Positions 1 through 64,000 of a DNA stretch of 64,000 nt are shown piece by piece; position 1 is the stretch's first letter; the number at the start of each line of letters is the position of its first letter. A model generated the notes under the pieces. That model saw only the letters and a program-made list of their open reading frames with translations. It ran no database searches and was not told where the DNA came from. The position numbers and the translations under genes were made by a program. Source of the DNA: Streptomyces gelaticus (GTDB lineage: Bacteria; Actinomycetota; Actinomycetes; Streptomycetales; Streptomycetaceae). The stretch spans positions 186,001 to 250,000 of the forward strand of contig NZ_BMTF01000007.1 of assembly GCF_014649535.1 (NCBI RefSeq), written 5' to 3'.

Positions 1-746
1 AGGCGCTGGGGCATCCGCGCGGCGAGCGCTGGATCGAGGGTGTCTTCGATCTGCGTGCCCGGCTGGAGGGGAACGGTCCGGGATACTCCACGATCGCCGC
101 GGCCGGGGCGCACGCCTGTGTCCTGCACTGGATCCGCAATGACGGACCGCTGGAACGCGACGAGTTGCTGCTCCTGGACGCCGGCGTGGAGACCGACTCG
201 CTCTACACGGCCGACATCACCCGCACCCTGCCGCTGTCCGGCCGCTTCTCACCCGCGCAGCGAACGGTCTACGAGCTGGTGCTGGCGGCGCAGGACGCGG
301 GCATCGCGGCCCTGCGCCCGGGGGCGCGGTTCCGTGACTTCCACATGGCGGCCATGCGGGTCATCGCCGAAGGGCTGCACGACTGGGGTGTGCTGCGGAT
401 GCCGGCGGACGAGGCGCTCGACGCGGACAACGGCTTCTACCGCCGGTACACACTCTGCAGCAGCGGCCACATGCTCGGCATGGACGTGCACGACTGTGCG
501 CAGGCGCGTGCCGGCACGTATCTGGACGGGCGCCTGGAGGCCGGTCAGGTGCTGACTGTCGAGCCCGGGCTGTACCTCCAGCCCGACGACGAGACGCTGC
601 CCTCGTCGCTGCGCGGCATCGGGGTGCGGATCGAGGACGACCTCGTGATCACGGCCGACGGCGCTCGCCTCATGTCGTCCGCGCTGCCGCGCACCGCCGA
701 CGGCGTCGAGGAGTGGATGGCCTCGCTGCTGGAGACCGGGGCCTGA
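1..746 (+). CDS. pepP: Xaa-Pro aminopeptidase (M24 family), 5' truncated by the window edge
   Basis: Cytosolic metallopeptidase that removes the N-terminal residue from peptides with proline in the second position. The reading frame is open from base 3, so the N-terminal domain lies outside the window and only the pita-bread catalytic domain is seen. All five dinuclear-metal ligands of the M24 fold can be matched: Asp in LLDAGVE, Asp in TADITRT, His in SGHMLGMDVHD, Glu in TVEPGLY and Glu in GVRIEDD. It converges on the hydroxyproline regulator gene and is separated from it by a strong hairpin. Release of prolyl residues would suit the neighbouring hydroxyproline pathway, but that link is an inference. 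Confidence 0.9.
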   Translation, partial: ALGHPRGERWIEGVFDLRARLEGNGPGYSTIAAAGAHACVLHWIRNDGPLERDELLLLDAGVETDSLYTADITRTLPLSGRFSPAQRTVYELVLAAQDAGIAALRPGARFRDFHMAAMRVIAEGLHDWGVLRMPADEALDADNGFYRRYTLCSSGHMLGMDVHDCAQARAGTYLDGRLEAGQVLTVEPGLYLQPDDETLPSSLRGIGVRIEDDLVITADGARLMSSALPRTADGVEEWMASLLETGA

Positions 747-752
747 CAGACG

Positions 753-785
753 CTTCAACGGCCGCCCGGCGGGCGGCCGTTGAAG
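753..785. terminator. Perfect 15-bp hairpin between convergent genes
   Basis: Arms 753-767 and 771-785 are exact reverse complements with a 3-nt loop. It lies 7 bp after the peptidase stop and 35 bp before the 3' end of the opposing gntR gene, so it probably terminates both. There is no U-tract, as is common in Streptomyces. Confidence 0.85.
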
Positions 786-819
786 GACGCCGTGAGGCGA
801 TTGGAGAGGGAAGGGTGGA

Positions 820-1548
820 TCAGGCCTCTGCGGCCGGCATCCTCACGCTTCTGATCCGCCTGCCTCCCGCGCCCGTGCCATCGGGGTCCTCCTCGGCCCA
901 GAGGTTCCTGACATGCGACATGTGACCCAGCATGCACTGCTCCGCACGCTCCGCCTCGCCCGCGATCAAGAGGTCGAGCAACTGGCCGTGTTCCTCTGCC
1001 GACTGGACCAGCAGCCCGGTTTCGTCGAGCCGGTTCAACCCGAAGAGACGCGAGCGCTTGCGCAGGTTGCTGACCTCCTCCACCAAACGGCGGTTTCCCG
1101 CCAGGCCGAGCAGTTCGAGATGGAAGCGGCGGTCGGCCTCCAGGTAGCCGAGGATGTCGTGCTCGGCGGCGGCTGCGACGATCGCCTGGGCGAGTGGCCG
1201 CAGCGCCTCCAGCTCCTCGGTCTTGCCCATACGGGCGATGCGGCCGACGGTGGGAACCTCGATCATGACCCGCAGTTCGGTGAAGTCGTCGAGGTCCTGG
1301 TCGGTCAACTCCGTTATCCGGAAGCCCTTGTTGCGCACCGCTTCGACCAGGCCCTCGCGAGCCAGGTCGAGCATGGCCTCACGGACCGGGGTGGCGGAGA
1401 CACCGAAGTCGGCGGCGAGGGCGGGAGCCGAGTAGATGACGCCCGGACGGAGCTCCCCCGCGATCAGGGCCGCCCTGAGGGCGTTTGCCACCCGGTCACG
1501 CAAATGCTCCTGCGCGGAGATGACGTTGATCGTCGTCAGGCGGGCCAT
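820..1548 (-). CDS. GntR/FadR-family regulator of hydroxyproline catabolism
   Basis: DNA-binding repressor of about 242 residues. The N-terminal winged helix has the typical GntR pattern (SAPALAADFGVSATPVREAMLDLAREGLVE, written here in parts: SAPALAADFG, then VSATPVREAM). The C-terminal half is an FCD effector domain with the conserved DRRFHLELL segment. The ATG at 1546-1548 follows GGAGGAA at good spacing; an upstream in-frame ATG at 1743 would overlap the preceding gene and lacks this site. It is the last gene of the minus-strand hydroxyproline cluster and has its own upstream ATGTCAC half-site, suggesting autoregulation. The effector is probably a hydroxyproline isomer or pathway intermediate (inference). 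Confidence 0.88.
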   Translation of the reverse strand: MARLTTINVISAQEHLRDRVANALRAALIAGELRPGVIYSAPALAADFGVSATPVREAMLDLAREGLVEAVRNKGFRITELTDQDLDDFTELRVMIEVPTVGRIARMGKTEELEALRPLAQAIVAAAAEHDILGYLEADRRFHLELLGLAGNRRLVEEVSNLRKRSRLFGLNRLDETGLLVQSAEEHGQLLDLLIAGEAERAEQCMLGHMSHVRNLWAEEDPDGTGAGGRRIRSVRMPAAEA

Positions 1549-1581
1549 ATCTGTTCCTCCAGCGCCGTGCGGGGCCTCAGA

Positions 1582-1593
1582 ATACAATGTCAC
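1582..1593. promoter_or_regulatory. Candidate GntR operator half-site before gntR
   Basis: The 7-mer ATGTCAC at 1587-1593 also occurs in the perfect palindrome at 4660-4671 and in the site at 7782-7793. Here only one half is conserved. It lies 34 bp upstream of the gntR start codon. Confidence 0.45.
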
Positions 1594-1636
1594 GTTTCCG
1601 CCAGGGCCCGTCGTTCCGAGGCTGTGGACGGTTCGC

Positions 1637-2587
1637 TCAGGGCTCCGAATTCCGGTGCACTGCCGCCGCCACGGCGAGGTCCTCCCAGCCCATACCCACG
1701 CTCTTGAAGAACCGGGGGCCCTCGAAGTCCGCCGGCTTTCCACCGGAGCCGCTACCGGTCACCAGCTCGGCGAGGTTGCCGACGATGTCCTCGGCCCCGA
1801 AGGCGCCCTCCGCCAGCGGGATCAGCAGATCGCCCGCCTCTGCCAGCGCCGCCGACCGCGATTCGACGACGACTGCGGAGCGTGCCACCAGCGCGGTGTC
1901 GACCTCACGGGCGTCGGGGGTGTGCGAGCCGACCGCGACGACCGTCGCCCCGTCCGGTACGAGGGATCCGTCGAACAGCGGGGTGGCGGAGGTGGTGCAG
2001 CAGAGCACCAGATCGGCCGTGGCGACCTCATCGGCACCACGCCCCTGCCCCTGCCCCGCGCGTGCGTCCACCCCGAGCCGACGGGCGTGCTCGGCCAGTG
2101 CACCGGCCCGGTGCGGGTCGCGACCGACCACGGTGACCCGTTCGACCCGGCGTTCCGCGAGCACCGCGGCCAGGTGCCCGTACGCCTGCGGGCCCGTGCC
2201 GAAGAGCACCAAGTGGCGTACGACGGGGCCGGTGAGGTGGCGGATCGCCAGTGCGGAAACGGCCGGTGTACGCAGGGTGGTGAGCGCGGCCCCGTCCAGC
2301 ACGGCGAGCGGCAGCAGCGTGGCGGCGTCGAGCAGCAGATAGCTTCCGGTGATCCGGGGCAGGCCGCGCGCCGGGTTGTCCGGTGCGACCCCGGCGATCT
2401 TCACGCCGGTCACCCGCTGGGTGGTGGCGGGCATGATCAGCAACTCTCCGCCGGGCACCGAGACGTGGTGCCGGGCGGGTGCTGCCTCCGGATCCAGTCC
2501 CCCGCGCAGCGCCGAATCCAGTGCGTCCACGGCTCCGGTCGGCCCCAGGGCCTCGATGTCGTCGGCGCCGAGCAGGGGCAGGTTCAC
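1637..2587 (-). CDS. Ornithine cyclodeaminase/mu-crystallin family, probable pyrroline-2-carboxylate reductase
   Basis: NAD(P)H-dependent imine reductase-type protein of 316 residues. The Rossmann region is seen as VLFGTGPQAYGH near residues 127-138, and the substrate Lys region (GVKIAGVAPDN) is near residue 62. In hydroxyproline and proline-isomer clusters this family reduces 1-pyrroline-2-carboxylate to L-proline, and I infer that role from the epimerase and deaminase alongside. The GTG start overlaps the stop of the upstream epimerase gene (GTGA), so the two are translationally coupled. True ornithine cyclodeaminase activity is possible but less likely in this context. Confidence 0.82.
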   Translation of the reverse strand: MNLPLLGADDIEALGPTGAVDALDSALRGGLDPEAAPARHHVSVPGGELLIMPATTQRVTGVKIAGVAPDNPARGLPRITGSYLLLDAATLLPLAVLDGAALTTLRTPAVSALAIRHLTGPVVRHLVLFGTGPQAYGHLAAVLAERRVERVTVVGRDPHRAGALAEHARRLGVDARAGQGQGRGADEVATADLVLCCTTSATPLFDGSLVPDGATVVAVGSHTPDAREVDTALVARSAVVVESRSAALAEAGDLLIPLAEGAFGAEDIVGNLAELVTGSGSGGKPADFEGPRFFKSVGMGWEDLAVAAAVHRNSEP

Positions 2588-3585
2588 AGCAGAAATCCTT
2601 CGGGGAAGGGATCGGACGGGTTCAGGAAGAATTGTGCGGTACCGGTGATCCAGGCTCGGCCGGTGACGGTGGGGACAACGGCCGGTAGCCCACCCACGGT
2701 GGTCTCCTGGACGAGACGTCCGGTGAACGAGGTGCCGATGAAGGACTCGTTCACGAAGTCGGTGTCCAGGGGGAGTTCACCGCGTGCGTGCAGCTGCGCC
2801 ATACGGGCCGAGGTGCCGGTCCCACAGGGTGAGCGGTCGAACCAGCCGGGGTGGATGGCCATCGCGTGCCGGGAGTGGCGGGCGTCGGACCCGGGTGCGA
2901 TGCACTGCACGTGCTTGAGGCCGTGGATGTCCGGGTCCTCGGGGTGGACGGGCCGGTCGGTGGCGTTGACCGCGTCCATCAGGGCGAGTCCGGCGGCCAG
3001 GATGTCGTCCTTGTAGGCCCGGTCGAAGGGCAGCCCGAGGTCGGACAGGTGAACCATCGCGTAGAAGTTCCCGCCGTAGGCGAGGTCGTAGCGCAGCTTC
3101 CCGTAGCCGGGTACGTCCACGGTCCGGTCGAGCGCGACGCTGAAAGCCGGAACGTTGGTGAGGGTCACGGCGGTGGCGGAGCCGTCCGTCACCTGGACGT
3201 CGACGCTCACGAGCCCGGCGGGGGTGTCCAGTCGCACGGTGGTGACGGGTTCGGTGACCTCCACCATGCCGGTCTCCACCAGAACGGTCGCCACCCCGAT
3301 GGTGCCGTGCCCGCACATCGGCAGAAAGCCGGAGACCTCTATGTAGAGGACGCCGTAGTCCGCGTCCGGCCGGGTGGGCGGCTGGAGGATCGCGCCGCTC
3401 ATGGCGGCGTGGCCGCGCGGTTCGTACATGAGCAGGGTGCGCACGGCGTCCCGGTGCTTCTGGAAGTAGCTGCGCCGTTCGGCCATCGTGGCACCGGGGA
3501 TGGTGCCGATGCCTCCGGTGATGACGCGGGTGGGCATGCCCTCGGTGTGCGAGTCGACGGCATGGAAGATATGACGTGTCTGCAA
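2584..3585 (-). CDS. 4-hydroxyproline epimerase (proline racemase family)
   Basis: Cofactor-independent epimerase converting trans-4-hydroxy-L-proline to cis-4-hydroxy-D-proline, the first step of the pathway. The family landmarks are present: AVDSHTEGMPTRV near the N terminus, the first catalytic Cys in FLPMCGHGTIG, and the second in SPCGTGTSARM, the latter Cys being the one lost in dehydratase homologues. Length is 333 residues from a TTG start at 3585, chosen because AGGGGGAG lies just upstream and because homologues begin close to the HTEG motif. The longer ATG start at 3648 would add 21 atypical residues. Confidence 0.9.
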   Translation of the reverse strand: MQTRHIFHAVDSHTEGMPTRVITGGIGTIPGATMAERRSYFQKHRDAVRTLLMYEPRGHAAMSGAILQPPTRPDADYGVLYIEVSGFLPMCGHGTIGVATVLVETGMVEVTEPVTTVRLDTPAGLVSVDVQVTDGSATAVTLTNVPAFSVALDRTVDVPGYGKLRYDLAYGGNFYAMVHLSDLGLPFDRAYKDDILAAGLALMDAVNATDRPVHPEDPDIHGLKHVQCIAPGSDARHSRHAMAIHPGWFDRSPCGTGTSARMAQLHARGELPLDTDFVNESFIGTSFTGRLVQETTVGGLPAVVPTVTGRAWITGTAQFFLNPSDPFPEGFLL

Positions 3586-3732
3586 GGCTCCCCCTGATTG
3601 GTCACGACGGACACGAAGAACGCGGGAACGGGACGGAACAGGCTGCACCGGGCGGGGCCCGGTGCAGCCCGTCCGGGCGCACGGGCCGGGCGCCCTGAGC
3701 GCCCGTGCACGTGCGGTTTCCGGGCGCCGCTC

Positions 3733-4641
3733 TCAGTGAAGGCCCCCGGCGAGCGCCTTCTCCGTCGCGGCACGGACGGCGGCCTCGTCGTCGGCGGGGA
3801 GCGGGAGCCGCGGCGGCCGGGTACGGCCTCCGTGGCGTCCGGCGACGTCCATGGAGGCCTTGATGGCCTGGACGAACTCCGGCTTCGAGTCCCACCTCAG
3901 CAGCTCGTGCAGCTCCCGGTACAGCGGCAGCGCGGTTGCCATGTCACCGGTGACAGCGGCACGGTACAGATCGACACAGGAGGACGGCAGCATGTTCGGG
4001 CAACCCGCGATCCACCCGACGGCGCCGGCGAGCGCCAGTTCCAGCAGTACGTCGTCGGCGCCCACGAGCACGTCGAGGCCGGGCGCCTGTTCGGCGATCT
4101 CGTACGCTCTGCGGACGTCACCGCTGAACTCCTTGACGGCCACGATGCTGCCTTCCTGGTGGAGGCGGGCGAGCAGGCTCGGTGCCAGATCCACCTTGGT
4201 GTCGTACGGATTGTTGTACGCGACGACCGGCACTCCGACTTCTGCCACCTCGGCGTAGTGGGCGCGCACCGCCTCGTCCTCGCAGCGGTATCCGTTGGGC
4301 GGCAGGAGCAGCACGGAACCGGCACCCGCCTCGGCGGCCTGTTCCGCCCAGCGCCGTGACTCCGCGCTGCCATAGGCGGAGACGCCCGGCATGACGCGGC
4401 TTCCGTCGCCCGCGGCTTCGACGGCGACCCGGACGATCTGGTCGCGTTCGCTGTCGGTCAGGGTCTGGTACTCGCCCAGTGAGCCGTTGGGCACCACGCC
4501 GTCGCAGCCCGCCTCGATGAGCTGGCGCACGTGAGTGGCGTAGGCGTCGTAGTCGATGGTGCAGTCCTCGCGCAGGGTGACCGGGGTGGCGACCATGACC
4601 CCGTGCCAGGGACGGGTGCGCGGGTGGGTGTTCGTCTGCAT
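3733..4641 (-). CDS. DapA-family lyase, probable 1-pyrroline-4-hydroxy-2-carboxylate deaminase
   Basis: A TIM-barrel aldolase-class protein of 302 residues. The Schiff-base Lys is seen in IVAVKEFSGD, the catalytic Tyr in VVAYNNPYDT, and the substrate loop in GVVPNGSLGEYQTLT. In hydroxyproline clusters this family converts 1-pyrroline-4-hydroxy-2-carboxylate to 2,5-dioxopentanoate (2-oxoglutarate semialdehyde) and ammonia. The ATG at 4641 follows AAGGAG. A perfect 12-bp palindrome 18 bp upstream suggests that it has its own repressed promoter, although it is also downstream of the dehydrogenase genes. No 2-oxoglutarate semialdehyde dehydrogenase gene is present in the window, so the final oxidation must be encoded elsewhere. 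Confidence 0.87.
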   Translation of the reverse strand: MQTNTHPRTRPWHGVMVATPVTLREDCTIDYDAYATHVRQLIEAGCDGVVPNGSLGEYQTLTDSERDQIVRVAVEAAGDGSRVMPGVSAYGSAESRRWAEQAAEAGAGSVLLLPPNGYRCEDEAVRAHYAEVAEVGVPVVAYNNPYDTKVDLAPSLLARLHQEGSIVAVKEFSGDVRRAYEIAEQAPGLDVLVGADDVLLELALAGAVGWIAGCPNMLPSSCVDLYRAAVTGDMATALPLYRELHELLRWDSKPEFVQAIKASMDVAGRHGGRTRPPRLPLPADDEAAVRAATEKALAGGLH

Positions 4642-4659
4642 CGTGGCTCCTTGGAAGGT

Positions 4660-4671
4660 GTGACATGTCAC
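4660..4671. promoter_or_regulatory. Perfect palindromic operator GTGACATGTCAC
   Basis: The site is self-complementary over 12 bp, 18 bp upstream of the DapA-like start codon. The same right half (ATGTCAC) recurs upstream of gntR and of the FAD dehydrogenase gene. GntR-type repressors of the FadR group commonly bind short palindromes of this size, so it is the best operator candidate in the cluster. Confidence 0.65.
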
Positions 4672-4796
4672 GGTGTGGCGGACAGATGGACAGCGCGCGG
4701 CGAACGCGGCGTTCCGGTGTGCGGGAGCCCGCATCGATGGGCCGTCGGGCTCCGGGGAGAGAAGTGTCTGCGGGCGGGGAGGGCCGGGTTGCCGGC

Positions 4797-6263
4797 CTAC
4801 CCCGGTTCGGCCAGGTCGGCGAGCGTGGAGAGCTTTACGGGGCAGGCCAATGGACGGCGCTCGGGACCGCCCGGGTCCTGTCCGGTGCCGTGCGCGGCGG
4901 CGAGTTCACGGACGGCGAATCCGCACGTCCGGCCCTGACACCAACCCATTCCGGCCCGGGTGAGCAGCTTGACGGTCCTGGCGTCACCGGCTCCCAGTTC
5001 CTCGCAGGCCGTACGGATCCGGCCCGCGGTGACCTCTTCGCAGCGGCAGACCTCCGTATCGCCGCCCAGCCACTCGCTCCACCCGGCGCCCGGCCGGTGC
5101 ACGGTCCCCATCAGCGTGGCGAAGGCCCGCAGCCGGTGCCGGGAACGTCGCAGCGCGACCGCCCTGCGCGCTTCCTGCCTCCGTACCCCGCCCCGCACCT
5201 CGCGAATGATCGACAGTGCCGCCAACTCGCCTTCGGAAAGGGCGAGTTCGACGCCTCCGATGCCGCCGGTCTCACCGGCCGCCCAGACGCCGGGGACGGT
5301 GGTCCTGAGCTGCTCGTCAAGGGTGACGGCATGCGTGCCGTCGGGGCCCGGACGCGTGCCGCAGCCGGCTGCCACGGCGAGTTCCAGCTGGGGCACGAGC
5401 CCGTGTCCCACGGCGAGCGCGTCGCAGGCGATCCGGCGGCCGGTCCCGGCGACGGGGCGCCATCGACGGTCCACCCTGCTGACGGTCACCGCCTCGACCC
5501 GCTCGTCGCCGTGCACCTCGGTGACCGCCCGGTGCGTCAGCACCCGGACCCGGGCACCGGCCAGGCCGGCCCCGAACCGCGCCGCCTCAGCCGCCTTGCC
5601 GGGGTTGGCCGCCAGCACCCCGGGAGCACGGGCGTACGCTCCGTAGCCGGCGGCCTCGACGAGTGCCGGGACACGCGCCCCCGCACGCGTCAGTGAGAGC
5701 GCGACGGCCTGGAGGAGCGGACCGCTGCCCGCGACCACGATCCGGCGCCCCGGCAGCACCAGCCCGGACTTGAGCATGGCCTGGGCCCCCGCCGCACTCA
5801 CCACACCCGGAAGTGTCCAGCCGGGGAAGGGGAGCTGGCGCTCGTGGGCACCCGTCGCCAGGAGCATGCGGCGGGCCCGGACAGCGGTGTGGGCCTCCTC
5901 GCCGCCACCGGTGACCGCGTGCAGGATCCAGTCGCCGCCACCGGTTCGTTCGACCGTCCACACCTGGTGGCCGGTGAGATGGCGGATCGCGCCGGTGTCG
6001 CGGTGCGCGGCAAGTCGCGCGGAGAGCTCCGCGAAGGCGCGCCAGTGGTGGTGAAGGGCCTCGGGCCGGTTGGCGCCGAGCCCGACGGCCGGGCTGCGGT
6101 AGTACTGCCCGCCGGGTGCGGCGGCCGCATCCAGCAGAACCACGTCGAGCCCATGGTCGGCGGCGGTGACGGCTGCGGCCAGGCCCGCCGGACCCGCTCC
6201 CACCACGGCGATCGCGGCGCACCCGGTCTCCGGCGTCCGGCGGTCATCCTTCGAGTGCGGCAT
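4797..6263 (-). CDS. Hydroxyproline dehydrogenase subunit, HcnB-like FAD/NAD(P)-binding protein with C-terminal [2Fe-2S] domain
   Basis: A pyridine-nucleotide-disulfide oxidoreductase-type flavoprotein of 488 residues. The N-terminal FAD fold shows AVVGAGPAGLAAAVTAADHG near residue 17, a second nucleotide-binding loop shows IVVAGSGPLLQ, and the C terminus has a BFD-like cluster motif CRCEE...GWCQGRTCG. In multisubunit D-hydroxyproline and related amine dehydrogenases this subunit shuttles electrons from the HcnC-like catalytic subunit. Its start overlaps the stop of the small ferredoxin-like gene by 20 bp, indicating coupling. The ATG at 6263 was preferred over one at 6371, which lies deep inside the upstream gene. 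Confidence 0.85.
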   Translation of the reverse strand: MPHSKDDRRTPETGCAAIAVVGAGPAGLAAAVTAADHGLDVVLLDAAAAPGGQYYRSPAVGLGANRPEALHHHWRAFAELSARLAAHRDTGAIRHLTGHQVWTVERTGGGDWILHAVTGGGEEAHTAVRARRMLLATGAHERQLPFPGWTLPGVVSAAGAQAMLKSGLVLPGRRIVVAGSGPLLQAVALSLTRAGARVPALVEAAGYGAYARAPGVLAANPGKAAEAARFGAGLAGARVRVLTHRAVTEVHGDERVEAVTVSRVDRRWRPVAGTGRRIACDALAVGHGLVPQLELAVAAGCGTRPGPDGTHAVTLDEQLRTTVPGVWAAGETGGIGGVELALSEGELAALSIIREVRGGVRRQEARRAVALRRSRHRLRAFATLMGTVHRPGAGWSEWLGGDTEVCRCEEVTAGRIRTACEELGAGDARTVKLLTRAGMGWCQGRTCGFAVRELAAAHGTGQDPGGPERRPLACPVKLSTLADLAEPG

Positions 6264-6570
6264 GCCCGTCGCCCTCCTGCGTGGTGATGATGTCGCCCGG
6301 CTCGGCGGGCAGCAGACAGGCACGCTGGTTGGGCCGGCCGTTGACGGTGGCCAGGCAGTCGTAGCAGGCACCGATGCCGCAGAAGGCGCCGCGCGGCCGG
6401 CCGTGGACCCGGGTGGTGCGCCAGGTCAGGATGCCCGCCGACCAGAGTGCGGCGGCGATGGTCTGGCCCGGCAGCCCGCGGATCGGGCGGCCGTCGAAGG
6501 TCAGCCGGAACTCCGGCTCGGGGTCCGCCCCGACGAGTTCGGCGGGGGTGCGTGCGCGGGTGCGTCTCAC
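6244..6570 (-). CDS. Hydroxyproline dehydrogenase small [2Fe-2S] subunit (HcnA-like)
   Basis: A ferredoxin-like subunit of 108 residues that carries electrons within the three-part dehydrogenase. The cluster-binding Cys residues are visible in GAFCGIGACYDCLATVNG, with the fourth in QRACLLP, the arrangement of the Fer2_4 family. The GTG at 6570 follows AGGAGAGG. A longer frame to 6693 would overlap the upstream gene. It is transcribed between the HcnC-like and HcnB-like genes. Confidence 0.85.
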   Translation of the reverse strand: MRRTRARTPAELVGADPEPEFRLTFDGRPIRGLPGQTIAAALWSAGILTWRTTRVHGRPRGAFCGIGACYDCLATVNGRPNQRACLLPAEPGDIITTQEGDGHAALEG

Positions 6571-6610
6571 GGGGTCCTCTCCTGGGGCACGGGCGCCCCG
6601 CTCTCCACCG

Positions 6611-7777
6611 TCATGTGACAGGGCATGTGGCATCGAACCGGTCGGGGGCGAAGGGTGCGAGATCGAGTGCGGGCCGCTTTCCCCGGATCGCATCCGCGAT
6701 CAGCAGCCCGGTCGCGGGCGCCAGTCCGATTCCGGCGCCCTCGTGGCCGCAGGCGTGGAAGAGTCCCGGCACCCGGGGGTCCGGTCCGATCGCAGGCAGA
6801 TGGTCGGGCAGGTAGGGACGGAACCCGTGGTAGGCACGGAGCACCCGTACGTCGGCGAGCACGGGGAACAGGGCGGCGGCCCGAGCTGCCAGCCGGGAGA
6901 CCACCGGAACGGACAACGTCCGGTCGAAGCCGACCCGTTCGCGGCTCGCCCCGATGAGAACCGGACCCGAGGGTGTCCCCTCCACCACGGGCGAGGTCTG
7001 CAGCGCCGCCGACCCGCTCGACACGTCGGCCACGTACTCCGCCGCGTAGACCTTGTGCCGGACCAGGCGGGGCAGTGGTTCGGTGACGAGCACGAACCCC
7101 CTGCGCGGCAGGACCGGCAGGTTCACCCCGGCCAGTGCGGCGAGATCGCCGCCCCAGGTACCCGCCGCATTGACGACGACGGGGGCCCTCAGTTCACCCC
7201 GGTTCGTGCGTACTCCGCGTACGGCGCCCGCCCGGTCCCTGAGGATCTCCACCACCTCCTCCCCCGGGCGCACAAGCGCACCGGCGCGCGAAGCCGAATG
7301 GACCAACTCCGCTGCTGCCAGAGCAGGTTGGACCTGTGCGTCCTGCGGGTAGTGGCAGCCTCCGACCAAGTGCGGCGCGAGATGGGGTTCGAGCTCGCGC
7401 AGCCGGTCGGGGGTGACGTCGTGCGCCTCGACGCCCGCCTCCCGTTGGCCGGCGGCCGTCGCCGCCAGGGTGGCCAGGGAGCCCTCGGACGCCGCGACGA
7501 CCACGCCGCCCTTGAGCTCGTACTCGATGCCCGGGGGCAGCTCCTCGGACAGCCTTTGCCACAAGGAGGCGGAGAGCAGGGCCAGTTCCAGCTCCGGTCC
7601 CGGCACTTTGTCGGAGACCAGGAGGTTGCCCTCGCCGGCTCCGGTGGTGCCGCCGGCCACCGGCCCGCGGTCGACGACGGCTACGGACAGTCCGGACCGG
7701 GAGGTGTAGTAGGCGCAGGCCGCGCCGACCATTCCGGCCCCGACGATGACGACATCCAAGGTGTGTCTCGTGAGCAC
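6611..7777 (-). CDS. FAD-dependent amine/D-hydroxyproline dehydrogenase catalytic subunit (HcnC/SoxB-like)
   Basis: A DAO-family flavoprotein of 388 residues, predicted to oxidise cis-4-hydroxy-D-proline to the pyrroline imine. The N-terminal dinucleotide motif VVIVGAGMVGAACAYYTS and the C-terminal GHEGAGIGLAPATG flavin-contact segment are typical. It is the first gene of the minus-strand cluster. The GTG at 7777 has no obvious ribosome binding site, and a repressor half-site lies only 5 bp upstream of it, so a leaderless or very short-leader transcript is possible. Assignment to hydroxyproline rather than another cyclic amine rests on the epimerase and deaminase downstream. Confidence 0.85.
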   Translation of the reverse strand: MLTRHTLDVVIVGAGMVGAACAYYTSRSGLSVAVVDRGPVAGGTTGAGEGNLLVSDKVPGPELELALLSASLWQRLSEELPPGIEYELKGGVVVAASEGSLATLAATAAGQREAGVEAHDVTPDRLRELEPHLAPHLVGGCHYPQDAQVQPALAAAELVHSASRAGALVRPGEEVVEILRDRAGAVRGVRTNRGELRAPVVVNAAGTWGGDLAALAGVNLPVLPRRGFVLVTEPLPRLVRHKVYAAEYVADVSSGSAALQTSPVVEGTPSGPVLIGASRERVGFDRTLSVPVVSRLAARAAALFPVLADVRVLRAYHGFRPYLPDHLPAIGPDPRVPGLFHACGHEGAGIGLAPATGLLIADAIRGKRPALDLAPFAPDRFDATCPVT

Positions 7778-7781
7778 GTCA

Positions 7782-7793
7782 GTAATATGTCAC
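7782..7793. promoter_or_regulatory. Candidate GntR operator before the dehydrogenase operon
   Basis: GTAATATGTCAC matches the palindrome at 4660-4671 at 10 of 12 positions, with the right half identical. It is immediately upstream of the first gene of the cluster. Confidence 0.55.
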
Positions 7794-7955
7794 ATTGCTC
7801 AAGGGTCGCCAAGGGTGCGTACGGGGCCAGTTGATCAACCGTCACGCCGTCGCGCGATTGCAGGGGTGCCGGGTCGGCCGCCGGGGAAGTGGAGCCAGGA
7901 ACACCCCCGCAGGCGCCGACTCCGCCATCTGCCGCCGGCTTCCCCGGCGGCGGGC

Positions 7956-8204
7956 GGCGAGCTCGGCACGACCGTACGGCTCACTCTGCTGCGCGCCCCG
8001 CACAGCCCCGACCCGGAGGCGGACCTCGGCCGGCACCGGTTCAGCTACGCGCTGGCACCCGGCAGCGGGATCACGGACTCGGTACGGGAAGGGCTCGCGC
8101 TCAACCTGCCGCTGCGGGCGGCCTCGGCACCCGTGCTGCCGTCGCTGGTCGACACGGGGCATCCGGCGGTCACGGTGGAGTCGGTGAAGCTCGCCGAGGA
8201 CCGG
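7956..8204 (+). pseudogene. Alpha-mannosidase (GH38) C-terminal fragment
   Basis: An open stretch of about 83 codons without a start resembles the C-terminal beta domain of GH38 alpha-mannosidases: VRLTLLRAPHSPDPEADLG, then HRFSYAL, and ending VKLAEDR. In intact proteins the last motif is followed by about 40 more residues, but here the frame turns into unrelated arginine-rich sequence. Nothing of the catalytic domain remains. The rest of 7778-8243 holds no gene that I can recognise. Confidence 0.65.
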
Positions 8205-8243
8205 CGCCGGCCCCGCCGCGCCCCGCACCGCTCCCGGCCGGGT

Positions 8244-9986
8244 TCAGGGGCGGGGCACGTTCCGCAGGTTGGAGCGGGCCATCTGGACCATCCGGCCCAC
8301 TCCCCCGTCGAGCACGATCTTGCTCGCGGAGAGCGCGAAGCCGGTCACCATCTCGGCGCTGATCTTCGGCGGAATGGAGAGGGCGTTGGGGTCGGTGACG
8401 ACATCGACGAGCGCCGGGCCCTTGTGCTTGAAGGCGTCCTTGAGGGCGCCTTCGAGCTGTTTGGGCTTCTCCACCCGCACCCCGTACGCTCCGCAGGCGC
8501 GGGCGACCGCGGCGAAGTCCGGGTTCTTGTTCGACGTACCGAACGACGGCAGGCCCGCGACCAGCATCTCCAGCTCGACCATGCTGAGCGAGGAGTTGTT
8601 GAACAGCACGACCTTGACCGGCAGGTCGTACTGCACCAGCGTCAGGAAGTCGCCCATCAGCATGGTGAACCCGCCGTCGCCGGACATCGAGACCACCTGC
8701 CGATGCGGGTCGGTGAACTGGGCGCCGATGGCCTGGGGAAGCGCGTTGGCCATCGAGCCGTGGCTGAACGAGCCGATGACACGGCGCTTGCCGTTGGGGG
8801 AGAGATACCGCGCGGCCCACACATTGCACATACCGGTGTCGACGGTGAACACGGCGTCCTCGTCGGCCAGTTCGTCCAGCACCCAGGCGACGTACTCCGG
8901 ATGGATCGGGACGTGCTTCTCGACCTTGCGGGTGTACGCCTTGACCACGCCCTCCAGCGCGTCGGCGTGCTTCTTCAGCATCCGGTCGAGGAATTTGCGG
9001 TCGGTCTTGGGCTTCACCTGCGGGGTCAGACAGCGCAGGGTCTCGCGGACATCGCCCCAGACCGCCAGATCCAGCTTGGACCGACGGCCCAGGTGCTCGG
9101 GGCGCACATCGACCTGGACGATCTTCACATCGGTCGGGAGGAAGGCGTTGTACGGGAAGTCCGTGCCGAGCAGGATGAGGAGATCGCACTCGTTGGTCGC
9201 CTCGTAGGCGGCTCCGTAGCCGAGCAGGCCACTCATCCCGACGTCGTACGGGTTGTCGTACTGAATCCATTCCTTGCCGCGCAGCGCGTGCCCGACCGGG
9301 GCCTTCACCCGTTCGGCGAACTCCATCACCTCGGCGTGGGCACCCGCTGTACCGCTGCCGCAGAACAATGTCACACGTTTCGCCGCGTCGACCATCCGGC
9401 AGAGCTTGGCGATCTCCTCGTCGCCGGGCCGGACCGTCGGACGCGAGGTGACCAGCGCGTGCTCGACGGACTTCTCCGGGGCGGGCTGCGATGCGATGTC
9501 ACCCGGCATCGTGACGACGCTGACCCCGCCCTGACCGATCGCGTGCTGAATGGCCGTCTGGAGCAGCCTCGGCATCTGCTTCGGGTTGGAGATCATCTCG
9601 TTGTAGTGGCTGCACTCCTGGAAGAGCAGCTCCGGGTGGGTCTCCTGGAAGTAGCCGAGACCGATCTCGCTCGACGGGATGTGCGAGGCGAGGGCGAGCA
9701 CGGGAGCCATCGAGCGGTGGGCGTCGTAGAGACCGTTGATGAGGTGCAGATTGCCGGGGCCGCACGATCCGGCGCAGGCGGCCAGCGAGCCGGTGATCTG
9801 GGCCTCCGCACCGGCAGCGAAGGCGGCGGTCTCCTCGTGCCTGACCTGGATCCAGTCGATGGCCCGGTTGCGGCGGACGGCGTCGACGACCGGGTTGAGG
9901 CTGTCGCCGACGACACCGTACATACGCTTGACGCCCGCCCGGACGAGGATGTCGACGAACTGCTCCGACACGTTCTGCTTGGCCAT
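8244..9986 (-). CDS. poxB: Thiamine diphosphate-dependent pyruvate dehydrogenase (quinone)/pyruvate oxidase-like enzyme
   Basis: A ThDP enzyme of 580 residues. The N-terminal Pyr domain carries the catalytic Glu in QVRHEETAAFAAG (about residue 51). The C-terminal PP domain has the metal/ThDP motif SGDGGFTMLMGD...LFNNSS. Overall arrangement and length match the PoxB group, which decarboxylates pyruvate to acetate and CO2 with electrons passed to quinone. A membrane-binding C-terminal tail like that of E. coli PoxB cannot be judged from sequence alone. The ATG at 9986 is preceded by GGAAAGGG. It appears to be monocistronic. Confidence 0.85.
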   Translation of the reverse strand: MAKQNVSEQFVDILVRAGVKRMYGVVGDSLNPVVDAVRRNRAIDWIQVRHEETAAFAAGAEAQITGSLAACAGSCGPGNLHLINGLYDAHRSMAPVLALASHIPSSEIGLGYFQETHPELLFQECSHYNEMISNPKQMPRLLQTAIQHAIGQGGVSVVTMPGDIASQPAPEKSVEHALVTSRPTVRPGDEEIAKLCRMVDAAKRVTLFCGSGTAGAHAEVMEFAERVKAPVGHALRGKEWIQYDNPYDVGMSGLLGYGAAYEATNECDLLILLGTDFPYNAFLPTDVKIVQVDVRPEHLGRRSKLDLAVWGDVRETLRCLTPQVKPKTDRKFLDRMLKKHADALEGVVKAYTRKVEKHVPIHPEYVAWVLDELADEDAVFTVDTGMCNVWAARYLSPNGKRRVIGSFSHGSMANALPQAIGAQFTDPHRQVVSMSGDGGFTMLMGDFLTLVQYDLPVKVVLFNNSSLSMVELEMLVAGLPSFGTSNKNPDFAAVARACGAYGVRVEKPKQLEGALKDAFKHKGPALVDVVTDPNALSIPPKISAEMVTGFALSASKIVLDGGVGRMVQMARSNLRNVPRP

Positions 9987-10051
9987 GGGTGCGTACCCTT
10001 TCCGCGCTTCGGCTTCCGGACTCCGCATCCATCAACCCATGGCACGCGGGG

Positions 10052-11404
10052 TTACGCCTCCCAGACGGCCACGCCCGTACGGTCGTCGGAGTAACCCTTC
10101 ACCCGGAGCTGGGTGTCCGCGAGGAATGCCACGAGCCCGGGTGCCGGGTCGGGGGCCCAGCGCCCGGCGAGCTCCCGGGCCAGGGCAGGCTCGCCGCGCA
10201 GCGGTTCGGCCAGCCCGGGGCTGCACAGCAGCAGGGTGTCCCCCGGCCGGGCCACCGAGCCCCGGAAGCGGAACGGTTCTGCGGGCGGCTCGGGCCGGGC
10301 CTCGGCGCCGAAGGACGCGGGCGTGGTGACGGCCGGATCCACGGTGAGGCCGCCGCCGTCGGGAGCACTCCCGGGCGGCGCGGACACGACCCCGCCCCCT
10401 GCCCCCGATCCCGCCCTGGGGTCCGAGCCGAGGTCACCGGCTGCCGGAACCTCCGGTTCGAGGTCCTGCCAGACGCCTTCGCGCAGCCGGAACAGCCCAC
10501 CGGCACCGACGCCGAAGAAGATCCTCGTCCGGCAGTCGGGGTCCGCCGGAAGCAGGAGGCAACGCAGACCCGCCGTGTACTGCTGCGGTTCCTTCCCCAG
10601 CTCGGCGGCGCGGGCGCGCAGCTTGCCGTACGTACGGTCGGTGAGGCGGTGCAGACCGGATTTGAGCTCTCCGCGGCGGCCCGCCCTTATGTCCTCGGAG
10701 AGCCGGGCGTGGCTGCGGCCGACCGCTGTGCCGATCCAGCGGCAGGCGTCGGCCGCCGCCAGGTGCGCCGATTCGGTGGCGCGGGCCCCGGTGGCGACGG
10801 CGACCAGGACCAGTGCGTGCTCGTCGGTGCCGAAGCGTGCGGTAAGCAGTGCGTCGCGGCGGGGCTCACCACGGAACCGTGCGGAGTCCCCGCGCACGGA
10901 GGCTGCGCGCAGGGTGTATGTGCCGTAGCGGGCGCCGTCGAGCGCGGTGTCGGCGACGATTCCGGCCGGCTCCTGCGGGTCGGTGGCGGGCAGTGCGGTG
11001 GGTTCGGCGTCGTAGGTGGGCGGCCGGTCACCCACATGGCCGATCACCGGGCGGAGCGCGGGCCCCGGCGCGGTTTCGTTCCCTTCCTCCGACAAGGGTG
11101 CGGCAACCGTGGTGCCTGGGACCGGCGGGGCGGTGGGGGTCGATGAGACGGTAGAGGCCCCGCTCTCCCCCTTCGCGTCCCCGCTCCTCCCCTCCGGCGG
11201 CACCTCCTCCCCCGCGGGCGGTGTCCCCGCCCCGCCCTCCGGCACCCCTTGCCCGCCGGAACTCACCGCGTCCGACGCCGAGTCGAAGCGGTCGTCGAGG
11301 CTGTCGGCCGCGTTGCTCCTGTCGGTGTCCCGGGCGTTCTCGTCGTACAGCCTGCGCCACCAGTCGTCCTCGTGGGCGGCGGGCCCCTCCCCCTGCTGAC
11401 TCAT
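10052..11404 (-). CDS. PP2C-like domain protein with acidic disordered N terminus
   Basis: A 450-residue protein. Residues 1 to about 150 are Gly/Pro/Glu-rich and probably disordered. The remainder resembles a degenerate PP2C-type phosphatase fold: ASVRGDSARFRGEPRRDALLT near residue 165 corresponds to the motif that in active enzymes reads RxxNEDA, and VARPGDTLLLCSPGLAEPL is like the DG-containing motif. The usual metal-binding Asp residues of PP2C motifs 2 and 8 are not evident, so it may be a pseudophosphatase. Start ATG at 11404. The substrate is unknown. Confidence 0.7.
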   Translation of the reverse strand: MSQQGEGPAAHEDDWWRRLYDENARDTDRSNAADSLDDRFDSASDAVSSGGQGVPEGGAGTPPAGEEVPPEGRSGDAKGESGASTVSSTPTAPPVPGTTVAAPLSEEGNETAPGPALRPVIGHVGDRPPTYDAEPTALPATDPQEPAGIVADTALDGARYGTYTLRAASVRGDSARFRGEPRRDALLTARFGTDEHALVLVAVATGARATESAHLAAADACRWIGTAVGRSHARLSEDIRAGRRGELKSGLHRLTDRTYGKLRARAAELGKEPQQYTAGLRCLLLPADPDCRTRIFFGVGAGGLFRLREGVWQDLEPEVPAAGDLGSDPRAGSGAGGGVVSAPPGSAPDGGGLTVDPAVTTPASFGAEARPEPPAEPFRFRGSVARPGDTLLLCSPGLAEPLRGEPALARELAGRWAPDPAPGLVAFLADTQLRVKGYSDDRTGVAVWEA

Positions 11405-11470
11405 GCCCTTATTGTCGACCGCGGGGGCCGTACGAAAACGGGTCATCCGGAAACAGTGGCCGCGGACATG

Positions 11471-11518
11471 GGTCCGCCGGGCGCCCCCACCCCCCACGGG
11501 AAGGACGCCCGGCGGACC
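11471..11518 (-). terminator. Hairpin downstream of the subtilase gene
   Basis: Arms 11471-11483 and 11506-11518 pair perfectly over 13 bp around a 22-nt loop. It lies 14 bp beyond the minus-strand subtilase stop. Confidence 0.75.
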
Positions 11519-11531
11519 GGTCAGGTCGTGA

Positions 11532-14500
11532 TCAGCGCACGGCGTACGCGTCGTTCACGGTCTGGATGACGGAGTTGCCGTTGGCGTCCGTCAGTTCGGT
11601 CTTCAGGGTGACCGGCTTGCCGGCCGCGCCCGCGTGGTTCACGGTCGCGGTCCACCGGCCGTTCTGCTGTGCGGTGGTCGCCTCGGTCCAGGTCTTCCCA
11701 CCGTCGTAGGAGTACGAGACCTTGGCCGCGGTCAGCTTGCCGGGCGTGTAGCCGGCGTGACCGGTGACGCTCAGGCCGATCGTCTGACCGTCCTTCGCGG
11801 CGAGGGTCTTGAGCCCGTCGGTGTCCAGATCGTAGCCCGGGAACAGCAGCGGAATCCCCTGCGAGTACGCGTTCTCGTCCCGCTTCGAGCGGAACTTCCA
11901 GGTGGTCTCGGTGCTGGTGGACCGCTTCCACACGGCGGCGGGCTGGCCGAACCTGGCGGTCTGCATGGTGAGTTCGTATGCGGCGTCCTCGGCCGGGACG
12001 GTGAACACCCCCGACGGCCAGCCGGACTCGCCGATCACCTTGCCGCCGCTGCTCAGGCGCATATTGCCCATGTCACCGAAGGATCCCTGGAATCCGGCGT
12101 GCTCGCTGTCGCTCCAGAAGCCCGGGGCGACGCCGATCAGGTTGTCCTGGCGCTCGGCGGCGAGCTGGAGCTTGCCGGCGGCGTCGCGCGGGGCGGAGGG
12201 GGCCGGGATGCCCCGGTACCAGTTCTCGGTGCGCTTCGACCCGGCCGTGTAGGTGCGCGGCCGGTCGGCCATCAGCTCGCCCCAGGGGAAGCTGGAGGAG
12301 AGGTACCGCACCCAGGCGGTGTCGCCCGCCGAGTAGTACTCGGTGCGCTTGCCGGGGGCGGCGACGACATCGCTGATCGCGGAGAACACCCCGCCGTACG
12401 GCCGGTTGATGATCATCGTGTCGACGTAGTCGGCCGCGACGCCCATCGCCTCGTAGGTGGCGGATACCCGGCCGAGCTTGGTGTCGCGGACCTTGTAGGT
12501 GCGGTCCGAGGTGACCGGGCCGGTCTCGGGGAAGGCCAGGTTGTAGACGAACGGGCTCACCGCGGTGGCCTTCCAGCTCAGCTTGACCGGGCCGTCGGCC
12601 AGGGCGGCCTTCAGCGCGTCGGCCTCGCCCGCCTCGATGCCGAGCGCGGGCAGCACCGCCGGGGCGAAGCCCATGCTCGGCTGCCAGGGGCCCGCGGCGG
12701 GACGATGGGCGATGACGGCCTTCGCGCCCGCGGCCTTGGCGTCGCGCGCCTGGGCGTACACGTAGTTGTCGTCGTCACCGACCTCGACCAGGGCGATCTT
12801 TCCGTCGACGCCCGAGGCCCTCAGCTCGTCGGGGGTACCGGTACCGGCGTCGACGAGGGCGGCCTCGCCCGTGCCGTCGAGATTGGCGGAGCCGGTGCTC
12901 GCCGCCCTCGGGTGCAGTTCGATGCCGCCGACGACCGACAGGTTCTCGATCTGCGGGGCGTACGCGCGCCAGAAGCTGGCGAACTCGAAGTCGCCGTCAC
13001 TCGCCCTGCCCCGCACGTCGGCGAGGTAGTTCTTGACCGTGGAGCCACCGGTGACGGAGCCCGAGTGCAGCCAGACGTCGTCCCAGCTGCGGCCGAAGGC
13101 GAGCGTCGTGGAGCGGTTCTCGGAAGCGCGGTCCTCGGTCTTCACCTGGATCCGGTGCGCCTTGCGGGCGTCCAGGACCAGGGTCGTGTCCTTGGTGACG
13201 TTCACCTGGGGCCGCGCGAGGTAGGCGAGGGACTCGTCCAGGTTGCCGGTCGCGTCCTTCAGGTCCGGCGAGATGACGAAGCTGGAGACGAAGTACGCCC
13301 CGGGGCGCACCCGGTAGACCTGCTCCGTGGCGCCGTCGTTGAAGCGGCGCTCGCCGCGGGCGGTGTCGGTGCCGATGACGTCCAGCGAGGAGGAGCCGCC
13401 GGCGGGCTTGCCGGTGCGGTCGACGAGCTTGACCCGCAGGGTGACGGTCTCGGCCCCGACGTACAGCGAGAACGGGGTGGAGACCTTGACGCCGCCGGGG
13501 CCGGTGGCCAGCACCCGTCCGGTGACGTCGCCGTACTGCGCGGCCTTCAGCTTCGCCGTCGGGTCGATCTCCAGCGGGACCTTGACGGTCGCTCCGGCCG
13601 GGACGGTGACGGTGCTCGCGTCGAGCTTCGCGACGGAGGAACGGACGGCCGAGCCGTCGTTGCCGGTGACGCCCTGGACCTTCAGCGACAGCTTCACCGG
13701 CTCGGTGCCGGAGTTGGTGTACGGGACGTCGACCGTGGTGCGGTCGGTCCGGTCCTGCGGCCATTCGAAGGTGCCGCCCTGGAGGGCGGGGGCGCCGACG
13801 ACCGTGGTGTCGATGGCGGCCTTCACGTCGAGCCGGCCGCCGCCGGTCTCGCGCACGTCGCCGGGAATGTCGCTCTTCGCGGACGAGACGAGCGCCGCCT
13901 TGATCTGCTGGGCGGTCCAGTCCGGGTGACGCTGCTTCACGATGGCGGCGGCGCCCGCGACATGCGGGGTGGCCATCGACGTACCGGACATCGTCCGGTA
14001 CGCGTAGACGCCGCGCCCACCTGCCGCCGCGGCCGAGATGGCGACGCCGGGGGCGGCGATCTCGGGCTTGAGGGTGTGCGATCCGATGACCGGGCCGCGG
14101 CTGGAGAACCGGGCCGTGGTGTCGTCGCGGTCGACGGCGCCGACGGTCAGCACGCTCGGGGCGCAGCCGGGCGAGGAGACGGTGTTCAGCGTCGGGCCCG
14201 AGTTGCCCGCCGCGACCACGAACAAGGTGCCTTTCTTCTGCGCGAGTTGCTCGGCGGCGACGCTCATCGGGTCGGTGCAGTCGGTCGGTTCGGGGCTGCC
14301 GAGGCTCATGGAGACGACATCGGCCTTCTGGTCGACGGCCCACTGCATGCCGGCGATGATCCAGGATTCGGCGCCGGAGCCGCTGTCGTTGAGGACCTTG
14401 CCCGCGAGCAGGTCGGCGCCGGGGGCGACGCCCTTCTTCTTGCCGCCGTCGGCCGCGCCGGTGCCACCGACGGTGGAGATGGTGTGGGTGCCGTGGCCCT

Positions 14501-15299
14501 GCCGGTCGTCGGTGCTGTCGGAGTCGGTGAAGTTCTCCGAGGCGGCGACCCGGCCCTTGAGATCGGGGTGTTCGGCGTCGACACCGGTGTCGAGGACGGC
14601 GACCTTGGTGCCCTTGCCGTCGTATCCGGCGGCCCACGCGAGGTCTGCACCCATCTGCTTGGTCGACTTGTCGAGAGTGGCCTGAACCTTGCGGTCGAGC
14701 CAGAGCTTCTTCAGGCCGGAGGCCGAGCGGGAGCGGGGATTGGTGACGTCCGCCCAGAAGTCGGCGGCCTTCGTCTTCTCCGCCTTGAGGGCGAGACCGT
14801 CGATGGCGTCGAGCACGAGTTGGCGCGTGGCGCCGCGCGGGGTGGCGGAGGCGGAGCGGGCCCGGTCCTTGCCGTAGACCGCGATCAGCGGCAGGGACTT
14901 GGTGTGCGCGTCGTCGTAGCCCTGCCGGATGAGGCCGGTGACGTTGAAGAGTTCCTCGTCGACCTTGCCCGCGGCGAGCGCGGCGGCGGCGGTTTCGGGG
15001 TAGACGTAGAGGTCCTTGCCGGACTGCCTGGTCTGCACCAGGGGGACGGTGCCGTCCTCGCGGGGCAGCGCGGTGGCCGAGGCGGCCCCCGAACCGTCCT
15101 TGCTCACCAGGACCTTGTCACCGGTGACCAGTGTCACGGTGACCGGTTCGCCCTTCTTGGCATCGGCGGCCGAACTGCCGGTCAGTGCTCTCTTCCCTGT
15201 CGCGTCGTCCTGCGGCGCTGCCGCGGACGGTGCGATCGCGGTGACGGCCAGGACCGCGGCGGTGGCCGCTCCCAGCGCCGTACGCGATATCGGACGCAT
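11532..15299 (-). CDS. Large secreted S8 (subtilisin-like) serine protease
   Basis: A 1255-residue extracellular peptidase. Residues 1-28 are a signal peptide (basic MRPISR, hydrophobic core, AxA site). The catalytic triad is visible: Asp237 in VAVLDTGVD, His272 in GHGTHT and Ser441 in SGTSMATPHVAG. The C-terminal 700 residues contain a PA-like segment (about residues 780-930) and beta-rich domains with no clear function. The ATG at 15299 follows GGGGAGAG. It is divergent from a LuxR-type regulator gene, an arrangement I recall from other Streptomyces, which suggests local control. Confidence 0.9.
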   Translation of the reverse strand: MRPISRTALGAATAAVLAVTAIAPSAAAPQDDATGKRALTGSSAADAKKGEPVTVTLVTGDKVLVSKDGSGAASATALPREDGTVPLVQTRQSGKDLYVYPETAAAALAAGKVDEELFNVTGLIRQGYDDAHTKSLPLIAVYGKDRARSASATPRGATRQLVLDAIDGLALKAEKTKAADFWADVTNPRSRSASGLKKLWLDRKVQATLDKSTKQMGADLAWAAGYDGKGTKVAVLDTGVDAEHPDLKGRVAASENFTDSDSTDDRQGHGTHTISTVGGTGAADGGKKKGVAPGADLLAGKVLNDSGSGAESWIIAGMQWAVDQKADVVSMSLGSPEPTDCTDPMSVAAEQLAQKKGTLFVVAAGNSGPTLNTVSSPGCAPSVLTVGAVDRDDTTARFSSRGPVIGSHTLKPEIAAPGVAISAAAAGGRGVYAYRTMSGTSMATPHVAGAAAIVKQRHPDWTAQQIKAALVSSAKSDIPGDVRETGGGRLDVKAAIDTTVVGAPALQGGTFEWPQDRTDRTTVDVPYTNSGTEPVKLSLKVQGVTGNDGSAVRSSVAKLDASTVTVPAGATVKVPLEIDPTAKLKAAQYGDVTGRVLATGPGGVKVSTPFSLYVGAETVTLRVKLVDRTGKPAGGSSSLDVIGTDTARGERRFNDGATEQVYRVRPGAYFVSSFVISPDLKDATGNLDESLAYLARPQVNVTKDTTLVLDARKAHRIQVKTEDRASENRSTTLAFGRSWDDVWLHSGSVTGGSTVKNYLADVRGRASDGDFEFASFWRAYAPQIENLSVVGGIELHPRAASTGSANLDGTGEAALVDAGTGTPDELRASGVDGKIALVEVGDDDNYVYAQARDAKAAGAKAVIAHRPAAGPWQPSMGFAPAVLPALGIEAGEADALKAALADGPVKLSWKATAVSPFVYNLAFPETGPVTSDRTYKVRDTKLGRVSATYEAMGVAADYVDTMIINRPYGGVFSAISDVVAAPGKRTEYYSAGDTAWVRYLSSSFPWGELMADRPRTYTAGSKRTENWYRGIPAPSAPRDAAGKLQLAAERQDNLIGVAPGFWSDSEHAGFQGSFGDMGNMRLSSGGKVIGESGWPSGVFTVPAEDAAYELTMQTARFGQPAAVWKRSTSTETTWKFRSKRDENAYSQGIPLLFPGYDLDTDGLKTLAAKDGQTIGLSVTGHAGYTPGKLTAAKVSYSYDGGKTWTEATTAQQNGRWTATVNHAGAAGKPVTLKTELTDANGNSVIQTVNDAYAVR

Positions 15300-15368
15300 C
15301 GCTCTCCCCAAGTGAATCCGGAACCAACCTGCCCAAACCGCAGCTTTCCGGAGGTTGTTGGTACTGCG

Positions 15369-15378
15369 GTGGCGCCAC
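15369..15378. promoter_or_regulatory. Palindrome GTGGCGCCAC in the divergent protease/regulator region
   Basis: A perfect 10-bp palindrome 70 bp upstream of the subtilase and 131 bp upstream of the regulator start. It is a possible regulator site, but GC-rich palindromes arise by chance. Confidence 0.3.
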
Positions 15379-15508
15379 ATTGGCAGAGCGGAGAGCGTTA
15401 AAGGGATGATGTGCACGGCGGGTTTACGCCGTGGCCGCTTTCCGCCATGGCCGGACGCCCGGCGACAGCGAGATCGTGCGGAATCAGTGCGTCCAGAAAG
15501 GGACCGGG

Positions 15509-16498
15509 ATGCTGGGAGCCATAGGTCTCGACGAGATACAGGAGTCGGCGTACCGCGCGCTCGTGATGGTGGGAGCCGCAGAGGTCTCCGATCTCGCGCA
15601 CCGGCTGGGCCTTCCGGAGCCGGACACCGAGCGGGCGCTGCGCAGGCTGGAGCAGCACGGCCTGGCCGCGCAGGCGTCGGCCCGCACCGGACGCTGGGTG
15701 GCGGCGCCGCCGGGTGTGGCGCTGGGAGCGTTGCTGACCCAGCAGCGCCATGAGCTGGAGCAGGCGGAGCTGGCGGCGGCGCTGCTCGCCGAGGAGTACC
15801 GGGCGGAGGCCGCCGAACCGGCCGTGCACGATCTGGTCGAGGTGGTCACGGGGGCGAGCGCGGTGTCGCACCGCTTCCACCAGTTGCAGCTCGGCGCGAC
15901 GAGCGAGGTGTGCGCCCTGGTCACCGGGAAGCCGATCGCCGTCAGCGGGATGGAGAACGAGGCCGAGGAGCAGGCCGCGACGCGCGGGGTGTCGTACCGG
16001 GTGGTGGTCGAGCGCGAGCTGCTCTCGCTGCCGTTCGGGATTCTGGAGCTGTCGGCGGCGCTGAGCCGGGACGAACAGTGCCGGGTCATCGACCGGGTGC
16101 CGACCAAGCTGGTCGTCGCGGACCGCGCCCTGGCGATGGTGCCGCTGACCGGCCGCGGCGCCGAGCCGGCCGCCCTTGTGGTCCACGCCTCCGGGCTGCT
16201 GGAGTCGCTGATGGGTCTCTTCGAGGCGGTGTGGCGCGAGGCCATGCCGCTCAGGCTGGGCGAGAGCGGCCGGCCGCAGGAGGAGGACACGGGGCCCGAT
16301 CCGACGGACCTGGAGATCCTTTCACTGCTGCTGGCCGGGCTGACGGACGCGAGCGTGGCGAAGCAGCTGGAGCTGGGGTTGCGGACCGTGCAACGCAGGG
16401 TGAAGGGCCTGATGGAGCTGACCGGCGTCTCCACCCGGATGCAGCTGGGCTGGCACGCGTACGAACGGGGCTGGGTGTCCCGCACGCCCCGGCTCTGA
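15509..16498 (+). CDS. TrmB-like/LuxR-type transcriptional regulator
   Basis: A 329-residue cytosolic regulator. The N terminus is a TrmB-like winged helix (DEIQESAYRALVMVGAAEVSD, in parts: DEIQESAYRA and LVMVGAAEVS), followed by a coiled region and a middle sensor domain. Residues about 270-320 form a LuxR-type HTH (LEILSLLLAGLTDASVAKQL then GLRTVQRRVKGLMELTGV). The ATG at 15509 follows AAAGGGA. It lies divergent to the secreted subtilase and probably controls it (inference). Confidence 0.8.
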   Translation: MLGAIGLDEIQESAYRALVMVGAAEVSDLAHRLGLPEPDTERALRRLEQHGLAAQASARTGRWVAAPPGVALGALLTQQRHELEQAELAAALLAEEYRAEAAEPAVHDLVEVVTGASAVSHRFHQLQLGATSEVCALVTGKPIAVSGMENEAEEQAATRGVSYRVVVERELLSLPFGILELSAALSRDEQCRVIDRVPTKLVVADRALAMVPLTGRGAEPAALVVHASGLLESLMGLFEAVWREAMPLRLGESGRPQEEDTGPDPTDLEILSLLLAGLTDASVAKQLELGLRTVQRRVKGLMELTGVSTRMQLGWHAYERGWVSRTPRL

Positions 16499-16554
16499 GC
16501 GCGCCCCGTCGGCGCTGACGGGCGGGACCGGCCGGACTCCGGCAGGCTGGTCAG

Positions 16555-17037
16555 ATGAGTGTGTGGCAACTCGTCGCCGTCGGCCTCGTCATGCTCCTGG
16601 GCCTGTTGGGCGTGCTGGTGCCGGGGGTGCCGGGGCAGGCGATCGTCTGGGCCGCCGTGCTGTGGTGGGCACTGACCGATGTGACGCCGCTCGCCTGGGG
16701 TGTACTCATGGGTGCGACAGCGCTGCTGCTGCTGAATCAGGCGCTGAAGCCACTGCTGCCGCCGCGCCGCCCGCGCGAGACGGGCGCGCCGCGCAAGACG
16801 CTGACGCTGGGCGGGATCGGCGCGATCGTGTGCTTCTTCGTGGTGCCGGTGGTCGGCGGGGTGGTGGGGTATGTGGGGGCCGTCTACGGGGCGGAGCGGC
16901 TACGGCTCGGCAGCCGCGAGGCGGGCTGGACCTCGGTGCGCTCGGTGATGCGGGCTACCGGCTACTCGGTACTCGTCGAGCTCTACGCGTGCCTCCTGGT
17001 GGCGGGGGCCTGGCTGGGCGCGGTGATCTGGGGCTGA
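16555..17037 (+). CDS. DUF456 family membrane protein
   Basis: A 160-residue protein with four likely membrane segments (about residues 5-25, 28-58, 83-107 and 137-158) separated by a basic loop around residue 70. The glycine-rich GIGAIVCFFVVPVVGGVVGY segment is characteristic of DUF456. The function of the family is unknown. Confidence 0.85.
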   Translation: MSVWQLVAVGLVMLLGLLGVLVPGVPGQAIVWAAVLWWALTDVTPLAWGVLMGATALLLLNQALKPLLPPRRPRETGAPRKTLTLGGIGAIVCFFVVPVVGGVVGYVGAVYGAERLRLGSREAGWTSVRSVMRATGYSVLVELYACLLVAGAWLGAVIWG

Positions 17038-17040
17038 CCG

Positions 17041-17597
17041 CTGTGCGTCCCGTTCACCGGCGCCGCGTCGATGTCCGCGCTGCTCGGCAAGGGCGAGGAC
17101 GCGCTGAAGTACCTGGGGCAGCTGATGAGCCGCTTCATCCGGGCGAACACCATGTACAAGGAGTCGGGTCCGGTCATCGAGACCCCGCTCTCGGCGGCCC
17201 AGTCCCTGCACGACATGGTCTGCCAGTCGTGGGCGGCACGATCAGGGTCTTCCCGGCGCTGCCCGCCGCCTGGCGCGAGCTGACCGTGCACGACTTCCGG
17301 ACACAGGGCGCGTTCCTGCTCAGCGCGGTACGCGAGGAGGGCCGGACCCGTTGGGTGCGGCTGACCAGCGAGGCCGGCGCACCGTGCGTCGTACGCCACG
17401 GCATCGACGGGCCGGTGGAGATCCGGGACCGGAACGGACGGCCGCTGGCTCACGAGGAGCCGGCCGACGGCACGGTACGCATCCGCCTCGGCAAGGGCGA
17501 ATCGGCGCTGATCACGGCGCGGGGCGACCGCCCGGACCCGACCGTCCGCCCGGTGACGGCGAACGAACCCGCGCCGCGGTGGGGACTGCCCGCCTGA
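17041..17597 (+). pseudogene. GH95-like glycoside hydrolase remnant with a 1-nt frameshift
   Basis: The frame starting at 17041 reads PFTGAASMSALLGKG...VIETPLSAAQSLHDMVCQSW and has no start codon. At about 17230 it must shift by one base to continue as GGTIRVFPALPAAW...VTANEPAPRWGLPA and stop at 17597. A missing G in the tggg(g)gcggc run explains the shift. The combined 180 residues resemble the C-terminal part of GH95-like (fucosidase-type) hydrolases. The catalytic N-terminal part is absent, so it is a remnant whether or not the shift is real. Confidence 0.7.
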
Positions 17598-17603
17598 GCC
17601 CGC

Positions 17604-18956
17604 TCACAGCAGCGCCCGGTGGCGCGCCCCGTACGAACGCCAGGGCCGCCACCGGTCCGCCTCGGGCCGCCCCTCCGGGTCCACGTCCGGGTCACCGAGC
17701 GCACGCATCCGGATGAGCGCCGCGGCTGCCGGGGAGATCCCCGGCAGCCGCAGCAGCGCCTGTTCGGCCTCGTCGCGGTCGGCCCCGGCGTCGAGCCGTA
17801 TGTCCCCGTCGGCGAGCGCGCCCGCCAGCGCCCGCAGCTCCGGCCCGTCCGCCGCACCGGCCAGCTCACCCGGCTCGGGGAACACATGCGTCAGCCCGCC
17901 GCAGGGCACGTCGAGCACCTTCCCGTACCTCTCCACCAGCCGTTCCGCCGCGTCCCGGCCCACCAGCGTCCGTACGGCGAACTCCTCCGGGTCCGCGGCA
18001 CCCGGCGAACGCAGCCCGGGGCGAGCGGCGACGCCCGACGCGAGTCGGGGGTCGGCGCCGAGCCGCTCGTCGACGGCGTACGGATCGGCGTCGAGGTCGA
18101 AGAGCCGCCGCAGCCGCTGGACGGCCGTGGTCAGATCCCGCAGGTCCGTGAGGTGGATCCGGGCGTCCAGCCAGGACCCGGCGGACCGCTCGTCGACGGC
18201 CACGATGCCCGTGCCGTACGGAAGGCGCAGGGTACGCCGGTACGTACGGGCACCGGCCGCACCGCTGACCTCCTCGATCCGGGCGACCGTCTCGGCGGCC
18301 AGGAGATCGAACACCTCGCGGGCCGCGTACGGCCCCCGGTGGGCGAGCCGCAGCGGGATCCCGGTGGTCCGCGCCTCCCGGACCGCCGCTCCCAGCCCCG
18401 TCCCTGCCTCGGCCCGCAGCGCACTCGGCGTACGGGCGTAGATCTGCCGGATCGTGTCGTTGAACTGGCGCACACTGGCAAAGCCCGACGCGAAGGCGAT
18501 CTCCGTCACGGGCAGCCCGGTCGTCTGGAGCAGCACGCGTGCGGTGTGGGCCCGCTGGGCGCGGGCCAGCGCCACGGGGCCGGCGCCCAGCTCGGCGTTG
18601 AGCTGCCGCTGCACCTGGCGTGAGCTGTAGCCGAGCCGGTGGGCGAGACCGGGCACGCCCTCCCGGTCGACCACACCGTCGCCGATCATCCGCATGGCCC
18701 GGCCCACCACGTCGGCCCGGACATTCCAGTCGGCCGAGCCGGGCACGGCGTCGGGGCGGCAGCGTCGGCAGGCCCTGAAGCCGTTGCCCTGCGCGGCGGC
18801 CGCGGTCGGATAGAAGCGGACGTTCTGCCGCTTGGGCGTGACGGCGGGGCAGCTCGGCCGGCAGTAGATGCCGGTCGTTTCGACGGCGAAGAAGAAGACC
18901 CCGTCGAAACGCGCGTCGCGGCTGCTCACCGCCTCGTACCTGGTCCGTTCGTCCAT
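17604..18956 (-). CDS. Ada/AlkA-type DNA repair fusion: Ada zinc domain, AraC HTH, 3-methyladenine glycosylase
   Basis: A 450-residue bifunctional protein. Residues 1-75 are an Ada Zn-binding domain with four Cys (YCRPSC and CRRCRP), whose Cys may accept methyl groups from phosphotriesters. Residues about 85-180 are an AraC-type HTH (GLAHRLGYSSRQVQRQL; VTEIAFASGFASVRQFND). Residues about 190-450 are AlkA-type: an N-terminal beta domain, then a HhH-GPD region (LLRLPGISPAAAALI) with the conserved Asp near DVDPEG. It would sense alkylation and excise 3-methyladenine. No O6-methylguanine methyltransferase PCHR motif is present. An inverted repeat sits 23 bp upstream of the ATG. Confidence 0.9.
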   Translation of the reverse strand: MDERTRYEAVSSRDARFDGVFFFAVETTGIYCRPSCPAVTPKRQNVRFYPTAAAAQGNGFRACRRCRPDAVPGSADWNVRADVVGRAMRMIGDGVVDREGVPGLAHRLGYSSRQVQRQLNAELGAGPVALARAQRAHTARVLLQTTGLPVTEIAFASGFASVRQFNDTIRQIYARTPSALRAEAGTGLGAAVREARTTGIPLRLAHRGPYAAREVFDLLAAETVARIEEVSGAAGARTYRRTLRLPYGTGIVAVDERSAGSWLDARIHLTDLRDLTTAVQRLRRLFDLDADPYAVDERLGADPRLASGVAARPGLRSPGAADPEEFAVRTLVGRDAAERLVERYGKVLDVPCGGLTHVFPEPGELAGAADGPELRALAGALADGDIRLDAGADRDEAEQALLRLPGISPAAAALIRMRALGDPDVDPEGRPEADRWRPWRSYGARHRALL

Positions 18957-18978
18957 CACACCGTCCAGTGTGTGGCAC

Positions 18979-18999
18979 CCGCCAGTACCGTACTGGCGG
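18979..18999. promoter_or_regulatory. Inverted repeat CCGCCAGTA-N3-TACTGGCGG upstream of the Ada/AlkA gene
   Basis: Perfect 9-bp arms with a 3-bp spacer, positioned over the expected promoter of the repair gene. It is probably an operator, possibly for the Ada/AraC portion of the same protein. Confidence 0.5.
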
Positions 19000-19018
19000 A
19001 TTTCGGACGTGGACCGAC

Positions 19019-19045
19019 GGTCCGCGGCCGTGGCAGCCGCGGACC
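19019..19045 (-). terminator. Hairpin after rsgA
   Basis: Arms 19019-19028 and 19036-19045 pair over 10 bp (GGTCCGCGGC/GCCGCGGACC) with a 7-nt loop, 12 bp beyond the rsgA stop on the minus strand. Confidence 0.7.
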
Positions 19046-19057
19046 GGAAACCCCCGC

Positions 19058-20230
19058 CTACCGGAACCGGCCGCGCTTGGCGTCCATGGCGGCCCGGCCC
19101 TCGGCACCCTTGCGCTTCCAGCCGCGCAGGATCTCCGAGCGCACCCGGGCGTCGGTCTTGGCGGCGATGCGCTGGTTCTCGCGCAGCAGCTTGCGGAAGC
19201 TGTCGAGGCGCCGTGCGTGCAGCGAACCGTCCTCGATCGCGGCGAGCACGGCACAGCCGGGCTCCGAGTCGTGGGCGCAGTCGTGGAACCGGCACTGCTC
19301 GGCCAGTTCCTCGATCTCCGAGAAGACCTGGCCTACGCCGGCCTCCGCGTCCCAGAGCCCGACCCCGCGCAGTCCGGGGGTGTCGATCAGCACGCCCCCG
19401 GAGGGCAGGACCAGCAGATTGCGGGTGGTGGTGGTGTGCCGGCCCTTGCCGTCGACATCGCGCGCGGCCTGCACCTCCATCACGTCATGGCCGAGCAGGG
19501 TGTTGGCGAGGGTCGACTTGCCCGCACCGGACGCCCCGAGCAGCACGCTCGTACCGCCCGAGACGATGGCGGAGAAGACATCGATCCCCTCCCCCGTGGC
19601 GGAACTGACGGTCAGCACCTGCACACCGGGGGCGACGCCCTCGATGTCCTGGACGAGGTACGACAGCGTGACGGTGTCCGGTACCAGGTCGGCCTTGGTC
19701 AGCACCACGATCGGCTCGGCGGCACCGTCACCGGCCGGCCCGCCGTCCCGCAGCAGCGCGGCACCGCTGGAGCTGGACATGGCGAGCGCGAGGAAGCGCT
19801 CCACCCGCCCGAGGTCGAACTCGACGGCGAGGGAGAGGCAGATGACGATGTGGTCCACGTTGGTGGCGAGCACCTGGCCCTCGGAGCGCTGCGAGGACGT
19901 CGAGCGGACGAAGGCGGTACGCCGCGGCAGCAGTGTCCGGACGAACTGCGGATCACCGTCGGGGTCGACGGCGACCCAGTCGCCCGTGCAGACGATCCGC
20001 ATCGGATCGCGCGGGACGACGAAGGCGGTGTCGGCGCGGACCGTGCCGTGCGGGGTGACGACATCGCACTGCCCGCGGTCCACCCGCACCACACGTCCGG
20101 GCAGCAGTCCCTGCTCGGCGTACGGTGCGAACTCGGCCGCCCACGCGTCGTCCCAGCCGTACGGGGACAGCGGGTGCGACGCGGACGGGCCCTGAAGAGA
20201 GAAAGCGGACGGAAAAGACGGGAAAGACAA
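19058..20230 (-). CDS. rsgA: Ribosome small-subunit-dependent GTPase A
   Basis: A circularly permuted GTPase that acts in 30S subunit maturation. The OB-fold is at residues about 35-110, then the permuted G motifs: G4 VLTKADLV, G1 LLGASGAGKSTLANTLLG, G3 DTPGLRG, and a C-terminal zinc motif CRFHDCAHDSEPGC, matching the family Cys/His set. The TTG at 20230 was chosen because GAAGGG lies just upstream and the Ser/Phe-rich start leads directly into HPLSPYGWDDAW. The frame stays open to 20269. A promoter at 20439-20468 and a 23-codon upstream ORF precede it, giving a leader of roughly 200 nt. Confidence 0.88.
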   Translation of the reverse strand: MSFPSFPSAFSLQGPSASHPLSPYGWDDAWAAEFAPYAEQGLLPGRVVRVDRGQCDVVTPHGTVRADTAFVVPRDPMRIVCTGDWVAVDPDGDPQFVRTLLPRRTAFVRSTSSQRSEGQVLATNVDHIVICLSLAVEFDLGRVERFLALAMSSSSGAALLRDGGPAGDGAAEPIVVLTKADLVPDTVTLSYLVQDIEGVAPGVQVLTVSSATGEGIDVFSAIVSGGTSVLLGASGAGKSTLANTLLGHDVMEVQAARDVDGKGRHTTTTRNLLVLPSGGVLIDTPGLRGVGLWDAEAGVGQVFSEIEELAEQCRFHDCAHDSEPGCAVLAAIEDGSLHARRLDSFRKLLRENQRIAAKTDARVRSEILRGWKRKGAEGRAAMDAKRGRFR

Positions 20231-20235
20231 GGGAA

Positions 20236-20249
20236 ACCCTTCAAAGGGT
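20236..20249 (-). promoter_or_regulatory. Short hairpin covering the rsgA ribosome binding site
   Basis: On the minus strand ACCCTT-TG-AAGGGT is self-complementary, and its right arm contains the GAAGGG ribosome binding site of rsgA. It could mask initiation unless opened. The arms are only 6 bp with a tight loop, so this is suggestive only. Confidence 0.35.
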
Positions 20250-20293
20250 GGCCCCGGCAACGCGCACACGGGCGCGGGGAGTTACGGAGTAGG

Positions 20294-20365
20294 TCAGCCG
20301 GCGACCACGGGGGTGGGAACGATGCTCTTCGGGTTATGGGCAGCGCCCATCGCAGCGACAGTCAT
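20294..20365 (-). CDS. Small upstream ORF (23 aa) in the rsgA leader
   Basis: Encodes a 23-residue peptide beginning MTVAAMGAAHN and ending PTPVVAG. Its ATG follows AGGAGGTGAGG, one of the strongest ribosome binding sites in the window. It lies inside the transcript predicted from the promoter at 20439-20468, ending 63 bp before the rsgA start. A 30-codon hydrophobic frame overlaps it on the plus strand (20322-20414), so only one of the two is likely to be real. Promoter direction and the binding site favour this one. I do not recognise the peptide family. It may be a leader peptide controlling rsgA. Confidence 0.55.
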   Translation of the reverse strand: MTVAAMGAAHNPKSIVPTPVVAG

Positions 20366-20438
20366 CACGATCCTCACCTCCTGGTTCAAGCACGGGACCG
20401 ACAGGGGCGGTTGATCTCCGCCGTCCGGAACAGTGGAC

Positions 20439-20468
20439 ACCATAGTCCGTCCGCACCGGACGGCTCAA
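20439..20468 (-). promoter_or_regulatory. rsgA: Sigma-70 type promoter for the rsgA leader, with an internal inverted repeat
   Basis: On the minus strand TTGAGC (20468-20463) and TATGGT (20444-20439) are 18 bp apart, close to the principal-sigma consensus. The spacer is almost filled by the inverted repeat CCGTCC-N5-GGACGG at 20447-20463, a good position for a repressor. Confidence 0.6.
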
Positions 20469-20604
20469 CACATTAAAACGAAGCCGCGGGCAGCCGCCGG
20501 GCGGAGTGGATTCGGGCCGTGTCCACCAGAGATATCCGGCTATATCCCTCGATCAGGTGATGTTCATTCACAACGACCGGTCCGGGGCCGTTATGGTGCC
20601 GAGC

Positions 20605-21105
20605 ATGACCTCACCCCAGACCTCCACCGGCACGTTCGCACAAGCCCAGTTGGGCACGATCACACTGATCGGGTGGAGCGGCGAACACCCCGCCGACGGC
20701 CACGACGTCGCCTTCCTTCTCGTCTACTCGCTGGGCGACGGCACGGACGGCCCCGCGGCCGGCGAGGCCGCCATGCGCGCGGCCCTGGAACGGAGCGGAC
20801 TTCCTGTCGGCAGCAGTCCGGTGTACGCGGCCGAGAACCCGGGTCTCCCGGTGAAGCTGCTCGTCCAGGCCGGCCAGGCGGTCCTGACGATGCCTCACTT
20901 CACGGCGCAGTACCCTGCGCCGCCGGAGTGGCTGGCGGCAGCCGGTCAGCGGGGCGAGGTGCACACGATGTTCGCCACCCGTCCGTGGCCCCAGGGCGCA
21001 CCGGGCGGGCCGGTGAGCGAGGAACTGCTGCGTTCCTTCGCGGCCGACCCGGAGGTCATCACGACCGCCGCCCACTGCGTCCTTCCGGTACGCAGCCTGG
21101 GCTGA
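20605..21105 (+). CDS. DUF5949-like protein
   Basis: A 166-residue soluble protein with no membrane segments: LGTITLIGWSGEHPADGHDV near the N terminus and VHTMFATRPWPQG further on. It resembles a Streptomyces-restricted family of unknown function (DUF5949, recalled, not searched). ATG 20605 and an in-frame ATG at 20593 are both possible; neither has a strong ribosome binding site. Confidence 0.7.
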   Translation: MTSPQTSTGTFAQAQLGTITLIGWSGEHPADGHDVAFLLVYSLGDGTDGPAAGEAAMRAALERSGLPVGSSPVYAAENPGLPVKLLVQAGQAVLTMPHFTAQYPAPPEWLAAAGQRGEVHTMFATRPWPQGAPGGPVSEELLRSFAADPEVITTAAHCVLPVRSLG

Positions 21106-21122
21106 CCGTCCGGGCACGCCGA

Positions 21123-21154
21123 ATGCCCACCGCCCCCCGTGGCGCGGTGGGCAT
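21123..21154 (+). terminator. Hairpin after the DUF5949-like gene
   Basis: ATGCCCACCGC (21123-21133) pairs with GCGGTGGGCAT (21144-21154), an 11-bp stem with a 10-nt loop starting 18 bp beyond the stop. Confidence 0.75.
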
Positions 21155-21240
21155 CCTCATGCGTGGAGACCTGGGGCGGTGCCCCGGATCCTGCTGTGCG
21201 GGCGGCCGCGGGCGGATCCCCGGGCAGCCCGCACGTCAGG

Positions 21241-21651
21241 TCAGCCGTTGGCGACGCCGTTGCCCGAGAGCACCGGGATGTCGTCGACGAGGTGCGACAG
21301 CGGCTCGTCACCCTTGGCCTGGGTGGAGTTCTCGGCGCACTGCTGGTTCTGCGGCGAAGCCAGCACGTTGGCGTCCTGGACCGCGACCGGCACCAGCACA
21401 CCGACGAGCGAACCGGCGTTGGCCTTGAGCGGCAGACCGACGCAGGCCTTGTTCAGCGTGCCCTGGACGAGCTGGACCTGCGGGCTGCCGTCCCCCCGGG
21501 TCACGCTGTTGCCGAACTCGTCCACGGCGCCGTTTCCGTTGACCGACGTGGTGCCCCCGTCATTGCCGATCGCCATGGCCGCGGGGGCCGCTGCGGCGGA
21601 CAGACCGACCAGGGACACGGCCACTGCTGCGCCGGCCATCATCTTCTTCAT
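21241..21651 (-). CDS. Rodlin (first of three)
   Basis: A secreted 136-residue structural protein of the rodlet layer on aerial hyphae and spores. Residues 1-28 form a signal peptide (KKMMAGAAVAVSLVGL, AMA cleavage site). The mature part has the rodlin signature IGNDGGTTSVNGNG, a central region with Cys in NKACVGLP, and SPQNQQCAENSTQAKGDEPLS near the end, with two Cys in the mature chain. ATG 21651 follows GAAAGGTGA; a GTG directly upstream at 21654 is the alternative. It resembles RdlA/RdlB of S. coelicolor, but I cannot assign which. Confidence 0.92.
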   Translation of the reverse strand: MKKMMAGAAVAVSLVGLSAAAAPAAMAIGNDGGTTSVNGNGAVDEFGNSVTRGDGSPQVQLVQGTLNKACVGLPLKANAGSLVGVLVPVAVQDANVLASPQNQQCAENSTQAKGDEPLSHLVDDIPVLSGNGVANG

Positions 21652-21770
21652 CACGCTTCACCTTTCAAAGCGTCCCGTTGTGGAACGTACTGATCAACCC
21701 ACTACGGAAGCATCGGTTCCGAAATACCACTCAAAAGGGTTCGATCCAGCATGAGTTCGACCATTTCCGA

Positions 21771-21965
21771 TCACCCTTCGACAGCCTCGCCGGAGGTGCG
21801 GGCCGCGGGGACCCGGCTTCCCGCGCACGGCCGCTCGGGCCGTGCGGGCGGCTCCGGGCTGCCGTGGGCCGCCCGCCATTCGGCGAGCAGCCGGTCGTAG
21901 ATGGGTGTGCCGTCCTGTGCGTTCCGCTGCCGGTCGCAGGGGTGGTGACTGTCGTAGTGGTCCAT
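21771..21965 (-). CDS. Small hypothetical protein (64 aa)
   Basis: An acidic/polar small protein containing DGTPIYDRLLAEWRA, a motif I associate with small Streptomyces proteins of unknown function. The ATG at 21965 follows AGGGG at short spacing. It is the only gene-like frame in the 569-bp gap between the first two rodlins. The rest of that gap (21652-21770 and 21966-22223) shows nothing else I can support beyond the presumed rodlin promoter just upstream of 21651. Confidence 0.5.
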   Translation of the reverse strand: MDHYDSHHPCDRQRNAQDGTPIYDRLLAEWRAAHGSPEPPARPERPCAGSRVPAARTSGEAVEG

Positions 21966-22223
21966 GAGTGGCCCCTACCCGGTGCGACGGGCGACGTCTT
22001 CCGGTACTACGGCAACCGGCCCAGTCCACCCGCTCCTTCGAGGGGCACGGCGGGCCATGAACGCCGGTGGGGCCGACGCATCCGGGCGGCCGGGAAACCG
22101 GCTGCCGTGCGGATGTGCCGACCCCACGGGTGTTTCGGATACTGCATGCAGACAGGCTCGAAGCGGCCCACGGCACGCTCCCTGCCGGTTCGACCGGCGA
22201 GGAGCGCCCGGGGCGGTACGGTC

Positions 22224-22634
22224 CTAGTTGTTGCCGGCGCCGTTGCCGGACAGGATCGGGACGTCGTCCAGGATGTGCGAGAGGGCCTCGTCACCCTTGG
22301 CCTGGGTGGAGTTCTCGGTGCACTGCTGGTTCTGCGGCGAGGCCAGGACGTTGATGTCCTGGACCGAGACCGGAACGACCCCGAGGACCGAACCGACGTT
22401 GGCCTTGGCCGGCAGCGCGACACAGGGCTTGTTGAGCGAACCCTGGATGAGCGCGAACTGCGGGCTCATGTCGCCGTGGGTGGTGGAGTTGCCATACGAC
22501 TGGACGGCGTCGTTGCCGTTGACCGACGTCGTGCCGCCGTCATTGCCGATGGCCATGGCCTGCGGGGCGATCGCGGCGGAGACGCCGACGATCGAAGCAG
22601 CGACAGCTGCCGAGGCCATAATCTTCTTGATCAT
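22224..22634 (-). CDS. Rodlin (second of three)
   Basis: 136 residues, with the same layout as its neighbours: signal peptide to about residue 28 (QAMA site), IGNDGGTTSVNGND, NKPCVALPAKANVGS and SPQNQQCTENSTQAKGDEALS. ATG 22634 follows AGAAGGGC. It probably assembles with the other rodlins and chaplins in the surface rodlets. Confidence 0.92.
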   Translation of the reverse strand: MIKKIMASAAVAASIVGVSAAIAPQAMAIGNDGGTTSVNGNDAVQSYGNSTTHGDMSPQFALIQGSLNKPCVALPAKANVGSVLGVVPVSVQDINVLASPQNQQCTENSTQAKGDEALSHILDDVPILSGNGAGNN

Positions 22635-22818
22635 TAAATAGCCCTTCTGGGGTTTTCTGTTGCCCGCCTGTCCGGAGCGCCCTGATCAACTCACGACAAC
22701 CGGAATGGTTGTGCCTATTCACTCGAACGGTTCTTTTACGTTCAGTTGTTCGCCGAATGCACAGCGCTGAAGGAACGCGAAAGGCCGGGACCGGCGGGGG
22801 ACTGCCGTGGCGCGACGG

Positions 22819-23109
22819 TCAGCCACCGAGCGGCAGACCGCCCATGAGCGGGGCCGCCCCCTTGGCCGCACCGGTGGCCTGGTCGGCCAGCTTGGTGACG
22901 GTGCCGTTCCTCTGCACCGACTCCGCGGCGCCGCCGACCGTGTCCCCGATCGGGTCGACAGCCTGCGGAGTGCTCTCCACCACCTGGTTGACGCCTCCGT
23001 TGAGGCTGAAGTCGGGGGCCGTGGCGTCGGTGACGGCGAAGGCGGGAGCAGCCGTTCCGAGAGCAACCACGGAACCGGCAACGAGCGCAGCAGTCTTCGC
23101 GTACTTCAC
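22819..23109 (-). CDS. Small secreted protein within the rodlin/chaplin cluster
   Basis: A 96-residue exported protein. Residues 1-25 are a signal peptide (KYAKTAALVAGSVVALG, APAFA site), nearly identical in start to that of the chaplin gene downstream. The mature part is Gly/Ala/Val-rich (GGVNQVVES; VDPIGDTVGGAAES; ending GGLPLGG) and lacks the paired Cys of chaplins. The GTG at 23109 follows AGAAGGGAAC, the same leader as the chaplin. Its function is not known to me. The context suggests a surface or secreted role during aerial growth. Confidence 0.75.
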   Translation of the reverse strand: MKYAKTAALVAGSVVALGTAAPAFAVTDATAPDFSLNGGVNQVVESTPQAVDPIGDTVGGAAESVQRNGTVTKLADQATGAAKGAAPLMGGLPLGG

Positions 23110-23288
23110 TTTCGGGTTCCCTTCTGCAGCGGCATCTGTTTCGGTCGCGTACCCGCGCCGCACGAGCCTTCTTTAGCCGTGCCTTCTGCCGCTTCCGCCG
23201 TGGGTAACGATGCGGTTGCGACAGGGCAACTGGACGGGATCGCCTTTCCTGCGGGACCACCCGATCGAATGCCGGGGAAGAAAGGGGC

Positions 23289-23323
23289 AAGCCCCGGATC
23301 GCAGTGCATGCGATCCGGGGCTT
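23289..23323 (-). terminator. Strong hairpin after the short chaplin gene
   Basis: Arms 23289-23303 and 23309-23323 pair perfectly over 15 bp with a 5-nt loop, 34 bp past the chaplin stop. Confidence 0.85.
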
Positions 23324-23357
23324 CCGCTCATGAGCGTTCGGCCCGTCCGACCAGGGG

Positions 23358-23591
23358 TCAGACGTTGCTGCAGGTGTTGCCGAATGCGGGGTTGATCAGA
23401 CCGATCACGCTGACGGTGTTGCCGCACGCGTTGACCGGGACGTGGATCGGGGCCTGGACGTTGTTGCCGGACACCACACCCGGGGAGAGAGCAGTGCCGC
23501 CCTCGGCACCGGAGTCGGCGAACGCCGGCGCGGCGGCGCCCATCGCCATCAGGGTTCCGGCGGCGATGGCGGCAACCTTGGTGTACTTCAC
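23358..23591 (-). CDS. Short chaplin
   Basis: A 77-residue secreted amphipathic protein that self-assembles into amyloid fibrils at the air-water interface of aerial hyphae. Signal peptide to about residue 25 (APAFA), then a single chaplin domain: [38 protein letters not shown], with the two conserved Cys. Length fits the ChpD-H class with one domain and no sorting signal. GTG 23591 follows AAAGGGAAC. Confidence 0.94.
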   Translation of the reverse strand: MKYTKVAAIAAGTLMAMGAAAPAFADSGAEGGTALSPGVVSGNNVQAPIHVPVNACGNTVSVIGLINPAFGNTCSNV

Positions 23592-23825
23592 TGTGTTCCC
23601 TTTCTTTGACGGAGTCCGGAGCGGCCACGTCTTTCGTGCCGCACGAGCGCCGTCCTGATCACTCGTAACTCCGCCGGTGTAATTCATAACGATTTCAGAC
23701 GGTATTCGAAACTCTTCTGGCGAAAGATTTCTGAAAGATCGCCCGAACGGCGCAATGTCGATCACCGATGTCACCGGAGAGGTCTTCCGACAATCCGATG
23801 CGCCAGTGTCGGGGGACGGCAGCAA

Positions 23826-23870
23826 CAGGCCCGGGCCGCGCGGAGGAGGAACGCCTGCGGCCCGGGCCTG
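23826..23870 (-). terminator. Hairpin after the third rodlin
   Basis: CAGGCCCGGGCCGC (23826-23839) pairs with 23857-23870 over 14 bp with a 17-nt loop, 29 bp beyond the rodlin stop. The remaining part of 23592-23899 is an A/T-richer stretch that must hold the chaplin promoter. I see no gene there. Confidence 0.75.
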
Positions 23871-23899
23871 TCGTCTGCGGCTGGATCAACTACGGATGA

Positions 23900-24301
23900 T
23901 CAGCTGTTGCCGGCACCGTTGCCGGAGAGCACCGGGATGTCGTCCAGGACGTGCGACAGCGGCTCGTCGCCCTTGGCCTGGGTGGAGTTCTCGGTGCACT
24001 GCTGGTTCTGTGGCGAGGACAGCACGTTGACGTCCTGGACCGCGACCGGGACCAGGCCGGCGAGCGAGCCGACGTTGGCCTTGGCCGGCAGGCCGACGCA
24101 GGGCTCGTTCAGGCTGCCCTGGACCAGGCCGAACTGTGGGCTGCCGTCACCGTGGGTCTCGGCGTTGCCGAACGACTGCGAGGCTCCGTTGCCATTGACC
24201 GAGGTCGTACCGCCGTCGTCGCCGATGGCCATGGCCTGCGTCGCGCCCAGACCGAGGATGGAGGCGGCAACGGCACCCGCAGCCAGAACCTTCTTGATCA
24301 C
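23900..24301 (-). CDS. Rodlin (third of three)
   Basis: 133 residues. The signal peptide starts IKKVLAAGAVAASILG with a QAMA site, and the mature part carries IGDDGGTTSVNGNG, NEPCVGLPAKANVGS and SPQNQQCTENSTQAKGDEPLS. GTG 24301 follows AGAAGGGTT. A first-frame ATG at 24379 would place extra residues before the signal peptide. It is separated from the other two rodlins by the chaplin gene. Confidence 0.92.
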   Translation of the reverse strand: MIKKVLAAGAVAASILGLGATQAMAIGDDGGTTSVNGNGASQSFGNAETHGDGSPQFGLVQGSLNEPCVGLPAKANVGSLAGLVPVAVQDVNVLSSPQNQQCTENSTQAKGDEPLSHVLDDIPVLSGNGAGNS

Positions 24302-24772
24302 GATTAACCCTTCTCGTACTGAATGCCCCGTACCGGAGCCCCCTGCCCAACTCGCCGCCGGGCGTTTGGTTCTCTCCATTCACCCGAATGCCCATCGGTG
24401 CGTACAGCAGTACGAAACGGCGCCTCGCGAGTGCGCGGACGGAATCGGTCCGCCCTGCCACTTCCCCGCCCCACAGCCATTGTCCGCTCGTCGAGTTGCG
24501 CATCTCTGTGCGCCGGACGGGTTCGAGTCGACCTGGGCTCGTACTCCATTCGTGTGGTCACACAATTTCCACGACCTTTCGAGTTTCCTCAACAATTCCT
24601 TCTCGTTATGAGTGACACAAGCGTGCAGGTTCGGGCGCTCGGCTTCCCGTCCGCCGCTTGCCGAGTCATGCACGGGCGCCGCCGGGGTGGCCTCCCGGCG
24701 GACTCCGCACCGGCCTGATGAATGAACAGCGAGCGTTCTGCTCGCACGGAATGGCCTAAGAAGGGGCAACCA
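24302..24772. other. Divergent upstream region between the third rodlin and the long chaplin
   Basis: This 471-bp stretch has lower GC than its surroundings, especially at 24540-24612. The overlapping open frames lack good codon usage or binding sites and I do not call a gene. It must contain the promoters of both developmental genes. I could not place -10/-35 elements with confidence. Confidence 0.5.
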
Positions 24773-25729
24773 ATGCGAAAAGCCTTGAGTAAGAGCGTGC
24801 TGATTATGGCGGCGACGTCAGGGATCCTGACCGCAGCCGGTGGATACGCGTTCGCGGATGCCTCCGCCGACGGCGCGGCCGTCGGTTCGCCCGGCGTCGG
24901 CTCGGGCAACAATGTGCAGGTGCCGGTGCATGTGCCGGTCAATGTGTGCGGCAACACAGTAAATGTGGTCGGCCTGCTGAACCCTGCGTTCGGCAACAAG
25001 TGCGAGAACAAGGGCGGCTCCGGCAGCGGGGGCCAGGGGGCGAGCGCCGCGGGCGGCGCGAGCCAGTCCCCCGGTGTGCTGTCCGGCAACAACGTCCAGG
25101 CCCCCGTGGACGTTCCGGTCAACGTGTGCGGCAACACCGTCGATGTCGTCGGTGTGCTGAACCCGGCTGCTGGGAACACGTGCACGAATGAGGAGGGGCC
25201 GGGCGTCGAGCCGCCGGTGGTCGAACCTCCGGTGGTCGAGCCGCCGGTAGTCGAGCCCCCCGTGGTCGAACCGCCAGTGGTCGAACCGCCAGTGGTCGAA
25301 CCCCCCGTGGTCGAACCTCCGGTGGTCGAGCCGCCGGTAGTCGAGCCGCCGGTGGTCGAACCCCCCGTGGTCGAGCCGCCGGTAGTCGAACCTCCCGTGA
25401 TTGAGCCTCCCGTGGTCGAGCCGCCGGTAGTCGAGCCGCCGGTCACTCCCCCCGTGACACCCCCGGTGGTCACGCCGCCCGTGGTCACGCCGCCCGTGGT
25501 CACGCCGCCCGTGGTCACGCCGCCTGTGGTGACGCCCCCGGTCACGCCCCGCACCGATGAACCGCGGACCGGCATCGAGCCCAAGGGCTCCCCCGGGGAC
25601 ACGTTCACCACCGGGCAGCTGGCGCACACCGGTGCCGACGCCAACCTGGGGCTGGCCGGCGGAGCCGCCGCGGCCCTGGTGCTGGGTGGAACCATGCTGG
25701 TCCGCCGTACCCGCGCCTCGAAGAGCTGA
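24773..25729 (+). CDS. Long chaplin with two chaplin domains, a VEPPV stalk and a sortase signal
   Basis: A 318-residue cell-wall-anchored protein. Order: signal peptide (1-28, GYAFA site); chaplin domain 1 ([19 protein letters not shown]...GNKC, about 38-78); Gly/Ser linker; chaplin domain 2 ([19 protein letters not shown]...GNTC, about 98-138); a stalk of 16 VEPPV units followed by TPPV-type units (about 145-260); then LAHTG (LPXTG-like), a hydrophobic segment and the RRTRASKS tail typical of sortase substrates. It matches the ChpA-C class, which anchors shorter chaplins to the wall. ATG 24773 follows AAGGGG. Confidence 0.94.
25205..25444 (+). repeat. Sixteen tandem 15-bp units encoding VEPPV
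   Basis: Sixteen in-frame 15-bp units (gtc-ga[ag]-cc-N-cc-N-gt-N pattern), differing mainly at third codon positions, with one Ile for Val at unit 14. They are followed to about 25548 by five or six threonine-containing TPPV units. Synonymous variation shows the array is not freshly amplified. Confidence 0.9.
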
Positions 25730-25762
25730 TCGGCGCGGTCGACAGCTAGCGGACCGAAAAGA

Positions 25763-25804
25763 AGCGGTCCGTTGTCACAGTCGGGGCTGTGACAACGGAC
25801 CGCT
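25763..25804 (+). terminator. 18-bp perfect hairpin after the long chaplin
   Basis: Arms 25763-25780 and 25787-25804 are perfect complements around a 6-nt loop (TCGGGG). It is one of the strongest terminator hairpins in the window. Confidence 0.9.
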
Positions 25805-25907
25805 GTCGTTCGACTCGGGCCGGCTCATGACCCGGGCGAGCCCCGCGCGGTCCGGGCAGGCGCGATCTCGGCGGCCTCGACCGCGTCCAGGCAACGCATC
25901 GGGGCAG

Positions 25908-25927
25908 GACATCATACGTCAGATGTC
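25908..25927. promoter_or_regulatory. Palindromic operator GACATC-N2-ACGT-N2-GATGTC upstream of fadR-type gene
   Basis: The 20-bp site GACATCATACGTCAGATGTC is symmetric at every position outside the two N2 blocks. A 17-of-20 match lies at 30710-30729 before the DapA-like gene. It is located 67 bp before the regulator start, consistent with autoregulation. Confidence 0.7.
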
Positions 25928-25994
25928 AGATGCCTTGATAGCGTGGGAACGTAGCTGGACAACCGAGAGGGGTCGAGAGGTGGGGAGTTCACAT

Positions 25995-26762
25995 ATGCCC
26001 GGCGCGAAGCCCGGCCGGCGGCTGCTCCGGCAGGAAGTGGTCGAGGGCATCAAGCGCTACATCCTCGAAGAGCGACTCCGCCCCGGGGACCCGCTTCCCA
26101 CCGAGCCGGCCCTGTGCGAGGCACTCGGCGCCAGCCGCTCCAGCGTCCGCGAGGCGGTCAAGATCCTCGACGCGCTGGACATCGTGGAGGTGCGTCACGG
26201 GCACGGCACCTACGTGGGCCGGCTGAGCCTGTCGGCCCTGGTGGAGAGCCTGGCCTTCCGCGGGCTGCTCTCCCCCGACGACGACTTCCAGGTGATGGCC
26301 GACCTCGTCGACGTACGCGAGCTCTTCGAGCGCGGGACGGCCGACCGGATCGTCTCGCTGCTCAACGAGGAACAGCTCGAAGAGCTGGACGGCCTGGTCG
26401 CGACGATGCGCAGGACCGGCGCCCAGGACGGGCACGGCTTCGTGGACGCGGACCGGGCGTTCCACGCGCTCCTGGTGGCGCCGCTCGGCAATCAGTTGAT
26501 CGGCCAGCTCTCGATGGCCTTCTGGGACGTGTACTCGATCGTCGCGCCGCATCTCGACGGATTCACTCATGCCGATGAGACGGCCACGATCGCGGCCCAC
26601 CAGAACATCGTGGACGCCGCGCGGGCCGGGGACGTCACCGGCTTCATGAAGGCGCTGAGCGAGCACTACGCCCCGGTCCGCCGCCGGATCTCCGAGGCCC
26701 GCGCACGCGACAGCGCGCTGGACCGGCGTCCGGCGAATCGGGGCCGCCGGTCAGGCCCTTGA
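25995..26762 (+). CDS. FadR/GntR-family transcriptional regulator
   Basis: A 255-residue repressor-type protein. Winged helix at residues about 10-75 (LPTEPALCEALGASRSSVRE, then AVKILDALDIVEVRHGHGTYV). C-terminal FCD domain with DVRELFERGTADR and DADRAFHALL, carrying the Asp/His metal-ligand pattern of the family. The ATG at 25995 follows GGGGAG; a GTG at 25980 is an alternative. The palindrome upstream is repeated before the DapA-like gene at 30.8 kb, which makes that gene and the decayed ROK kinase its likely targets. Confidence 0.87.
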   Translation: MPGAKPGRRLLRQEVVEGIKRYILEERLRPGDPLPTEPALCEALGASRSSVREAVKILDALDIVEVRHGHGTYVGRLSLSALVESLAFRGLLSPDDDFQVMADLVDVRELFERGTADRIVSLLNEEQLEELDGLVATMRRTGAQDGHGFVDADRAFHALLVAPLGNQLIGQLSMAFWDVYSIVAPHLDGFTHADETATIAAHQNIVDAARAGDVTGFMKALSEHYAPVRRRISEARARDSALDRRPANRGRRSGP

Positions 26763-27028
26763 CGGCCGCCGGGAGGACTGCCCAGGGTACGTGCGCCGTC
26801 CGGAGCCCGACCGATCGAACCGGCACAGAACGCCGTGTTCATCGACCACTGGGACGACTGGCCGAACGGCAACGGCGGCCAGGTCCCGCTGCCACTGCGG
26901 TGACGGGCTCAATCCCGATGAGCGGGGCCGTCACCGGCGCCTCGCGTTCCCGTTCCGCACCGGCCCGCACGGGTGCGACGATGAGGGCGGCCAGCACCTC
27001 CCGGAGCATCGGAACAGGCGGTAGCACG

Positions 27029-27766
27029 GTGACAGTGACGCGTTTACGCATCGGGGTGGTCGGCGGCAGCATCGCCGGCTGCGCCATGGCGATCGCGGGG
27101 GCGCGGGCCGGGGCGGACGTCACCGTCCACGAGCGCAGCGACGGCACGTTGCAGGACCGGGGTTTCGGCATCGTCATCCCTCCGCCTCTCCATCAGGAGC
27201 TGGTCGCGGGCGGGTACCTGGGTGCGGACATGCCGACGGCGCCGGTCGCCACCCGGGTCTGGCTCGCACGGGCGCCGGGGCGGCGGACGGCGCGTGAGCT
27301 GGCGCGGCAGCAGGCGCCGGTGGCGGCGTGCAACTGGGGTCTGCTGTGGCGGGCGTTGCGCGCCAACGCCCAGGGCGGCACCTACCACCGCGGTCGGCCT
27401 GTCGGCTCCGTCGGGCGTGCGGCCTCCGGCGGCGCCCTGATCCGTACCGCGGACGGCGAGCGGGAGTACGACATCGTCGTCGGGGCGGACGGGCACCGCT
27501 CCGTCACCCGCGAACTGCTCGCCCCCGGGGTGCGGCCGGTTCCCGCCGGGTACCTGGTCTGGCGGGGCACGATCCCGGCGACCGCCCTGAGCGAGCGTTC
27601 CGCCGAGGGGGCCCGCCTGGTCGGCCTCGGCCGCAGGCTGGGGCGCGCTTTCGTCGAGAACACGCCCGACTGGCCCGCGCTGGGGCCCGCCGAGGTGGAG
27701 GCGCTGAGCCGGGCCGCGCTGGACGGCGACGACAGCTATCTGTACGGCAGCGTCCAGCGACAGTGA
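27029..27766 (+). CDS. FAD-dependent monooxygenase, C-terminally truncated, with a TTA codon
   Basis: A 245-residue flavoprotein fragment of the aromatic hydroxylase type. The N-terminal FAD motif is RIGVVGGSIAGCAMAIAGA and the second, GD-type motif is VVGADGHRSVTRELL. Family members are near 400 residues; this ends at DDSYLYGSVQRQ before the substrate-binding half is complete, so it may be inactive. The sixth codon is TTA (27044-27046), which in Streptomyces requires the bldA tRNA. Start GTG 27029 is tentative (GTG 27035 is possible). The 266 bp upstream (26763-27028) contain a short startless frame ending IDHWDDWPNGNGGQ that I cannot identify. Confidence 0.6.
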   Translation: MTVTRLRIGVVGGSIAGCAMAIAGARAGADVTVHERSDGTLQDRGFGIVIPPPLHQELVAGGYLGADMPTAPVATRVWLARAPGRRTARELARQQAPVAACNWGLLWRALRANAQGGTYHRGRPVGSVGRAASGGALIRTADGEREYDIVVGADGHRSVTRELLAPGVRPVPAGYLVWRGTIPATALSERSAEGARLVGLGRRLGRAFVENTPDWPALGPAEVEALSRAALDGDDSYLYGSVQRQ

Positions 27767-27788
27767 CGGGCCGGGTCGCGGGACCGGT

Positions 27789-28481
27789 TCAGCGGCCGGG
27801 CCGTGCGGACGGGGCCGCCCCGGCGGTCAGCGCGGTCATGTCCACGATCCGGTCGGCCGCTTCCGCCACGGCCGGGTCGTGGGTGGCGACGACCGTGACG
27901 CAGTCGTCCTGGTGGGTGCGTTCGGCCAGGAGCGCCGCCAGTTCGCCGGCTTGCGAACGGTTGACGGCCGCCGTCGGTTCGTCGATCAGCAGCAGTTTCG
28001 GGGAGAGGAAGAGCGCACGGGCCAGGGCGACGCGCTGGCGTTCGCCGCCGGAGAGCTGTTCGGGGCGGTGGCGCAGGCGATGGCCGAGACCCACCCGGGT
28101 CAGGGCCTCCTCGGCGCGGGAGCGGTGCGCGCGAGGGCGCCCGCCACCTATGTACACGGCGGCGAGCAGCTGGTCGGCGGCGGCCAGTCCGGAGAGCAGA
28201 TTGCCGCTCTGGAACATGTAGCCGATCCGTTCCCGGCGCGCCGAGGCGCGCCGGGCGTCGGAGAGTGCGGCGAGATCCTCGCCATCCAGCAGGACCTGCC
28301 CGGCGGTGGGCCGCAGCAGCGCGCCCGCGACGGCGAGCAGCGTGGACTTGCCGGAGCCCGACGGGCCGACGAGGGCCGTCATCCGGCCGGGTGCGAAGGT
28401 TGCCTCGAGACCCTCGAAGACGGTGGCACGGGCGTCGGCGCGGCCGAACTCGACAGTGACGCCGGTCAGTTCGAGGCTCAT
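27789..28481 (-). CDS. ABC transporter ATP-binding protein (MacB/LolD type)
   Basis: 230 residues. Walker [13 protein letters not shown] near residue 40, signature LSGGERQRVALARAL near 145, Walker B LLLIDEPTAAVN, and switch His in VATHD. The segment FQSGNLLSGL between Walker A and the signature is the Q-loop. It forms a transporter with the FtsX-type permease whose stop codon overlaps its ATG (ATGA). The substrate is unknown; the family often exports peptides or lipids or acts in mechanotransmission. Confidence 0.9.
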   Translation of the reverse strand: MSLELTGVTVEFGRADARATVFEGLEATFAPGRMTALVGPSGSGKSTLLAVAGALLRPTAGQVLLDGEDLAALSDARRASARRERIGYMFQSGNLLSGLAAADQLLAAVYIGGGRPRAHRSRAEEALTRVGLGHRLRHRPEQLSGGERQRVALARALFLSPKLLLIDEPTAAVNRSQAGELAALLAERTHQDDCVTVVATHDPAVAEAADRIVDMTALTAGAAPSARPGR

Positions 28482-29602
28482 CGGTTTGCTCCCAGCATGG
28501 TCAGCGGATCGGCTTCGGTGACCCTGCGCAGGGTCAGGGCGGTGCCCGCGAGGCCGACGGCCGCGACGGTGCACATGGTGCCGGCGAGGGTGATGGCGGG
28601 CAGGCTGAACGGCACCTGTTCGCCGACCAGCAGCCCGACCGCTCCGGCGAGCACGGCGCCCGCCGCGGTGCCGAGGACGACGACCAGGGCCGCCTGGAGC
28701 ACGGTGTGGGCGAGGAGCCGGCTGCGGGAGGCACCCAGTGCGCGCAGCAGGGCGAGTTCGGGCTGCCGCTGCACCGTCCACACGGCGAAGAAGGCGCCGA
28801 CCACGAGCGGCGCGATCAGATAGAGGAAGACCTGGATCGAGGTCATGGTGACGCGCTCGCCGGTGTAGCCGGGGGCCGCCTCGTACGCCTCCTCCTTGGT
28901 GAGGGTGGTGGTGGAGTGCCGCGCATCGAGGGTGGCGGACGAGGTGCCGGCCGGCGGGGTGCGCAGGGCCAGGGCACTGAACTGGTCGGGGATCACGGCT
29001 GCGGCGGAGGCCGGGGCGCCGGGAGTGCTGAAGCGGATGCGCTGCCAGGTCTTCAGCGGGACGTAGGCGACAGGCACATGGCCGTAGCTGGAGCGCTCGG
29101 TCAGCCCGGTGACGCGCAGTTCGATGCCGAGCCGGTCGATGGCGAGGGTGTCGCCGACGCGTACGCCCTCGTCGGCGAGCTTGGCGGACATCACGATGCT
29201 GTCCGCCGCCGCGTCGGCGAGGCCGTCGCCCTCGGTGACCGCGGGGTCGAGGAAGGAGTCGGGCTCGACGCCGAAGGCGGCGAGGTCGACCTCGGCGCCG
29301 CGGTCCGTCGTGCCGCGGGTGATGGAGACACCCAGTGGGGTCGCTTCGACGCCGGCGTCCGCGCGCCAGGCGGCGGCGGTCTTCTCGTCGAGGAGGCTGC
29401 GGGCGAACTGGTCGGACCGGGCGTCCGAGGAGAAGACCAGCTGCGCGGCCGGAAGACGGCGCAGCGCGGAGATGGTGTCGTCGCCCAGGCCGGTGGTGAA
29501 GCCGGAGACGATGCCGACGAGTGCGGCGACGAGCACCACGACGGACCCCATGAGCAGAAAGCGTCCTCGGGCGGCGCGCAGCTCCAGTAGAGCGAGGAAC
29601 AC
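28478..29602 (-). CDS. FtsX-like ABC transporter permease
   Basis: 374 residues in the MacB/FtsX layout: one N-terminal membrane segment (about 17-38), a large extracytoplasmic domain (about 45-240), then three membrane segments (about 258-278, 304-330 and 335-358). The RALGASRSR motif after the second segment is typical of FtsX permeases. GTG 29602 follows GAAGGGAAC. It is divergent from a TetR gene with two palindromes between. Confidence 0.88.
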   Translation of the reverse strand: MFLALLELRAARGRFLLMGSVVVLVAALVGIVSGFTTGLGDDTISALRRLPAAQLVFSSDARSDQFARSLLDEKTAAAWRADAGVEATPLGVSITRGTTDRGAEVDLAAFGVEPDSFLDPAVTEGDGLADAAADSIVMSAKLADEGVRVGDTLAIDRLGIELRVTGLTERSSYGHVPVAYVPLKTWQRIRFSTPGAPASAAAVIPDQFSALALRTPPAGTSSATLDARHSTTTLTKEEAYEAAPGYTGERVTMTSIQVFLYLIAPLVVGAFFAVWTVQRQPELALLRALGASRSRLLAHTVLQAALVVVLGTAAGAVLAGAVGLLVGEQVPFSLPAITLAGTMCTVAAVGLAGTALTLRRVTEADPLTMLGANR

Positions 29603-29625
29603 GGCGGTTCCCTTCGATGGATCGA

Positions 29626-29650
29626 TGTTAGGGACGGTGTGTCGCCAACA
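29626..29650. promoter_or_regulatory. Palindromic operator TGTT-N3-GAC-N5-GTC-N3-AACA
   Basis: A dyad-symmetric 25-bp site 23 bp upstream of the permease start and 67 bp upstream of the tetR start. Its size and position fit a TetR-family operator controlling both directions. Confidence 0.6.
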
Positions 29651-29658
29651 TAGATGAT

Positions 29659-29675
29659 GGGGACGCGGCGTCCCC
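29659..29675. promoter_or_regulatory. Perfect palindrome GGGGACGC-G-GCGTCCCC in the same intergenic region
   Basis: Two 8-bp arms around a central G. It could be a second operator or an RNA hairpin in the tetR leader. Confidence 0.4.
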
Positions 29676-29717
29676 AAGTGGGGGTCGACAGGGCGCCGGG
29701 GCTTCTAGACTGGGCCG

Positions 29718-30308
29718 GTGCCCAGGATCAGAGCCGCCACGGTCGCCGAGCACCATGCCCAGCAGCGGCTGGCCCTGGTGCGGGCCGCCCGTGAGCTGCT
29801 GGAGGGCGGCGACGCCGAGGCCGTGACCTTCACCGCGGTCGCCAGGGCCACCGGCCTCGCCCGCAACAGCGTGTACAAGTACTTCCCCGGCCGCCCCGAA
29901 CTGCTCGCCGCGGTCGTCGAGGACGCGATGCCCCGCTGGACCGACGCCATCCGGTCCGGCATGGCGGCAGCCGGTACGCCCGAGGAGAAGATCGCCGCCT
30001 ATGTGTCGTCCCAGCTGGAGCTGGTGCGCGGCGGCGAGCACCGAATAGCCCAGGCACTGGCCGGGGTACAGGACGCGACGGTGGTGCGGGAGAGCGCGGC
30101 ACAGGCCCACCGGGAGCTGCTCACCCCGCTGATCGGCGCGCTGCGCGAGCTGGGCGAGGAGGATCCGCGGCGTACGGCCCTGCTCCTCCAGGGAATCGTC
30201 AACGCGGCCACGACGGCGATCGAGAACGGCGACGATCCCCGGGCGGTGACGGACCGGGCGGTCCGGATGGCCGTCACCGCGATCACCGGGGCGGCGCCGG
30301 GGCGGTGA
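29718..30308 (+). CDS. TetR/AcrR-family regulator
   Basis: A 196-residue repressor. HTH at residues about 15-60 (VRAARELLEGGDAEAVTFTA then VARATGLARNSVYKYFPGRP), followed by a helical ligand domain. GTG start at 29718. Divergent transcription from the ABC transporter and the palindromes between suggest it represses the transporter and itself. Confidence 0.85.
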   Translation: MPRIRAATVAEHHAQQRLALVRAARELLEGGDAEAVTFTAVARATGLARNSVYKYFPGRPELLAAVVEDAMPRWTDAIRSGMAAAGTPEEKIAAYVSSQLELVRGGEHRIAQALAGVQDATVVRESAAQAHRELLTPLIGALRELGEEDPRRTALLLQGIVNAATTAIENGDDPRAVTDRAVRMAVTAITGAAPGR

Positions 30309-30347
30309 GGGACCGGGGCCCGCGCCCGGCTACCGGACCGGTGACGG

Positions 30348-30641
30348 TTACAGGCGGGCACGGATGCCGTCGAAATTGGTGCACATGACACGCACCGCGC
30401 GTTCGCCGTCGGCCGTCGCGGCCGTCGCGGCCGTCGCGACGATCTCGTAGTGCCGGGCGCAGCCGGCCAGGGGGTCCTGATGGCCGTCGTCGAGAGCTTC
30501 GCGCACCGCCGTCCTGCCGGCCCCGAAGAGCTCCATCGGCTCCGCCCCGGCGGGCAGCGCGTCACGGGGGCCGAGTCCGCGTTCCAGGATCAGTTGCTTG
30601 AGTCGGCGCACCACACCTTGGGTCATGGCGGGGCGCGCCAT
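30348..30641 (-). pseudogene. GntR/FadR regulator with in-frame internal deletion
   Basis: The 97-codon frame joins a GntR start (MTQGVVRRLKQLILERG...RTAVREAL) directly to an FCD C terminus (CARHYEIVATAATAATADGE, then RAVRVMCTNFDGIRARL). About 130 residues expected between them, including the recognition wing and most ligand-binding helices, are missing. The DNA-binding helix itself is degenerate (LPAGAEPMELFGAGRT). A threefold repeat of GGCCGTCGC (about 30412-30440) encodes the ATAATA run. It is unlikely to work as a normal regulator. Confidence 0.65.
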
Positions 30642-30665
30642 GACCTGGCGAGGTGCGATGGCCCC

Positions 30666-30696
30666 TTGACCGGTCACAGGAGCGTCCGTCTATGGT
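30666..30696 (+). promoter_or_regulatory. Promoter TTGACC-N19-TATGGT for the DapA-like gene
   Basis: Good -35 and -10 hexamers with a slightly long spacer. The predicted start near 30703 falls just before the operator at 30710-30729. Confidence 0.55.
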
Positions 30697-30709
30697 GAGC
30701 CGGACATAG

Positions 30710-30729
30710 GACATCTTACGTCTCATGTC
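30710..30729. promoter_or_regulatory. Second copy of the FadR-type operator
   Basis: GACATCTTACGTCTCATGTC matches 17 of 20 bases of the site at 25908-25927, keeping GACATC, TACGTC and ATGTC. Lying just downstream of the predicted transcription start, it is placed for repression. Confidence 0.7.
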
Positions 30730-30790
30730 TCGATCCGTTCGGCTGCCTCGGGCCACGGATCGGCGCAACGACCGAGCTGGAGCCCTCACC

Positions 30791-31750
30791 ATGTCCCTGA
30801 CCTCACCGCTGCACGGCGTCGTCCCACCGGTCTGCACCCCGCTCGACTCCCGGGGGGAGGTCGACACCGCGTCCCTCGCCCGGCTCGTCGAGCACCTCAT
30901 CGACGGCGGTGTGCACGGGCTGTTCGCGCTCGGGTCCACCAGCGAGGTCGCGTACCTCACCGACGAACAGCGCGCCACGGCACTGGAGACCGTGATCGGC
31001 GCGACCGACGGCAGGGTTCCGGTGCTGGCCGGTGTCATCGACACCACCACCGCACGGGTCGTCGAGCACGCCCGCTCCGCCGCCGGGCTGGGCGCGGACG
31101 CCCTGGTCGCGACCGCCCCGTTCTACACCCGCACCCACAGCAAGGAGATCGCCCAGCACTTCCGGCGGCTGCGCACGGCGGTCGACCTGCCGCTGTTCGC
31201 GTACGACATCCCGGTCGCCGTGCACAGCAAGCTCTCCCCCGCGCTGGTGCACGAGCTCGCCGAGGACGGCACGCTGGCCGGTCTCAAGGACAGCAGCGGC
31301 GACGAGGGCGGGCTGCGGCGCCTGATCGGCGGGCTGGGCGGCCGAGCGGGCCGCGCGAGCGGCCCGGCACCGCACTTCAGCATCCTCACCGGCTCCGAAC
31401 TCACCGTGGATGCAGCCCTGTTGGCCGGGGCGGACGGTGTCGTGCCGGGCATCGGCAATGTCGACCCGGCCGGTTACGTACGGCTCTACGACGCCGCGCG
31501 GGCCGGGAACTGGGAACTGGCCGCGCGGGAACAGGGGCGGCTCGTCGAGCTGTTCGCCATGGTCGACGCCGGTCCGGAGGCCGACATGGGCCGCAGCTCC
31601 TCGGCGCTCGGCTCCTTCAAGGCGGCGCTCCAGCTGCTCGGCGTCATCGCCTGCGGTGACACGGCCTTCCCGCAGATCCAGCTGAGCGCCGAGTCCGTCG
31701 CCCTGGTTGCCCGGCGCCTGCGCGCCGCCGGTCTGCAGCCGGTCCGATGA
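30791..31750 (+). CDS. DapA/NanA-family aldolase or lyase
   Basis: A 319-residue TIM-barrel lyase. The Schiff-base Lys is in LAGLKDSSGD, the Tyr in LFAYDIPV, and the phosphate/carboxylate loop in LFALGSTSEVAYLT. Members act on pyruvate-derived substrates: dihydrodipicolinate synthesis, N-acetylneuraminate or keto-sugar cleavage. Its coupling to a ROK sugar kinase remnant (ATGA overlap) and the FadR-type operator favour a sugar-acid catabolic role over lysine synthesis. ATG 30791 was chosen over the frame start at 30725, which lies inside the operator. Confidence 0.82.
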   Translation: MSLTSPLHGVVPPVCTPLDSRGEVDTASLARLVEHLIDGGVHGLFALGSTSEVAYLTDEQRATALETVIGATDGRVPVLAGVIDTTTARVVEHARSAAGLGADALVATAPFYTRTHSKEIAQHFRRLRTAVDLPLFAYDIPVAVHSKLSPALVHELAEDGTLAGLKDSSGDEGGLRRLIGGLGGRAGRASGPAPHFSILTGSELTVDAALLAGADGVVPGIGNVDPAGYVRLYDAARAGNWELAAREQGRLVELFAMVDAGPEADMGRSSSALGSFKAALQLLGVIACGDTAFPQIQLSAESVALVARRLRAAGLQPVR

Positions 31751-32130
31751 GCGAGGGCTCCGGGCCGTCCGCCGCCGGAACGGGTGCCGCGGTGACCGGG
31801 TTCGACCTCGGCGGTACGAAGAGCGCCGCCGCACTCCCCAGCGCCGACGGCGCGCTCCTGGCCCGGCCCACCCCGGCCCGAGGCGGCGCGGCGGCCGTGC
31901 CGGACGCCCTCGCCGGAGCGGCCGCGGCCGTCGATCCGTAGCGACGGGCCGCGGCGCTCGGCATCGCGGTGGCCGGCGTCGTCGAGCCCCGTACCGGTAG
32001 GTCACCAGCGCCACCGACTCCATCCGCGGCCGGGCCGGCACCGCCCCGGGCGCCGGCCGCACCGGTTACCCGGCGGCCTGCGACAACGGCGTACGCGCCA
32101 CGGCGGGCCCGGAACTCGCCGCGGCAGGTA
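31747..32130 (+). pseudogene. ROK-family sugar kinase, decayed
   Basis: The start overlaps the upstream stop (ATGA) and reads TGFDLGGTKSAAALPSADG, the ROK ATP-binding motif. An in-frame TAG stops it at 31939-31941; beyond this AAALGIAVAGVVEPRTG continues the ROK pattern, then a frameshift near 32000 gives VTSATDSIRGRAG and NGVRATAGPELAAAG before similarity ends. The C-terminal half with the zinc and sugar-binding motifs is missing. At least two disabling changes plus truncation make function very unlikely. Confidence 0.75.
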
Positions 32131-32164
32131 CAAGGATGGGCTCACTGCACCCGTCGGCCGGACG

Positions 32165-33394
32165 TCAGTCCGCGATGCGCTCGAAGACCGCGGCGAGACC
32201 CTGCCCGCCGCCGATGCACATGGTCTCCAGTCCGTACCGGGCCTCCCTGCGGTGCAGCTCACGGGTCAGCGTGGCGAGGATACGGGCGCCGGTGGCGCCG
32301 ACCGGGTGACCGAGGGAGACGCCGGAGCCGTTGACGTTGACGCGCTCCTCGTGGTCCTTCTCGCCGAGGCCCAACTCGCGGGTGCAGGCGAGCACCTGGG
32401 CGGCGAAGGCCTCATTGAGCTCGATCAGGTCGAGGTCGGCGAGGGTGAGCCCGGCGCGGTCGAGGGCGGCCCGGGTCGCCGGGACGGGGCCGATGCCCAT
32501 CGTCGCGGCGGGCACCCCGGCACGAGCGAAGGAGACCAGCCGGACCAGCGGGGTCAGACCGAGGCGTTCGGCGGTGACCGCGCTGGTGACCAGGCAGGCG
32601 GCGGCCGCGTCGTTCTGACCGCTGGCGTTGCCCGCGGTGACGGTCGCCTCCGGGTCGGACTTCGCCATGATCGGGCGCAGCGCTGCGAGTTGTTCGGCGG
32701 TGGTGTCGGGGCGGGGGTGCTCGTCGGCGGTGACGACGTTCTCGCCCTTGCGGGTGCGTACGGTGACGGGGACGGTCTCCGCGGCGTACCGGCCCTCCGC
32801 CATGGCCCGGCCGGCGCGCTGCTGGGAGCGCAGGGCGAGGGCGTCCTGGTCGGCGCGGCTGATGCCGTAGGCGCGCCGGAGGTTCTCGGCGGTCTCGATC
32901 ATGCCGCCCGGCACGGGGTGGTTGACGCCGCCCGCGGTGACCCGGCCGCGGGCCAGCGCGTCGTGGAGCTGGAGGCCGGGGCCCTTGATGCCCCAGCGGC
33001 CCTCGTGCGTGTAGTACGGGGCACCGCTCATCACGTCGACGCCGCCCGCGATCACGACCTCGCTGAAGCCGGCCCGGATCTGCATCGCCGCGTCGAGCAC
33101 GGCCTGGAGGCCCGATCCGCAGCGGCGGTCGACCTGGGAGCCGGTGACGGTCTCGGGCAGTCCGGCGTCCAGCGCCGCGACCCGGCCGATGGCAGGCGCC
33201 TCGGCGGACGGGTAGGAGTGCCCCAGGATCACCTCGTCGACGGCGGAGGGGTCGATTCCGGTACGGGCCACGATCTCGGCGATGACACGTGCGGCGAGCG
33301 CGGCCGGCGTCTGCTGTGCGAACACTCCGCCGAAGCGGCCGATGGGAGTGCGCAGTGGTTCACAGATGACGACATCGAGCTGCTGATCGGGCAC
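32165..33394 (-). CDS. Acetyl-CoA acyltransferase (thiolase; 3-oxoadipyl-CoA thiolase-like)
   Basis: A 409-residue degradative thiolase. The nucleophilic Cys lies in DRRCGSGLQAVLDA near residue 90, the catalytic His in NGSGVSLGHPVGATGARI, and the second Cys in METMCIGGGQGLA-type sequence at the C terminus (ETMCIGGGQG). GTG 33394 follows GAAAGG. Remnants of a LysR regulator and a CoA-transferase subunit plus a 3-hydroxyacyl-CoA dehydrogenase next door suggest that it came from an aromatic or dicarboxylate CoA-thioester pathway (beta-ketoadipate-like). Confidence 0.87.
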   Translation of the reverse strand: MPDQQLDVVICEPLRTPIGRFGGVFAQQTPAALAARVIAEIVARTGIDPSAVDEVILGHSYPSAEAPAIGRVAALDAGLPETVTGSQVDRRCGSGLQAVLDAAMQIRAGFSEVVIAGGVDVMSGAPYYTHEGRWGIKGPGLQLHDALARGRVTAGGVNHPVPGGMIETAENLRRAYGISRADQDALALRSQQRAGRAMAEGRYAAETVPVTVRTRKGENVVTADEHPRPDTTAEQLAALRPIMAKSDPEATVTAGNASGQNDAAAACLVTSAVTAERLGLTPLVRLVSFARAGVPAATMGIGPVPATRAALDRAGLTLADLDLIELNEAFAAQVLACTRELGLGEKDHEERVNVNGSGVSLGHPVGATGARILATLTRELHRREARYGLETMCIGGGQGLAAVFERIAD

Positions 33395-33456
33395 GATGTG
33401 ACCTTTCGGAGACGAGTGGCGTGTGCCGCCGACCCTTGCACCCGGCGACTGAGCCG

Positions 33457-33464
33457 GTCCAATA
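33457..33464 (-). promoter_or_regulatory. TATTGGAC element upstream of the thiolase gene
   Basis: The 8-mer TATTGGAC reads on the minus strand 62 bp upstream of the thiolase start. The same 8-mer reads on the plus strand at 33736-33743, on the other side of the LysR remnant. Confidence 0.35.
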
Positions 33465-33470
33465 TCCAGT

Positions 33471-33680
33471 TCACCCTGGTTCAAGACGTGGCGCGTCTCG
33501 ATTCCCGCTCGCGGAGGTTCGGCTCCCGGCCGGGCCCGGGGGCGTGGGCAGGGCCTCCTCCGCCACCGCGAGCACCGCCCGCAACGCGGCGGAGGCGGCA
33601 CGCCAGGCCAGCGCCGCCCGGAGCCGGATCGGCGGCTCCTCGGCCACGGCGACGAACGCGGTCAGGTGACGCAGCTCCAT
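33471..33680 (-). pseudogene. LysR-family regulator with in-frame internal deletion
   Basis: The 69-codon frame starts as a LysR protein (MELRHLTAFVAVAEE) and after 15 residues jumps to what looks like the C terminus of one (ALAWRAASAALRAVLAVAEE, ALPTP). About 230 residues including the HTH are absent. It sits where a LysR regulator of the adjacent thioester pathway would be expected. Confidence 0.6.
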
Positions 33681-33735
33681 GCACGTCCCTTGTGCCGATT
33701 CATTGCTCAGGTGTCTTGATCCGACCTTAATTTGG

Positions 33736-33743
33736 TATTGGAC
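33736..33743 (+). promoter_or_regulatory. TATTGGAC element upstream of the CoA-transferase remnant
   Basis: Plus-strand copy of the 8-mer also found before the thiolase gene. It overlaps the inverted repeat ATTG-N5-CAAT (33737-33749), the size of a LysR half-site pair. Confidence 0.35.
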
Positions 33744-33813
33744 AGCAATCAATAGCCGCTGACACGGTGGGGCGACGCGCATCCAGGACGCGCCCGCAGA
33801 GCCGGAGGAGCAC

Positions 33814-34219
33814 CGTGGCCACGACTGACCGGAAAGACAGGACGATGTCGTCGAAGTGATGGCCGACTCCCGTGAGGTCTTCGTCGTGATGCGCCGCCAC
33901 AACCCGCGTTCCTTCACCGGGACCCTCGACTTCTGCACCACCCCCGGCCCCGACCGGGTGCCGGCCGAGGGCATCCGGCCGCTGGGCGCCGGCCGTCACC
34001 CGGGTCATCACCGAGCCGGGCATCCTGGCCCGTGGGGGCGTCGGCGAGGAGCTGAGACCGGTCGCCGTCCACCCCGGTGTCACGGTCGAGCAGGTACGGG
34101 CGGCCACCGGCCGGGACCTGGAGGTGGCCGGCACGGCCGGGACCGTTCCGCCGCCGACCGGGGCCGAACTCCGGCTGCTGCGTGAGGACATGGACCCGCA
34201 GCGCGTCTATCTTCGCTGA
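33814..34219 (+). pseudogene. CoA-transferase beta subunit, deleted and frameshifted
   Basis: After a possible GTG start (33814), one frame carries DDVVEVMADSREVFVVMRRH and RSFTGTLDFCTTPG; near 33985-33990 it must shift to continue VTRVITEPGILARGG...VTVEQVRAATGRDLEVAG and end DPQRVYLR at 34219. These are C-terminal motifs of CoA-transferase beta subunits (PcaJ/ScoB type). The alpha subunit and the catalytic Glu region are missing. Confidence 0.7.
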
Positions 34220-34287
34220 GACCGATCATGTCACGGCCGTCCGCCCGGACGGATCGCTTGTCACACCCCGAGAGGACCGCAACCGCC

Positions 34288-35847
34288 ATGCGTATCAGGA
34301 TCGTCGGCGCCGGGGCCATGGGCCGCGGCATCGCCCAGTGGGCGGCCACCGCCGGACACACCGTCGAGCTGGGCGACGTGCGCACGGAGGCCGTGACGGC
34401 CGCCGTGGAATTCGTACGGTCCATGCTCGAACGGGCCGTCCAGAAGGGCCGGATGTCCGACGGGGACCGGGCCGCCGCCCTGGAGCGGCTGGTCCCGCTC
34501 GACGACCCGTGGGCCGAGGGCCCGCACGTCGAACTGGTCATCGAGGCGGTGCGGGAGGACCTCGGCACCAAGACGGAGGTCTTCGGCAGGCTGGAGCGGG
34601 CACTGCCCGCCACGGCCGTCTTCGCGACGAACACCTCGTCCTTGTCGGTCACCCGGATCGCCGCGGCGCTGGAGGACCCGACGCGTCTGGCCGGGCTGCA
34701 CTTCTTCAATCCGGTACCGCTGATGAAGATCGTCGAGATCGTGCCCGGCGCGGCCACCCGCCCGGAGATCCCGCCGGCCCTCACCGCGCTCGTCGAGAGC
34801 TGTGGCCACCGCGCGGTCACCGTCGCCGACACCCCCGGCTTCCTGGTCAACCACGCCGGGCGCGGGCTGGTGACCGAGGCGCTCGCGCTGCTGGAGGAGA
34901 CGGTCGGCGACCCGGCGGACATCGACCGGATCGCCCGCGACGTACTGGGCCTGCGGATGGGCCCGTTCGAGCTGATGGACCTCACCGGGCTGGATGTCAC
35001 GGCCGCGGTGATCGACTCGATCTGGCAGGGCTTCCGGTACGCGGACCGGCTCCGCCCCTCCTTTCTCACCCCGAACCGGGTGGCCGCCGGGCTGCACGGC
35101 CGCAAGACCGGGCGCGGCTGGTACGCGTACGGTCCCGAGGCGCCCGCCCCCGCTCCGGAGCCGCCGGTCACCGGCGACGCGGACCGTCCGGTGTTCGTCC
35201 ACGCCGTCCCGGGGCAGGACCGGGACGCGGCCGCGCTGCGGGCCGCCCTGACCGCCGCGGGCGCCGTCGTCGAGACCGGCACCGGCCCGTCCGACGAGGC
35301 CTTGGTGCTCGTTCCGGTCTGGGGCACCGCGGTCGCCGAGGCGGTCGCCGGGCACGGCTTGCCCCCGGGGCGCACCTTCGGTGTGGACCCGCTGCCCGCG
35401 GCCGGCCGCCGCCGGGTGCTGGCCGTGACACCGGCGGCGGACCCGGCGGCCGCGCGCGACGCCCGCGCGGTGCTGGCCCGCACGGCACAGGGCGACGAGC
35501 CGTGGGCGGTCTCGGTGGTGCGGGACACCGCGGGTTCGGTCGCGCAGCGGCTGCTCGCCTCGATCGTGTCGGTCGCGGCGGGGATCGCGGAGCGCTCCAT
35601 CGCCTCCCCCGCCGATATCGATCTGGCCGTCACCGCCGGGCTCGGCTACCCCGTCGGCCCGCTGGCCTGGGGCGACCGGATCGGTGCGGACCGGATGCTG
35701 GAGCTGCACCGGGCCCTGCACCGCACCACGGGCGATCCGCGCCACCGCCCGAGCCGCTGGGTCACCGAGCGCGCCCAGCTCTCTCTCGCGCTGACGGACC
35801 CGGGCACGTCGCCCGCCGACTGCGCGGCCGGCGCCGTGTCCTCGTAG
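34288..35847 (+). CDS. 3-hydroxyacyl-CoA dehydrogenase
   Basis: A 519-residue NAD-dependent enzyme. N-terminal Rossmann domain with VGAGAMGRGIAQWAA; catalytic region with NTSSLSVTRIA and the His in GLHFFNPVPLMKIVEIV; then two 3HCDH C-terminal domains (about 187-285 and a second copy about 400-500, ADIDLAVTAGLGYPVGPLAWGD). The duplicated C-terminal domain fits the PaaH/PaaC-like group. ATG 34288 follows AGAGGACC. With the thiolase it would complete a beta-oxidation-like chain. Confidence 0.88.
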   Translation: MRIRIVGAGAMGRGIAQWAATAGHTVELGDVRTEAVTAAVEFVRSMLERAVQKGRMSDGDRAAALERLVPLDDPWAEGPHVELVIEAVREDLGTKTEVFGRLERALPATAVFATNTSSLSVTRIAAALEDPTRLAGLHFFNPVPLMKIVEIVPGAATRPEIPPALTALVESCGHRAVTVADTPGFLVNHAGRGLVTEALALLEETVGDPADIDRIARDVLGLRMGPFELMDLTGLDVTAAVIDSIWQGFRYADRLRPSFLTPNRVAAGLHGRKTGRGWYAYGPEAPAPAPEPPVTGDADRPVFVHAVPGQDRDAAALRAALTAAGAVVETGTGPSDEALVLVPVWGTAVAEAVAGHGLPPGRTFGVDPLPAAGRRRVLAVTPAADPAAARDARAVLARTAQGDEPWAVSVVRDTAGSVAQRLLASIVSVAAGIAERSIASPADIDLAVTAGLGYPVGPLAWGDRIGADRMLELHRALHRTTGDPRHRPSRWVTERAQLSLALTDPGTSPADCAAGAVSS

Positions 35848-35956
35848 CAGCGAGGCGGGGGTGCTGCCGGCCGCCGCGGCACCCCCGTCCGCGCCCGTCC
35901 CGGCGGATGTCCGTTTCGTACAAGACCCGGGCCGGGGCCCGGCATACGGTCGAGCC

Positions 35957-36349
35957 ATGACTCCACGAATGGACGCGGTCGGCATCGTCACCGCGGATCT
36001 GGCCGCATCGCTCACCTTCTACCGCCGGCTCGGTCTCGACATCCCCGCCGGTGCGGAATCCGCACCCCATGTCGAAGTGACGCTCCCGGGCGGGCAGCGG
36101 CTGCTCTGGGACACCGAGGAGGTCATCCGCTCCTTCGACCCCGGATGGACCGCGCCGGCCGGCGGGGACCGCCTCGCGCTCGCCTTCCTGTGCGACAGTC
36201 CGGCGGAGGTGGACGCGGTGTACGAGGACCTGACCGGCGCGGGGTACCGGGGACATCTGAAGCCGTGGGACGCGGTGTGGGGGCAGCGTTACGCGACGGT
36301 CCTCGACCCGGACGGCTGCGCGGTGTCCCTGTTCGCAGCCAACGGCTGA
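35957..36349 (+). CDS. Glyoxalase/VOC family protein
   Basis: A 130-residue protein with the paired beta-alpha-beta-beta-beta modules of the VOC superfamily: VGIVTADLAASLTFYRRLGL at the start and YATVLDPDGCAVSLFA at the end. One metal-ligand Glu position is visible near the end of the first module (HVEVTLPGG). The substrate cannot be predicted. It converges on the AraC gene with a 16-bp gap. Confidence 0.85.
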   Translation: MTPRMDAVGIVTADLAASLTFYRRLGLDIPAGAESAPHVEVTLPGGQRLLWDTEEVIRSFDPGWTAPAGGDRLALAFLCDSPAEVDAVYEDLTGAGYRGHLKPWDAVWGQRYATVLDPDGCAVSLFAANG

Positions 36350-36365
36350 GGTCCGGCGCGCACGG

Positions 36366-37061
36366 CTACCGGCCGAGGTAGGCGGTCAGGGTGGTCCCGG
36401 CCAGGTCGCGCATCTCCCGGGCGAGATGGGCCTGGTCGGTGCAGCCCGCCCGGGCCGCCGCCTCGGCGTACGGCGTCCCGGACCGGGCGAGGGCGAGCGC
36501 GCGCTGGAGCCGCAGGACCCGGGCGAGCGTCTTGGGCCCGTAGCCGAAGGCCGCGAGCGAACGACGGTGCAGCTGGCGGGCGCCGAGGCCGGCCCGGTGC
36601 GCGGTGTCCGCGACGGACAGCCCGGTGCCGAGCCGCTCCGCGACGTACCGCATCAGCGGGTCCGGCGGTGCGCAGCCGGCCGCCAGGCGCAGCGCGACGT
36701 TCTCCAGCGCGGCGGCCGGGTCGGGGGCTTCGGCGAGACGCTCGGTGAGCAGGCGGACCCGGCCCGCGGGCCACAGGTCCGCGAGCTCGACGCGCCGGTC
36801 GCGCAGCTCGTGCGCCGGCACACCGAGCAGCGCGGGGGCCGTGCCGGGTGCGAAGCGGATGCCGGCGCACTGCCCGCCGGGCGGGGCGGAGGGCGTCGTG
36901 GCACGGGTGTCGGGGCCCGCGACGAGCAGCCCGCCGCCGATCCAGAGCAGGTCCATGCATCCGTCCGGCAGCACCGGATGGACCGCACCCCGCGGCACGC
37001 TCAGTGTCCACACGATCGCACCGTCGAACCGCGACGTCCGCTCTTCGTACCTGTCGCCCAT
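36366..37061 (-). CDS. AraC-family regulator
   Basis: 231 residues. The N-terminal part resembles the DUF6597/cupin-like domain found in this subgroup (HPVLPDGCMDLLWIGG); the C terminus is an AraC HTH (ADTAHRAGLGARQLHRRSLA, then YAEAAARAGCTDQAHLAREM). ATG 37061 was chosen over 37145, which would overlap the divergent gene. The target is unknown. Confidence 0.82.
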   Translation of the reverse strand: MGDRYEERTSRFDGAIVWTLSVPRGAVHPVLPDGCMDLLWIGGGLLVAGPDTRATTPSAPPGGQCAGIRFAPGTAPALLGVPAHELRDRRVELADLWPAGRVRLLTERLAEAPDPAAALENVALRLAAGCAPPDPLMRYVAERLGTGLSVADTAHRAGLGARQLHRRSLAAFGYGPKTLARVLRLQRALALARSGTPYAEAAARAGCTDQAHLAREMRDLAGTTLTAYLGR

Positions 37062-37113
37062 GGCCCACACGCTAATCTCGTCGGCGAACGGAATCGGCTT
37101 CCCGGGGGCGGTC

Positions 37114-37503
37114 ATGACGGCACTGATGGAGTTCACCACCGACAACGGCGCGACCGTGACCGTCGAGGTCGACCGTCACACCCAGGGCGCACAGCTGGTC
37201 GCGCTGGGCGACGACAACACCCTGGCCAGAGCCGGGCGCACCTTCGGCAGCGCGCTCACGGGAATCCGGTCGGCGGCCGAGTCCGCCCTCGCGGTGTTCC
37301 GGGACGGCGCCCTGAAGCCGGACGGTGTGGAGCTCGAATTCGGGGTGAAGATCACTGCGGAGGCCGGGGCCGTGATCGCGAAGAGCGCGGTCGAGGGTCA
37401 TATGGTGGTCAAGCTCTCCTGGTCCCCCGGCGCGACTCCGGCGGTACCTGCGGCTGCGGCGGAACCGACCGATCCGGCACCCGCTCCCGCGCCCGCCCCC
37501 TGA
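37114..37503 (+). CDS. CU044_2847 (Trypco1-like) family protein
   Basis: 129 residues: a beta-rich core (TTDNGATVTVEVD, VELEFGVKITAEAGAVIAKS, VVKLSWSPG) and an Ala/Pro-rich tail. This matches the small family found near trypsin-like proteases and NTPases in actinobacterial conflict-type loci. Here no such protease or NTPase is adjacent, so it is an orphan copy. ATG 37114 follows GGGGGCGG. Confidence 0.75.
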   Translation: MTALMEFTTDNGATVTVEVDRHTQGAQLVALGDDNTLARAGRTFGSALTGIRSAAESALAVFRDGALKPDGVELEFGVKITAEAGAVIAKSAVEGHMVVKLSWSPGATPAVPAAAAEPTDPAPAPAPAP

Positions 37504-37510
37504 GCACCGC

Positions 37511-38674
37511 TCAGTCGCCGGACTCGTCGTCCTGCTGGTCCGGGTTCGGCTTGTCCGGCTCCTTGTCGCGGCTCGGCTGGAGCCTGGACTTCACATCGTC
37601 CGGCGGCAGGAACTTCGACCAGCGCTCGGGGAATTCGGACGGCATGTAGGGGCTCTCGCCGTCGTCGCCCTCTTCGTCGTGGTTCCCCGCCTGTGTCCGG
37701 GCGACGAACTCGGCCGCCTGGGCCGCCCGTACCCGGTCGTTGGCCGCGCGGGCGGCGGCCGTCGCCAGCGAGGGCCACACCCGGTCGATGGCCGCGTTCA
37801 CCGCCGCTCCCACCAGCACCGCGAACGCGGAGATGCCGATCCACAGCAGAACGGCGATCGGGGCGGCCAACGAGCCGTAGATCGTGGGCCCCTCGACCGT
37901 ACTGGTGAGGTAGATCCGCAGCAGGAAGCTGCCGAGCACCCACATCGCGAGCGCCACCAGCGCCCCGGGCATGTCCTCGATCCAGGGCGAGCGGACCGGT
38001 ACGGACACGTGGTAGAGCGTGGTCAGGAACGCGATCGACAGCAGGATCACCAGCGGCCAGTACAGGACGCTTATGAGCTCGGTGCCCCACGGGACGAACT
38101 CCACGACCCGGTCCGGGCCGACGACGAGCAGCGGCAGCACCACGGAACCGAGCAGCAGCGCGACGACGTACAGCAGGAAGGAGAGCAGCCGCGTCTTGAC
38201 GATCCCGCGCTGGCCGTCGAGGCCGTACATCACGGTGATCGTGTCGATGAAGACATTGACCGCGCGGGAGCCGGACCAGAGCGCGATCGCGAAGCCGATC
38301 GAGATGACATCGGGCCGGGCGCCGGTGGTGACGTCCGCCAGGAGGGGCTTGGCGAAGTCGTTGACACCCCGCTCGCTGAGCACGGTCTGCGCGGCACTGA
38401 GGATATTGCGCTCGATGGAGGCGACGGTGGTGGTGCTGGTCCACTCGTCGACGTATCCGAGCAGCCCGATCAGACCGAGGAGCAGGGGCGGCAGGGACAG
38501 CAGGGTGAAGAACGCCGCCTCGGCGGCGAGCCCGAGGATGCGGTACTCCATGCACGAGTTGACGGTGTCCTTGAGCAACTGCCAGGCCATCTGCCGCTTG
38601 GATACGTTGCGGTAGAGGACTCGGGCCCGGTGGAGCCGACCCGGCCGCTCGGGTGTTTCGTTTGCTGCCTGCAC
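37511..38674 (-). CDS. YihY/virulence factor BrkB family membrane protein
   Basis: 387 residues with about six membrane segments between residues 45 and 285 (for example GLAAEAAFFTLLSLPPLLLG and LLYVVALLLGSVVLPLLVVG) and an acidic cytoplasmic tail after residue 310 (NHDEEGDDGES; PDQQDDESGD). The family is of uncertain function; some members were misannotated as RNase BN. The GTG at 38674 leaves only 17 bp to the divergent AidB-like gene. A start at Met29 (38590) would leave 101 bp and is a fair alternative. Confidence 0.82.
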   Translation of the reverse strand: MQAANETPERPGRLHRARVLYRNVSKRQMAWQLLKDTVNSCMEYRILGLAAEAAFFTLLSLPPLLLGLIGLLGYVDEWTSTTTVASIERNILSAAQTVLSERGVNDFAKPLLADVTTGARPDVISIGFAIALWSGSRAVNVFIDTITVMYGLDGQRGIVKTRLLSFLLYVVALLLGSVVLPLLVVGPDRVVEFVPWGTELISVLYWPLVILLSIAFLTTLYHVSVPVRSPWIEDMPGALVALAMWVLGSFLLRIYLTSTVEGPTIYGSLAAPIAVLLWIGISAFAVLVGAAVNAAIDRVWPSLATAAARAANDRVRAAQAAEFVARTQAGNHDEEGDDGESPYMPSEFPERWSKFLPPDDVKSRLQPSRDKEPDKPNPDQQDDESGD

Positions 38675-38691
38675 GTCCTTACCGTATCGGC

Positions 38692-40329
38692 ATGGCAGCC
38701 ACCACCCACACTGTGTCCAACCAGGTACCGCCGCTGACCGGCTACGACGTCTTCGCCACCGACCGGGCGCTCACCGAGGCGGTGCAACGTCACACGTCTC
38801 CCGAACTCCTGGCCGAAGTCCGGGGCGAACTCGGCGAGCTGGGCCGGTCCGCCGGCTCCGCGCAGGTGCAGGAGTGGGGCGCGCAGGCGAACGGGTACCC
38901 GCCGGTACTGCGTACCCACGACCGCTACGGCCACCGCATCGACGAGGTCGAGTTCCACCCGGCCTGGCACCGGCTGCTCGGCCACGCGGTCACCGCGGGC
39001 CTGACCGGCGCCTGGGGCCGGTCGGGCGGCCATGTGCGGCGGGCGGCCGGCTTCCTGGTGTGGACGCAGGCCGAAGCGGGGAACGGCTGCCCGCTGTCGA
39101 TGACGCACGCGGCGGTGCCCGCGCTGCGCACCGATCCGGCGCTGGCCGCCGAGTGGGAGCCGCTGCTCACCTCGACCGTGTACGAGCGCAGGCTGCTGCC
39201 CCCCGCGCGGAAGGCCGGGGTGCTCTTCGGGATGGGGATGACGGAGAAGCAGGGCGGCACGGACGTACGGTCGAACACGACCCGCGCCGAACCGCTGGCC
39301 GCGGAGGGCGAGTATCTGCTCACCGGGCACAAGTGGTTCTGCTCGGCGCCGATGTCCGACGGCTTCCTGGTGCTGGCGCAGGCGCCGGGCGGCCTGACGT
39401 GCTTTCTGCTGCCCCGGGTGCTGCCCGACGGCGCCCGCAACACCTTTGCGATCCAGCGGCTCAAGGACAAGCTGGGAAACCGGTCGAACGCTTCGGCCGA
39501 GGTCGAGTTCGACGGCACGTGGGCGCGCCGGGTCGGAGAGGAGGGGCGCGGGGTGCGCACCATCATCGGGATGGTGGCGGCGACCCGGCTGGACTGCGTG
39601 GTGGGCTCGGCGGCGCTGATGCGGCAGGCGGTGGCGCAGGCGATCCACCACTGCACGTACCGCAGCGCGTTCGGCGGGGTGCTGATCGAGAAGCCGCTGA
39701 TGCGCAATGTGCTGGCCGATCTGGCGCTGGAGTCGGAGGCCGCGACGGTGCTGGCGATGCGGCTGGCGGCGGCGTACGACGACGGCTCGGAGAGCGAGCA
39801 GGCCTTCCTGCGGATCGCGGTGCCCGCGGCGAAGTACTGGGTGGCCAAGCGGTGCACCGCGCTGGTGGCCGAGGCGCTGGAGTGTCTCGGCGGCAACGGC
39901 TATGTGGAGGAGTCCGGGATGCCCCGGCTGCTGCGCGAGGCCCCGCTCAATTCGATCTGGGAGGGCTCGGGCAATGTGCAGGCGCTGGACGTACTGCGGG
40001 CGCTGCGACGTGAGCCGATGGCGCTGAACGCGTTCCTCCAGGAGGTCGGCAAGGCACGCGGGGCCGATCACCGGCTGGACGGGGCGATCAAGGACATGCT
40101 GACGGAGCTCGCCGATCTGGACGGGATCGAGGCGCGGGCCCGCCGGCTGGTCGAGCGGATGGCGCTGGTGCTCCAGAGTTCGCTGCTGGTGCGGTGGGCG
40201 CCGCCGGAGGTGGCCGACGCGTTCTGCGCGTCACGGCTGGGCGGGGACCGGGGCGCGACGTTCGGAACGCTGCCGCACAGTCTCGATCTGACCTCGATCG
40301 TCGAACGGGCGCGGCCCGTCGCGGAGTAG
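38692..40329 (+). CDS. AidB-like acyl-CoA dehydrogenase family protein
   Basis: 545 residues. The acyl-CoA dehydrogenase fold is seen from GMGMTEKQGGTDVRSNTTRA (FAD/substrate loop) through KWFCSAPMSDGFLVLAQ to LECLGGNGYVEESGMPRL and the IWEGSGNVQALDVLR segment. The extra N-terminal domain (1-180) and the C-terminal helical extension match AidB/DR-type members, which protect DNA from alkylation in E. coli; dehydrogenase activity is uncertain. The ATG is 18 bp from the predicted divergent start, so the message may be nearly leaderless. Confidence 0.85.
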   Translation: MAATTHTVSNQVPPLTGYDVFATDRALTEAVQRHTSPELLAEVRGELGELGRSAGSAQVQEWGAQANGYPPVLRTHDRYGHRIDEVEFHPAWHRLLGHAVTAGLTGAWGRSGGHVRRAAGFLVWTQAEAGNGCPLSMTHAAVPALRTDPALAAEWEPLLTSTVYERRLLPPARKAGVLFGMGMTEKQGGTDVRSNTTRAEPLAAEGEYLLTGHKWFCSAPMSDGFLVLAQAPGGLTCFLLPRVLPDGARNTFAIQRLKDKLGNRSNASAEVEFDGTWARRVGEEGRGVRTIIGMVAATRLDCVVGSAALMRQAVAQAIHHCTYRSAFGGVLIEKPLMRNVLADLALESEAATVLAMRLAAAYDDGSESEQAFLRIAVPAAKYWVAKRCTALVAEALECLGGNGYVEESGMPRLLREAPLNSIWEGSGNVQALDVLRALRREPMALNAFLQEVGKARGADHRLDGAIKDMLTELADLDGIEARARRLVERMALVLQSSLLVRWAPPEVADAFCASRLGGDRGATFGTLPHSLDLTSIVERARPVAE

Positions 40330-40352
40330 GGCCTGCCCGCCGGACAGGCCCT
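40328..40352 (+). terminator. Hairpin overlapping the AidB-like stop codon
   Basis: AGGGCCTG (40328-40335) pairs with CAGGCCCT (40345-40352); 8-bp stem with a 9-nt loop. Confidence 0.5.
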
Positions 40353-40381
40353 GACGGGCCCCTCCTCGCGGGAACAGCAAC

Positions 40382-40417
40382 GGAGGGTGGTGCTGCGCCG
40401 ACACGGCACCACCCTCC
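40382..40417. terminator. Second hairpin in the AidB-regulator gap
   Basis: GGAGGGTGGTGC (40382-40393) pairs perfectly with 40406-40417; 12-bp stem with a 12-nt loop. It may back up the first terminator, or act in the leader of the following gene. Confidence 0.6.
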
Positions 40418-40504
40418 TTGCTCTGCACACCGGACAGTGGGGCACTGGCTCCGCCGCGCGGTGTTGCACCACTCTCGTACGGACCCCCACCTCTTCGCCA
40501 GAGT

Positions 40505-40520
40505 TGCAAAGGGTTGCAAC
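40505..40520. promoter_or_regulatory. Tandem TTGCAA palindromes spaced 10 bp
   Basis: TTGCAA at 40505-40510 and again at 40515-40520, i.e. on the same helix face, 92 bp upstream of the GAF regulator. Symmetric around 40512, this looks like an operator. Confidence 0.45.
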
Positions 40521-40611
40521 GATTGTGCGGAGTGTGCGGTGCCGGGCTTCTCGCAGCGGCAGGATGGGGCCCGTGGATCGTCGAGTCGGCCTGGCGTGGG
40601 GGGAATCGAGA

Positions 40612-41904
40612 GTGGAGACAAGCGCCTCCGGGGTGACGCGACCGGATGCCGGGCATTCCGCCCCGGCCACCCGCCTGATCCACCGGGTCAGGGAGGCCAG
40701 GCTCGCCGGCGACCGCACGCAGGTCGCTCCGCGGGCCGAGATCGGTGCCTCGTGGGACCGGTTGCTGCGCAGCGGCATGGATCCGGACCAGTCCACCATG
40801 AGCGAGCTGCTGGGCGTGGACGAGATCGAGCACCGGCGCCGGAGCTCGACGCTGGGCGAGGTGATGCCGCTGCTGAACGACGGTCTGGTCGCCCTGGCGG
40901 ACGCCGCCCAGCAGATCATGGTGGTCACCGACGTGGAGTGCCGGGTGCTGTGGCGCCGGGGCAACGCGGCGGTGCTGCGCCGGGCGGACGACGTCTGTCT
41001 GGCAGAGGGCGCGGCCTGGGCGGAGGAGAGCACGGGGACGAACGCGATAGGTACGGCGCTGGTGTCCCGGGTCCCGGTCCAGGTCCACTCCTCGGAGCAC
41101 TTCGTCCGCACCCTGCACAACTGGACCTGCGCGGCGGCCCCGGTCCGGGACCCGCGGGACGGCAAGGTGATGGGGATCGTCGACATGAGCGGTCCCGCGT
41201 CGACGTTCCATCCGACGACGCTCGCCCTGGTCAGTTCGGTCGCCAGGCTCGCGGAGAGCGAGATCAGGAACCGGCATCTGCAGGCGATCGACCGGCTGCG
41301 TTCGGTGGCGGCACCGCTGGTGTGCCGGGTGGGCGGCCGGGCCCTGGCGGTGGACACCCACGGCTGGCTCGCCGCGGTGACCGGGATGCCGCCGATCGAC
41401 CGGCTGCCGCTGCCCAAGTCGTTGGCGCCCGGCCGGGTGTGGCTGCCGTCGCTCGGCATGTGCCGGGTCGAGCCGCTGCCCGGCGGCTGGCTCCTGCAGG
41501 TCGCGGACGGGCCCTCGGACGGAGCGCCGCAGCGGGTGGTGCTGGATCTGAGCCGGCCCCGCGGTCTCACGGTCAATGTCGTGGGCTCGGTGAGCACCTG
41601 GACGCAGCGGCTCTCGCCGCGCCACGCGGAGCTGCTGTACGCCCTGGCACTGCACCGCGAGGGGCGTACGGCGTCCGAGCTCGCCGAGGACATCTTCGGC
41701 GACGCGACCCGGACGGTGACGGTGCGGGCCGAGATCTCCCGGATGCGCCGCCATCTCGCCCAGGTGCTCGCGCACCGCCCGTACCGCTTCGCCGAGGACG
41801 TCGAGGTGGAGGTGATCCACCCGGACGACCCGGCCGATCTGCTTCCGCACTCGACGGCTCCGGTGGTGGTCAGGGCACGGACGGGCGGCCAGGACCGCTC
41901 GTAG
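40612..41904 (+). CDS. GAF-domain transcriptional regulator
   Basis: 430 residues. Residues about 85-230 form a GAF sensor domain like that of AcoR-type activators (VVTDVECRVLWRRGNAAVLR; TGTNAIGTALVSRVPVQVHS; VMGIVDMSGPAS). No AAA+ domain follows; instead residues about 330-410 look like a winged HTH (LSPRHAELLYALALHREGRT, ASELAEDIFG, VRAEISRMRRHL). GTG 40612 follows GGGGGGAA; an ATG at 40564 has a poor site. The ligand is unknown. Tandem TTGCAA sites lie upstream. Confidence 0.82.
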   Translation: METSASGVTRPDAGHSAPATRLIHRVREARLAGDRTQVAPRAEIGASWDRLLRSGMDPDQSTMSELLGVDEIEHRRRSSTLGEVMPLLNDGLVALADAAQQIMVVTDVECRVLWRRGNAAVLRRADDVCLAEGAAWAEESTGTNAIGTALVSRVPVQVHSSEHFVRTLHNWTCAAAPVRDPRDGKVMGIVDMSGPASTFHPTTLALVSSVARLAESEIRNRHLQAIDRLRSVAAPLVCRVGGRALAVDTHGWLAAVTGMPPIDRLPLPKSLAPGRVWLPSLGMCRVEPLPGGWLLQVADGPSDGAPQRVVLDLSRPRGLTVNVVGSVSTWTQRLSPRHAELLYALALHREGRTASELAEDIFGDATRTVTVRAEISRMRRHLAQVLAHRPYRFAEDVEVEVIHPDDPADLLPHSTAPVVVRARTGGQDRS

Positions 41905-41983
41905 CCGGTCACGCTCCCGGTCCGCCGTCCGCGCCCCGGGACCGGCTTTGGCGTGGGCGGCGGGGCGTGATTCCCTGGCAGTC

Positions 41984-42580
41984 ATGAGCAACTCCGTACA
42001 TACCACCGCGCCCGCCACCACCGAGGTGACCATCTGGTCCCTGGAACAGACCTCCCCCGACGATCTGCGGCCCGCCGCGGTCCCGGAGGGCGATGTGCGG
42101 ATCGTGCGGTCGCAGATTCCGCTGCCCGAGTTCAGCCGGTTCCTCTACACGGCGGTCGGCGGCGACATCCGGTGGACGGACCGGCTCGGCATGACGTACG
42201 CGCAGTGGCAGGAGGCCCTGGACCGGCCGGGGGCCGAGACCTGGGTGGCGTACGAGAACGGCACCCCGGCGGGCTACATCGAGCTGGATCCGCAGGACGA
42301 GGGCGCGGTCGAGGTCATGTACTTCGGGCTGATTCCGGCCTTCCGGGGGCGCCGGATAGGCGGCCATCTGCTCTCGTACGGGGTCGCCCGCGCCTGGGAC
42401 CTGGCGGAGCGCTGGCCGGATCGGACGCCGACGAAGCGGGTGTGGCTGCACACCTGTTCCAAGGACGGCCCGCACGCCATGGACAACTATGTGCGGCGCG
42501 GCTTCCGGCTCTTCGACACGAAGGTGGAGCTGGAGCCGGAGACGGCGACGCCCGGGCCGTGGCCGGGGGCCGGGCGGTAG
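41984..42580 (+). CDS. GNAT-family N-acetyltransferase
   Basis: 198 residues. The acetyl-CoA binding motif A is visible as VMYFGLIPAFRGRRIGGHLL, and motif B as MDNYVRRGFRLFDT. ATG 41984 was chosen over 41948. The acceptor substrate is unknown. Confidence 0.87.
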   Translation: MSNSVHTTAPATTEVTIWSLEQTSPDDLRPAAVPEGDVRIVRSQIPLPEFSRFLYTAVGGDIRWTDRLGMTYAQWQEALDRPGAETWVAYENGTPAGYIELDPQDEGAVEVMYFGLIPAFRGRRIGGHLLSYGVARAWDLAERWPDRTPTKRVWLHTCSKDGPHAMDNYVRRGFRLFDTKVELEPETATPGPWPGAGR

Positions 42581-42586
42581 CGGGAC

Positions 42587-42614
42587 GGGCGGCCGCTTCC
42601 GGTGACGGCCGCCC
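42587..42614 (+). terminator. Hairpin after the acetyltransferase gene
   Basis: GGGCGGCCG (42587-42595) pairs with CGGCCGCCC (42606-42614) with a 10-nt loop, 7 bp past the stop. Confidence 0.65.
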
Positions 42615-42735
42615 TCCGCGCACGGTGACGACAGGTGCGACAAGTGGGGTGATTGCGGAGATTACGGGCGGGTCGAGTCGGGCGTTCCGGGTGACGAGCA
42701 CCACGACATCTCGCGATGCGGGACACTCTCGTCCA

Positions 42736-42746
42736 TATCCTGGATA
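42736..42746. promoter_or_regulatory. Palindrome TATCC-T-GGATA ahead of the sulfur operon
   Basis: A perfect odd palindrome 41 bp upstream of the leader-peptide ATG, at a place expected to overlap the promoter. It is a candidate site for a sulfur-responsive regulator. Confidence 0.45.
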
Positions 42747-42786
42747 GTGGTGGACTGGCCCGAGATACGCGTGCCACGCTTCCGTC

Positions 42787-42870
42787 ATGCCTGGAACCGA
42801 AATAACCTTGGTGAGTCGACGCCACGTCGACCTCGGCCGTGTGTCCAGCGCCATCTGTCCGGCGAGCTGA
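42787..42870 (+). CDS. Putative leader peptide of the sulfur-assimilation operon (27 aa)
   Basis: A 27-residue peptide containing LVSRRHVDLGRVSSAIC, the signature of the actinobacterial putative leader peptide family that precedes sulfur-metabolism genes. Its single Cys is the fourth residue from the end. It precedes the sulfite reductase start by 114 bp. A Cys-dependent stall or translation-coupled control of the downstream operon is a natural hypothesis, but the mechanism is an inference. Confidence 0.85.
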   Translation: MPGTEITLVSRRHVDLGRVSSAICPAS

Positions 42871-42878
42871 GAGTCCCA

Positions 42879-42927
42879 GCACCGCCGCGCCCCCTTTTTC
42901 TCCGCAATCCCTGCGCACCGCCGCGCC
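42879..42927 (+). repeat. 13-bp direct repeat in the leader-sirA spacer
   Basis: GCACCGCCGCGCC occurs at 42879-42891 and 42915-42927, 36 bp apart, separated by a pyrimidine-rich stretch (CCCCCTTTTTCT). It may contribute to alternative RNA pairing, or may be chance. Confidence 0.5.
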
Positions 42928-42984
42928 TTGACGCGAGTGTGCAGTTCAGAGCCGCCCTCCTGCAGTCCCGAAGGACGTACTGTC

Positions 42985-44682
42985 ATGGCCGCCACCCCGG
43001 AACAGCCTGCGACCACCACGCCCCGCCGCAAGGCCGGCCGCCACCGTGGCGAAGGCCAGTGGGCCGCGGGGCACCACACTCCGCTCAACGGCAATGAGCA
43101 GTTCAAGAAGGACGACGACGGTCTCAATGTGCGGACACGCATTGAGACGATCTACTCCAAGCGCGGCTTCGACTCGATCGACCCCAACGATCTCCGTGGC
43201 CGCATGCGCTGGTGGGGCCTCTACACCCAGCGCAAGCCCGGGATCGACGGCGGCAAGACCGCGGTCCTGGAGCCGGAGGAGCTGGACGACACGTACTTCA
43301 TGCTGCGGGTCCGGATCGACGGCGGCCGGCTGACCACCGCGCAGCTGCGGGTGATCGGCGAGATCTCGCAGGAGTACGCGCGCGGCACCGCGGACATCAC
43401 CGACCGGCAGAACATCCAGCTGCACTGGATCCGCATCGAGGACGTCCCGGCGATCTGGGAGAAGCTGGAGGCCGTCGGGCTCTCCACCACCGAGGCGTGC
43501 GGCGACTGCCCCCGCGTGATCATCGGCTCCCCCGTGGCCGGCATCGCCGCCGACGAGATCATCGACGGCACGCCCGCCGTCGACGAGATCCACGACCGAT
43601 ACATCGGCAACAAGGAATTCTCCAACCTGCCGCGCAAGTTCAAGACCGCGATCTCCGGTTCGCCGGTGCAGGACGTGGTCCACGAGATCAACGATGTCGC
43701 GTTCGTCGGCGTGGTCCATCCCGAGCACGGTCCGGGATTCGACGTCTGGGTCGGTGGCGGGCTCTCCACCAACCCGCGGCTCGCCGAGCGGCTCGGTGCG
43801 TGGGTGCCGCTCGACGAGGTTCCGGACGTCTGGGCGGGAGTCGTCGGCATCTTCCGCGACTACGGATACCGCCGACTGCGCAACCGCGCCCGGCTGAAGT
43901 TCCTGATGGCCGACTGGGGCCCGGCGAAGTTCCGCCAGGTGCTGGAGGACGAGTACCTGAAGCGTCCGCTGACCGACGGCCCCGCACCCGAGCAGCCCAG
44001 CAGCCGCTGGCGCGACCACGTGGGGGTGCACCAGCAGCAGGACGGCCGCTTCTACGTCGGTTTCGCCCCCCGGGTCGGCCGGGTGGACGGGACCACGCTG
44101 GCCAAGATCGCCGACCTGGCCGCCGCACACGGCTCGGACCGGCTGCGGACCACCGTCGAGCAGAAGATGATCATCCTCGATGTGGCGCAGGACCAGGTGG
44201 ACTCCCTGGTCGCCGGGCTGGAGGCGCTCGACTTCCAGGTGCGGCCCTCGCCGTTCCGGCGCGGCACGATGGCCTGCACCGGCATCGAGTTCTGCAAGCT
44301 GGCGATCGTCGAGACGAAGGCGCGCGGCGCGGCGCTGATCGACGAACTGGAGCGCCGCCTGCCGGACTTCGACGAGCCGCTCACCATCAACCTCAACGGC
44401 TGCCCCAACGCCTGCGCCCGCATCCAGACCGCCGACATCGGCCTCAAGGGCCAGCTCGTGCTCGACGAGGACGGCAACCAGGTCGAGGGTTATCAGGTGC
44501 ACCTGGGCGGCGCCCTGGGCCTGGAGGCCGGGTTCGGCCGCAAGGTCCGCGGTCTGAAGGTCACTTCGGCCGAGCTGCCCGACTACGTCGAGCGGGTCCT
44601 GGGCCGTTTCCAGGAGGAGCGCGAGGACGGGGAGCGGTTCGCGGCCTGGGCGGCCCGGGCCAGTGCGGAGTCGCTGTCATGA
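42985..44682 (+). CDS. sirA: Sulfite reductase (ferredoxin-type, siroheme/[4Fe-4S])
   Basis: 565 residues with the duplicated ferrodoxin-like and siroheme-binding halves of the nitrite/sulfite reductase family. The [4Fe-4S]-siroheme ligands are Cys431 and Cys437 (CTGIEFC) and Cys473 and Cys477 (NGCPNAC). Substrate-binding arginines lie in TADITDRQNIQLHWIRIED. Next to cysH, cysC, cysD, cysN and a chelatase gene it is a sulfite rather than nitrite reductase, reducing sulfite to sulfide. The stop overlaps the next start (ATGA). Siroheme would come from the CbiX-type chelatase at 51.5 kb. Confidence 0.92.
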   Translation: MAATPEQPATTTPRRKAGRHRGEGQWAAGHHTPLNGNEQFKKDDDGLNVRTRIETIYSKRGFDSIDPNDLRGRMRWWGLYTQRKPGIDGGKTAVLEPEELDDTYFMLRVRIDGGRLTTAQLRVIGEISQEYARGTADITDRQNIQLHWIRIEDVPAIWEKLEAVGLSTTEACGDCPRVIIGSPVAGIAADEIIDGTPAVDEIHDRYIGNKEFSNLPRKFKTAISGSPVQDVVHEINDVAFVGVVHPEHGPGFDVWVGGGLSTNPRLAERLGAWVPLDEVPDVWAGVVGIFRDYGYRRLRNRARLKFLMADWGPAKFRQVLEDEYLKRPLTDGPAPEQPSSRWRDHVGVHQQQDGRFYVGFAPRVGRVDGTTLAKIADLAAAHGSDRLRTTVEQKMIILDVAQDQVDSLVAGLEALDFQVRPSPFRRGTMACTGIEFCKLAIVETKARGAALIDELERRLPDFDEPLTINLNGCPNACARIQTADIGLKGQLVLDEDGNQVEGYQVHLGGALGLEAGFGRKVRGLKVTSAELPDYVERVLGRFQEEREDGERFAAWAARASAESLS

Positions 44683-44858
44683 GCGAGCGCGCCGCACCGT
44701 TCCACTGCCCGTACTGCGGGGACGAGGACCTGCGTCCGCACGAGAGCGGCCACGGAGCCTGGGAGTGTGCGTCCTGCAACCGCGCGTTCCAGCTCAAGTT
44801 CCTGGGCCTGCTGGCCCGGGGGCTGCAGCGCAACGATGCCGAAGGGGACGGGACATGA
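44679..44858 (+). CDS. Small zinc-ribbon-like protein in the sulfur operon
   Basis: 59 residues with two CxxC pairs (HCPYCG and CASCN) that should bind Zn, followed by a hydrophobic/basic helix (FQLKFLGLLARGLQ). It overlaps sirA at its start and cysH at its stop, so it is translationally coupled. I recall small genes at this place in other Streptomyces sulfur operons. The role is not known; an accessory to APS or sulfite reductase is possible. Confidence 0.8.
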   Translation: MSERAAPFHCPYCGDEDLRPHESGHGAWECASCNRAFQLKFLGLLARGLQRNDAEGDGT

Positions 44859-45556
44859 CGGATACTCTGCGGACCGGAGACCTCGAATCCCTGGCCGGGC
44901 GGGCCGGCCGTGAGCTGGAGGACGCCTCTGCGCCGGAGATCCTGAAGTGGGCCGCCGACACCTTCGGCGGGAAGTTCTGTGTCACCTCTTCCATGGAGGA
45001 CGCGGTCGTCGCGCACCTCGCCTCGCGCGTCCTGCCCGGCGTCGACGTGGTCTTCCTCGACACCGGCTACCACTTCCCGGAGACCATCGGCACGCGTGAC
45101 GCGGTCGAGGCCGTGATGGACGTCAATGTCATCACGCTGACCCCCCGGCAGACGGTCGCCGAGCAGGACGCCGAGTACGGGCCGAAGCTGCACGACCGCG
45201 ACCCCGATCTGTGCTGCGCGCTGCGCAAGGTCGAGCCGCTCCAGGAAGGTCTCACCGGGTACACCGCCTGGGCGACCGGGCTGCGCCGCGACGAGTCCCC
45301 CACCCGGGCGAACACCCCCGTCGTCGGCTGGGACGGCAAACGACGGAAGGTGAAGGTCTCGCCGATCGCCCGCTGGACGCAGGAAGACGTCGACGCCTAC
45401 GTCGCCGAGCACGGCGTACTCACCAACCCCCTGCTGATGGACGGCTACGCCTCCGTGGGCTGCGCGCCCTGCACCCGCCGGGTGCTGGAGGGGGAGGATG
45501 TCAGGGCCGGACGCTGGGCCGGCCGGGGCAAGACCGAGTGCGGGCTGCACGACTGA
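44855..45556 (+). CDS. cysH: Adenylyl-sulfate (APS) reductase
   Basis: 233 residues. The nucleotide-binding SSMEDAVVAHLA loop is near residue 46. Catalytic Cys is in the C-terminal KTECGLHD. The additional paired cysteines (CC in LCCALRK and CAPC) bind a [4Fe-4S] cluster and mark the enzyme as APS rather than PAPS reductase. It reduces adenylyl sulfate to sulfite, feeding SirA. Confidence 0.92.
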   Translation: MTDTLRTGDLESLAGRAGRELEDASAPEILKWAADTFGGKFCVTSSMEDAVVAHLASRVLPGVDVVFLDTGYHFPETIGTRDAVEAVMDVNVITLTPRQTVAEQDAEYGPKLHDRDPDLCCALRKVEPLQEGLTGYTAWATGLRRDESPTRANTPVVGWDGKRRKVKVSPIARWTQEDVDAYVAEHGVLTNPLLMDGYASVGCAPCTRRVLEGEDVRAGRWAGRGKTECGLHD

Positions 45557-45579
45557 TGACGACTGATCAGGAGACTTCG

Positions 45580-46125
45580 ATGAGCGTGACGGAGACGGGG
45601 GCCACCATCTGGCTGACCGGTCTGCCGAGCGCGGGCAAGACCACCATCGCGTACGAACTCGCCGGGCGGCTGCGCGGTGAGGGCCATCGTGTGGAGGTGC
45701 TCGACGGCGACGAGATCCGGGAGTTCCTCTCCGCGGGTCTCGGTTTCTCCCGCGAGGACCGTCACACCAACGTCCAGCGGATCGGCTTCGTCGCCGAGCT
45801 GCTGGCGGCCAACGGCGTGAAGGTGCTGGTCCCGGTCATCGCCCCGTACGCGGACAGCCGGGACGCGGTACGCAAGCGGCACCAGACCGAGGGCACCGCC
45901 TATCTGGAGGTGCATGTCGCGACTCCGGTCGAGGTGTGCTCCGCACGCGATGTGAAGGGCCTCTACGCCAAGCAGGCGGCGGGCGAGATCAGCGGCCTCA
46001 CCGGGGTCGACGACCCTTACGAGGCGCCCGAGTCGCCCGATCTGCGGATCGAGTCGCACCGGCAGACCGTGCAGGAGTCCGCGGCGGAGCTCTACGCGCT
46101 GCTGAGCGAGAGGGGTGCGGCATGA
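45580..46125 (+). CDS. cysC: Adenylyl-sulfate kinase
   Basis: 181 residues. P-loop GLPSAGKTTIAY near residue 13, the DGDEIREFLSAGLGFSREDR segment and the GLYAKQAAGEI region are typical. It phosphorylates APS to PAPS. ATG 45580 follows CAGGAGA; an earlier ATG at 45556 overlaps the cysH stop. With an APS reductase present, PAPS is not needed for assimilation, so it may supply sulfotransferases. Confidence 0.92.
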   Translation: MSVTETGATIWLTGLPSAGKTTIAYELAGRLRGEGHRVEVLDGDEIREFLSAGLGFSREDRHTNVQRIGFVAELLAANGVKVLVPVIAPYADSRDAVRKRHQTEGTAYLEVHVATPVEVCSARDVKGLYAKQAAGEISGLTGVDDPYEAPESPDLRIESHRQTVQESAAELYALLSERGAA

Positions 46126-47057
46126 CGACCGTCGCGACCGTGCATGAAGACACCGGCAATCCGTACGCACTCAGCCACCTGGACTCCCTGGAGTCCGAGG
46201 CCGTGCACATCTTCCGCGAGGTGGCGGGCGAGTTCGAGCGGCCGGTGATCCTGTTCTCCGGCGGCAAGGATTCCATCGTGATGCTGCACCTGGCGCTCAA
46301 GGCGTTCGCGCCCGCGCCGGTGCCGTTCACGCTGCTGCACGTGGACACCGGGCACAACTTCCCCGAGGTGCTGGAGTACCGCGACCGGACGGTGGTCCGG
46401 CACGGGCTGCGGCTCCATGTCGCCTCCGTGCAGGAGTACATCGATGCCGGGAAGCTCCGCGAGCGCCCGGACGGCACCCGCAACCCCCTGCAGACCGTGC
46501 CGCTGACCGAGGCGATCCAGCAGCACCGATTCGACGCCGTGTTCGGCGGCGGGCGCCGGGACGAGGAGAAGGCGCGCGCCAAGGAGCGGGTCTTCTCGCT
46601 GCGCGACGAGTTCTCCCAGTGGGATCCGCGCCGCCAGCGCCCCGAGCTGTGGCAGCTCTACAACGGCCGGCACGCGCCCGGCGAGCACGTCAGGGTCTTC
46701 CCGATCTCCAACTGGACCGAGCTGGACGTCTGGCAGTACATCGCGCGCGAGGGCATCGAGCTCCCGCAGATCTACTTCGCCCATGAGCGCGAGGTCTTCA
46801 GCCGCTCCGGCATGTGGCTGACCGCGGGCGACTGGGGCGGCCCCAAGGAGGGCGAGCGGGTCGAGACCAGACAGGTGCGCTACCGCACGGTCGGCGACAT
46901 GTCGTGCACCGGCGCCGTCGACTCGGACGCGACGACGCTGGACGACGTGATCGACGAGATCGCCGCCTCCCGGCTCACCGAGCGGGGCGCGACGCGTGCC
47001 GACGACAAGCTGTCCGAGGCCGCGATGGAAGACCGCAAGCGCGAGGGGTACTTCTAA
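46122..47057 (+). CDS. cysD: Sulfate adenylyltransferase small subunit
   Basis: 311 residues. The PP-loop is seen in LFSGGKDSIVMLHLALKAF, and further family blocks are GGGRRDEEKARAKERVFS and RYRTVGDMSCTGAVDS. With CysN it forms APS from ATP and sulfate. The ATG overlaps the cysC stop by 4 bp. Confidence 0.95.
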   Translation: MTTVATVHEDTGNPYALSHLDSLESEAVHIFREVAGEFERPVILFSGGKDSIVMLHLALKAFAPAPVPFTLLHVDTGHNFPEVLEYRDRTVVRHGLRLHVASVQEYIDAGKLRERPDGTRNPLQTVPLTEAIQQHRFDAVFGGGRRDEEKARAKERVFSLRDEFSQWDPRRQRPELWQLYNGRHAPGEHVRVFPISNWTELDVWQYIAREGIELPQIYFAHEREVFSRSGMWLTAGDWGGPKEGERVETRQVRYRTVGDMSCTGAVDSDATTLDDVIDEIAASRLTERGATRADDKLSEAAMEDRKREGYF

Positions 47058-48389
47058 ATGACCACCATCAGCCGGCAGTTGTCGGCCACCACCCTGCTGC
47101 GGTTCGCCACCGCGGGCTCCGTCGACGACGGCAAGTCCACCCTCGTGGGACGTCTGCTGCACGACTCCAAGTCGGTCCTCACCGACCAGCTGGAGGCGGT
47201 CGAGCACGCCTCGCGCAGCCGGGGCCAGCAGGCGCCCGACCTGGCACTGCTGACCGACGGGCTGCGGGCCGAGCGCGAGCAGGGCATCACCATCGATGTC
47301 GCCTACCGCTACTTCGCGACCCCGCGCCGCCGGTTCATCCTGGCCGACACCCCGGGGCATGTGCAGTACACCCGGAACATGGTGACCGGTGCCTCGACGG
47401 CCGAGCTGGCGGTCGTCCTGGTCGACGCCCGCAACGGTGTCGTCGAACAGACCCGCCGCCATGCCGCGGTCGCCGCGCTGCTGCGGGTGCCGCACGTGGT
47501 GCTGGCCGTCAACAAGATGGATCTGGTCGACTACGCGGAGCCGGTGTTCGCCGCCATCGCCGAGGAGTTCACGGCGTACGCCGCCTCGCTCGGCGTCCCG
47601 GAGATCACTGCCATCCCGATCTCCGCGCTGGCCGGTGACAATGTCGTGGAGCCGTCCGCGCACATGGACTGGTACGGCGGCCCGACGGTCCTGGAACACC
47701 TGGAGACGGTGCCGGTCAGCCACGACCTCACCACCTGCCACGCCCGCTTCCCGGTCCAGTACGTGATCCGGCCGCAGACCGCCGAGCACCCCGACTACCG
47801 GGGCTACGCCGGTCAGATCGCCGCCGGCGCGTTCCGGGTGGGCGAGACCGTGACCGTCCTGCCCTCCGGCCGTATGTCGACGATCACCGCGATCGACGCG
47901 CTCGGCGAGAGTGTGGACATAGCCTGGGCGCCGCAGTCGGTGACCCTCCGGCTGGCCGACGACATCGACATCTCGCGCGGTGACCTGATCGCACCGGCCG
48001 ACGACGCGCCGGCCGTCACCCAGGACGTCGAGGCGACCGTCTGCCACGTCGCCGACCAGCCGCTCGCCGTCGGCCGACGGGTGCTGCTCAAGCACACCAC
48101 CCGCACGGTCAAGGCAATCGTCAAGGACATCCCCTCGCGCCTCACGCTGGACGACCTCTCCCAGCACCATGCGCCCGGACAACTCGTCGCCAACGACATC
48201 GGCCGGGTCGTCGTCCGCACCGCGGAGCCGCTCGCGCTCGACGCGTACGCGGACTCCCGGCGCACCGGATCGTTCCTGCTGATCGACCCCGCGGACGGCA
48301 CCACGCTGACGGCCGGCATGGCGGGCGCCTCGTTCGCCGCCGCGGCCGGGCCCGAGGCCGCCACGGACGACGCCGAATGGGACTTCTGA
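47058..48389 (+). CDS. cysN: Sulfate adenylyltransferase large (GTPase) subunit
   Basis: 443 residues, an EF-Tu-like GTPase that drives sulfate activation. G1 GSVDDGKST, G2 around EQGITIDVAYRYF, G3 DTPGH, G4 NKMDL, G5 ISAL; beta-barrel domains from about residue 230. Starts directly after the cysD stop. No C-terminal kinase domain is fused, consistent with the separate cysC. Confidence 0.95.
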   Translation: MTTISRQLSATTLLRFATAGSVDDGKSTLVGRLLHDSKSVLTDQLEAVEHASRSRGQQAPDLALLTDGLRAEREQGITIDVAYRYFATPRRRFILADTPGHVQYTRNMVTGASTAELAVVLVDARNGVVEQTRRHAAVAALLRVPHVVLAVNKMDLVDYAEPVFAAIAEEFTAYAASLGVPEITAIPISALAGDNVVEPSAHMDWYGGPTVLEHLETVPVSHDLTTCHARFPVQYVIRPQTAEHPDYRGYAGQIAAGAFRVGETVTVLPSGRMSTITAIDALGESVDIAWAPQSVTLRLADDIDISRGDLIAPADDAPAVTQDVEATVCHVADQPLAVGRRVLLKHTTRTVKAIVKDIPSRLTLDDLSQHHAPGQLVANDIGRVVVRTAEPLALDAYADSRRTGSFLLIDPADGTTLTAGMAGASFAAAAGPEAATDDAEWDF

Positions 48390-48490
48390 TGACCATCGAC
48401 ATCTACTCCACGTTCGCGAAGGAGGGCGGCCGCGTCGGCAGCGGCGCCCTCGGCAGCGGCCAGGGCGGGGTCGCGCGATGTGCGCGATGA
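48389..48490 (+). CDS. Small ORF (33 aa) coupled to cysN
   Basis: The ATG overlaps the cysN stop (TGATG). The peptide starts MTIDIYSTFAKEGG and becomes Gly/Ser-rich (GSGALGSGQGG). It could be a small coupled protein or the remains of a gene. No recognised family. The remaining bases to 48634 hold an Arg/Pro-rich overlapping frame (ATG 48478) that I do not believe is a gene. Confidence 0.4.
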   Translation: MTIDIYSTFAKEGGRVGSGALGSGQGGVARCAR

Positions 48491-48634
48491 CGTACGCGCA
48501 CCGCCTGCGCGCCCGCTCGCTCCAACCGCACCGCCCGCACAGCCAGTTCAGACGAAGACCTGCCGACTTCCCGGCCGCGTCCCCGTAGCAGCCGCTCGGG
48601 ACGCGAGCACCGGGCCGACGAGAGGAATCCCTCC

Positions 48635-49753
48635 GTGTCTGCCCCTCGTACCACGCCGCGCCGCGCCCTCGCCGCCGTCGCCGCCCTGCCGCTGCTCGCC
48701 CTGGCGCTCACCGCCTGCGGCTACGGCTCCGCGGCGAAGCAGGAAGACGCCGGGAAGGCGGACGTCGCCACCGGTGGCAGGAAGCTCTCCGCGGACACCG
48801 TGAAGATCGGCTACTTCCCGAACCTCACCCATGCCACCGCCCTGGTCGGCATCCAGGAAGGCATCATCGCCAAGGATCTCGGCTCCACGACGGTCGAGCC
48901 GTCGACGTTCAACGCCGGTCCCTCCGAGATCGAGGCGCTCAACGCGGGCTCGATCGACATCGGCTTCATCGGCCCCTCGCCCGCCATCAACGGCTTCACC
49001 AAGTCCGGGGGCAAGAGCCTCCGGATCATCGGCGGTTCGGCCTCCGGCGGCGTGAAACTGGTCGTCGACCCGAAGAAGATCAAGACCCTGGACGACCTCA
49101 AGGGCAAGAAGATCGCCACCCCGCAGCTCGGCAACACCCAGGACGTGGCCTTCCTCAACTGGATCTCCGAGAAGGGCTGGAAGGTCGACGCCAACAGCGG
49201 CAAGGGCGACGTCTCCGTGGTCCGCACGGACAACAAGGTGACGCCGGACGCCTACAGGTCCGGTTCCGTCGACGGCGCCTGGGCCCCCGAGCCGACCGCC
49301 TCCAAGCTGGTCGCGCAGGGCGCGAAGGTGCTCCTCGACGAGTCGACGCTGTGGCCGGACAACAAGTTCGTGATCACGAACATCATCGTGTCGCAGAAGT
49401 TCCTGGCCGAGCACCCGGACGTCGTCGAGGCGGTGCTGCGCGGCACGGTCGACACCAACGCGTGGATCAACGCCAACCCGGACAAGGCGAAGGCCTCCGC
49501 CAACGCCGCGCTCAAGGCACTGTCCGGCAAGGAACTGCCGGCGGACGTCCTCGACCCGGCGTGGAAGTCGATCCGGTTCATCGACGACCCGCTGGCCGCC
49601 ACGCTCGACGCCGAGGCCGAGCACGCGGTGAAGGCCGGTCTGCTGGAGCAGCCGGACCTGAAGGGCATCTACGACCTGAAGCCGCTGAACAAGATCCTCA
49701 AGGCCGCGGGCAAGCCCGAGGCCGCCGACGCCGGGCTCGGCGTCGAGCAATAG
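48635..49753 (+). CDS. Sulfonate/nitrate-type ABC transporter substrate-binding lipoprotein
   Basis: 372 residues. Lipoprotein signal peptide with lipobox LTAC, Cys about residue 28. The mature part is a class II binding protein of the SsuA/NMT1-like family (VKIGYFPNLTHATALVGIQE; DIGFIGPSPAINGF; ATPQLGNTQDVAFLNW). GTG 48635. Operon context and an identical gene order recalled from S. coelicolor (sulfate cluster followed by this importer) suggest uptake of organic sulfonates or sulfate esters. Confidence 0.9.
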   Translation: MSAPRTTPRRALAAVAALPLLALALTACGYGSAAKQEDAGKADVATGGRKLSADTVKIGYFPNLTHATALVGIQEGIIAKDLGSTTVEPSTFNAGPSEIEALNAGSIDIGFIGPSPAINGFTKSGGKSLRIIGGSASGGVKLVVDPKKIKTLDDLKGKKIATPQLGNTQDVAFLNWISEKGWKVDANSGKGDVSVVRTDNKVTPDAYRSGSVDGAWAPEPTASKLVAQGAKVLLDESTLWPDNKFVITNIIVSQKFLAEHPDVVEAVLRGTVDTNAWINANPDKAKASANAALKALSGKELPADVLDPAWKSIRFIDDPLAATLDAEAEHAVKAGLLEQPDLKGIYDLKPLNKILKAAGKPEAADAGLGVEQ

Positions 49754-49792
49754 CGTCCGGCACCCGAACAGGATTCCCAGGAGGTGACGACC

Positions 49793-50584
49793 ATGGCGAC
49801 CACCACGCTCACCAAGGCCGAGGACCGTACGGCGGTCGGGCACGCCGCCCGCATCGCCCACGTCTCGAAGTCCTTCGGCGGACCGGAGGGGCGGCAGCTC
49901 GTCCTGGACGACATCACACTCGATGTCGCTCCCGGCGAGTTCGTCACCCTCCTGGGCGCCTCCGGGTGCGGCAAGTCGACCCTGCTCAACCTGGTGGCCG
50001 GGCTCGACAGCCCGACCGCCGGGTCCATCGAGACCCCCGGCGGGCGGCCGGCCCTGATGTTCCAGGAGCACGCCCTGTTCCCGTGGCTGACCGCGGGCAA
50101 GAACGTCGAGCTCGCGCTGCGGCTGCGCGGCGTCCCGAGGTCCGGCCGCCGCGCCGAGGCGGAGCGGCTGCTCGGACTCGTCCGGCTCGACGGGGCGTAC
50201 GGCAAGCGGGTGCACGAGCTCTCGGGCGGTATGCGGCAGCGGGTGGCGATGGCCCGTGCGCTCGCCCAGGACAGCCGACTGCTGCTGATGGACGAGCCGT
50301 TCGCCGCACTCGACGCCATCACCCGGGACGTGCTGCACGACGAGCTGACCCGGATCTGGCGCGAGACCGGTGTCTCGGTCCTGTTCGTCACGCACAACGT
50401 GCGCGAGGCGGTCCGGCTCGCCCAGCGGGTCGTCCTGCTCTCGTCGCGGCCGGGCCGGATCGCCCGGGAATGGACGGTCGACATCGACCAGCCGCGCCGC
50501 ATCGAGGACACCGCGGTGGCCGAGCTGTCCGTAGAGATCACCGAACAACTGCGTGGGGAGATCCGCCGACATGGGCAGCACTGA
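49793..50584 (+). CDS. Sulfonate/nitrate-type ABC transporter ATP-binding protein
   Basis: 263 residues. Walker A LLGASGCGKSTLLNLVAGL, Q-loop FQEHALFPW, signature LSGGMRQRVAMARAL, Walker B LLLMDEPFAALD, and H-loop FVTHN, all as in SsuB/TauB. ATG 49793 follows GGAGGTGA. A GTG 9 bp upstream is the alternative start. Confidence 0.93.
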   Translation: MATTTLTKAEDRTAVGHAARIAHVSKSFGGPEGRQLVLDDITLDVAPGEFVTLLGASGCGKSTLLNLVAGLDSPTAGSIETPGGRPALMFQEHALFPWLTAGKNVELALRLRGVPRSGRRAEAERLLGLVRLDGAYGKRVHELSGGMRQRVAMARALAQDSRLLLMDEPFAALDAITRDVLHDELTRIWRETGVSVLFVTHNVREAVRLAQRVVLLSSRPGRIAREWTVDIDQPRRIEDTAVAELSVEITEQLRGEIRRHGQH

Positions 50585-51461
50585 GACCGTCGCCAAGGAC
50601 ACCGGCCAGGACCTGGCGGGCCTGGAGGCGGGGCTGGACGCCCTCGACGCCGTACGGGTGAGCCGCACCCCGGTCCGCGAGGTGCTGGTGCGCAAGGTGC
50701 TGCCACCCGTCGTGGCGGTGGTCCTGGTGCTCGCCGTCTGGCAGATCCTGATCTGGGCGCAGGTCACCGACGACTACAAGCTGCCGTCGCCGTCACAGGT
50801 GTGGGACGAGGTGACCGACGCCTGGGTGCAGGGCACCCTGCTCGGCTACATCTGGACCAGCGTCTCGCGCGGCCTGCTCGGCTTCCTGCTGGCACTGGCC
50901 ATCGGCACCCCGCTCGGGCTGCTGGTGTCGCGCGTCAGGCCGGTCCGCGCGGCGATCGGGCCGGTGCTCTCCGGGCTCCAGTCGCTGCCGTCGGTCGCCT
51001 GGGTGCCCCCCGCGGTGATCTGGCTGGGGCTCGACGACCGGATGATGTACGCGGTGATCCTGCTGGGCGCGGTCCCGTCGATCGCCAACGGCCTGGTCGC
51101 GGGCGTCGACCAGATCCCGCCGCTGCATCTGCGGGCCGGGAGGACACTGGGCGCCACCGGTCTGAGCGGCACCTGGCACATCGTGCTGCCGGCTGCGCTG
51201 CCCGGCTATCTGGCGGGCCTGAAGCAGGGCTGGGCGTTCTCCTGGCGTTCGCTGATGGCCGCCGAGATCATCGCCTCCTCGCCCGATCTGGGCGTGGGCC
51301 TGGGCCAGTTGCTGGAACAGGGCCGGGAGACCAGCAGCATGTCGATGGTGTTCCTCGCCATCATCCTGATCCTCACCGTCGGCATCGCGATCGACCTGCT
51401 GATCTTCAGTCCGCTGGAGCGCTGGGTGCTGCGCGGCCGCGGCCTCCTCGTCAGGAACTGA
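50571..51461 (+). CDS. Sulfonate/nitrate-type ABC transporter permease
   Basis: 296 residues with about six membrane segments from residue 48 on and the EAA-type loop seen in AGRTLGATGLSGTWHIVLPAAL-like sequence (GATGLSGTWHIVLPAALPGY). SsuC/TauC family. Overlaps the ATPase gene by 14 bp. Confidence 0.92.
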   Translation: MGSTETVAKDTGQDLAGLEAGLDALDAVRVSRTPVREVLVRKVLPPVVAVVLVLAVWQILIWAQVTDDYKLPSPSQVWDEVTDAWVQGTLLGYIWTSVSRGLLGFLLALAIGTPLGLLVSRVRPVRAAIGPVLSGLQSLPSVAWVPPAVIWLGLDDRMMYAVILLGAVPSIANGLVAGVDQIPPLHLRAGRTLGATGLSGTWHIVLPAALPGYLAGLKQGWAFSWRSLMAAEIIASSPDLGVGLGQLLEQGRETSSMSMVFLAIILILTVGIAIDLLIFSPLERWVLRGRGLLVRN

Positions 51462-51469
51462 GTACGGCC

Positions 51470-52234
51470 ATGACCGCTCCGGTACTTCTCGTGATCGCCC
51501 ATGGCAGCCGCGACCCGCGGCACGCGGCGACCGTGCACGCGCTCACCGCGCGGGTGCGGTCGCTGCGGCCGGGGCTGCGCGTGGAGACGGGTTTCCTGGA
51601 CTTCGACGCGCCGTCGGTGCCGCAGGTCCTGGAGCGGCTGGCCGCGCGGGGGGCGCGGGACGTCGTCGCGCTCCCGCTGCTCCTCACCCGGGCCTTCCAC
51701 GCCAAGTCCGACATCCCCACGGTGCTGCACGAGGCCCTGGGCAGGCTGCCCCGGCTGCGGATCCGGCAGGCCGAGGTGCTCGGCCCGTCGCCGCTGCTGA
51801 ACTCGGCGCTGGAACGACGGCTGCACGAAGCCGGGATCCGTCCCGGCGACCGGCGCTCGACCGGGCTCGTCCTGGCCTCGGCGGGCTCCACGGACCCGGA
51901 GGCGATCGCAGTGATCGCTGAAATCGCGCGGGAGCTGCGGCACACCGGTTGGTGTTCCGTGCGGCCTGCGTTCGCCTCCGCCACATCTCCCGCGGGATTC
52001 CCCCGTACCGAGGACGCGGTACGGACCCTGCGGGGCGAGGGGGTGCGCCGGGTGGCGGTGGCCCCGTACGTCATCGCTCCCGGCCGGCTCCCGGACCGGA
52101 TCGCCGCAGGGGCGGCCGGGGCGGACGTACGGGCCGATGTGCTCGGCGCCTCGCCGGAGTTGGCACGGCTGCTGCTGACCCGGTACGACGAGGCCCGGGT
52201 GCCGGCGGCCCGGACCGCCGTGCTCACCGCGTGA
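51470..52234 (+). CDS. Sirohydrochlorin chelatase (CbiX/SirB-like)
   Basis: 254 residues with two tandem CbiX repeats. The N-terminal metal/His motif is VLLVIAHGSRDPRH, and a second His is in LTRAFHAKSDIP. The second repeat starts TGLVLASAGSTDPEA. It would insert Fe into sirohydrochlorin to make siroheme for SirA, which explains its position at the end of the sulfur operon. Confidence 0.88.
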   Translation: MTAPVLLVIAHGSRDPRHAATVHALTARVRSLRPGLRVETGFLDFDAPSVPQVLERLAARGARDVVALPLLLTRAFHAKSDIPTVLHEALGRLPRLRIRQAEVLGPSPLLNSALERRLHEAGIRPGDRRSTGLVLASAGSTDPEAIAVIAEIARELRHTGWCSVRPAFASATSPAGFPRTEDAVRTLRGEGVRRVAVAPYVIAPGRLPDRIAAGAAGADVRADVLGASPELARLLLTRYDEARVPAARTAVLTA

Positions 52235-52246
52235 CGCGGCTCCCGG

Positions 52247-52879
52247 TCACCCCACGTCCAGGCTGCCCGTGCGGGTCCGCTTGAGTTCGAAGAGGTCCGG
52301 GTTCCCGGCGAGCACCCGGAAGCTGTCGAAGACACGTCCGGCCTCCTCGCCACGCGGTGCCGCCCGCAGCACGGGCCCGAACCAGACCGCGCCGTCGACA
52401 TGGATCGTGGGCGTACCGACGTAGGCGTCCGCCGCCGGATCCTTTCCGGCGTCGTGGCTGCGCCGCAGCGCCTCGTCGTACGCCTCGGAGTGCGCGGCGG
52501 CGGCGAGAGCGGCGGGCAGGCCGAGCTCCGCGAGGGACTCGGCGATCACCTCGTCGAAGTCCTCGTTCTTCTTCTGGTGGATGCGGACGCCCATCGCGGT
52601 GTACAGGTCGCGGAGCACCCCGTCGCCGTGTGCACCGGCCGCCGCGACCGCGACCCGCACCGGGCCGATCGACCTGTCGACCAGCTCCCGGTACCAGTCG
52701 GCGAGTTCATTGCCGATGTTGTGCAGATACAGGCTCATGACGTGGAAGCGGAGATCGATGTCGCGCCGCTGCTCCACCTCCAGCATCCAGCGGGAGGTGA
52801 TCCAGGCGAACGGGCAGGCCGGGTCGAAGTAGAAGTCGACGGCGGTCCGGGCCCGCTCCGGTGTGCGTGATGTGGTCAT
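52247..52879 (-). CDS. Mycothiol-dependent nitroreductase (Rv2466c-like) DsbA-fold protein
   Basis: 210 residues, thioredoxin fold of the DsbA/FrnE type. The active-site segment is [14 protein letters not shown] with Cys22; the second Cys of the CPWC motif of Rv2466c is replaced by Ala, so this is a monothiol variant. The cis-Pro loop is seen as [10 protein letters not shown]. Mycothiol is the actinobacterial low-mass thiol and the likely reductant. Confidence 0.82.
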
Positions 52880-53010
52880 GCGACGAGCCTAGGCACCGAT
52901 TGGCACGTGGTCCCGGGCCATTGGCCGCCGTTCTGCCTGGGCCAATTCAGCCCGGGAGGGGCGGACGGCGGCATCCCCGGATGCGAACCGTCCGGGTTCT
53001 GTCCGACGGC

Positions 53011-53595
53011 TCAGGCCCCGGTCCATTGCGGATCGCGTCCACTGCGGGCCAGTGCCTGCTCGAAGACCGACGCCGACGCGGGCAGCGCCACCTCGTCGGC
53101 GAAGCCCTCGTACTGCCGGTAGAGCGCGGCCATGCTGTCGACGACACCGAGGACGTAGGTGGCCGCCCCGTCGGAGAGCCGGTACTCCTCGCCGACCGCA
53201 CGGGCCACGTCCCAGCCGTGCAGGGCCGTCTCCGCGATGAGCATCGCGGCGATGTCGGCGGCCGGGGTGTTCGAACCCCCCAGGTCGACCTCGCCCTCCC
53301 AGACCGCCGGGTCCGACCAGGCGGCGACCGCGCGGTCCAGCTGCGCGGCGTACTGCTGCGCCCAGTCGGCGTCGGCCGTGAAGTCGCGGGTGGTGAGCTC
53401 GTCCGGGAGGTCCTTGCGCAGGGCGCGGTGCTCCAGGCCGTGGGAGGTGTACAGCACCCAGTGGTTGACGAGCCCGCGCACATCCCAGTCACTGCAGGGC
53501 GAGTTCGGTGCGTCGAGCTGCTCGGCGCGGATGGAGCGGGCGATGCGGGCCGCCTCGGCGGCGACTTCGGTCAGGTGCGCGTGCTCGTTCTTCAT
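53011..53595 (-). CDS. TIGR03086 / DinB-type metal-binding protein
   Basis: 194 residues, four-helix DinB/mycothiol-dependent maleylpyruvate isomerase fold. Expected metal His residues are in LVNHWVLYTSHGLEH and ETALHGWDVARA. The GWDVA motif is typical of the family. The substrate is unknown; mycothiol S-transferase-like roles are known for relatives. ATG at 53595. Confidence 0.8.
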   Translation of the reverse strand: MKNEHAHLTEVAAEAARIARSIRAEQLDAPNSPCSDWDVRGLVNHWVLYTSHGLEHRALRKDLPDELTTRDFTADADWAQQYAAQLDRAVAAWSDPAVWEGEVDLGGSNTPAADIAAMLIAETALHGWDVARAVGEEYRLSDGAATYVLGVVDSMAALYRQYEGFADEVALPASASVFEQALARSGRDPQWTGA

Positions 53596-53693
53596 GCGTC
53601 CCAGTCTGAGCTCTTCCCGACGGCCGGTATTGAAAAAATGCGACGCCGGGAGAACGCGGTGCGCGGGACGCGAAGCCGCCCGGTGCGGCCGGC

Positions 53694-54698
53694 TCAGGGC
53701 GCCTCGGCGTCGACGAGCGCGACGAGTTCGGCCACGGACATCGAGCCGGCCTCCCGGCGCTCGCGCGCGAAGGCGTTCGCGGTGCGGCGGAGCACCTCGT
53801 TGACCGGCGTGGGAATCCCGTGGAGGCGGCCGAGCAGCACGATCTCGCCGTTGAGGAAGTCGGCCTCGATCGTGCCGGTGCCCCGGCTGAGGCTCTGCCA
53901 GGACGAACCGCCGCCGCGCGGGGAGCCGTCGAACGGTTCGAAGCGGATCCTTCCGGCGCGTGCCGCGGCCTGTTCCTCACGACCGGCCGGGTCGATCCCG
54001 GCGGCGGCGAGCACGGCCGTCCCCTCGGCGGACGCCCGCTCGAACAGGTCGAGGGCGGCCTGTCCGGTGACCGGGCCGGTGACGGCCTCGATCGCGTTGG
54101 CGAGGTTGGCGAGCAGCTTGCCGTATTTCCAGCGCATCACGTCCGGCACGACGGGGGCGAGCAGCTTCGCGCTCTCCAGGTCGGCGGCGATCAGCCGGGC
54201 CGTCTCATCGGTCCCGGCCGGATAGCGGCCCAGGTGCAGGATGCCGGTCAGCGGTGTACCGGCGGCGGAGACCTCGCCGGGCCGGACGAAGGTGGCGGGC
54301 AGCCAGACGCACACGCCGTACACCCGGCGGAAGCGGCGCAGGGCGAGCCGTTCGCTCTCCACCCCGTTCTGCGCGCAGATCAGCGGCAGCCGTTCACCGG
54401 CCGTGGCGCCGCCCGCGACCGGCCGGACGCTCCACGCGTCGAGGGCGGCCGTGCTGTCCTGCGTCTTGACGGCGAGTACGAGTACGTCGTCCGCAGTCAG
54501 GTCGAGAGCCTCGGGCCGGTCGACGACGGGGAGCCGGTGGGTGCGGGCGCCCTCGGGCGTGACGAGCCGCAGTCCGCCGGTGCGCAGTGCCTCGTACTGC
54601 GCACCGCGCGCCACGAGCACGACCTCGTGACCGGCCTCGGCCAGACGTCCCCCGACGGCACCGCCGACGGCACCGGCCCCGATGACGACGTAACGCAT
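53694..54698 (-). CDS. 2-dehydropantoate 2-reductase family protein (ApbA/PanE)
   Basis: 334 residues. Rossmann motif VVIGAGAVGGAVGGRLAEAG at the N terminus, the catalytic Lys in RWKYGKLLANLANA, and a C-terminal helical domain with GSSWQSLSRGTGTIEADFLNGEIV. It may make pantoate or reduce another 2-keto acid; paralogues of PanE are common. Confidence 0.85.
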   Translation of the reverse strand: MRYVVIGAGAVGGAVGGRLAEAGHEVVLVARGAQYEALRTGGLRLVTPEGARTHRLPVVDRPEALDLTADDVLVLAVKTQDSTAALDAWSVRPVAGGATAGERLPLICAQNGVESERLALRRFRRVYGVCVWLPATFVRPGEVSAAGTPLTGILHLGRYPAGTDETARLIAADLESAKLLAPVVPDVMRWKYGKLLANLANAIEAVTGPVTGQAALDLFERASAEGTAVLAAAGIDPAGREEQAAARAGRIRFEPFDGSPRGGGSSWQSLSRGTGTIEADFLNGEIVLLGRLHGIPTPVNEVLRRTANAFARERREAGSMSVAELVALVDAEAP

Positions 54699-54775
54699 CC
54701 CGACTCCCGTTCCACGGCCCCGCAGGTCAGAATTCCGTCCCCGCGAAGGGGCGTCGGGGTCTCAGCATAGGGTCC

Positions 54776-55162
54776 GTGGCCACCGCACCGATTGCGGCTA
54801 CGGGACAGCCCTCGGTGGTCGGCTCCGGAAATCCCTCGGGGGTTGACGTGAGGTCAGGTCATGTGTGGGTCCTGGATCACCGTTTCGGGTGCGGGGAAGC
54901 GGTCGGACGCGGCCGCAGCCGGGCTCGCGCGGAACCGTGCTCCCTCTGCGGCATCACCCGGAGGATCACCGTCCGGGAAGAGGACGGGCGCCCGGTTTGC
55001 AGTGCCTGCTATCAGCGGCTGAACCATGGCGGCCGTCCGCGGCACCAGTGCGTCGACTGCGGAGAGATGAGGGCCGTCGACCGTCGCCGCTCCCGGGCAC
55101 GGTGCGTGGCCTGGGAGCGGCGAGGCATGGGATCTCCGGGTGCGAACTCATGTCGAGCTTGA
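54776..55162 (+). CDS. Zinc-ribbon protein, possible integrase N-terminal remnant
   Basis: About 128 codons. The central part has repeated zinc-knuckle motifs (CSLCGITRR; CSACYQRL; CVDCGEMR; ending ARC), a layout I associate with the N terminus of some Streptomyces site-specific integrases and plasmid proteins. No recombinase domain follows. The true start is unclear (GTG 54776 or GTG 54848). It borders the start of a block with acquired features. The rest of 54699-55267 shows no other gene. Confidence 0.4.
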   Translation: MATAPIAATGQPSVVGSGNPSGVDVRSGHVWVLDHRFGCGEAVGRGRSRARAEPCSLCGITRRITVREEDGRPVCSACYQRLNHGGRPRHQCVDCGEMRAVDRRRSRARCVAWERRGMGSPGANSCRA

Positions 55163-55267
55163 ATCGCCCGTACGGGTCTACATGGGTCCGGAGAAGCGGC
55201 GCATGGGCATCGGCGGACACCATGACCGCGTGTCGGGGCCAGTCTGCAACCTCGGAGGCTCCGGGTG

Positions 55268-56461
55268 TCAGGCCGAGCGCAGGGCGTCTGTCGGGGACAC
55301 CCCGGCTGCGCGCAGTGCCGGGTAGATTCCGGCGACGGCCGCCACCAGTACCGACACCAGGGGGCCGGCGATGACCGTGTAGAGCGGGATGGAGGCGGGC
55401 CAGCCCTGTACGAGGGTGTAGCCGTAGACCGCGAGGCCGCCCACGAACAGCCCGCCGACTCCTCCAATGAGGCCCATCAGTACCGCCTCGATGAGGAACT
55501 GAACGGCGATCTGGCCACCTCGGGCGCCCAGCGCGCGGCGCAGTCCGACCTCACCGCGGCGTTCCATCACTCCCACGACCATGGTGTTGGCGATGCCGAC
55601 GCCGCCCACGAGCAGGGCGACCGCAGCGAGGGCGAGGACCAGTCCGGTGAGGGAGTTCTTGGTCTCGGCCCGTGCCGTGTACAGGTCGGAAGGGCGGCTG
55701 ACGGCGACCGTGCTCGGGTTGGCGGGGTCGGCGGTGGCTCCGGCAACGGTCTGTACGTCAGGGACGCATTCGGGGTGGGCCCTGAGGTAGACGATGGCGG
55801 CGGTGCCGTCCGCGCCCAGGTGGGCGGTGGCCTCGGGCCAGCCGACCAGGGCGGCGGTGCCGAGCTCGGGTGCGAGCTCGTTCGGGGCCAGGATTCCGGT
55901 GACGACGAACCACTGTCCGCCCAGCCAGACCCGCTCGCCCGGCGCGGTCACGCCGAGCCGGAGTGCGGCCTGGTTGCCGAGCACGGTCACCGGGAGGTTC
56001 TCGCTAGCCCTGTCCAGCCAGTGCCCGCTCTGCAGGGTGGCGTGCAGGACGTCGAGCAGGTTGAGCCGGGCGGCCAGTACGGTGAGGCTGTTGGTCTGCT
56101 GCGCTGGGACCAGGTCGTTGCGGTAGACCTGGGCTTGGGTGGCCCCGGTCGCGGTGACCTGTTGCACGGGGGCGATGTTGGCGAGCATCTTCTCGGCCGT
56201 GGGCGGCAGCGGCACCGGCTTCTGGTCGGCGCCGTTGCCGGGGGCGACGGTGATCAGGTTGGAGCCGAGCCGGTCCAGGCGCTCCAGCAGGTGTGCCTGG
56301 TTGGAGGCGGAGATCCCGGTCACGGCGATGACGGCGGCGATGCCCAGGGAGATGCCGAGCGCGGACAGGGCGGAGCGCATCTTGCGGGTGCGTGGTCCGA
56401 TCATGCCGAGGCGCAGCGTGTCTGTCGGGCGCAGCCGGGTGCGTCGCAGGGGTGGCGTCAT
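55268..56461 (-). CDS. MacB-type ABC transporter permease
   Basis: 397 residues: one N-terminal membrane segment (about 34-52), a MacB periplasmic-like core domain (about 55-260), and three C-terminal segments (about 272-298, 316-345 and 360-385) with [20 protein letters not shown] after the first of these. Works with the ATPase and HlyD-like genes upstream in the same operon; the ATPase stop overlaps its ATG. Confidence 0.9.
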
Positions 56462-57183
56462 CGGACAGCTCCTGCGGGGTGCGGGCCGCGTTCGTCGAAG
56501 TCGATGCGGCCGTCGTGGAGGGCGATTCGCCGGGGGAAGGAGGCGGCCAGCTCGCGGTCGTGGGTGATGACGACGACCGTGGTGCCGTTGGCGTTCAGGG
56601 TGCGCAGCAGTTCGACGACAGCGGCGCCGGAGACGCTGTCCAGGGCCCCGGTGGGTTCGTCGGCGAGCAGTAGTGCGGGGCGGCCGACGAGGGCGCGGGC
56701 GATGGCGACGCGCTGCTTCTCGCCACCGGAGAGCTGGTCGGGGTGGTGGCGGAGTCGGTGCCCGAGGCCCACCTCGCGCAGGGCTTCGGCGGCTCTGGCG
56801 CGCCGGAGTGAGGCGGGGACGCCGCTGTAGAGGAGGCCGGTGGCGACGTTCTCGACCGTGGTGAGCCCGGACAGCAGGAAGAACTGCTGGAAGACAAAGC
56901 CGATCCGGTGGGCGCGCAGGGCGGCCAGCTCGGGGTCGGAGAGCGCGGACAGGTCGCGTCCTTCGAAGTGCAGCTTCCCTGCAGTGGGCCGGTCGAGGGA
57001 GCCGAGCAGCGCGAGGAGGGTGGACTTGCCGGAGCCGGAGGGGCCGACGACGGCGAGGAGTTCTTCGGCTTCGACGGTGAGGTCGATGCCGTGCAGGATG
57101 CGCAGCGGCGGTGATCCCGGGTACTCCTTGGTGATGCCGGAGAGTTCCAGCACGGGTGCCCTGCGTGGTGGCTGATGGGGCAT
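56458..57183 (-). CDS. MacB/LolD-type ABC transporter ATP-binding protein
   Basis: 241 residues. Walker [18 protein letters not shown]-loop [10 protein letters not shown], signature [15 protein letters not shown], Walker [14 protein letters not shown]-loop VITHD. The start (ATG 57183, or GTG 57186) overlaps the stop of the membrane-fusion protein gene. Confidence 0.92.
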
Positions 57184-58313
57184 CACTTCGGGATCACCAC
57201 CTGGGCGCCGGCTTGGACGTCCCCGGTGATCTGCGCCTTGGCGTCGGCGACCAGTCCCAGCTGGATCCTGACAAGCCGGGTGGTGGTGCCGCTGACGACC
57301 TGGACTCCGTAGCCGCCGCCGTCCAGCGCGAGCAGCGCGGTGACGGGGACGATGAGCGCATCGCTGACAGTCTCGCCGACGACAGTGACGGTCACGGAGG
57401 AGGGCCCGGCCTGCTTGGCCTGCCGCTGGTGGTCCAGCGCGATGGTGACGGTGGTCTTGTCCGCGCCACCGGAGCCGTCCGAGCCGTTGTCCCCGCCGTC
57501 GCCGGAACCGCCGCGGAGCAGTGAGCGAATACGTCCGTTGATGGTGCTGCCGTCGGCCAGCTTCACCGTCACCCGGCCGTTGGGCTTGAACTGGGAGAGC
57601 TGGTTGTCGGCGGGCTGCGCGGTGGCAACCAGGTCGGTGCCGGACACAGTCATGACCGCGATGGACCCGAGGGCCGAGCCGAGCCGTGCGCCGAGCTGCT
57701 GCACCCGCACGGCCGCCTGCGGCAGCATGACGACACTGCCGAGCGTGACCGTCCCCGTCTGCTTCTCACCGAGGGCCTTCTGCCAGCGCTTGACGGCGGT
57801 GACGGCGGCAGGGGTGAACTTCTGATCAGCCGCCAGGCCGAGTCCGTCGGCGTAGCCGAGCTTGATCAGGTTGCGTTTGAGCTGTTCGACGTCGGGTCCG
57901 TCACTGATCTCGGGGCCGAGGTCGCGCCACATCGGCCGGTCCCCGGTGAGCAGCACCACGGGCCGTCCGTCGACTTCATAGAACTTCGCTCCCGCCTTGA
58001 CGACGGCACCGACGGCGGGCAGGGCAGTGATGGTTCCGTGGCCGGAGGCGATGACGGGAGTCGGGGTGTCGTAGCTGAGAGCGCCGCCAACCTGGATGCC
58101 GGTGGACAGCGAGCCCTTCTGCACCGCGACGGTTCCGTGGCTGACGGACGGCTGCGGGGAGGCGGTGCCGTGGTGCTCCCAGGGACGTATCGCGGCGAGC
58201 GCACCCGAGCCGCCGAGCGCGGCGACCAGGACGAGCGCGACGACGACCTTACGGCGCTTTTTCCGCGCGGGGGCGGGCGAGGCGGGGGCGGTGGTCTCAA
58301 CAGTGCGGTTCAT
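57183..58313 (-). CDS. HlyD-like efflux adaptor with peptidoglycan-binding-like segment
   Basis: 376 residues. Basic N terminus and one membrane anchor (about 23-42), a beta-barrel/lipoyl-like region ([20 protein letters not shown]) and a PG_binding_1-like helix bundle ([36 protein letters not shown]) at about 135-190. This combination is typical of actinobacterial MacA-type adaptors. C-terminal barrel [16 protein letters not shown]. Confidence 0.88.
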
Positions 58314-58315
58314 GA

Positions 58316-58849
58316 TCACTGACCGATCGAGTAGCCGGGCATCGGGAGCTTGCCGCAGGCTGGCTGGATGGCGTCCCATTTGGCGGTGTTGAGCGATTTC
58401 GCCGGGAATTTGAGGATGCCGGTCTTGGGGTCGGGGTCAGGGATGTCCGCGTAGCCGTTCTTCCGCGCACACGCGACAAAGGCGCGCGCCTGTTCGACGA
58501 CCTTCTCGTTGCCCTTCGGCTGGACCTGGTGGATGCCGGGGACCTTGGCGTCGCAGACCTTGCTCGACGCGTCGAAGCCATTGGCCGAGCCGGGACTTTC
58601 GACACCGGTTCCGATGGCCGGGAAGGTGATGTTGCCGTCCTTGTCCTGCTCGACGCTGGTCTGCCCCTGCTTGTGCATGCAGTCCACCCAGGCCCGCCGG
58701 ACCGCGTCGTCGTCCTGCGGCTTGCTCTTTCCCGTGCCGTCGCCTCCGGCCACGCTGGGCGCCGCGTCGCCGGAGGAGCAGCCGGTCATCATGAGCGCCG
58801 CGGTCACGGCGGTCGCCGCCAGTACGGTTCGTACAGCCTTGGTACGCAT
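58316..58849 (-). CDS. Lipoprotein with paired cysteines, first gene of the export operon
   Basis: 177 residues. Lipobox MTGC near residue 24. The mature part carries WVDCMHKQGQ, KVCDAKVPGIHQ, FVACARKNGYADIPDP and PACGKLP, so four further Cys, probably two disulfides. I have seen similar proteins next to such MacB operons in actinobacteria but the function is not known to me. Stops 2 bp before the adaptor start. Confidence 0.8.
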   Translation of the reverse strand: MRTKAVRTVLAATAVTAALMMTGCSSGDAAPSVAGGDGTGKSKPQDDDAVRRAWVDCMHKQGQTSVEQDKDGNITFPAIGTGVESPGSANGFDASSKVCDAKVPGIHQVQPKGNEKVVEQARAFVACARKNGYADIPDPDPKTGILKFPAKSLNTAKWDAIQPACGKLPMPGYSIGQ

Positions 58850-58929
58850 TTCGTGGTCTCCCTGCTGGATTTCGACATCGACCTCGGCATTTCTACGGAC
58901 CGGCGAGTTACGCACCGGTGAGTGCGTGC

Positions 58930-58945
58930 CTAACCACCGGCTAAC
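58930..58945. promoter_or_regulatory. 11-bp direct repeats in the operon/two-component intergenic region
   Basis: CTAAC at 58930-58934 and again at 58941-58945, exactly one helical turn apart, in the 194-bp divergent region between the lipoprotein and the response regulator. OmpR-family regulators bind direct repeats with this spacing. Confidence 0.45.
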
Positions 58946-59043
58946 GCCCGCCGAGGCATCGTTGCCCAAGAGGGCCAGGACAGGCCGGCACGGGGCAGGA
59001 CAGCGCAGCGCAGAGCGCGGCGAGTGGAGTGGAGTGGAACAGA

Positions 59044-59700
59044 ATGCGAGTGCTGATCGTCGAGGACGAGGTGGACCTGGCCGCGATGCTCGCCGAGGGC
59101 CTGCGCGCCGAGGGCATGGTCTGCGAGGTCGCCCACGACGGCGCCCGCGCGCTCGAAATGACGGCCGCCGCCGAGTATGACGTCCTGGTCCTGGACCGGC
59201 ACCTGCCCAAGCTGAGCGGGGATGCCGTCTGCCGGGCCCTGAACACAGCCGGCTACCCGGCCAGAATCCTGATGCTCACCGCCGCCGGTGCCCTCGCCGA
59301 CCTGGTCGACGGCCTCGGCCAGGGCGCCGACGACTACCTGGCCAAACCCTTTTCGTACCTGGAACTGATCGCCCGGCTGCGCGCGCTGGGCCGCCGCTCC
59401 CCTGCCGGCAGCAGCGCCACCGTGCTGAGCAGGCACGGCGTCAACCTGGACACCGTGCGCAGGGTCGCCGAACGCGACGGCCGGCCACTGAAGCTGACAC
59501 CCAAGGAGCTCGGAGTGCTGGAACTGCTGCTGGCCGCGGACGGCGCCCCCGTCCCCACCGAGCGGCTGCGGGACAGCCTGTGGGACGCGGCGCTGGACCC
59601 GGCCACCACCGCCGTCCGGGTCACCGTCCACTCGCTGCGCCGCAAGCTCGGCGACCCGCCACTGATCACCAACGACCCCGGCTACGGGTACCGGCTGTGA
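59044..59700 (+). CDS. OmpR/PhoB-family response regulator
   Basis: 218 residues. Receiver domain with acidic pocket VEDE, phospho-acceptor Asp in DVLVLDRHLPKL, Thr in LMLTAAGAL and Lys in YLAKPFSYLEL. C-terminal winged helix (LTPKELGVLELLL; VTVHSLRRKLG; GYGYRL). Probably controls the divergent export operon. GTGA overlap with the kinase gene downstream. Confidence 0.92.
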   Translation: MRVLIVEDEVDLAAMLAEGLRAEGMVCEVAHDGARALEMTAAAEYDVLVLDRHLPKLSGDAVCRALNTAGYPARILMLTAAGALADLVDGLGQGADDYLAKPFSYLELIARLRALGRRSPAGSSATVLSRHGVNLDTVRRVAERDGRPLKLTPKELGVLELLLAADGAPVPTERLRDSLWDAALDPATTAVRVTVHSLRRKLGDPPLITNDPGYGYRL

Positions 59701-60944
59701 GCCGAGCCCGGACCGGTCGCCGTCTCTCGCTGCACGCGCTGCCTCTGCGCAGCCGATTGACCCTGATGACCACGACGGTCTTCGCTGTCCTGGGCAGCGG
59801 ACTGCTCCTGCTGAACTGGCTGAGCGCCCGCCAACTCCTGAAGGACAATCGCCACCGCATCGATCCCGCGAGTGTGCTCGCTCCCGCCCAGACGGAGCCG
59901 AGCCCCACCGCCACCCCGCAAGGCCCCTCGATCCCCGCCGCACTCACCAGTCCCGCTCAGCGCTTCGAAGACTTTCAGCACACCGTCCTCAGCGATCTGA
60001 TGCTGCGCTCCCTGCTGTTGCTCGCCGTCTTCACCGCACTCGCCGGGCTGCTCGCCTGGTGGGGCAGCAGCTGCTCACTGCACCGCCTCAGCCAGGTCAC
60101 TGCTGCGGCCCGGCGGATCAGTACCGGCAGCACCCTGGACGAACGGCTCGGCCTGACCGGCCCGCACGACGAGGTCCGCGAACTCGGCGACACCTTCGAC
60201 ACCATGCTCGACCGCCTGGACCGCAGCTTCACCGCTCAGCGCCGCTTCACCTCCCACGCCTCGCACGAACTGCGCACCCCGCTCACCCTCCAGCGCACCG
60301 CCCTGGAGATCCCACTCGCGCAAGGCCGGGTCCCGGCCGACCTGAGACCCGCCTTCCAGCAGGCGCTGGACGCCAACGCCCGCAGTGAACACCTGATCGC
60401 GGCACTGCTGACACTGGCACGTGGCGAGAGCGCACAGCTGACGCCGCAACCGGTCGACCTCGAGGATGCCGCCAGGGACGCCTTGGCGGACCTGGCCGAC
60501 GAGGTCCGGACGGCAGGCATCCGGATCACCGCCGACCCGGGGCCCGCCCCGGTCACGGGCGACCCCTCACTGCTCCGGCAGATCGCACTGAACCTGCTGG
60601 CCAACGCTGTGCGGCACAACCACCGCGACGGCACGGCGACGGTGATCACCGGCACCGTCGGCGGCCTTGCCTTCATCGAAGTCGGCAACACCGGCCCGGT
60701 ATTGGACCCGGACGAAATCCCCGCCCTCTTCGAACCGTTCCAGCGCGGTCGGGAACACCGCAGCGACGGGACCGGGCTGGGACTGGCCGTGGTCCGGGCG
60801 ATCACCCTGACCCACCACGGCGAGCTCACCGCCACCCCACGCCCCGACGGCGGCCTCACTGTCCGAGTCGAACTGCCCACCACACAAATGGAACAGGTCC
60901 CGCAGAGTCCGGCCTCTGAGAATCCAACGTTTCGGAACATCTGA
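59697..60944 (+). CDS. Sensor histidine kinase
   Basis: 415 residues. Two membrane segments (about 22-42 and 103-125) around a small extracytoplasmic loop rich in Pro/Thr; HAMP (about 127-180); HisKA with SHASHELRTPLTLQ; HATPase with NLLANAVRHNHRDG and GTGLGLAVVRAI. The short external loop suggests sensing of a membrane or envelope signal. GTG start 59697. Confidence 0.92.
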   Translation: MSRARTGRRLSLHALPLRSRLTLMTTTVFAVLGSGLLLLNWLSARQLLKDNRHRIDPASVLAPAQTEPSPTATPQGPSIPAALTSPAQRFEDFQHTVLSDLMLRSLLLLAVFTALAGLLAWWGSSCSLHRLSQVTAAARRISTGSTLDERLGLTGPHDEVRELGDTFDTMLDRLDRSFTAQRRFTSHASHELRTPLTLQRTALEIPLAQGRVPADLRPAFQQALDANARSEHLIAALLTLARGESAQLTPQPVDLEDAARDALADLADEVRTAGIRITADPGPAPVTGDPSLLRQIALNLLANAVRHNHRDGTATVITGTVGGLAFIEVGNTGPVLDPDEIPALFEPFQRGREHRSDGTGLGLAVVRAITLTHHGELTATPRPDGGLTVRVELPTTQMEQVPQSPASENPTFRNI

Positions 60945-61001
60945 TCTCCGCCGGTACAAGGCGCGCGCTGTATCCCGAGTCGCTGACCAGAAAAGTCACT
61001 C

Positions 61002-61365
61002 TCAGTGTTCCGCTTCGAGAGTATTCGGCGGTATCGAGTATTGCTCGCCACCAGCAGTCACAGCATGGCCCCGTCGGCCGCTCATGGGGACGGACGCCGG
61101 GTGGCCATCTGCTGCTGGAACGTCGCGCAGGAGAATGTCTGCTTTGCTGCACAGTAGGGCGTGTGCCATGAGCTGGTGGGCATGGTCGAGATCGATCACG
61201 TGTTGCTCGATCTCCCCGAGCTTGCTCCGGATCACCGCCTGCCTGCGCGGCCGGTCCCGCTGGAACTCGCCGATCTCGGTCAAAGTCAGGCCGGCCTGCT
61301 GAAACTTGCGCAACAGCGTGATCCGCTGCGCGGCCTCGGGCGGATGGCGTCGCTGTCCGCCCTGA
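61002..61365 (-). pseudogene. MerR-family regulator C-terminal fragment
   Basis: The frame carries GGQRRHPPEAAQRITLLRKF, QQAGLTLTEIGEFQRD and the dimerisation helix KLGEIEQHVIDLDHAHQLM, a MerR protein lacking its N-terminal HTH. Upstream the frame is Arg-rich non-coding-like sequence. Confidence 0.6.
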
Positions 61366-61378
61366 CGCTCGGGCGCGG

Positions 61379-61606
61379 GTGCAGCAACTCGTCCACTTCG
61401 GGCAACTGCTGGCTCTCGGCCGGGCAGATCCCGCCCGACTGCACGCCTGCGGCGCACTCCACGCCGGAGCCGCTCTCGCCGACCTCGTCGGGGTCGGCGA
61501 GAGCGCACTGCTCACCTCGGGCGCGCTGGCCTACGCGCTCGGCATCGAAATCGTCGCTGAACTCCAGCAGGCAGGCGAAGGCACGGCACGTTCAGAGTCT
61601 CAATAA
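61379..61606 (+). other. Unidentified 75-codon frame
   Basis: Ala/Leu-rich helical translation (HAGAALADLVGVGESALLTS; GALAYALGIEIVAELQQAG) with GTG start and reasonable codon usage, but no family recognised. It may be a remnant. Together with its neighbours it fills the 971-bp region 60945-61915, where no intact gene is seen. Confidence 0.3.
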
Positions 61607-61716
61607 TCAGCTGAACACAGGCGGGCAAGGCCGAAGCCACCGAGCGCGGTCGCCTCGCCTGCGTAACCCACAGGGAGTGGCTCCCGCGCGCTCGCCCGAC
61701 CGTCCACTTCTGCTGA

Positions 61717-61905
61717 TCGGTTGGCTGCCTTGCCCGCCTGCACCGCCCGCAAGCACAGCCGTTCCAGTGGAAGTTCACCACCACCGGCCTGGACGATCTG
61801 CTGGCCCGGCTCGACCGACACACGCCCGCCGACCGACAAGAAGAACCCTCCGCCCCGCCGCCAACCTGGTCAACCCCCGAAGGACTTCCGGAGCCGACCA
61901 CTTAG
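61717..61905 (+). pseudogene. IS630-type transposase C-terminal remnant
   Basis: A startless frame includes PQAQPFQWKFTTTGLDDLLA then RLDRHTPADRQ, the usual end of IS630-family transposases, ending at TAG 61903-61905. Its stop lies 10 bp before the aldo/keto reductase start. No DDE residues and no terminal repeats were found, so the element is immobile debris. Confidence 0.65.
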
Positions 61906-61915
61906 TGTTCTCGTC

Positions 61916-62785
61916 ATGTCTTCCCTCTCGCCCGTTCCCGATGACGTGTTCCTGCTCGGCGGCGAACTGCCCGTACGCCGGCTCGGCTACGGCACCGCCC
62001 AGCTGACCGGCCCCGGCTACTGGGGTCCGCGCGGTGAACGGCAGGACGCCGTGGCGGTGCTGCGGGCCGCCGTCGAGCAGGGCGTCACGCTCGTGGACAC
62101 GGCCGACAACTACGGTCCGGGGCTGGCCGAGGAGCTGGTCGCCGAGGCGCTCCACCCGTACCGCGAGGAACTGGTGATCGCGACCAAGGGCGGCGTGGTG
62201 CGCACCAGTGACAGCGCCTGGCACATCGCGGGCCGGCCGGAGCAGCTGCGGGCGATGTGCGAGGCCAGTCTGCGGCGGCTGCGGACGGACCGGATCGACC
62301 TCTACCAGCTGCACCGGCTGGACCCCCGGGTGCCGATGGCCGACCAGCTGGGCGCTCTGGATGCGCTGAGGCAGGAAGGTAAGATCCGGTACATCGGTCT
62401 GGACACCCTCACCGCCGACCAGCTGGAGCAGGCGCTCTCCCTGACCGGGATCGCCTCGGTGCAGAACCGCTTCAATCTCCTCGACCGTTCGTCGGACGCG
62501 GTGCTGAAGGTGTGCGAGGCCCACGGCCTGGCCTTTCTGCCCTGGTTCCCGCTGGCGAACGGCGCTCTGACCGGCGACGCCGCCGCGGCGCTCACCGGCA
62601 TCGCCGACCGGCACGGTGCCACCCGCGGGCAGATCGCCCTCGCTTGGCTGCTGCACCGGTCCCCCGTGCTGTGCCCGACCCCGGGCACCGGCTCGCCCGC
62701 CCATCTGGCGGAGAACCTGGGGGCCCGGGAGATCCCGTTGTCCGCCGAGGACCTGAGCCGCCTGGAGGCGCTCGCACCCGCGTGA
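61916..62785 (+). CDS. Aldo/keto reductase
   Basis: 289 residues, (beta/alpha)8 NADPH-dependent reductase. Catalytic Asp and Tyr lie in TLVDTADNYGPG, Lys in LVIATKGGVV, His in LYQLHRLDP; NADPH loop in the C-terminal CPTPGTGSPAHLAENL. The substrate is unknown. Probably cotranscribed with the ABC ATPase 14 bp downstream. Confidence 0.9.
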   Translation: MSSLSPVPDDVFLLGGELPVRRLGYGTAQLTGPGYWGPRGERQDAVAVLRAAVEQGVTLVDTADNYGPGLAEELVAEALHPYREELVIATKGGVVRTSDSAWHIAGRPEQLRAMCEASLRRLRTDRIDLYQLHRLDPRVPMADQLGALDALRQEGKIRYIGLDTLTADQLEQALSLTGIASVQNRFNLLDRSSDAVLKVCEAHGLAFLPWFPLANGALTGDAAAALTGIADRHGATRGQIALAWLLHRSPVLCPTPGTGSPAHLAENLGAREIPLSAEDLSRLEALAPA

Positions 62786-62799
62786 AGGAGCACTCGCCC

Positions 62800-63660
62800 G
62801 TGACCACCCCCCGTATCACCCCCGCCGTCCTCCCCGCCCCGGCCGCCGCTCCCGAGCCGGGTGCCGCCGCCCCGGTGATCCGGGCCGACGCCGTCTCGCT
62901 CGTACGGGACGGCAATGTGCTGCTCGACTCGGTCTCGCTGACCGTACGCAGCGGCGAGCACTGGGCGCTGCTCGGTGCCAACGGCGCCGGGAAGAGCACG
63001 CTGCTGGGGCTGCTCGGCGCGGTCAACCACCCCACCCGGGGTTCGGTGGAGGTGCTGGGACGCACCCTCGGCCGGGTCGATCTGCGGGAGCTGCGGTCAC
63101 TGCTCGGGCATGTCGATCCGCGTCATCCGCTGCGTTCCCCGCTGTCGGTGCACGAGGTGGTGCTGACCGGTCTGACCAACTCGGTCGAACCGGTGCCGCG
63201 CCGGTCGGTGAGCGAGGAGCAGCTCGACCGGGCGGAACGGCTGCTGAAAGTGCTCGGCATGGGCGGCAAGTCGGGCTCGCGCTGGCCGGCGCTGTCGCAG
63301 GGTGAGCGGGGCCGTACGCTCATCGCCCGCGCCCTGATGCCGCAGCCGCGGCTGCTGCTGCTCGACGAGCCGGCCACCGGACTCGACCTCGCCGCGCGCG
63401 AGCAGCTGCTCGACAGTCTGGACGTGCTGCGGGAGGAACACCCCGAGCTGGCAACCGTCCTGGTCACCCATCACCTGGAGGAGCTGCCCGCCTCCACCAC
63501 GCACGCGCTGCTGCTGCGGGGCGGCCGGTGCGTGGCCACGGGCCCGGCGGACGAGGTACTGACCACGGACCGGGTGAGCGACTGCTTCGGGCATCCGGTG
63601 CGGATCTCCCGTACGGACGGCCGGTGGGCGGCTCGGGCGCAGCGCGTCGCCCGTCGCTGA
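62800..63660 (+). CDS. ABC transporter ATP-binding protein (no permease nearby)
   Basis: 286 residues. Walker A LLGANGAGKSTLLGLLG, signature LSQGERGRTLIARAL (SQGE variant), Walker B LLLLDEPATGLD, H-loop VTHHLEELP. The sequence resembles ModF/YlmA-type single ATPases. GTG 62800 follows AAGGAG. No membrane partner is seen within the window. Confidence 0.85.
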   Translation: MTTPRITPAVLPAPAAAPEPGAAAPVIRADAVSLVRDGNVLLDSVSLTVRSGEHWALLGANGAGKSTLLGLLGAVNHPTRGSVEVLGRTLGRVDLRELRSLLGHVDPRHPLRSPLSVHEVVLTGLTNSVEPVPRRSVSEEQLDRAERLLKVLGMGGKSGSRWPALSQGERGRTLIARALMPQPRLLLLDEPATGLDLAAREQLLDSLDVLREEHPELATVLVTHHLEELPASTTHALLLRGGRCVATGPADEVLTTDRVSDCFGHPVRISRTDGRWAARAQRVARR

Positions 63661-63667
63661 CCGGTGC

Positions 63668-64000
63668 TCAGCCGTCGGCGCCCGGAGCGGTGTCGGTGGC
63701 ACCGAACGGTGTGGCCTGGTTGAAGTAGAGCACCCAGCCCGCGTCGGTCAGCCGCCACACCGAACTGCGGTGGGCGAGGCGCCCCTTCGTCTCGGTGTCG
63801 TAGGTGAGGTGGACGAGGTCGTCGGCGAGCTGGACGCCGCTCATCCGGGACGCGGTGAGCGGGCCGGGGCGCGGGGCGTCCGCCGCGGTGAGCGAGGCGA
63901 TCATGGTGTCGCGGTCCCAGACCCGGCCGGTGTAGTCGATCTCGCGGTAGTCGGGGTGCAGCAACTGGGTGAGGAGTTCGGCGGAGGCACGCACGGCCGG
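63668..64000 (-). CDS. SnoaL-like/nuclear transport factor 2 family protein, 5' end beyond window
   Basis: At least 110 residues. The frame stays open to the window edge, so the visible GTG at 63994 is probably internal. Translation (LLHPDYREIDYTGRVWDRDT; LAHRSSVWRLTDAGWVLYFN) fits the DUF4440/SnoaL-like cone fold with RSSVWR and the GWVLYFNQATP end. Converges with the ABC gene with a 7-bp gap. Confidence 0.8.
   Translation of the reverse strand, partial: PAVRASAELLTQLLHPDYREIDYTGRVWDRDTMIASLTAADAPRPGPLTASRMSGVQLADDLVHLTYDTETKGRLAHRSSVWRLTDAGWVLYFNQATPFGATDTAPGADG

Follow-up and report, generated by a model that had tools for sequence, protein, structure and literature searches.

The question raised by this locus is why a gene for a ribosome-assembly GTPase, rsgA, should be preceded by a short upstream open reading frame (uORF) with a ribosome binding site of its own and by a hairpin able to mask the Shine-Dalgarno (SD) sequence of the gene itself. 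The window, by which we mean the whole stretch of DNA analyzed, comprises 64,000 nt of Streptomyces gelaticus (GCF_014649535.1, NZ_BMTF01000007.1, positions 186,001-250,000), and all coordinates are relative to it. The leader occupies about 200 nt ahead of rsgA on the minus strand, and every element named in the initial annotation is present (Table 1). The uORF indeed has a very strong ribosome binding site, AGGAGGTGAGG, which is conserved in relatives, and the SD-masking hairpin said to carry the rsgA GAAGGG is present as the palindrome ACCCTTTGAAGGGT (20249-20236, minus strand). This hairpin is real, but it is one of two competing pairings; the other, between the 3' end of the uORF and the segment preceding the rsgA SD, had been missed. 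Read from its ATG, the uORF encodes the 23-residue peptide MTVAAMGAAHNPKSIVPTPVVAG. An in-frame GTG (20368-20366) sits one codon 5' of the ATG and is probably the actual start, because at six of 109 loci this codon is TTG or GTG and is followed by a codon other than ATG, which leaves it as the only possible start. The uORF stop and the rsgA start are 63 nt apart (41-81 nt in 108 leaders), and this gap holds a G+C-rich hairpin and then GCCGGGGCCACCCTTTGAAGGGTTTCCCTTG, which runs into the rsgA start. The whole window leader folds only slightly better than its shuffles (z = -1.16; 27/200), in a fold that draws on unconserved upstream bases. On the plus strand, a hydrophobic frame of 30-33 codons (20313-20414), antisense to the uORF, was considered as a type I toxin; it has no Pfam match and only a weak, meaningless NCBIfam match (E = 0.084), and was dropped because the uORF and stems of the minus strand account for its bases.

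Table 1. Features of the rsgA leader, in window coordinates; segments B to F are lettered in the order of transcription
Feature	Coordinates	Strand	Remarks
Diverged WblC/WhiB7-type box TTTAAT	20472..20477	-	3 nt upstream of -35; 3 of 6 positions match GAAAWY by hand (motif as given in the available text of PMC7157823)
-35 element TTGAGC	20463..20468	-	Position kept in near relatives
-10 element TATGGT	20439..20444	-	18 nt from -35; predicted transcript start ~20432
uORF SD AGGAGGTGAGG	20372..20382	-	Near-perfect SD; GGAGGTG invariant in 100/100 aligned leaders
uORF	20294..20368	-	GTG start 20368-20366 or ATG 20365-20363, stop TGA 20296-20294; 23-24 codons
Hairpin GGGC-GCT-GCCC within uORF	20338..20348	-	At least 99% of cells paired in 100 leaders; codons 6 and 10 vary in amino acid, paired base kept
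Segment B, possible partner of uORF SD (stem P1)	20309..20316	-	Weakly supported; 93% of cells paired, but 14-31% of shuffled partners also pair, depending on arm length
Segment C, final uORF codons GTGGTCGCCGGC	20297..20308	-	Pairs with D: 99.4% of cells, 100 leaders
G+C-rich spacer hairpin between C and D	20261..20276	-	CGCG-type arms of variable length in most A1 rows by eye; missing or different in some
Segment D GCCGGGGCCAC	20248..20258	-	Partner of C or, via its 3' end, of the rsgA SD
Segment E, rsgA SD GAAGGGT	20236..20242	-	Pairs with D (98.7% of cells) or F (91.4%)
Segment F (CCCTT)	20229..20233	-	Overlaps rsgA start codon; supported in rsgA2 leaders, not in methyltransferase leaders
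rsgA paralog, RsgA GTPase	19058..20230	-	390 aa, TTG start (20230-20228); PF03193, E = 3.9e-41

The gene behind the leader had been taken as the ribosome-assembly rsgA in general, and this requires correction. Its product contains the RsgA GTPase domain (PF03193, 141.2 bits against a cut-off of 30), but the genome carries two RsgA genes, and the window copy is the second, stress-type paralog (here rsgA2) rather than the housekeeping copy adjoining aroA. The latter starts 3 nt after the EPSP synthase (aroA) ORF and therefore cannot hold a leader between aroA and itself. Lee et al. 2020 (PMC7157823) name SCO6149 and SCO5211; from the order of naming, the gene order, and annotation, we infer that SCO6149 is the activated RsgA gene with the window gene as its counterpart, and that SCO5211 is the neighbor of aroA. 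We note two features of the surroundings. An Ada-type regulator fused to an AlkA N-terminal domain lies downstream of rsgA (17604-18962, minus strand; Pfam). Three other minus-strand frames (21241-21654, 22224-22634, and 23900-24379) encode similar small, apparently secreted proteins that resemble rodlins; the one that was scanned has no Pfam match.

The leader is well conserved. Its DNA (20230-20480) has matches at E<=1e-4 in 155 of 199 genomes of the genus, most of which span only the stretch between the rsgA start and the approximate position of the uORF SD. We read 110 loci: 30 that the leader search returned as loci, among them the window, and 80 chosen from its matches, with the remaining matched genomes outside the sample. 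An rsgA N terminus was found at 109 of these, and at all 109 the best-scoring small frame belongs, by eye, to the same family: 54 frames have 23 codons, 46 have 24, six have 25, two have 22, and one is frameshifted near its end (L017). An alignment (A1) of 100 of the 109 leaders, with nine near-duplicates (judged by eye) left out, has gaps of whole codons inside the uORF in every row except L017. With the covariance model built from it (R1), matches at E<=0.001 were obtained in 177 of 199 genomes of the genus, a count in which location before rsgA is not confirmed for each match. In Streptomycetaceae, matches at E<=0.01 occur in 76 of 121 genomes, representing 10 of 17 genera; four of these have E values above 0.001, and one (G235) lies elsewhere than at rsgA. 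At class level, 17 of 197 genomes are matched at E<=0.1, 15 of them within the genus. The first of the two outside it (L275, from another family, E = 0.012) has a uORF, MAVAVAAAVVRNVRSVLISRDLG, before an RsgA-like frame and strongly complementary C and D segments; the second (L276, E = 0.084) is partial. The C-terminal part of the RsgA-like frame at L275 reads oddly. A scan of 19900-20700 against Rfam 15 gave no match at E<=1. Since the uORF and the SD-masking hairpin are conserved, the leader very likely acts in cis on an rsgA gene.

This type of leader is not confined to rsgA; it belongs to a wider family found ahead of several kinds of gene. R1 also finds leaders at genes other than rsgA, and in the window's own genome a homologous uORF leader (L266; C1:249277-249443) precedes a methyltransferase-acetyltransferase fusion. 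A related gene is present in this genome and in 65 of 120 others, in many of which only the acetyltransferase part is found. Among 31 loci with a gene of this type (L277-L307), 30 have such a leader (picked by motif and read by eye), and a strict rule recognized the uORF in 19. A second model (R2), built from those 30 methyltransferase-type leaders, finds the window leader in return (E = 3.9e-6). A motif search gave matches in 53 of 150 genomes, with one match in the reversed control; 30 loci examined from it include 13 at rsgA2, 14 at MTase-GNAT genes, one at another methyltransferase gene (L314), and two chance matches (L310 and L333), which were rejected as family members. Ten further R2 matches were read (L375-L384). 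Five of them (L376, L377, L379, L380, and L382) lie before additional RsgA paralogs (rsgA3) in four other Streptomyces genomes, and their leaders have the same layout with other C and D letters and with uORFs that do not end in glycine. Four of these paralogs share 50-53% identity with the window protein across 342-381 residues, and that of L377 is 47-61% identical in two short stretches. Leader-like uORFs also precede stand-alone acetyltransferases at L381 (by Pfam) and L383 (by position), L384 is L314 again, a double methyltransferase, and no gene was assigned to L375 and L378. Judged by sequence, the family appears to precede rsgA2, more RsgA paralogs, and methyltransferase-acetyltransferase, stand-alone acetyltransferase, and methyltransferase genes.

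Conservation and computation support mutually exclusive pairings of D, with C on the one hand and with the main SD (E) on the other. Over the whole structure, 96.1% of 2997 cells are paired in the rsgA2 leaders, compared to 38-60% when the partners are slid; for C:D, the values are 99.4% in the 100 rsgA2 leaders and 94.2% in 30 methyltransferase leaders. Taken by themselves, the rsgA2 leaders show modest covariation because most pairs hardly vary: 13 cells are changed on both sides, versus 6.0 in shuffles (0/500), with no excess of pairs with a double change (3 versus 2.7; 294/500) or of pair types (22 versus 22.6). In the methyltransferase leaders, nine C:D cells are changed on both sides, versus 4.0 in shuffles (3/500). 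The best evidence at the sequence level that C:D is real comes from L376, L380, L384, and L275, where C and D differ in letters yet are complementary; both C GGGTCTCGTC with D GGCGAGACCC in L376 and C GGGACCTCGGC with D GCCGGGGTCCC in L275 are pairings spelled differently from that of rsgA2.

The native D also outperforms its shuffles, exceeding the shuffled mean as the partner of C in 108/108 rsgA2 and 18/19 methyltransferase leaders and as the partner of E (the D:E duplex) in 97/108 and 17/19. E:F exceeds it in 100/108 rsgA2 leaders and in 4/19 methyltransferase leaders, where this pairing is unsupported. Minimum-energy folds starting just before C contain C:D in 108/108 rsgA2, 19/19 MTase-GNAT, and 5/5 rsgA3 leaders, and once C is removed, at least two of the same D bases pair with E in 87/108, 17/19, and 5/5, respectively; in L384, no D base is common to both pairings. 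Two features mark translational attenuators: a uORF that precedes the regulated gene and has a strong SD of its own, which is present here, and mutually exclusive pairings, one of them on the main SD, which are seen here at the level of conservation and computation. The energy of a local D:E hairpin lends no support, the D-plus-E stretch folding no better than with D shuffled (below in 56/108 and 6/19). Two further ideas were set aside. A segment-swap test between families gave no clean distinction between native and foreign partners (in the rsgA3 comparison and in two comparisons based on a single locus, a foreign D was an equal or better partner than the native one), and stem P1, between the uORF SD and its own late codons, is only weakly better than shuffles.

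We consider it probable that the leader is a ribosome-mediated translational attenuator, in which full reading of the uORF lowers rsgA2 expression and early failure of its translation raises it. The architecture is well supported, in that the element is conserved, is constrained at the RNA level, and forms the C:D stem, whose effect on SD accessibility is seen in computation; uORF translation, the direction of the switch, the inducing condition, and the translational nature of the response are inferred. Transcription would begin some 64 nt ahead of the uORF, and in many relatives would do so from a promoter of the WblC (antibiotic-stress) type, and the uORF, with its near-perfect SD, would be translated at once. 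The final uORF codons (C) would be able to pair with D, just before the rsgA SD (E). Ribosomes reaching the end of the uORF would cover C, and because C is then held away from D, D would pair with and mask E and rsgA translation would go down. If ribosomes are absent or stall early, as with an antibiotic, starvation, or too few working 30S subunits, C would take D, E would become easier to reach, and rsgA2 would be made. The identity of the peptide would be irrelevant, and what counts would be that the frame is being read. P1, if real, would keep new ribosomes from starting on the uORF after the RNA has been completed.

A different role for the same stem is that of a transcription attenuator, in which C:D and the G+C-rich hairpin form a terminator or a Rho-dependent pause that is relieved by uORF ribosomes, in the manner of wblC. 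The long, G+C-rich C:D stem with its inner hairpin would suit such a role, but no terminator-like site or intrinsic terminator was found between the uORF and rsgA in the window, by a scan that misses terminators without a T tract; in Streptomyces, terminators often lack such a tract. Moreover, D is complementary to the rsgA SD, for which a terminator would have no need, and the logic would be reversed for a stress gene. Although wblC and are5sc are described as cases of uORF attenuation in the available text of PMC7157823 and PMC12421871, we regard termination as a doubtful explanation here.

The second alternative concerns the peptide. Conservation of the small frame at the amino acid level was the check put forward with the initial annotation, and in the strict sense it fails, with nonsynonymous differences outweighing synonymous ones (pN 0.287, pS 0.145; 100 uORFs of 23-24 codons, 1500 random pairs). 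The frame itself is kept upstream of rsgA in other Streptomyces, but most of the apparently conserved residues correspond to RNA-paired bases. Conservation at codon positions 1, 2, and 3 is 0.78, 0.79, and 0.91, the third value partly reflecting the G+C bias of the genus (position-3 G+C 0.82). Codon 6 is NNG in 100/100 uORFs and codon 10 starts with C in 99/100, their amino acids vary, and the paired bases of these two codons close the hairpin GGGC-GCT-GCCC. The first base of codon 22, the sole unpaired position of the C:D stem, varies freely. As read from these alignments, what is conserved in the uORF is the RNA and not the peptide.

These patterns bear on an arrest-peptide attenuator, in which the nascent peptide, whether or not a drug is present, would halt its ribosome at a set codon and the stall would remodel the leader, as happens in erm systems. 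Such a mechanism would use a short, strongly initiated ORF whose length hardly varies, placed just before a translation-related gene, and the uORF has an apparent motif, M(A/T)V...GAA(R/H)..K.I..T(S/P)V..G. Purifying selection on the peptide, which marks arrest-peptide leaders, is nonetheless absent, pN exceeding pS; residues 4-6, 11, 12, 14, 16, and 17 vary widely, and most of the constant residues follow base pairing. The methyltransferase and rsgA3 leaders share the RNA layout, but their peptides differ, some lacking the final G. At the level of sequence, the lack of purifying selection argues against a peptide-specific stall, which we hold to be improbable. Of the earlier proposal of leader control over a ribosome-assembly GTPase, the conserved leader with its uORF and masking hairpin stands, conservation of the peptide in the strict sense does not, and the C:D partner is to be added.

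Under the favored attenuator with its C:D and D:E pairings, blocking of C should make the rsgA SD less accessible, and in our computations it does. The cost of opening the stretch from SD to start rises with C blocked (+2.0 kcal/mol, 98/108 rsgA2 leaders; +3.0 kcal/mol, 18/19 methyltransferase leaders), and the same rise is found in 7/7 other loci, a set without shuffle control. Shuffling D abolishes the effect, both in rsgA2 (+1.97 to -0.26 kcal/mol in 38/39; 40 of the 108 leaders sampled) and in the methyltransferase leaders (+3.20 to -0.04 kcal/mol in 17/17). In all computed states, most of the rsgA2 SD is paired (mean unpaired 0.07-0.15), so the switch would be a change of degree: equilibrium SD occupancy shows no switch, which is seen in the opening cost only, and no difference remains when a wider 30S footprint is taken (mean -0.51, positive in 51/108). 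The coupling of C:D to SD accessibility is thus a computed one.

The same calculation bears on plain translational coupling, in which ribosomes ending at the uORF stop would open the structure or reinitiate at rsgA, such that the uORF raises expression. The 63-nt spacing (41-81 nt in the 108 leaders) and the masking of the rsgA SD in free RNA could be read in this way, but a gap of this length is long for direct reinitiation, and the SD opens less easily when C is blocked in the way expected of a terminating ribosome (98/108 and 18/19); we consider coupling unlikely. A small protein acting in trans, or conservation incidental to a protein-binding RNA such as one for RsgA autoregulation, would fit the short conserved ORF and the binding of RsgA to the 30S subunit, but is very improbable given that there is no purifying selection on the peptide and that the leader also precedes non-RsgA genes.

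The promoter proposed at 20439-20468 has its elements located as claimed, at a site conserved by position, but a generic sigma-70 scan of the window leader finds no promoter there. The inverted repeat in its spacer is real in the window, but by eye is not kept in L009, L010, L011, and L013. The predicted transcript start uses the -10 offset of 7-8 nt given in the available text of PMC7157823, from which we also took the WblC motif, GAAAWY-N3-TKGMNN-N16..19-TANNNT. Of 109 leaders, 53 contain, within the 220 nt before the uORF SD, a WblC-type promoter that scores 12-13 out of 13, compared to 0/109 in control DNA further upstream and a rate of 0.000 in shuffles; some relatives have GAAAAC or GAAATT boxes at the equivalent place. 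In the methyltransferase leaders, the motif was found at no locus (0/19) at 12/13 or better. The best score in the window is 10/13, at a chance site near the proposed promoter; the proposed promoter, with its box TTTAAT, likewise scores 10/13 by hand. By sequence, the promoter site appears to be of the WblC type in about half of the relatives read, and rsgA2 probably belongs to an antibiotic-stress circuit.

More tentatively, and with less confidence than we place in the attenuator itself, these leaders could form a class of peptide-independent sensors of translation capacity, which gauge ribosome loading and uORF completion and switch on ribosome-maintenance genes upon failure. For rsgA2, this would amount to feedback of 30S supply or function onto a 30S assembly factor, atop transcriptional control by WblC. 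Attenuators with uORFs are already known from Streptomyces wblC and ARE-ABCF genes, as described in the available text of PMC7157823, PMC12421871, and PMC9290621. A full-text literature search, covering mostly open-access papers without supplements, returned no description of an rsgA leader element. The earlier claim of undescribed control thus holds for the element within that literature, but not for uORF attenuation itself, which is known in Streptomyces. What we describe is an apparently undescribed regulatory element, widespread in Streptomycetaceae with one case beyond, before a second ribosome-assembly GTPase; it shows that the conservation of a uORF can lie in the RNA rather than in the peptide, and it connects uncharacterized genes for methyltransferases and acetyltransferases with control of this kind.

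Among the closest known systems are the translational attenuators of the erm/cat type, in which a leader ORF with its own SD is followed by mutually exclusive stems, one holding the main SD. The rsgA2 leader shares the leader ORF with its own SD and the exclusive stems, one with the main SD, but in erm/cat systems a stall frees the SD by blocking its partner, whereas the predicted OFF signal for rsgA2 is a ribosome at the uORF end, and its peptide is without purifying selection. The canonical rsgA downstream of aroA belongs to the same protein family (PF03193) as the window gene and differs in having no room for a leader. With the wblC/whiB7 leader of Streptomyces and Mycobacterium, as described in the available text, the rsgA2 leader shares the principle of an actinobacterial uORF leader answering translation inhibition; set side by side from description, wblC uses transcription attenuation, whereas the scan of the rsgA2 leader found no terminator, and it is the SD itself that competes for pairing. 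In the ARE-ABCF genes are5sc and tiaA of Streptomyces, uORFs with ribosome binding sites lie in alternative stems and answer ribosome-targeting drugs, according to the available text of PMC12421871. These leaders differ from that of rsgA2 in their very short uORFs (MLV and MVGDDDISG), the terminator/antiterminator arrangement proposed for them, and the gene family they precede, and they resemble it as Streptomyces uORFs set among alternative stems.
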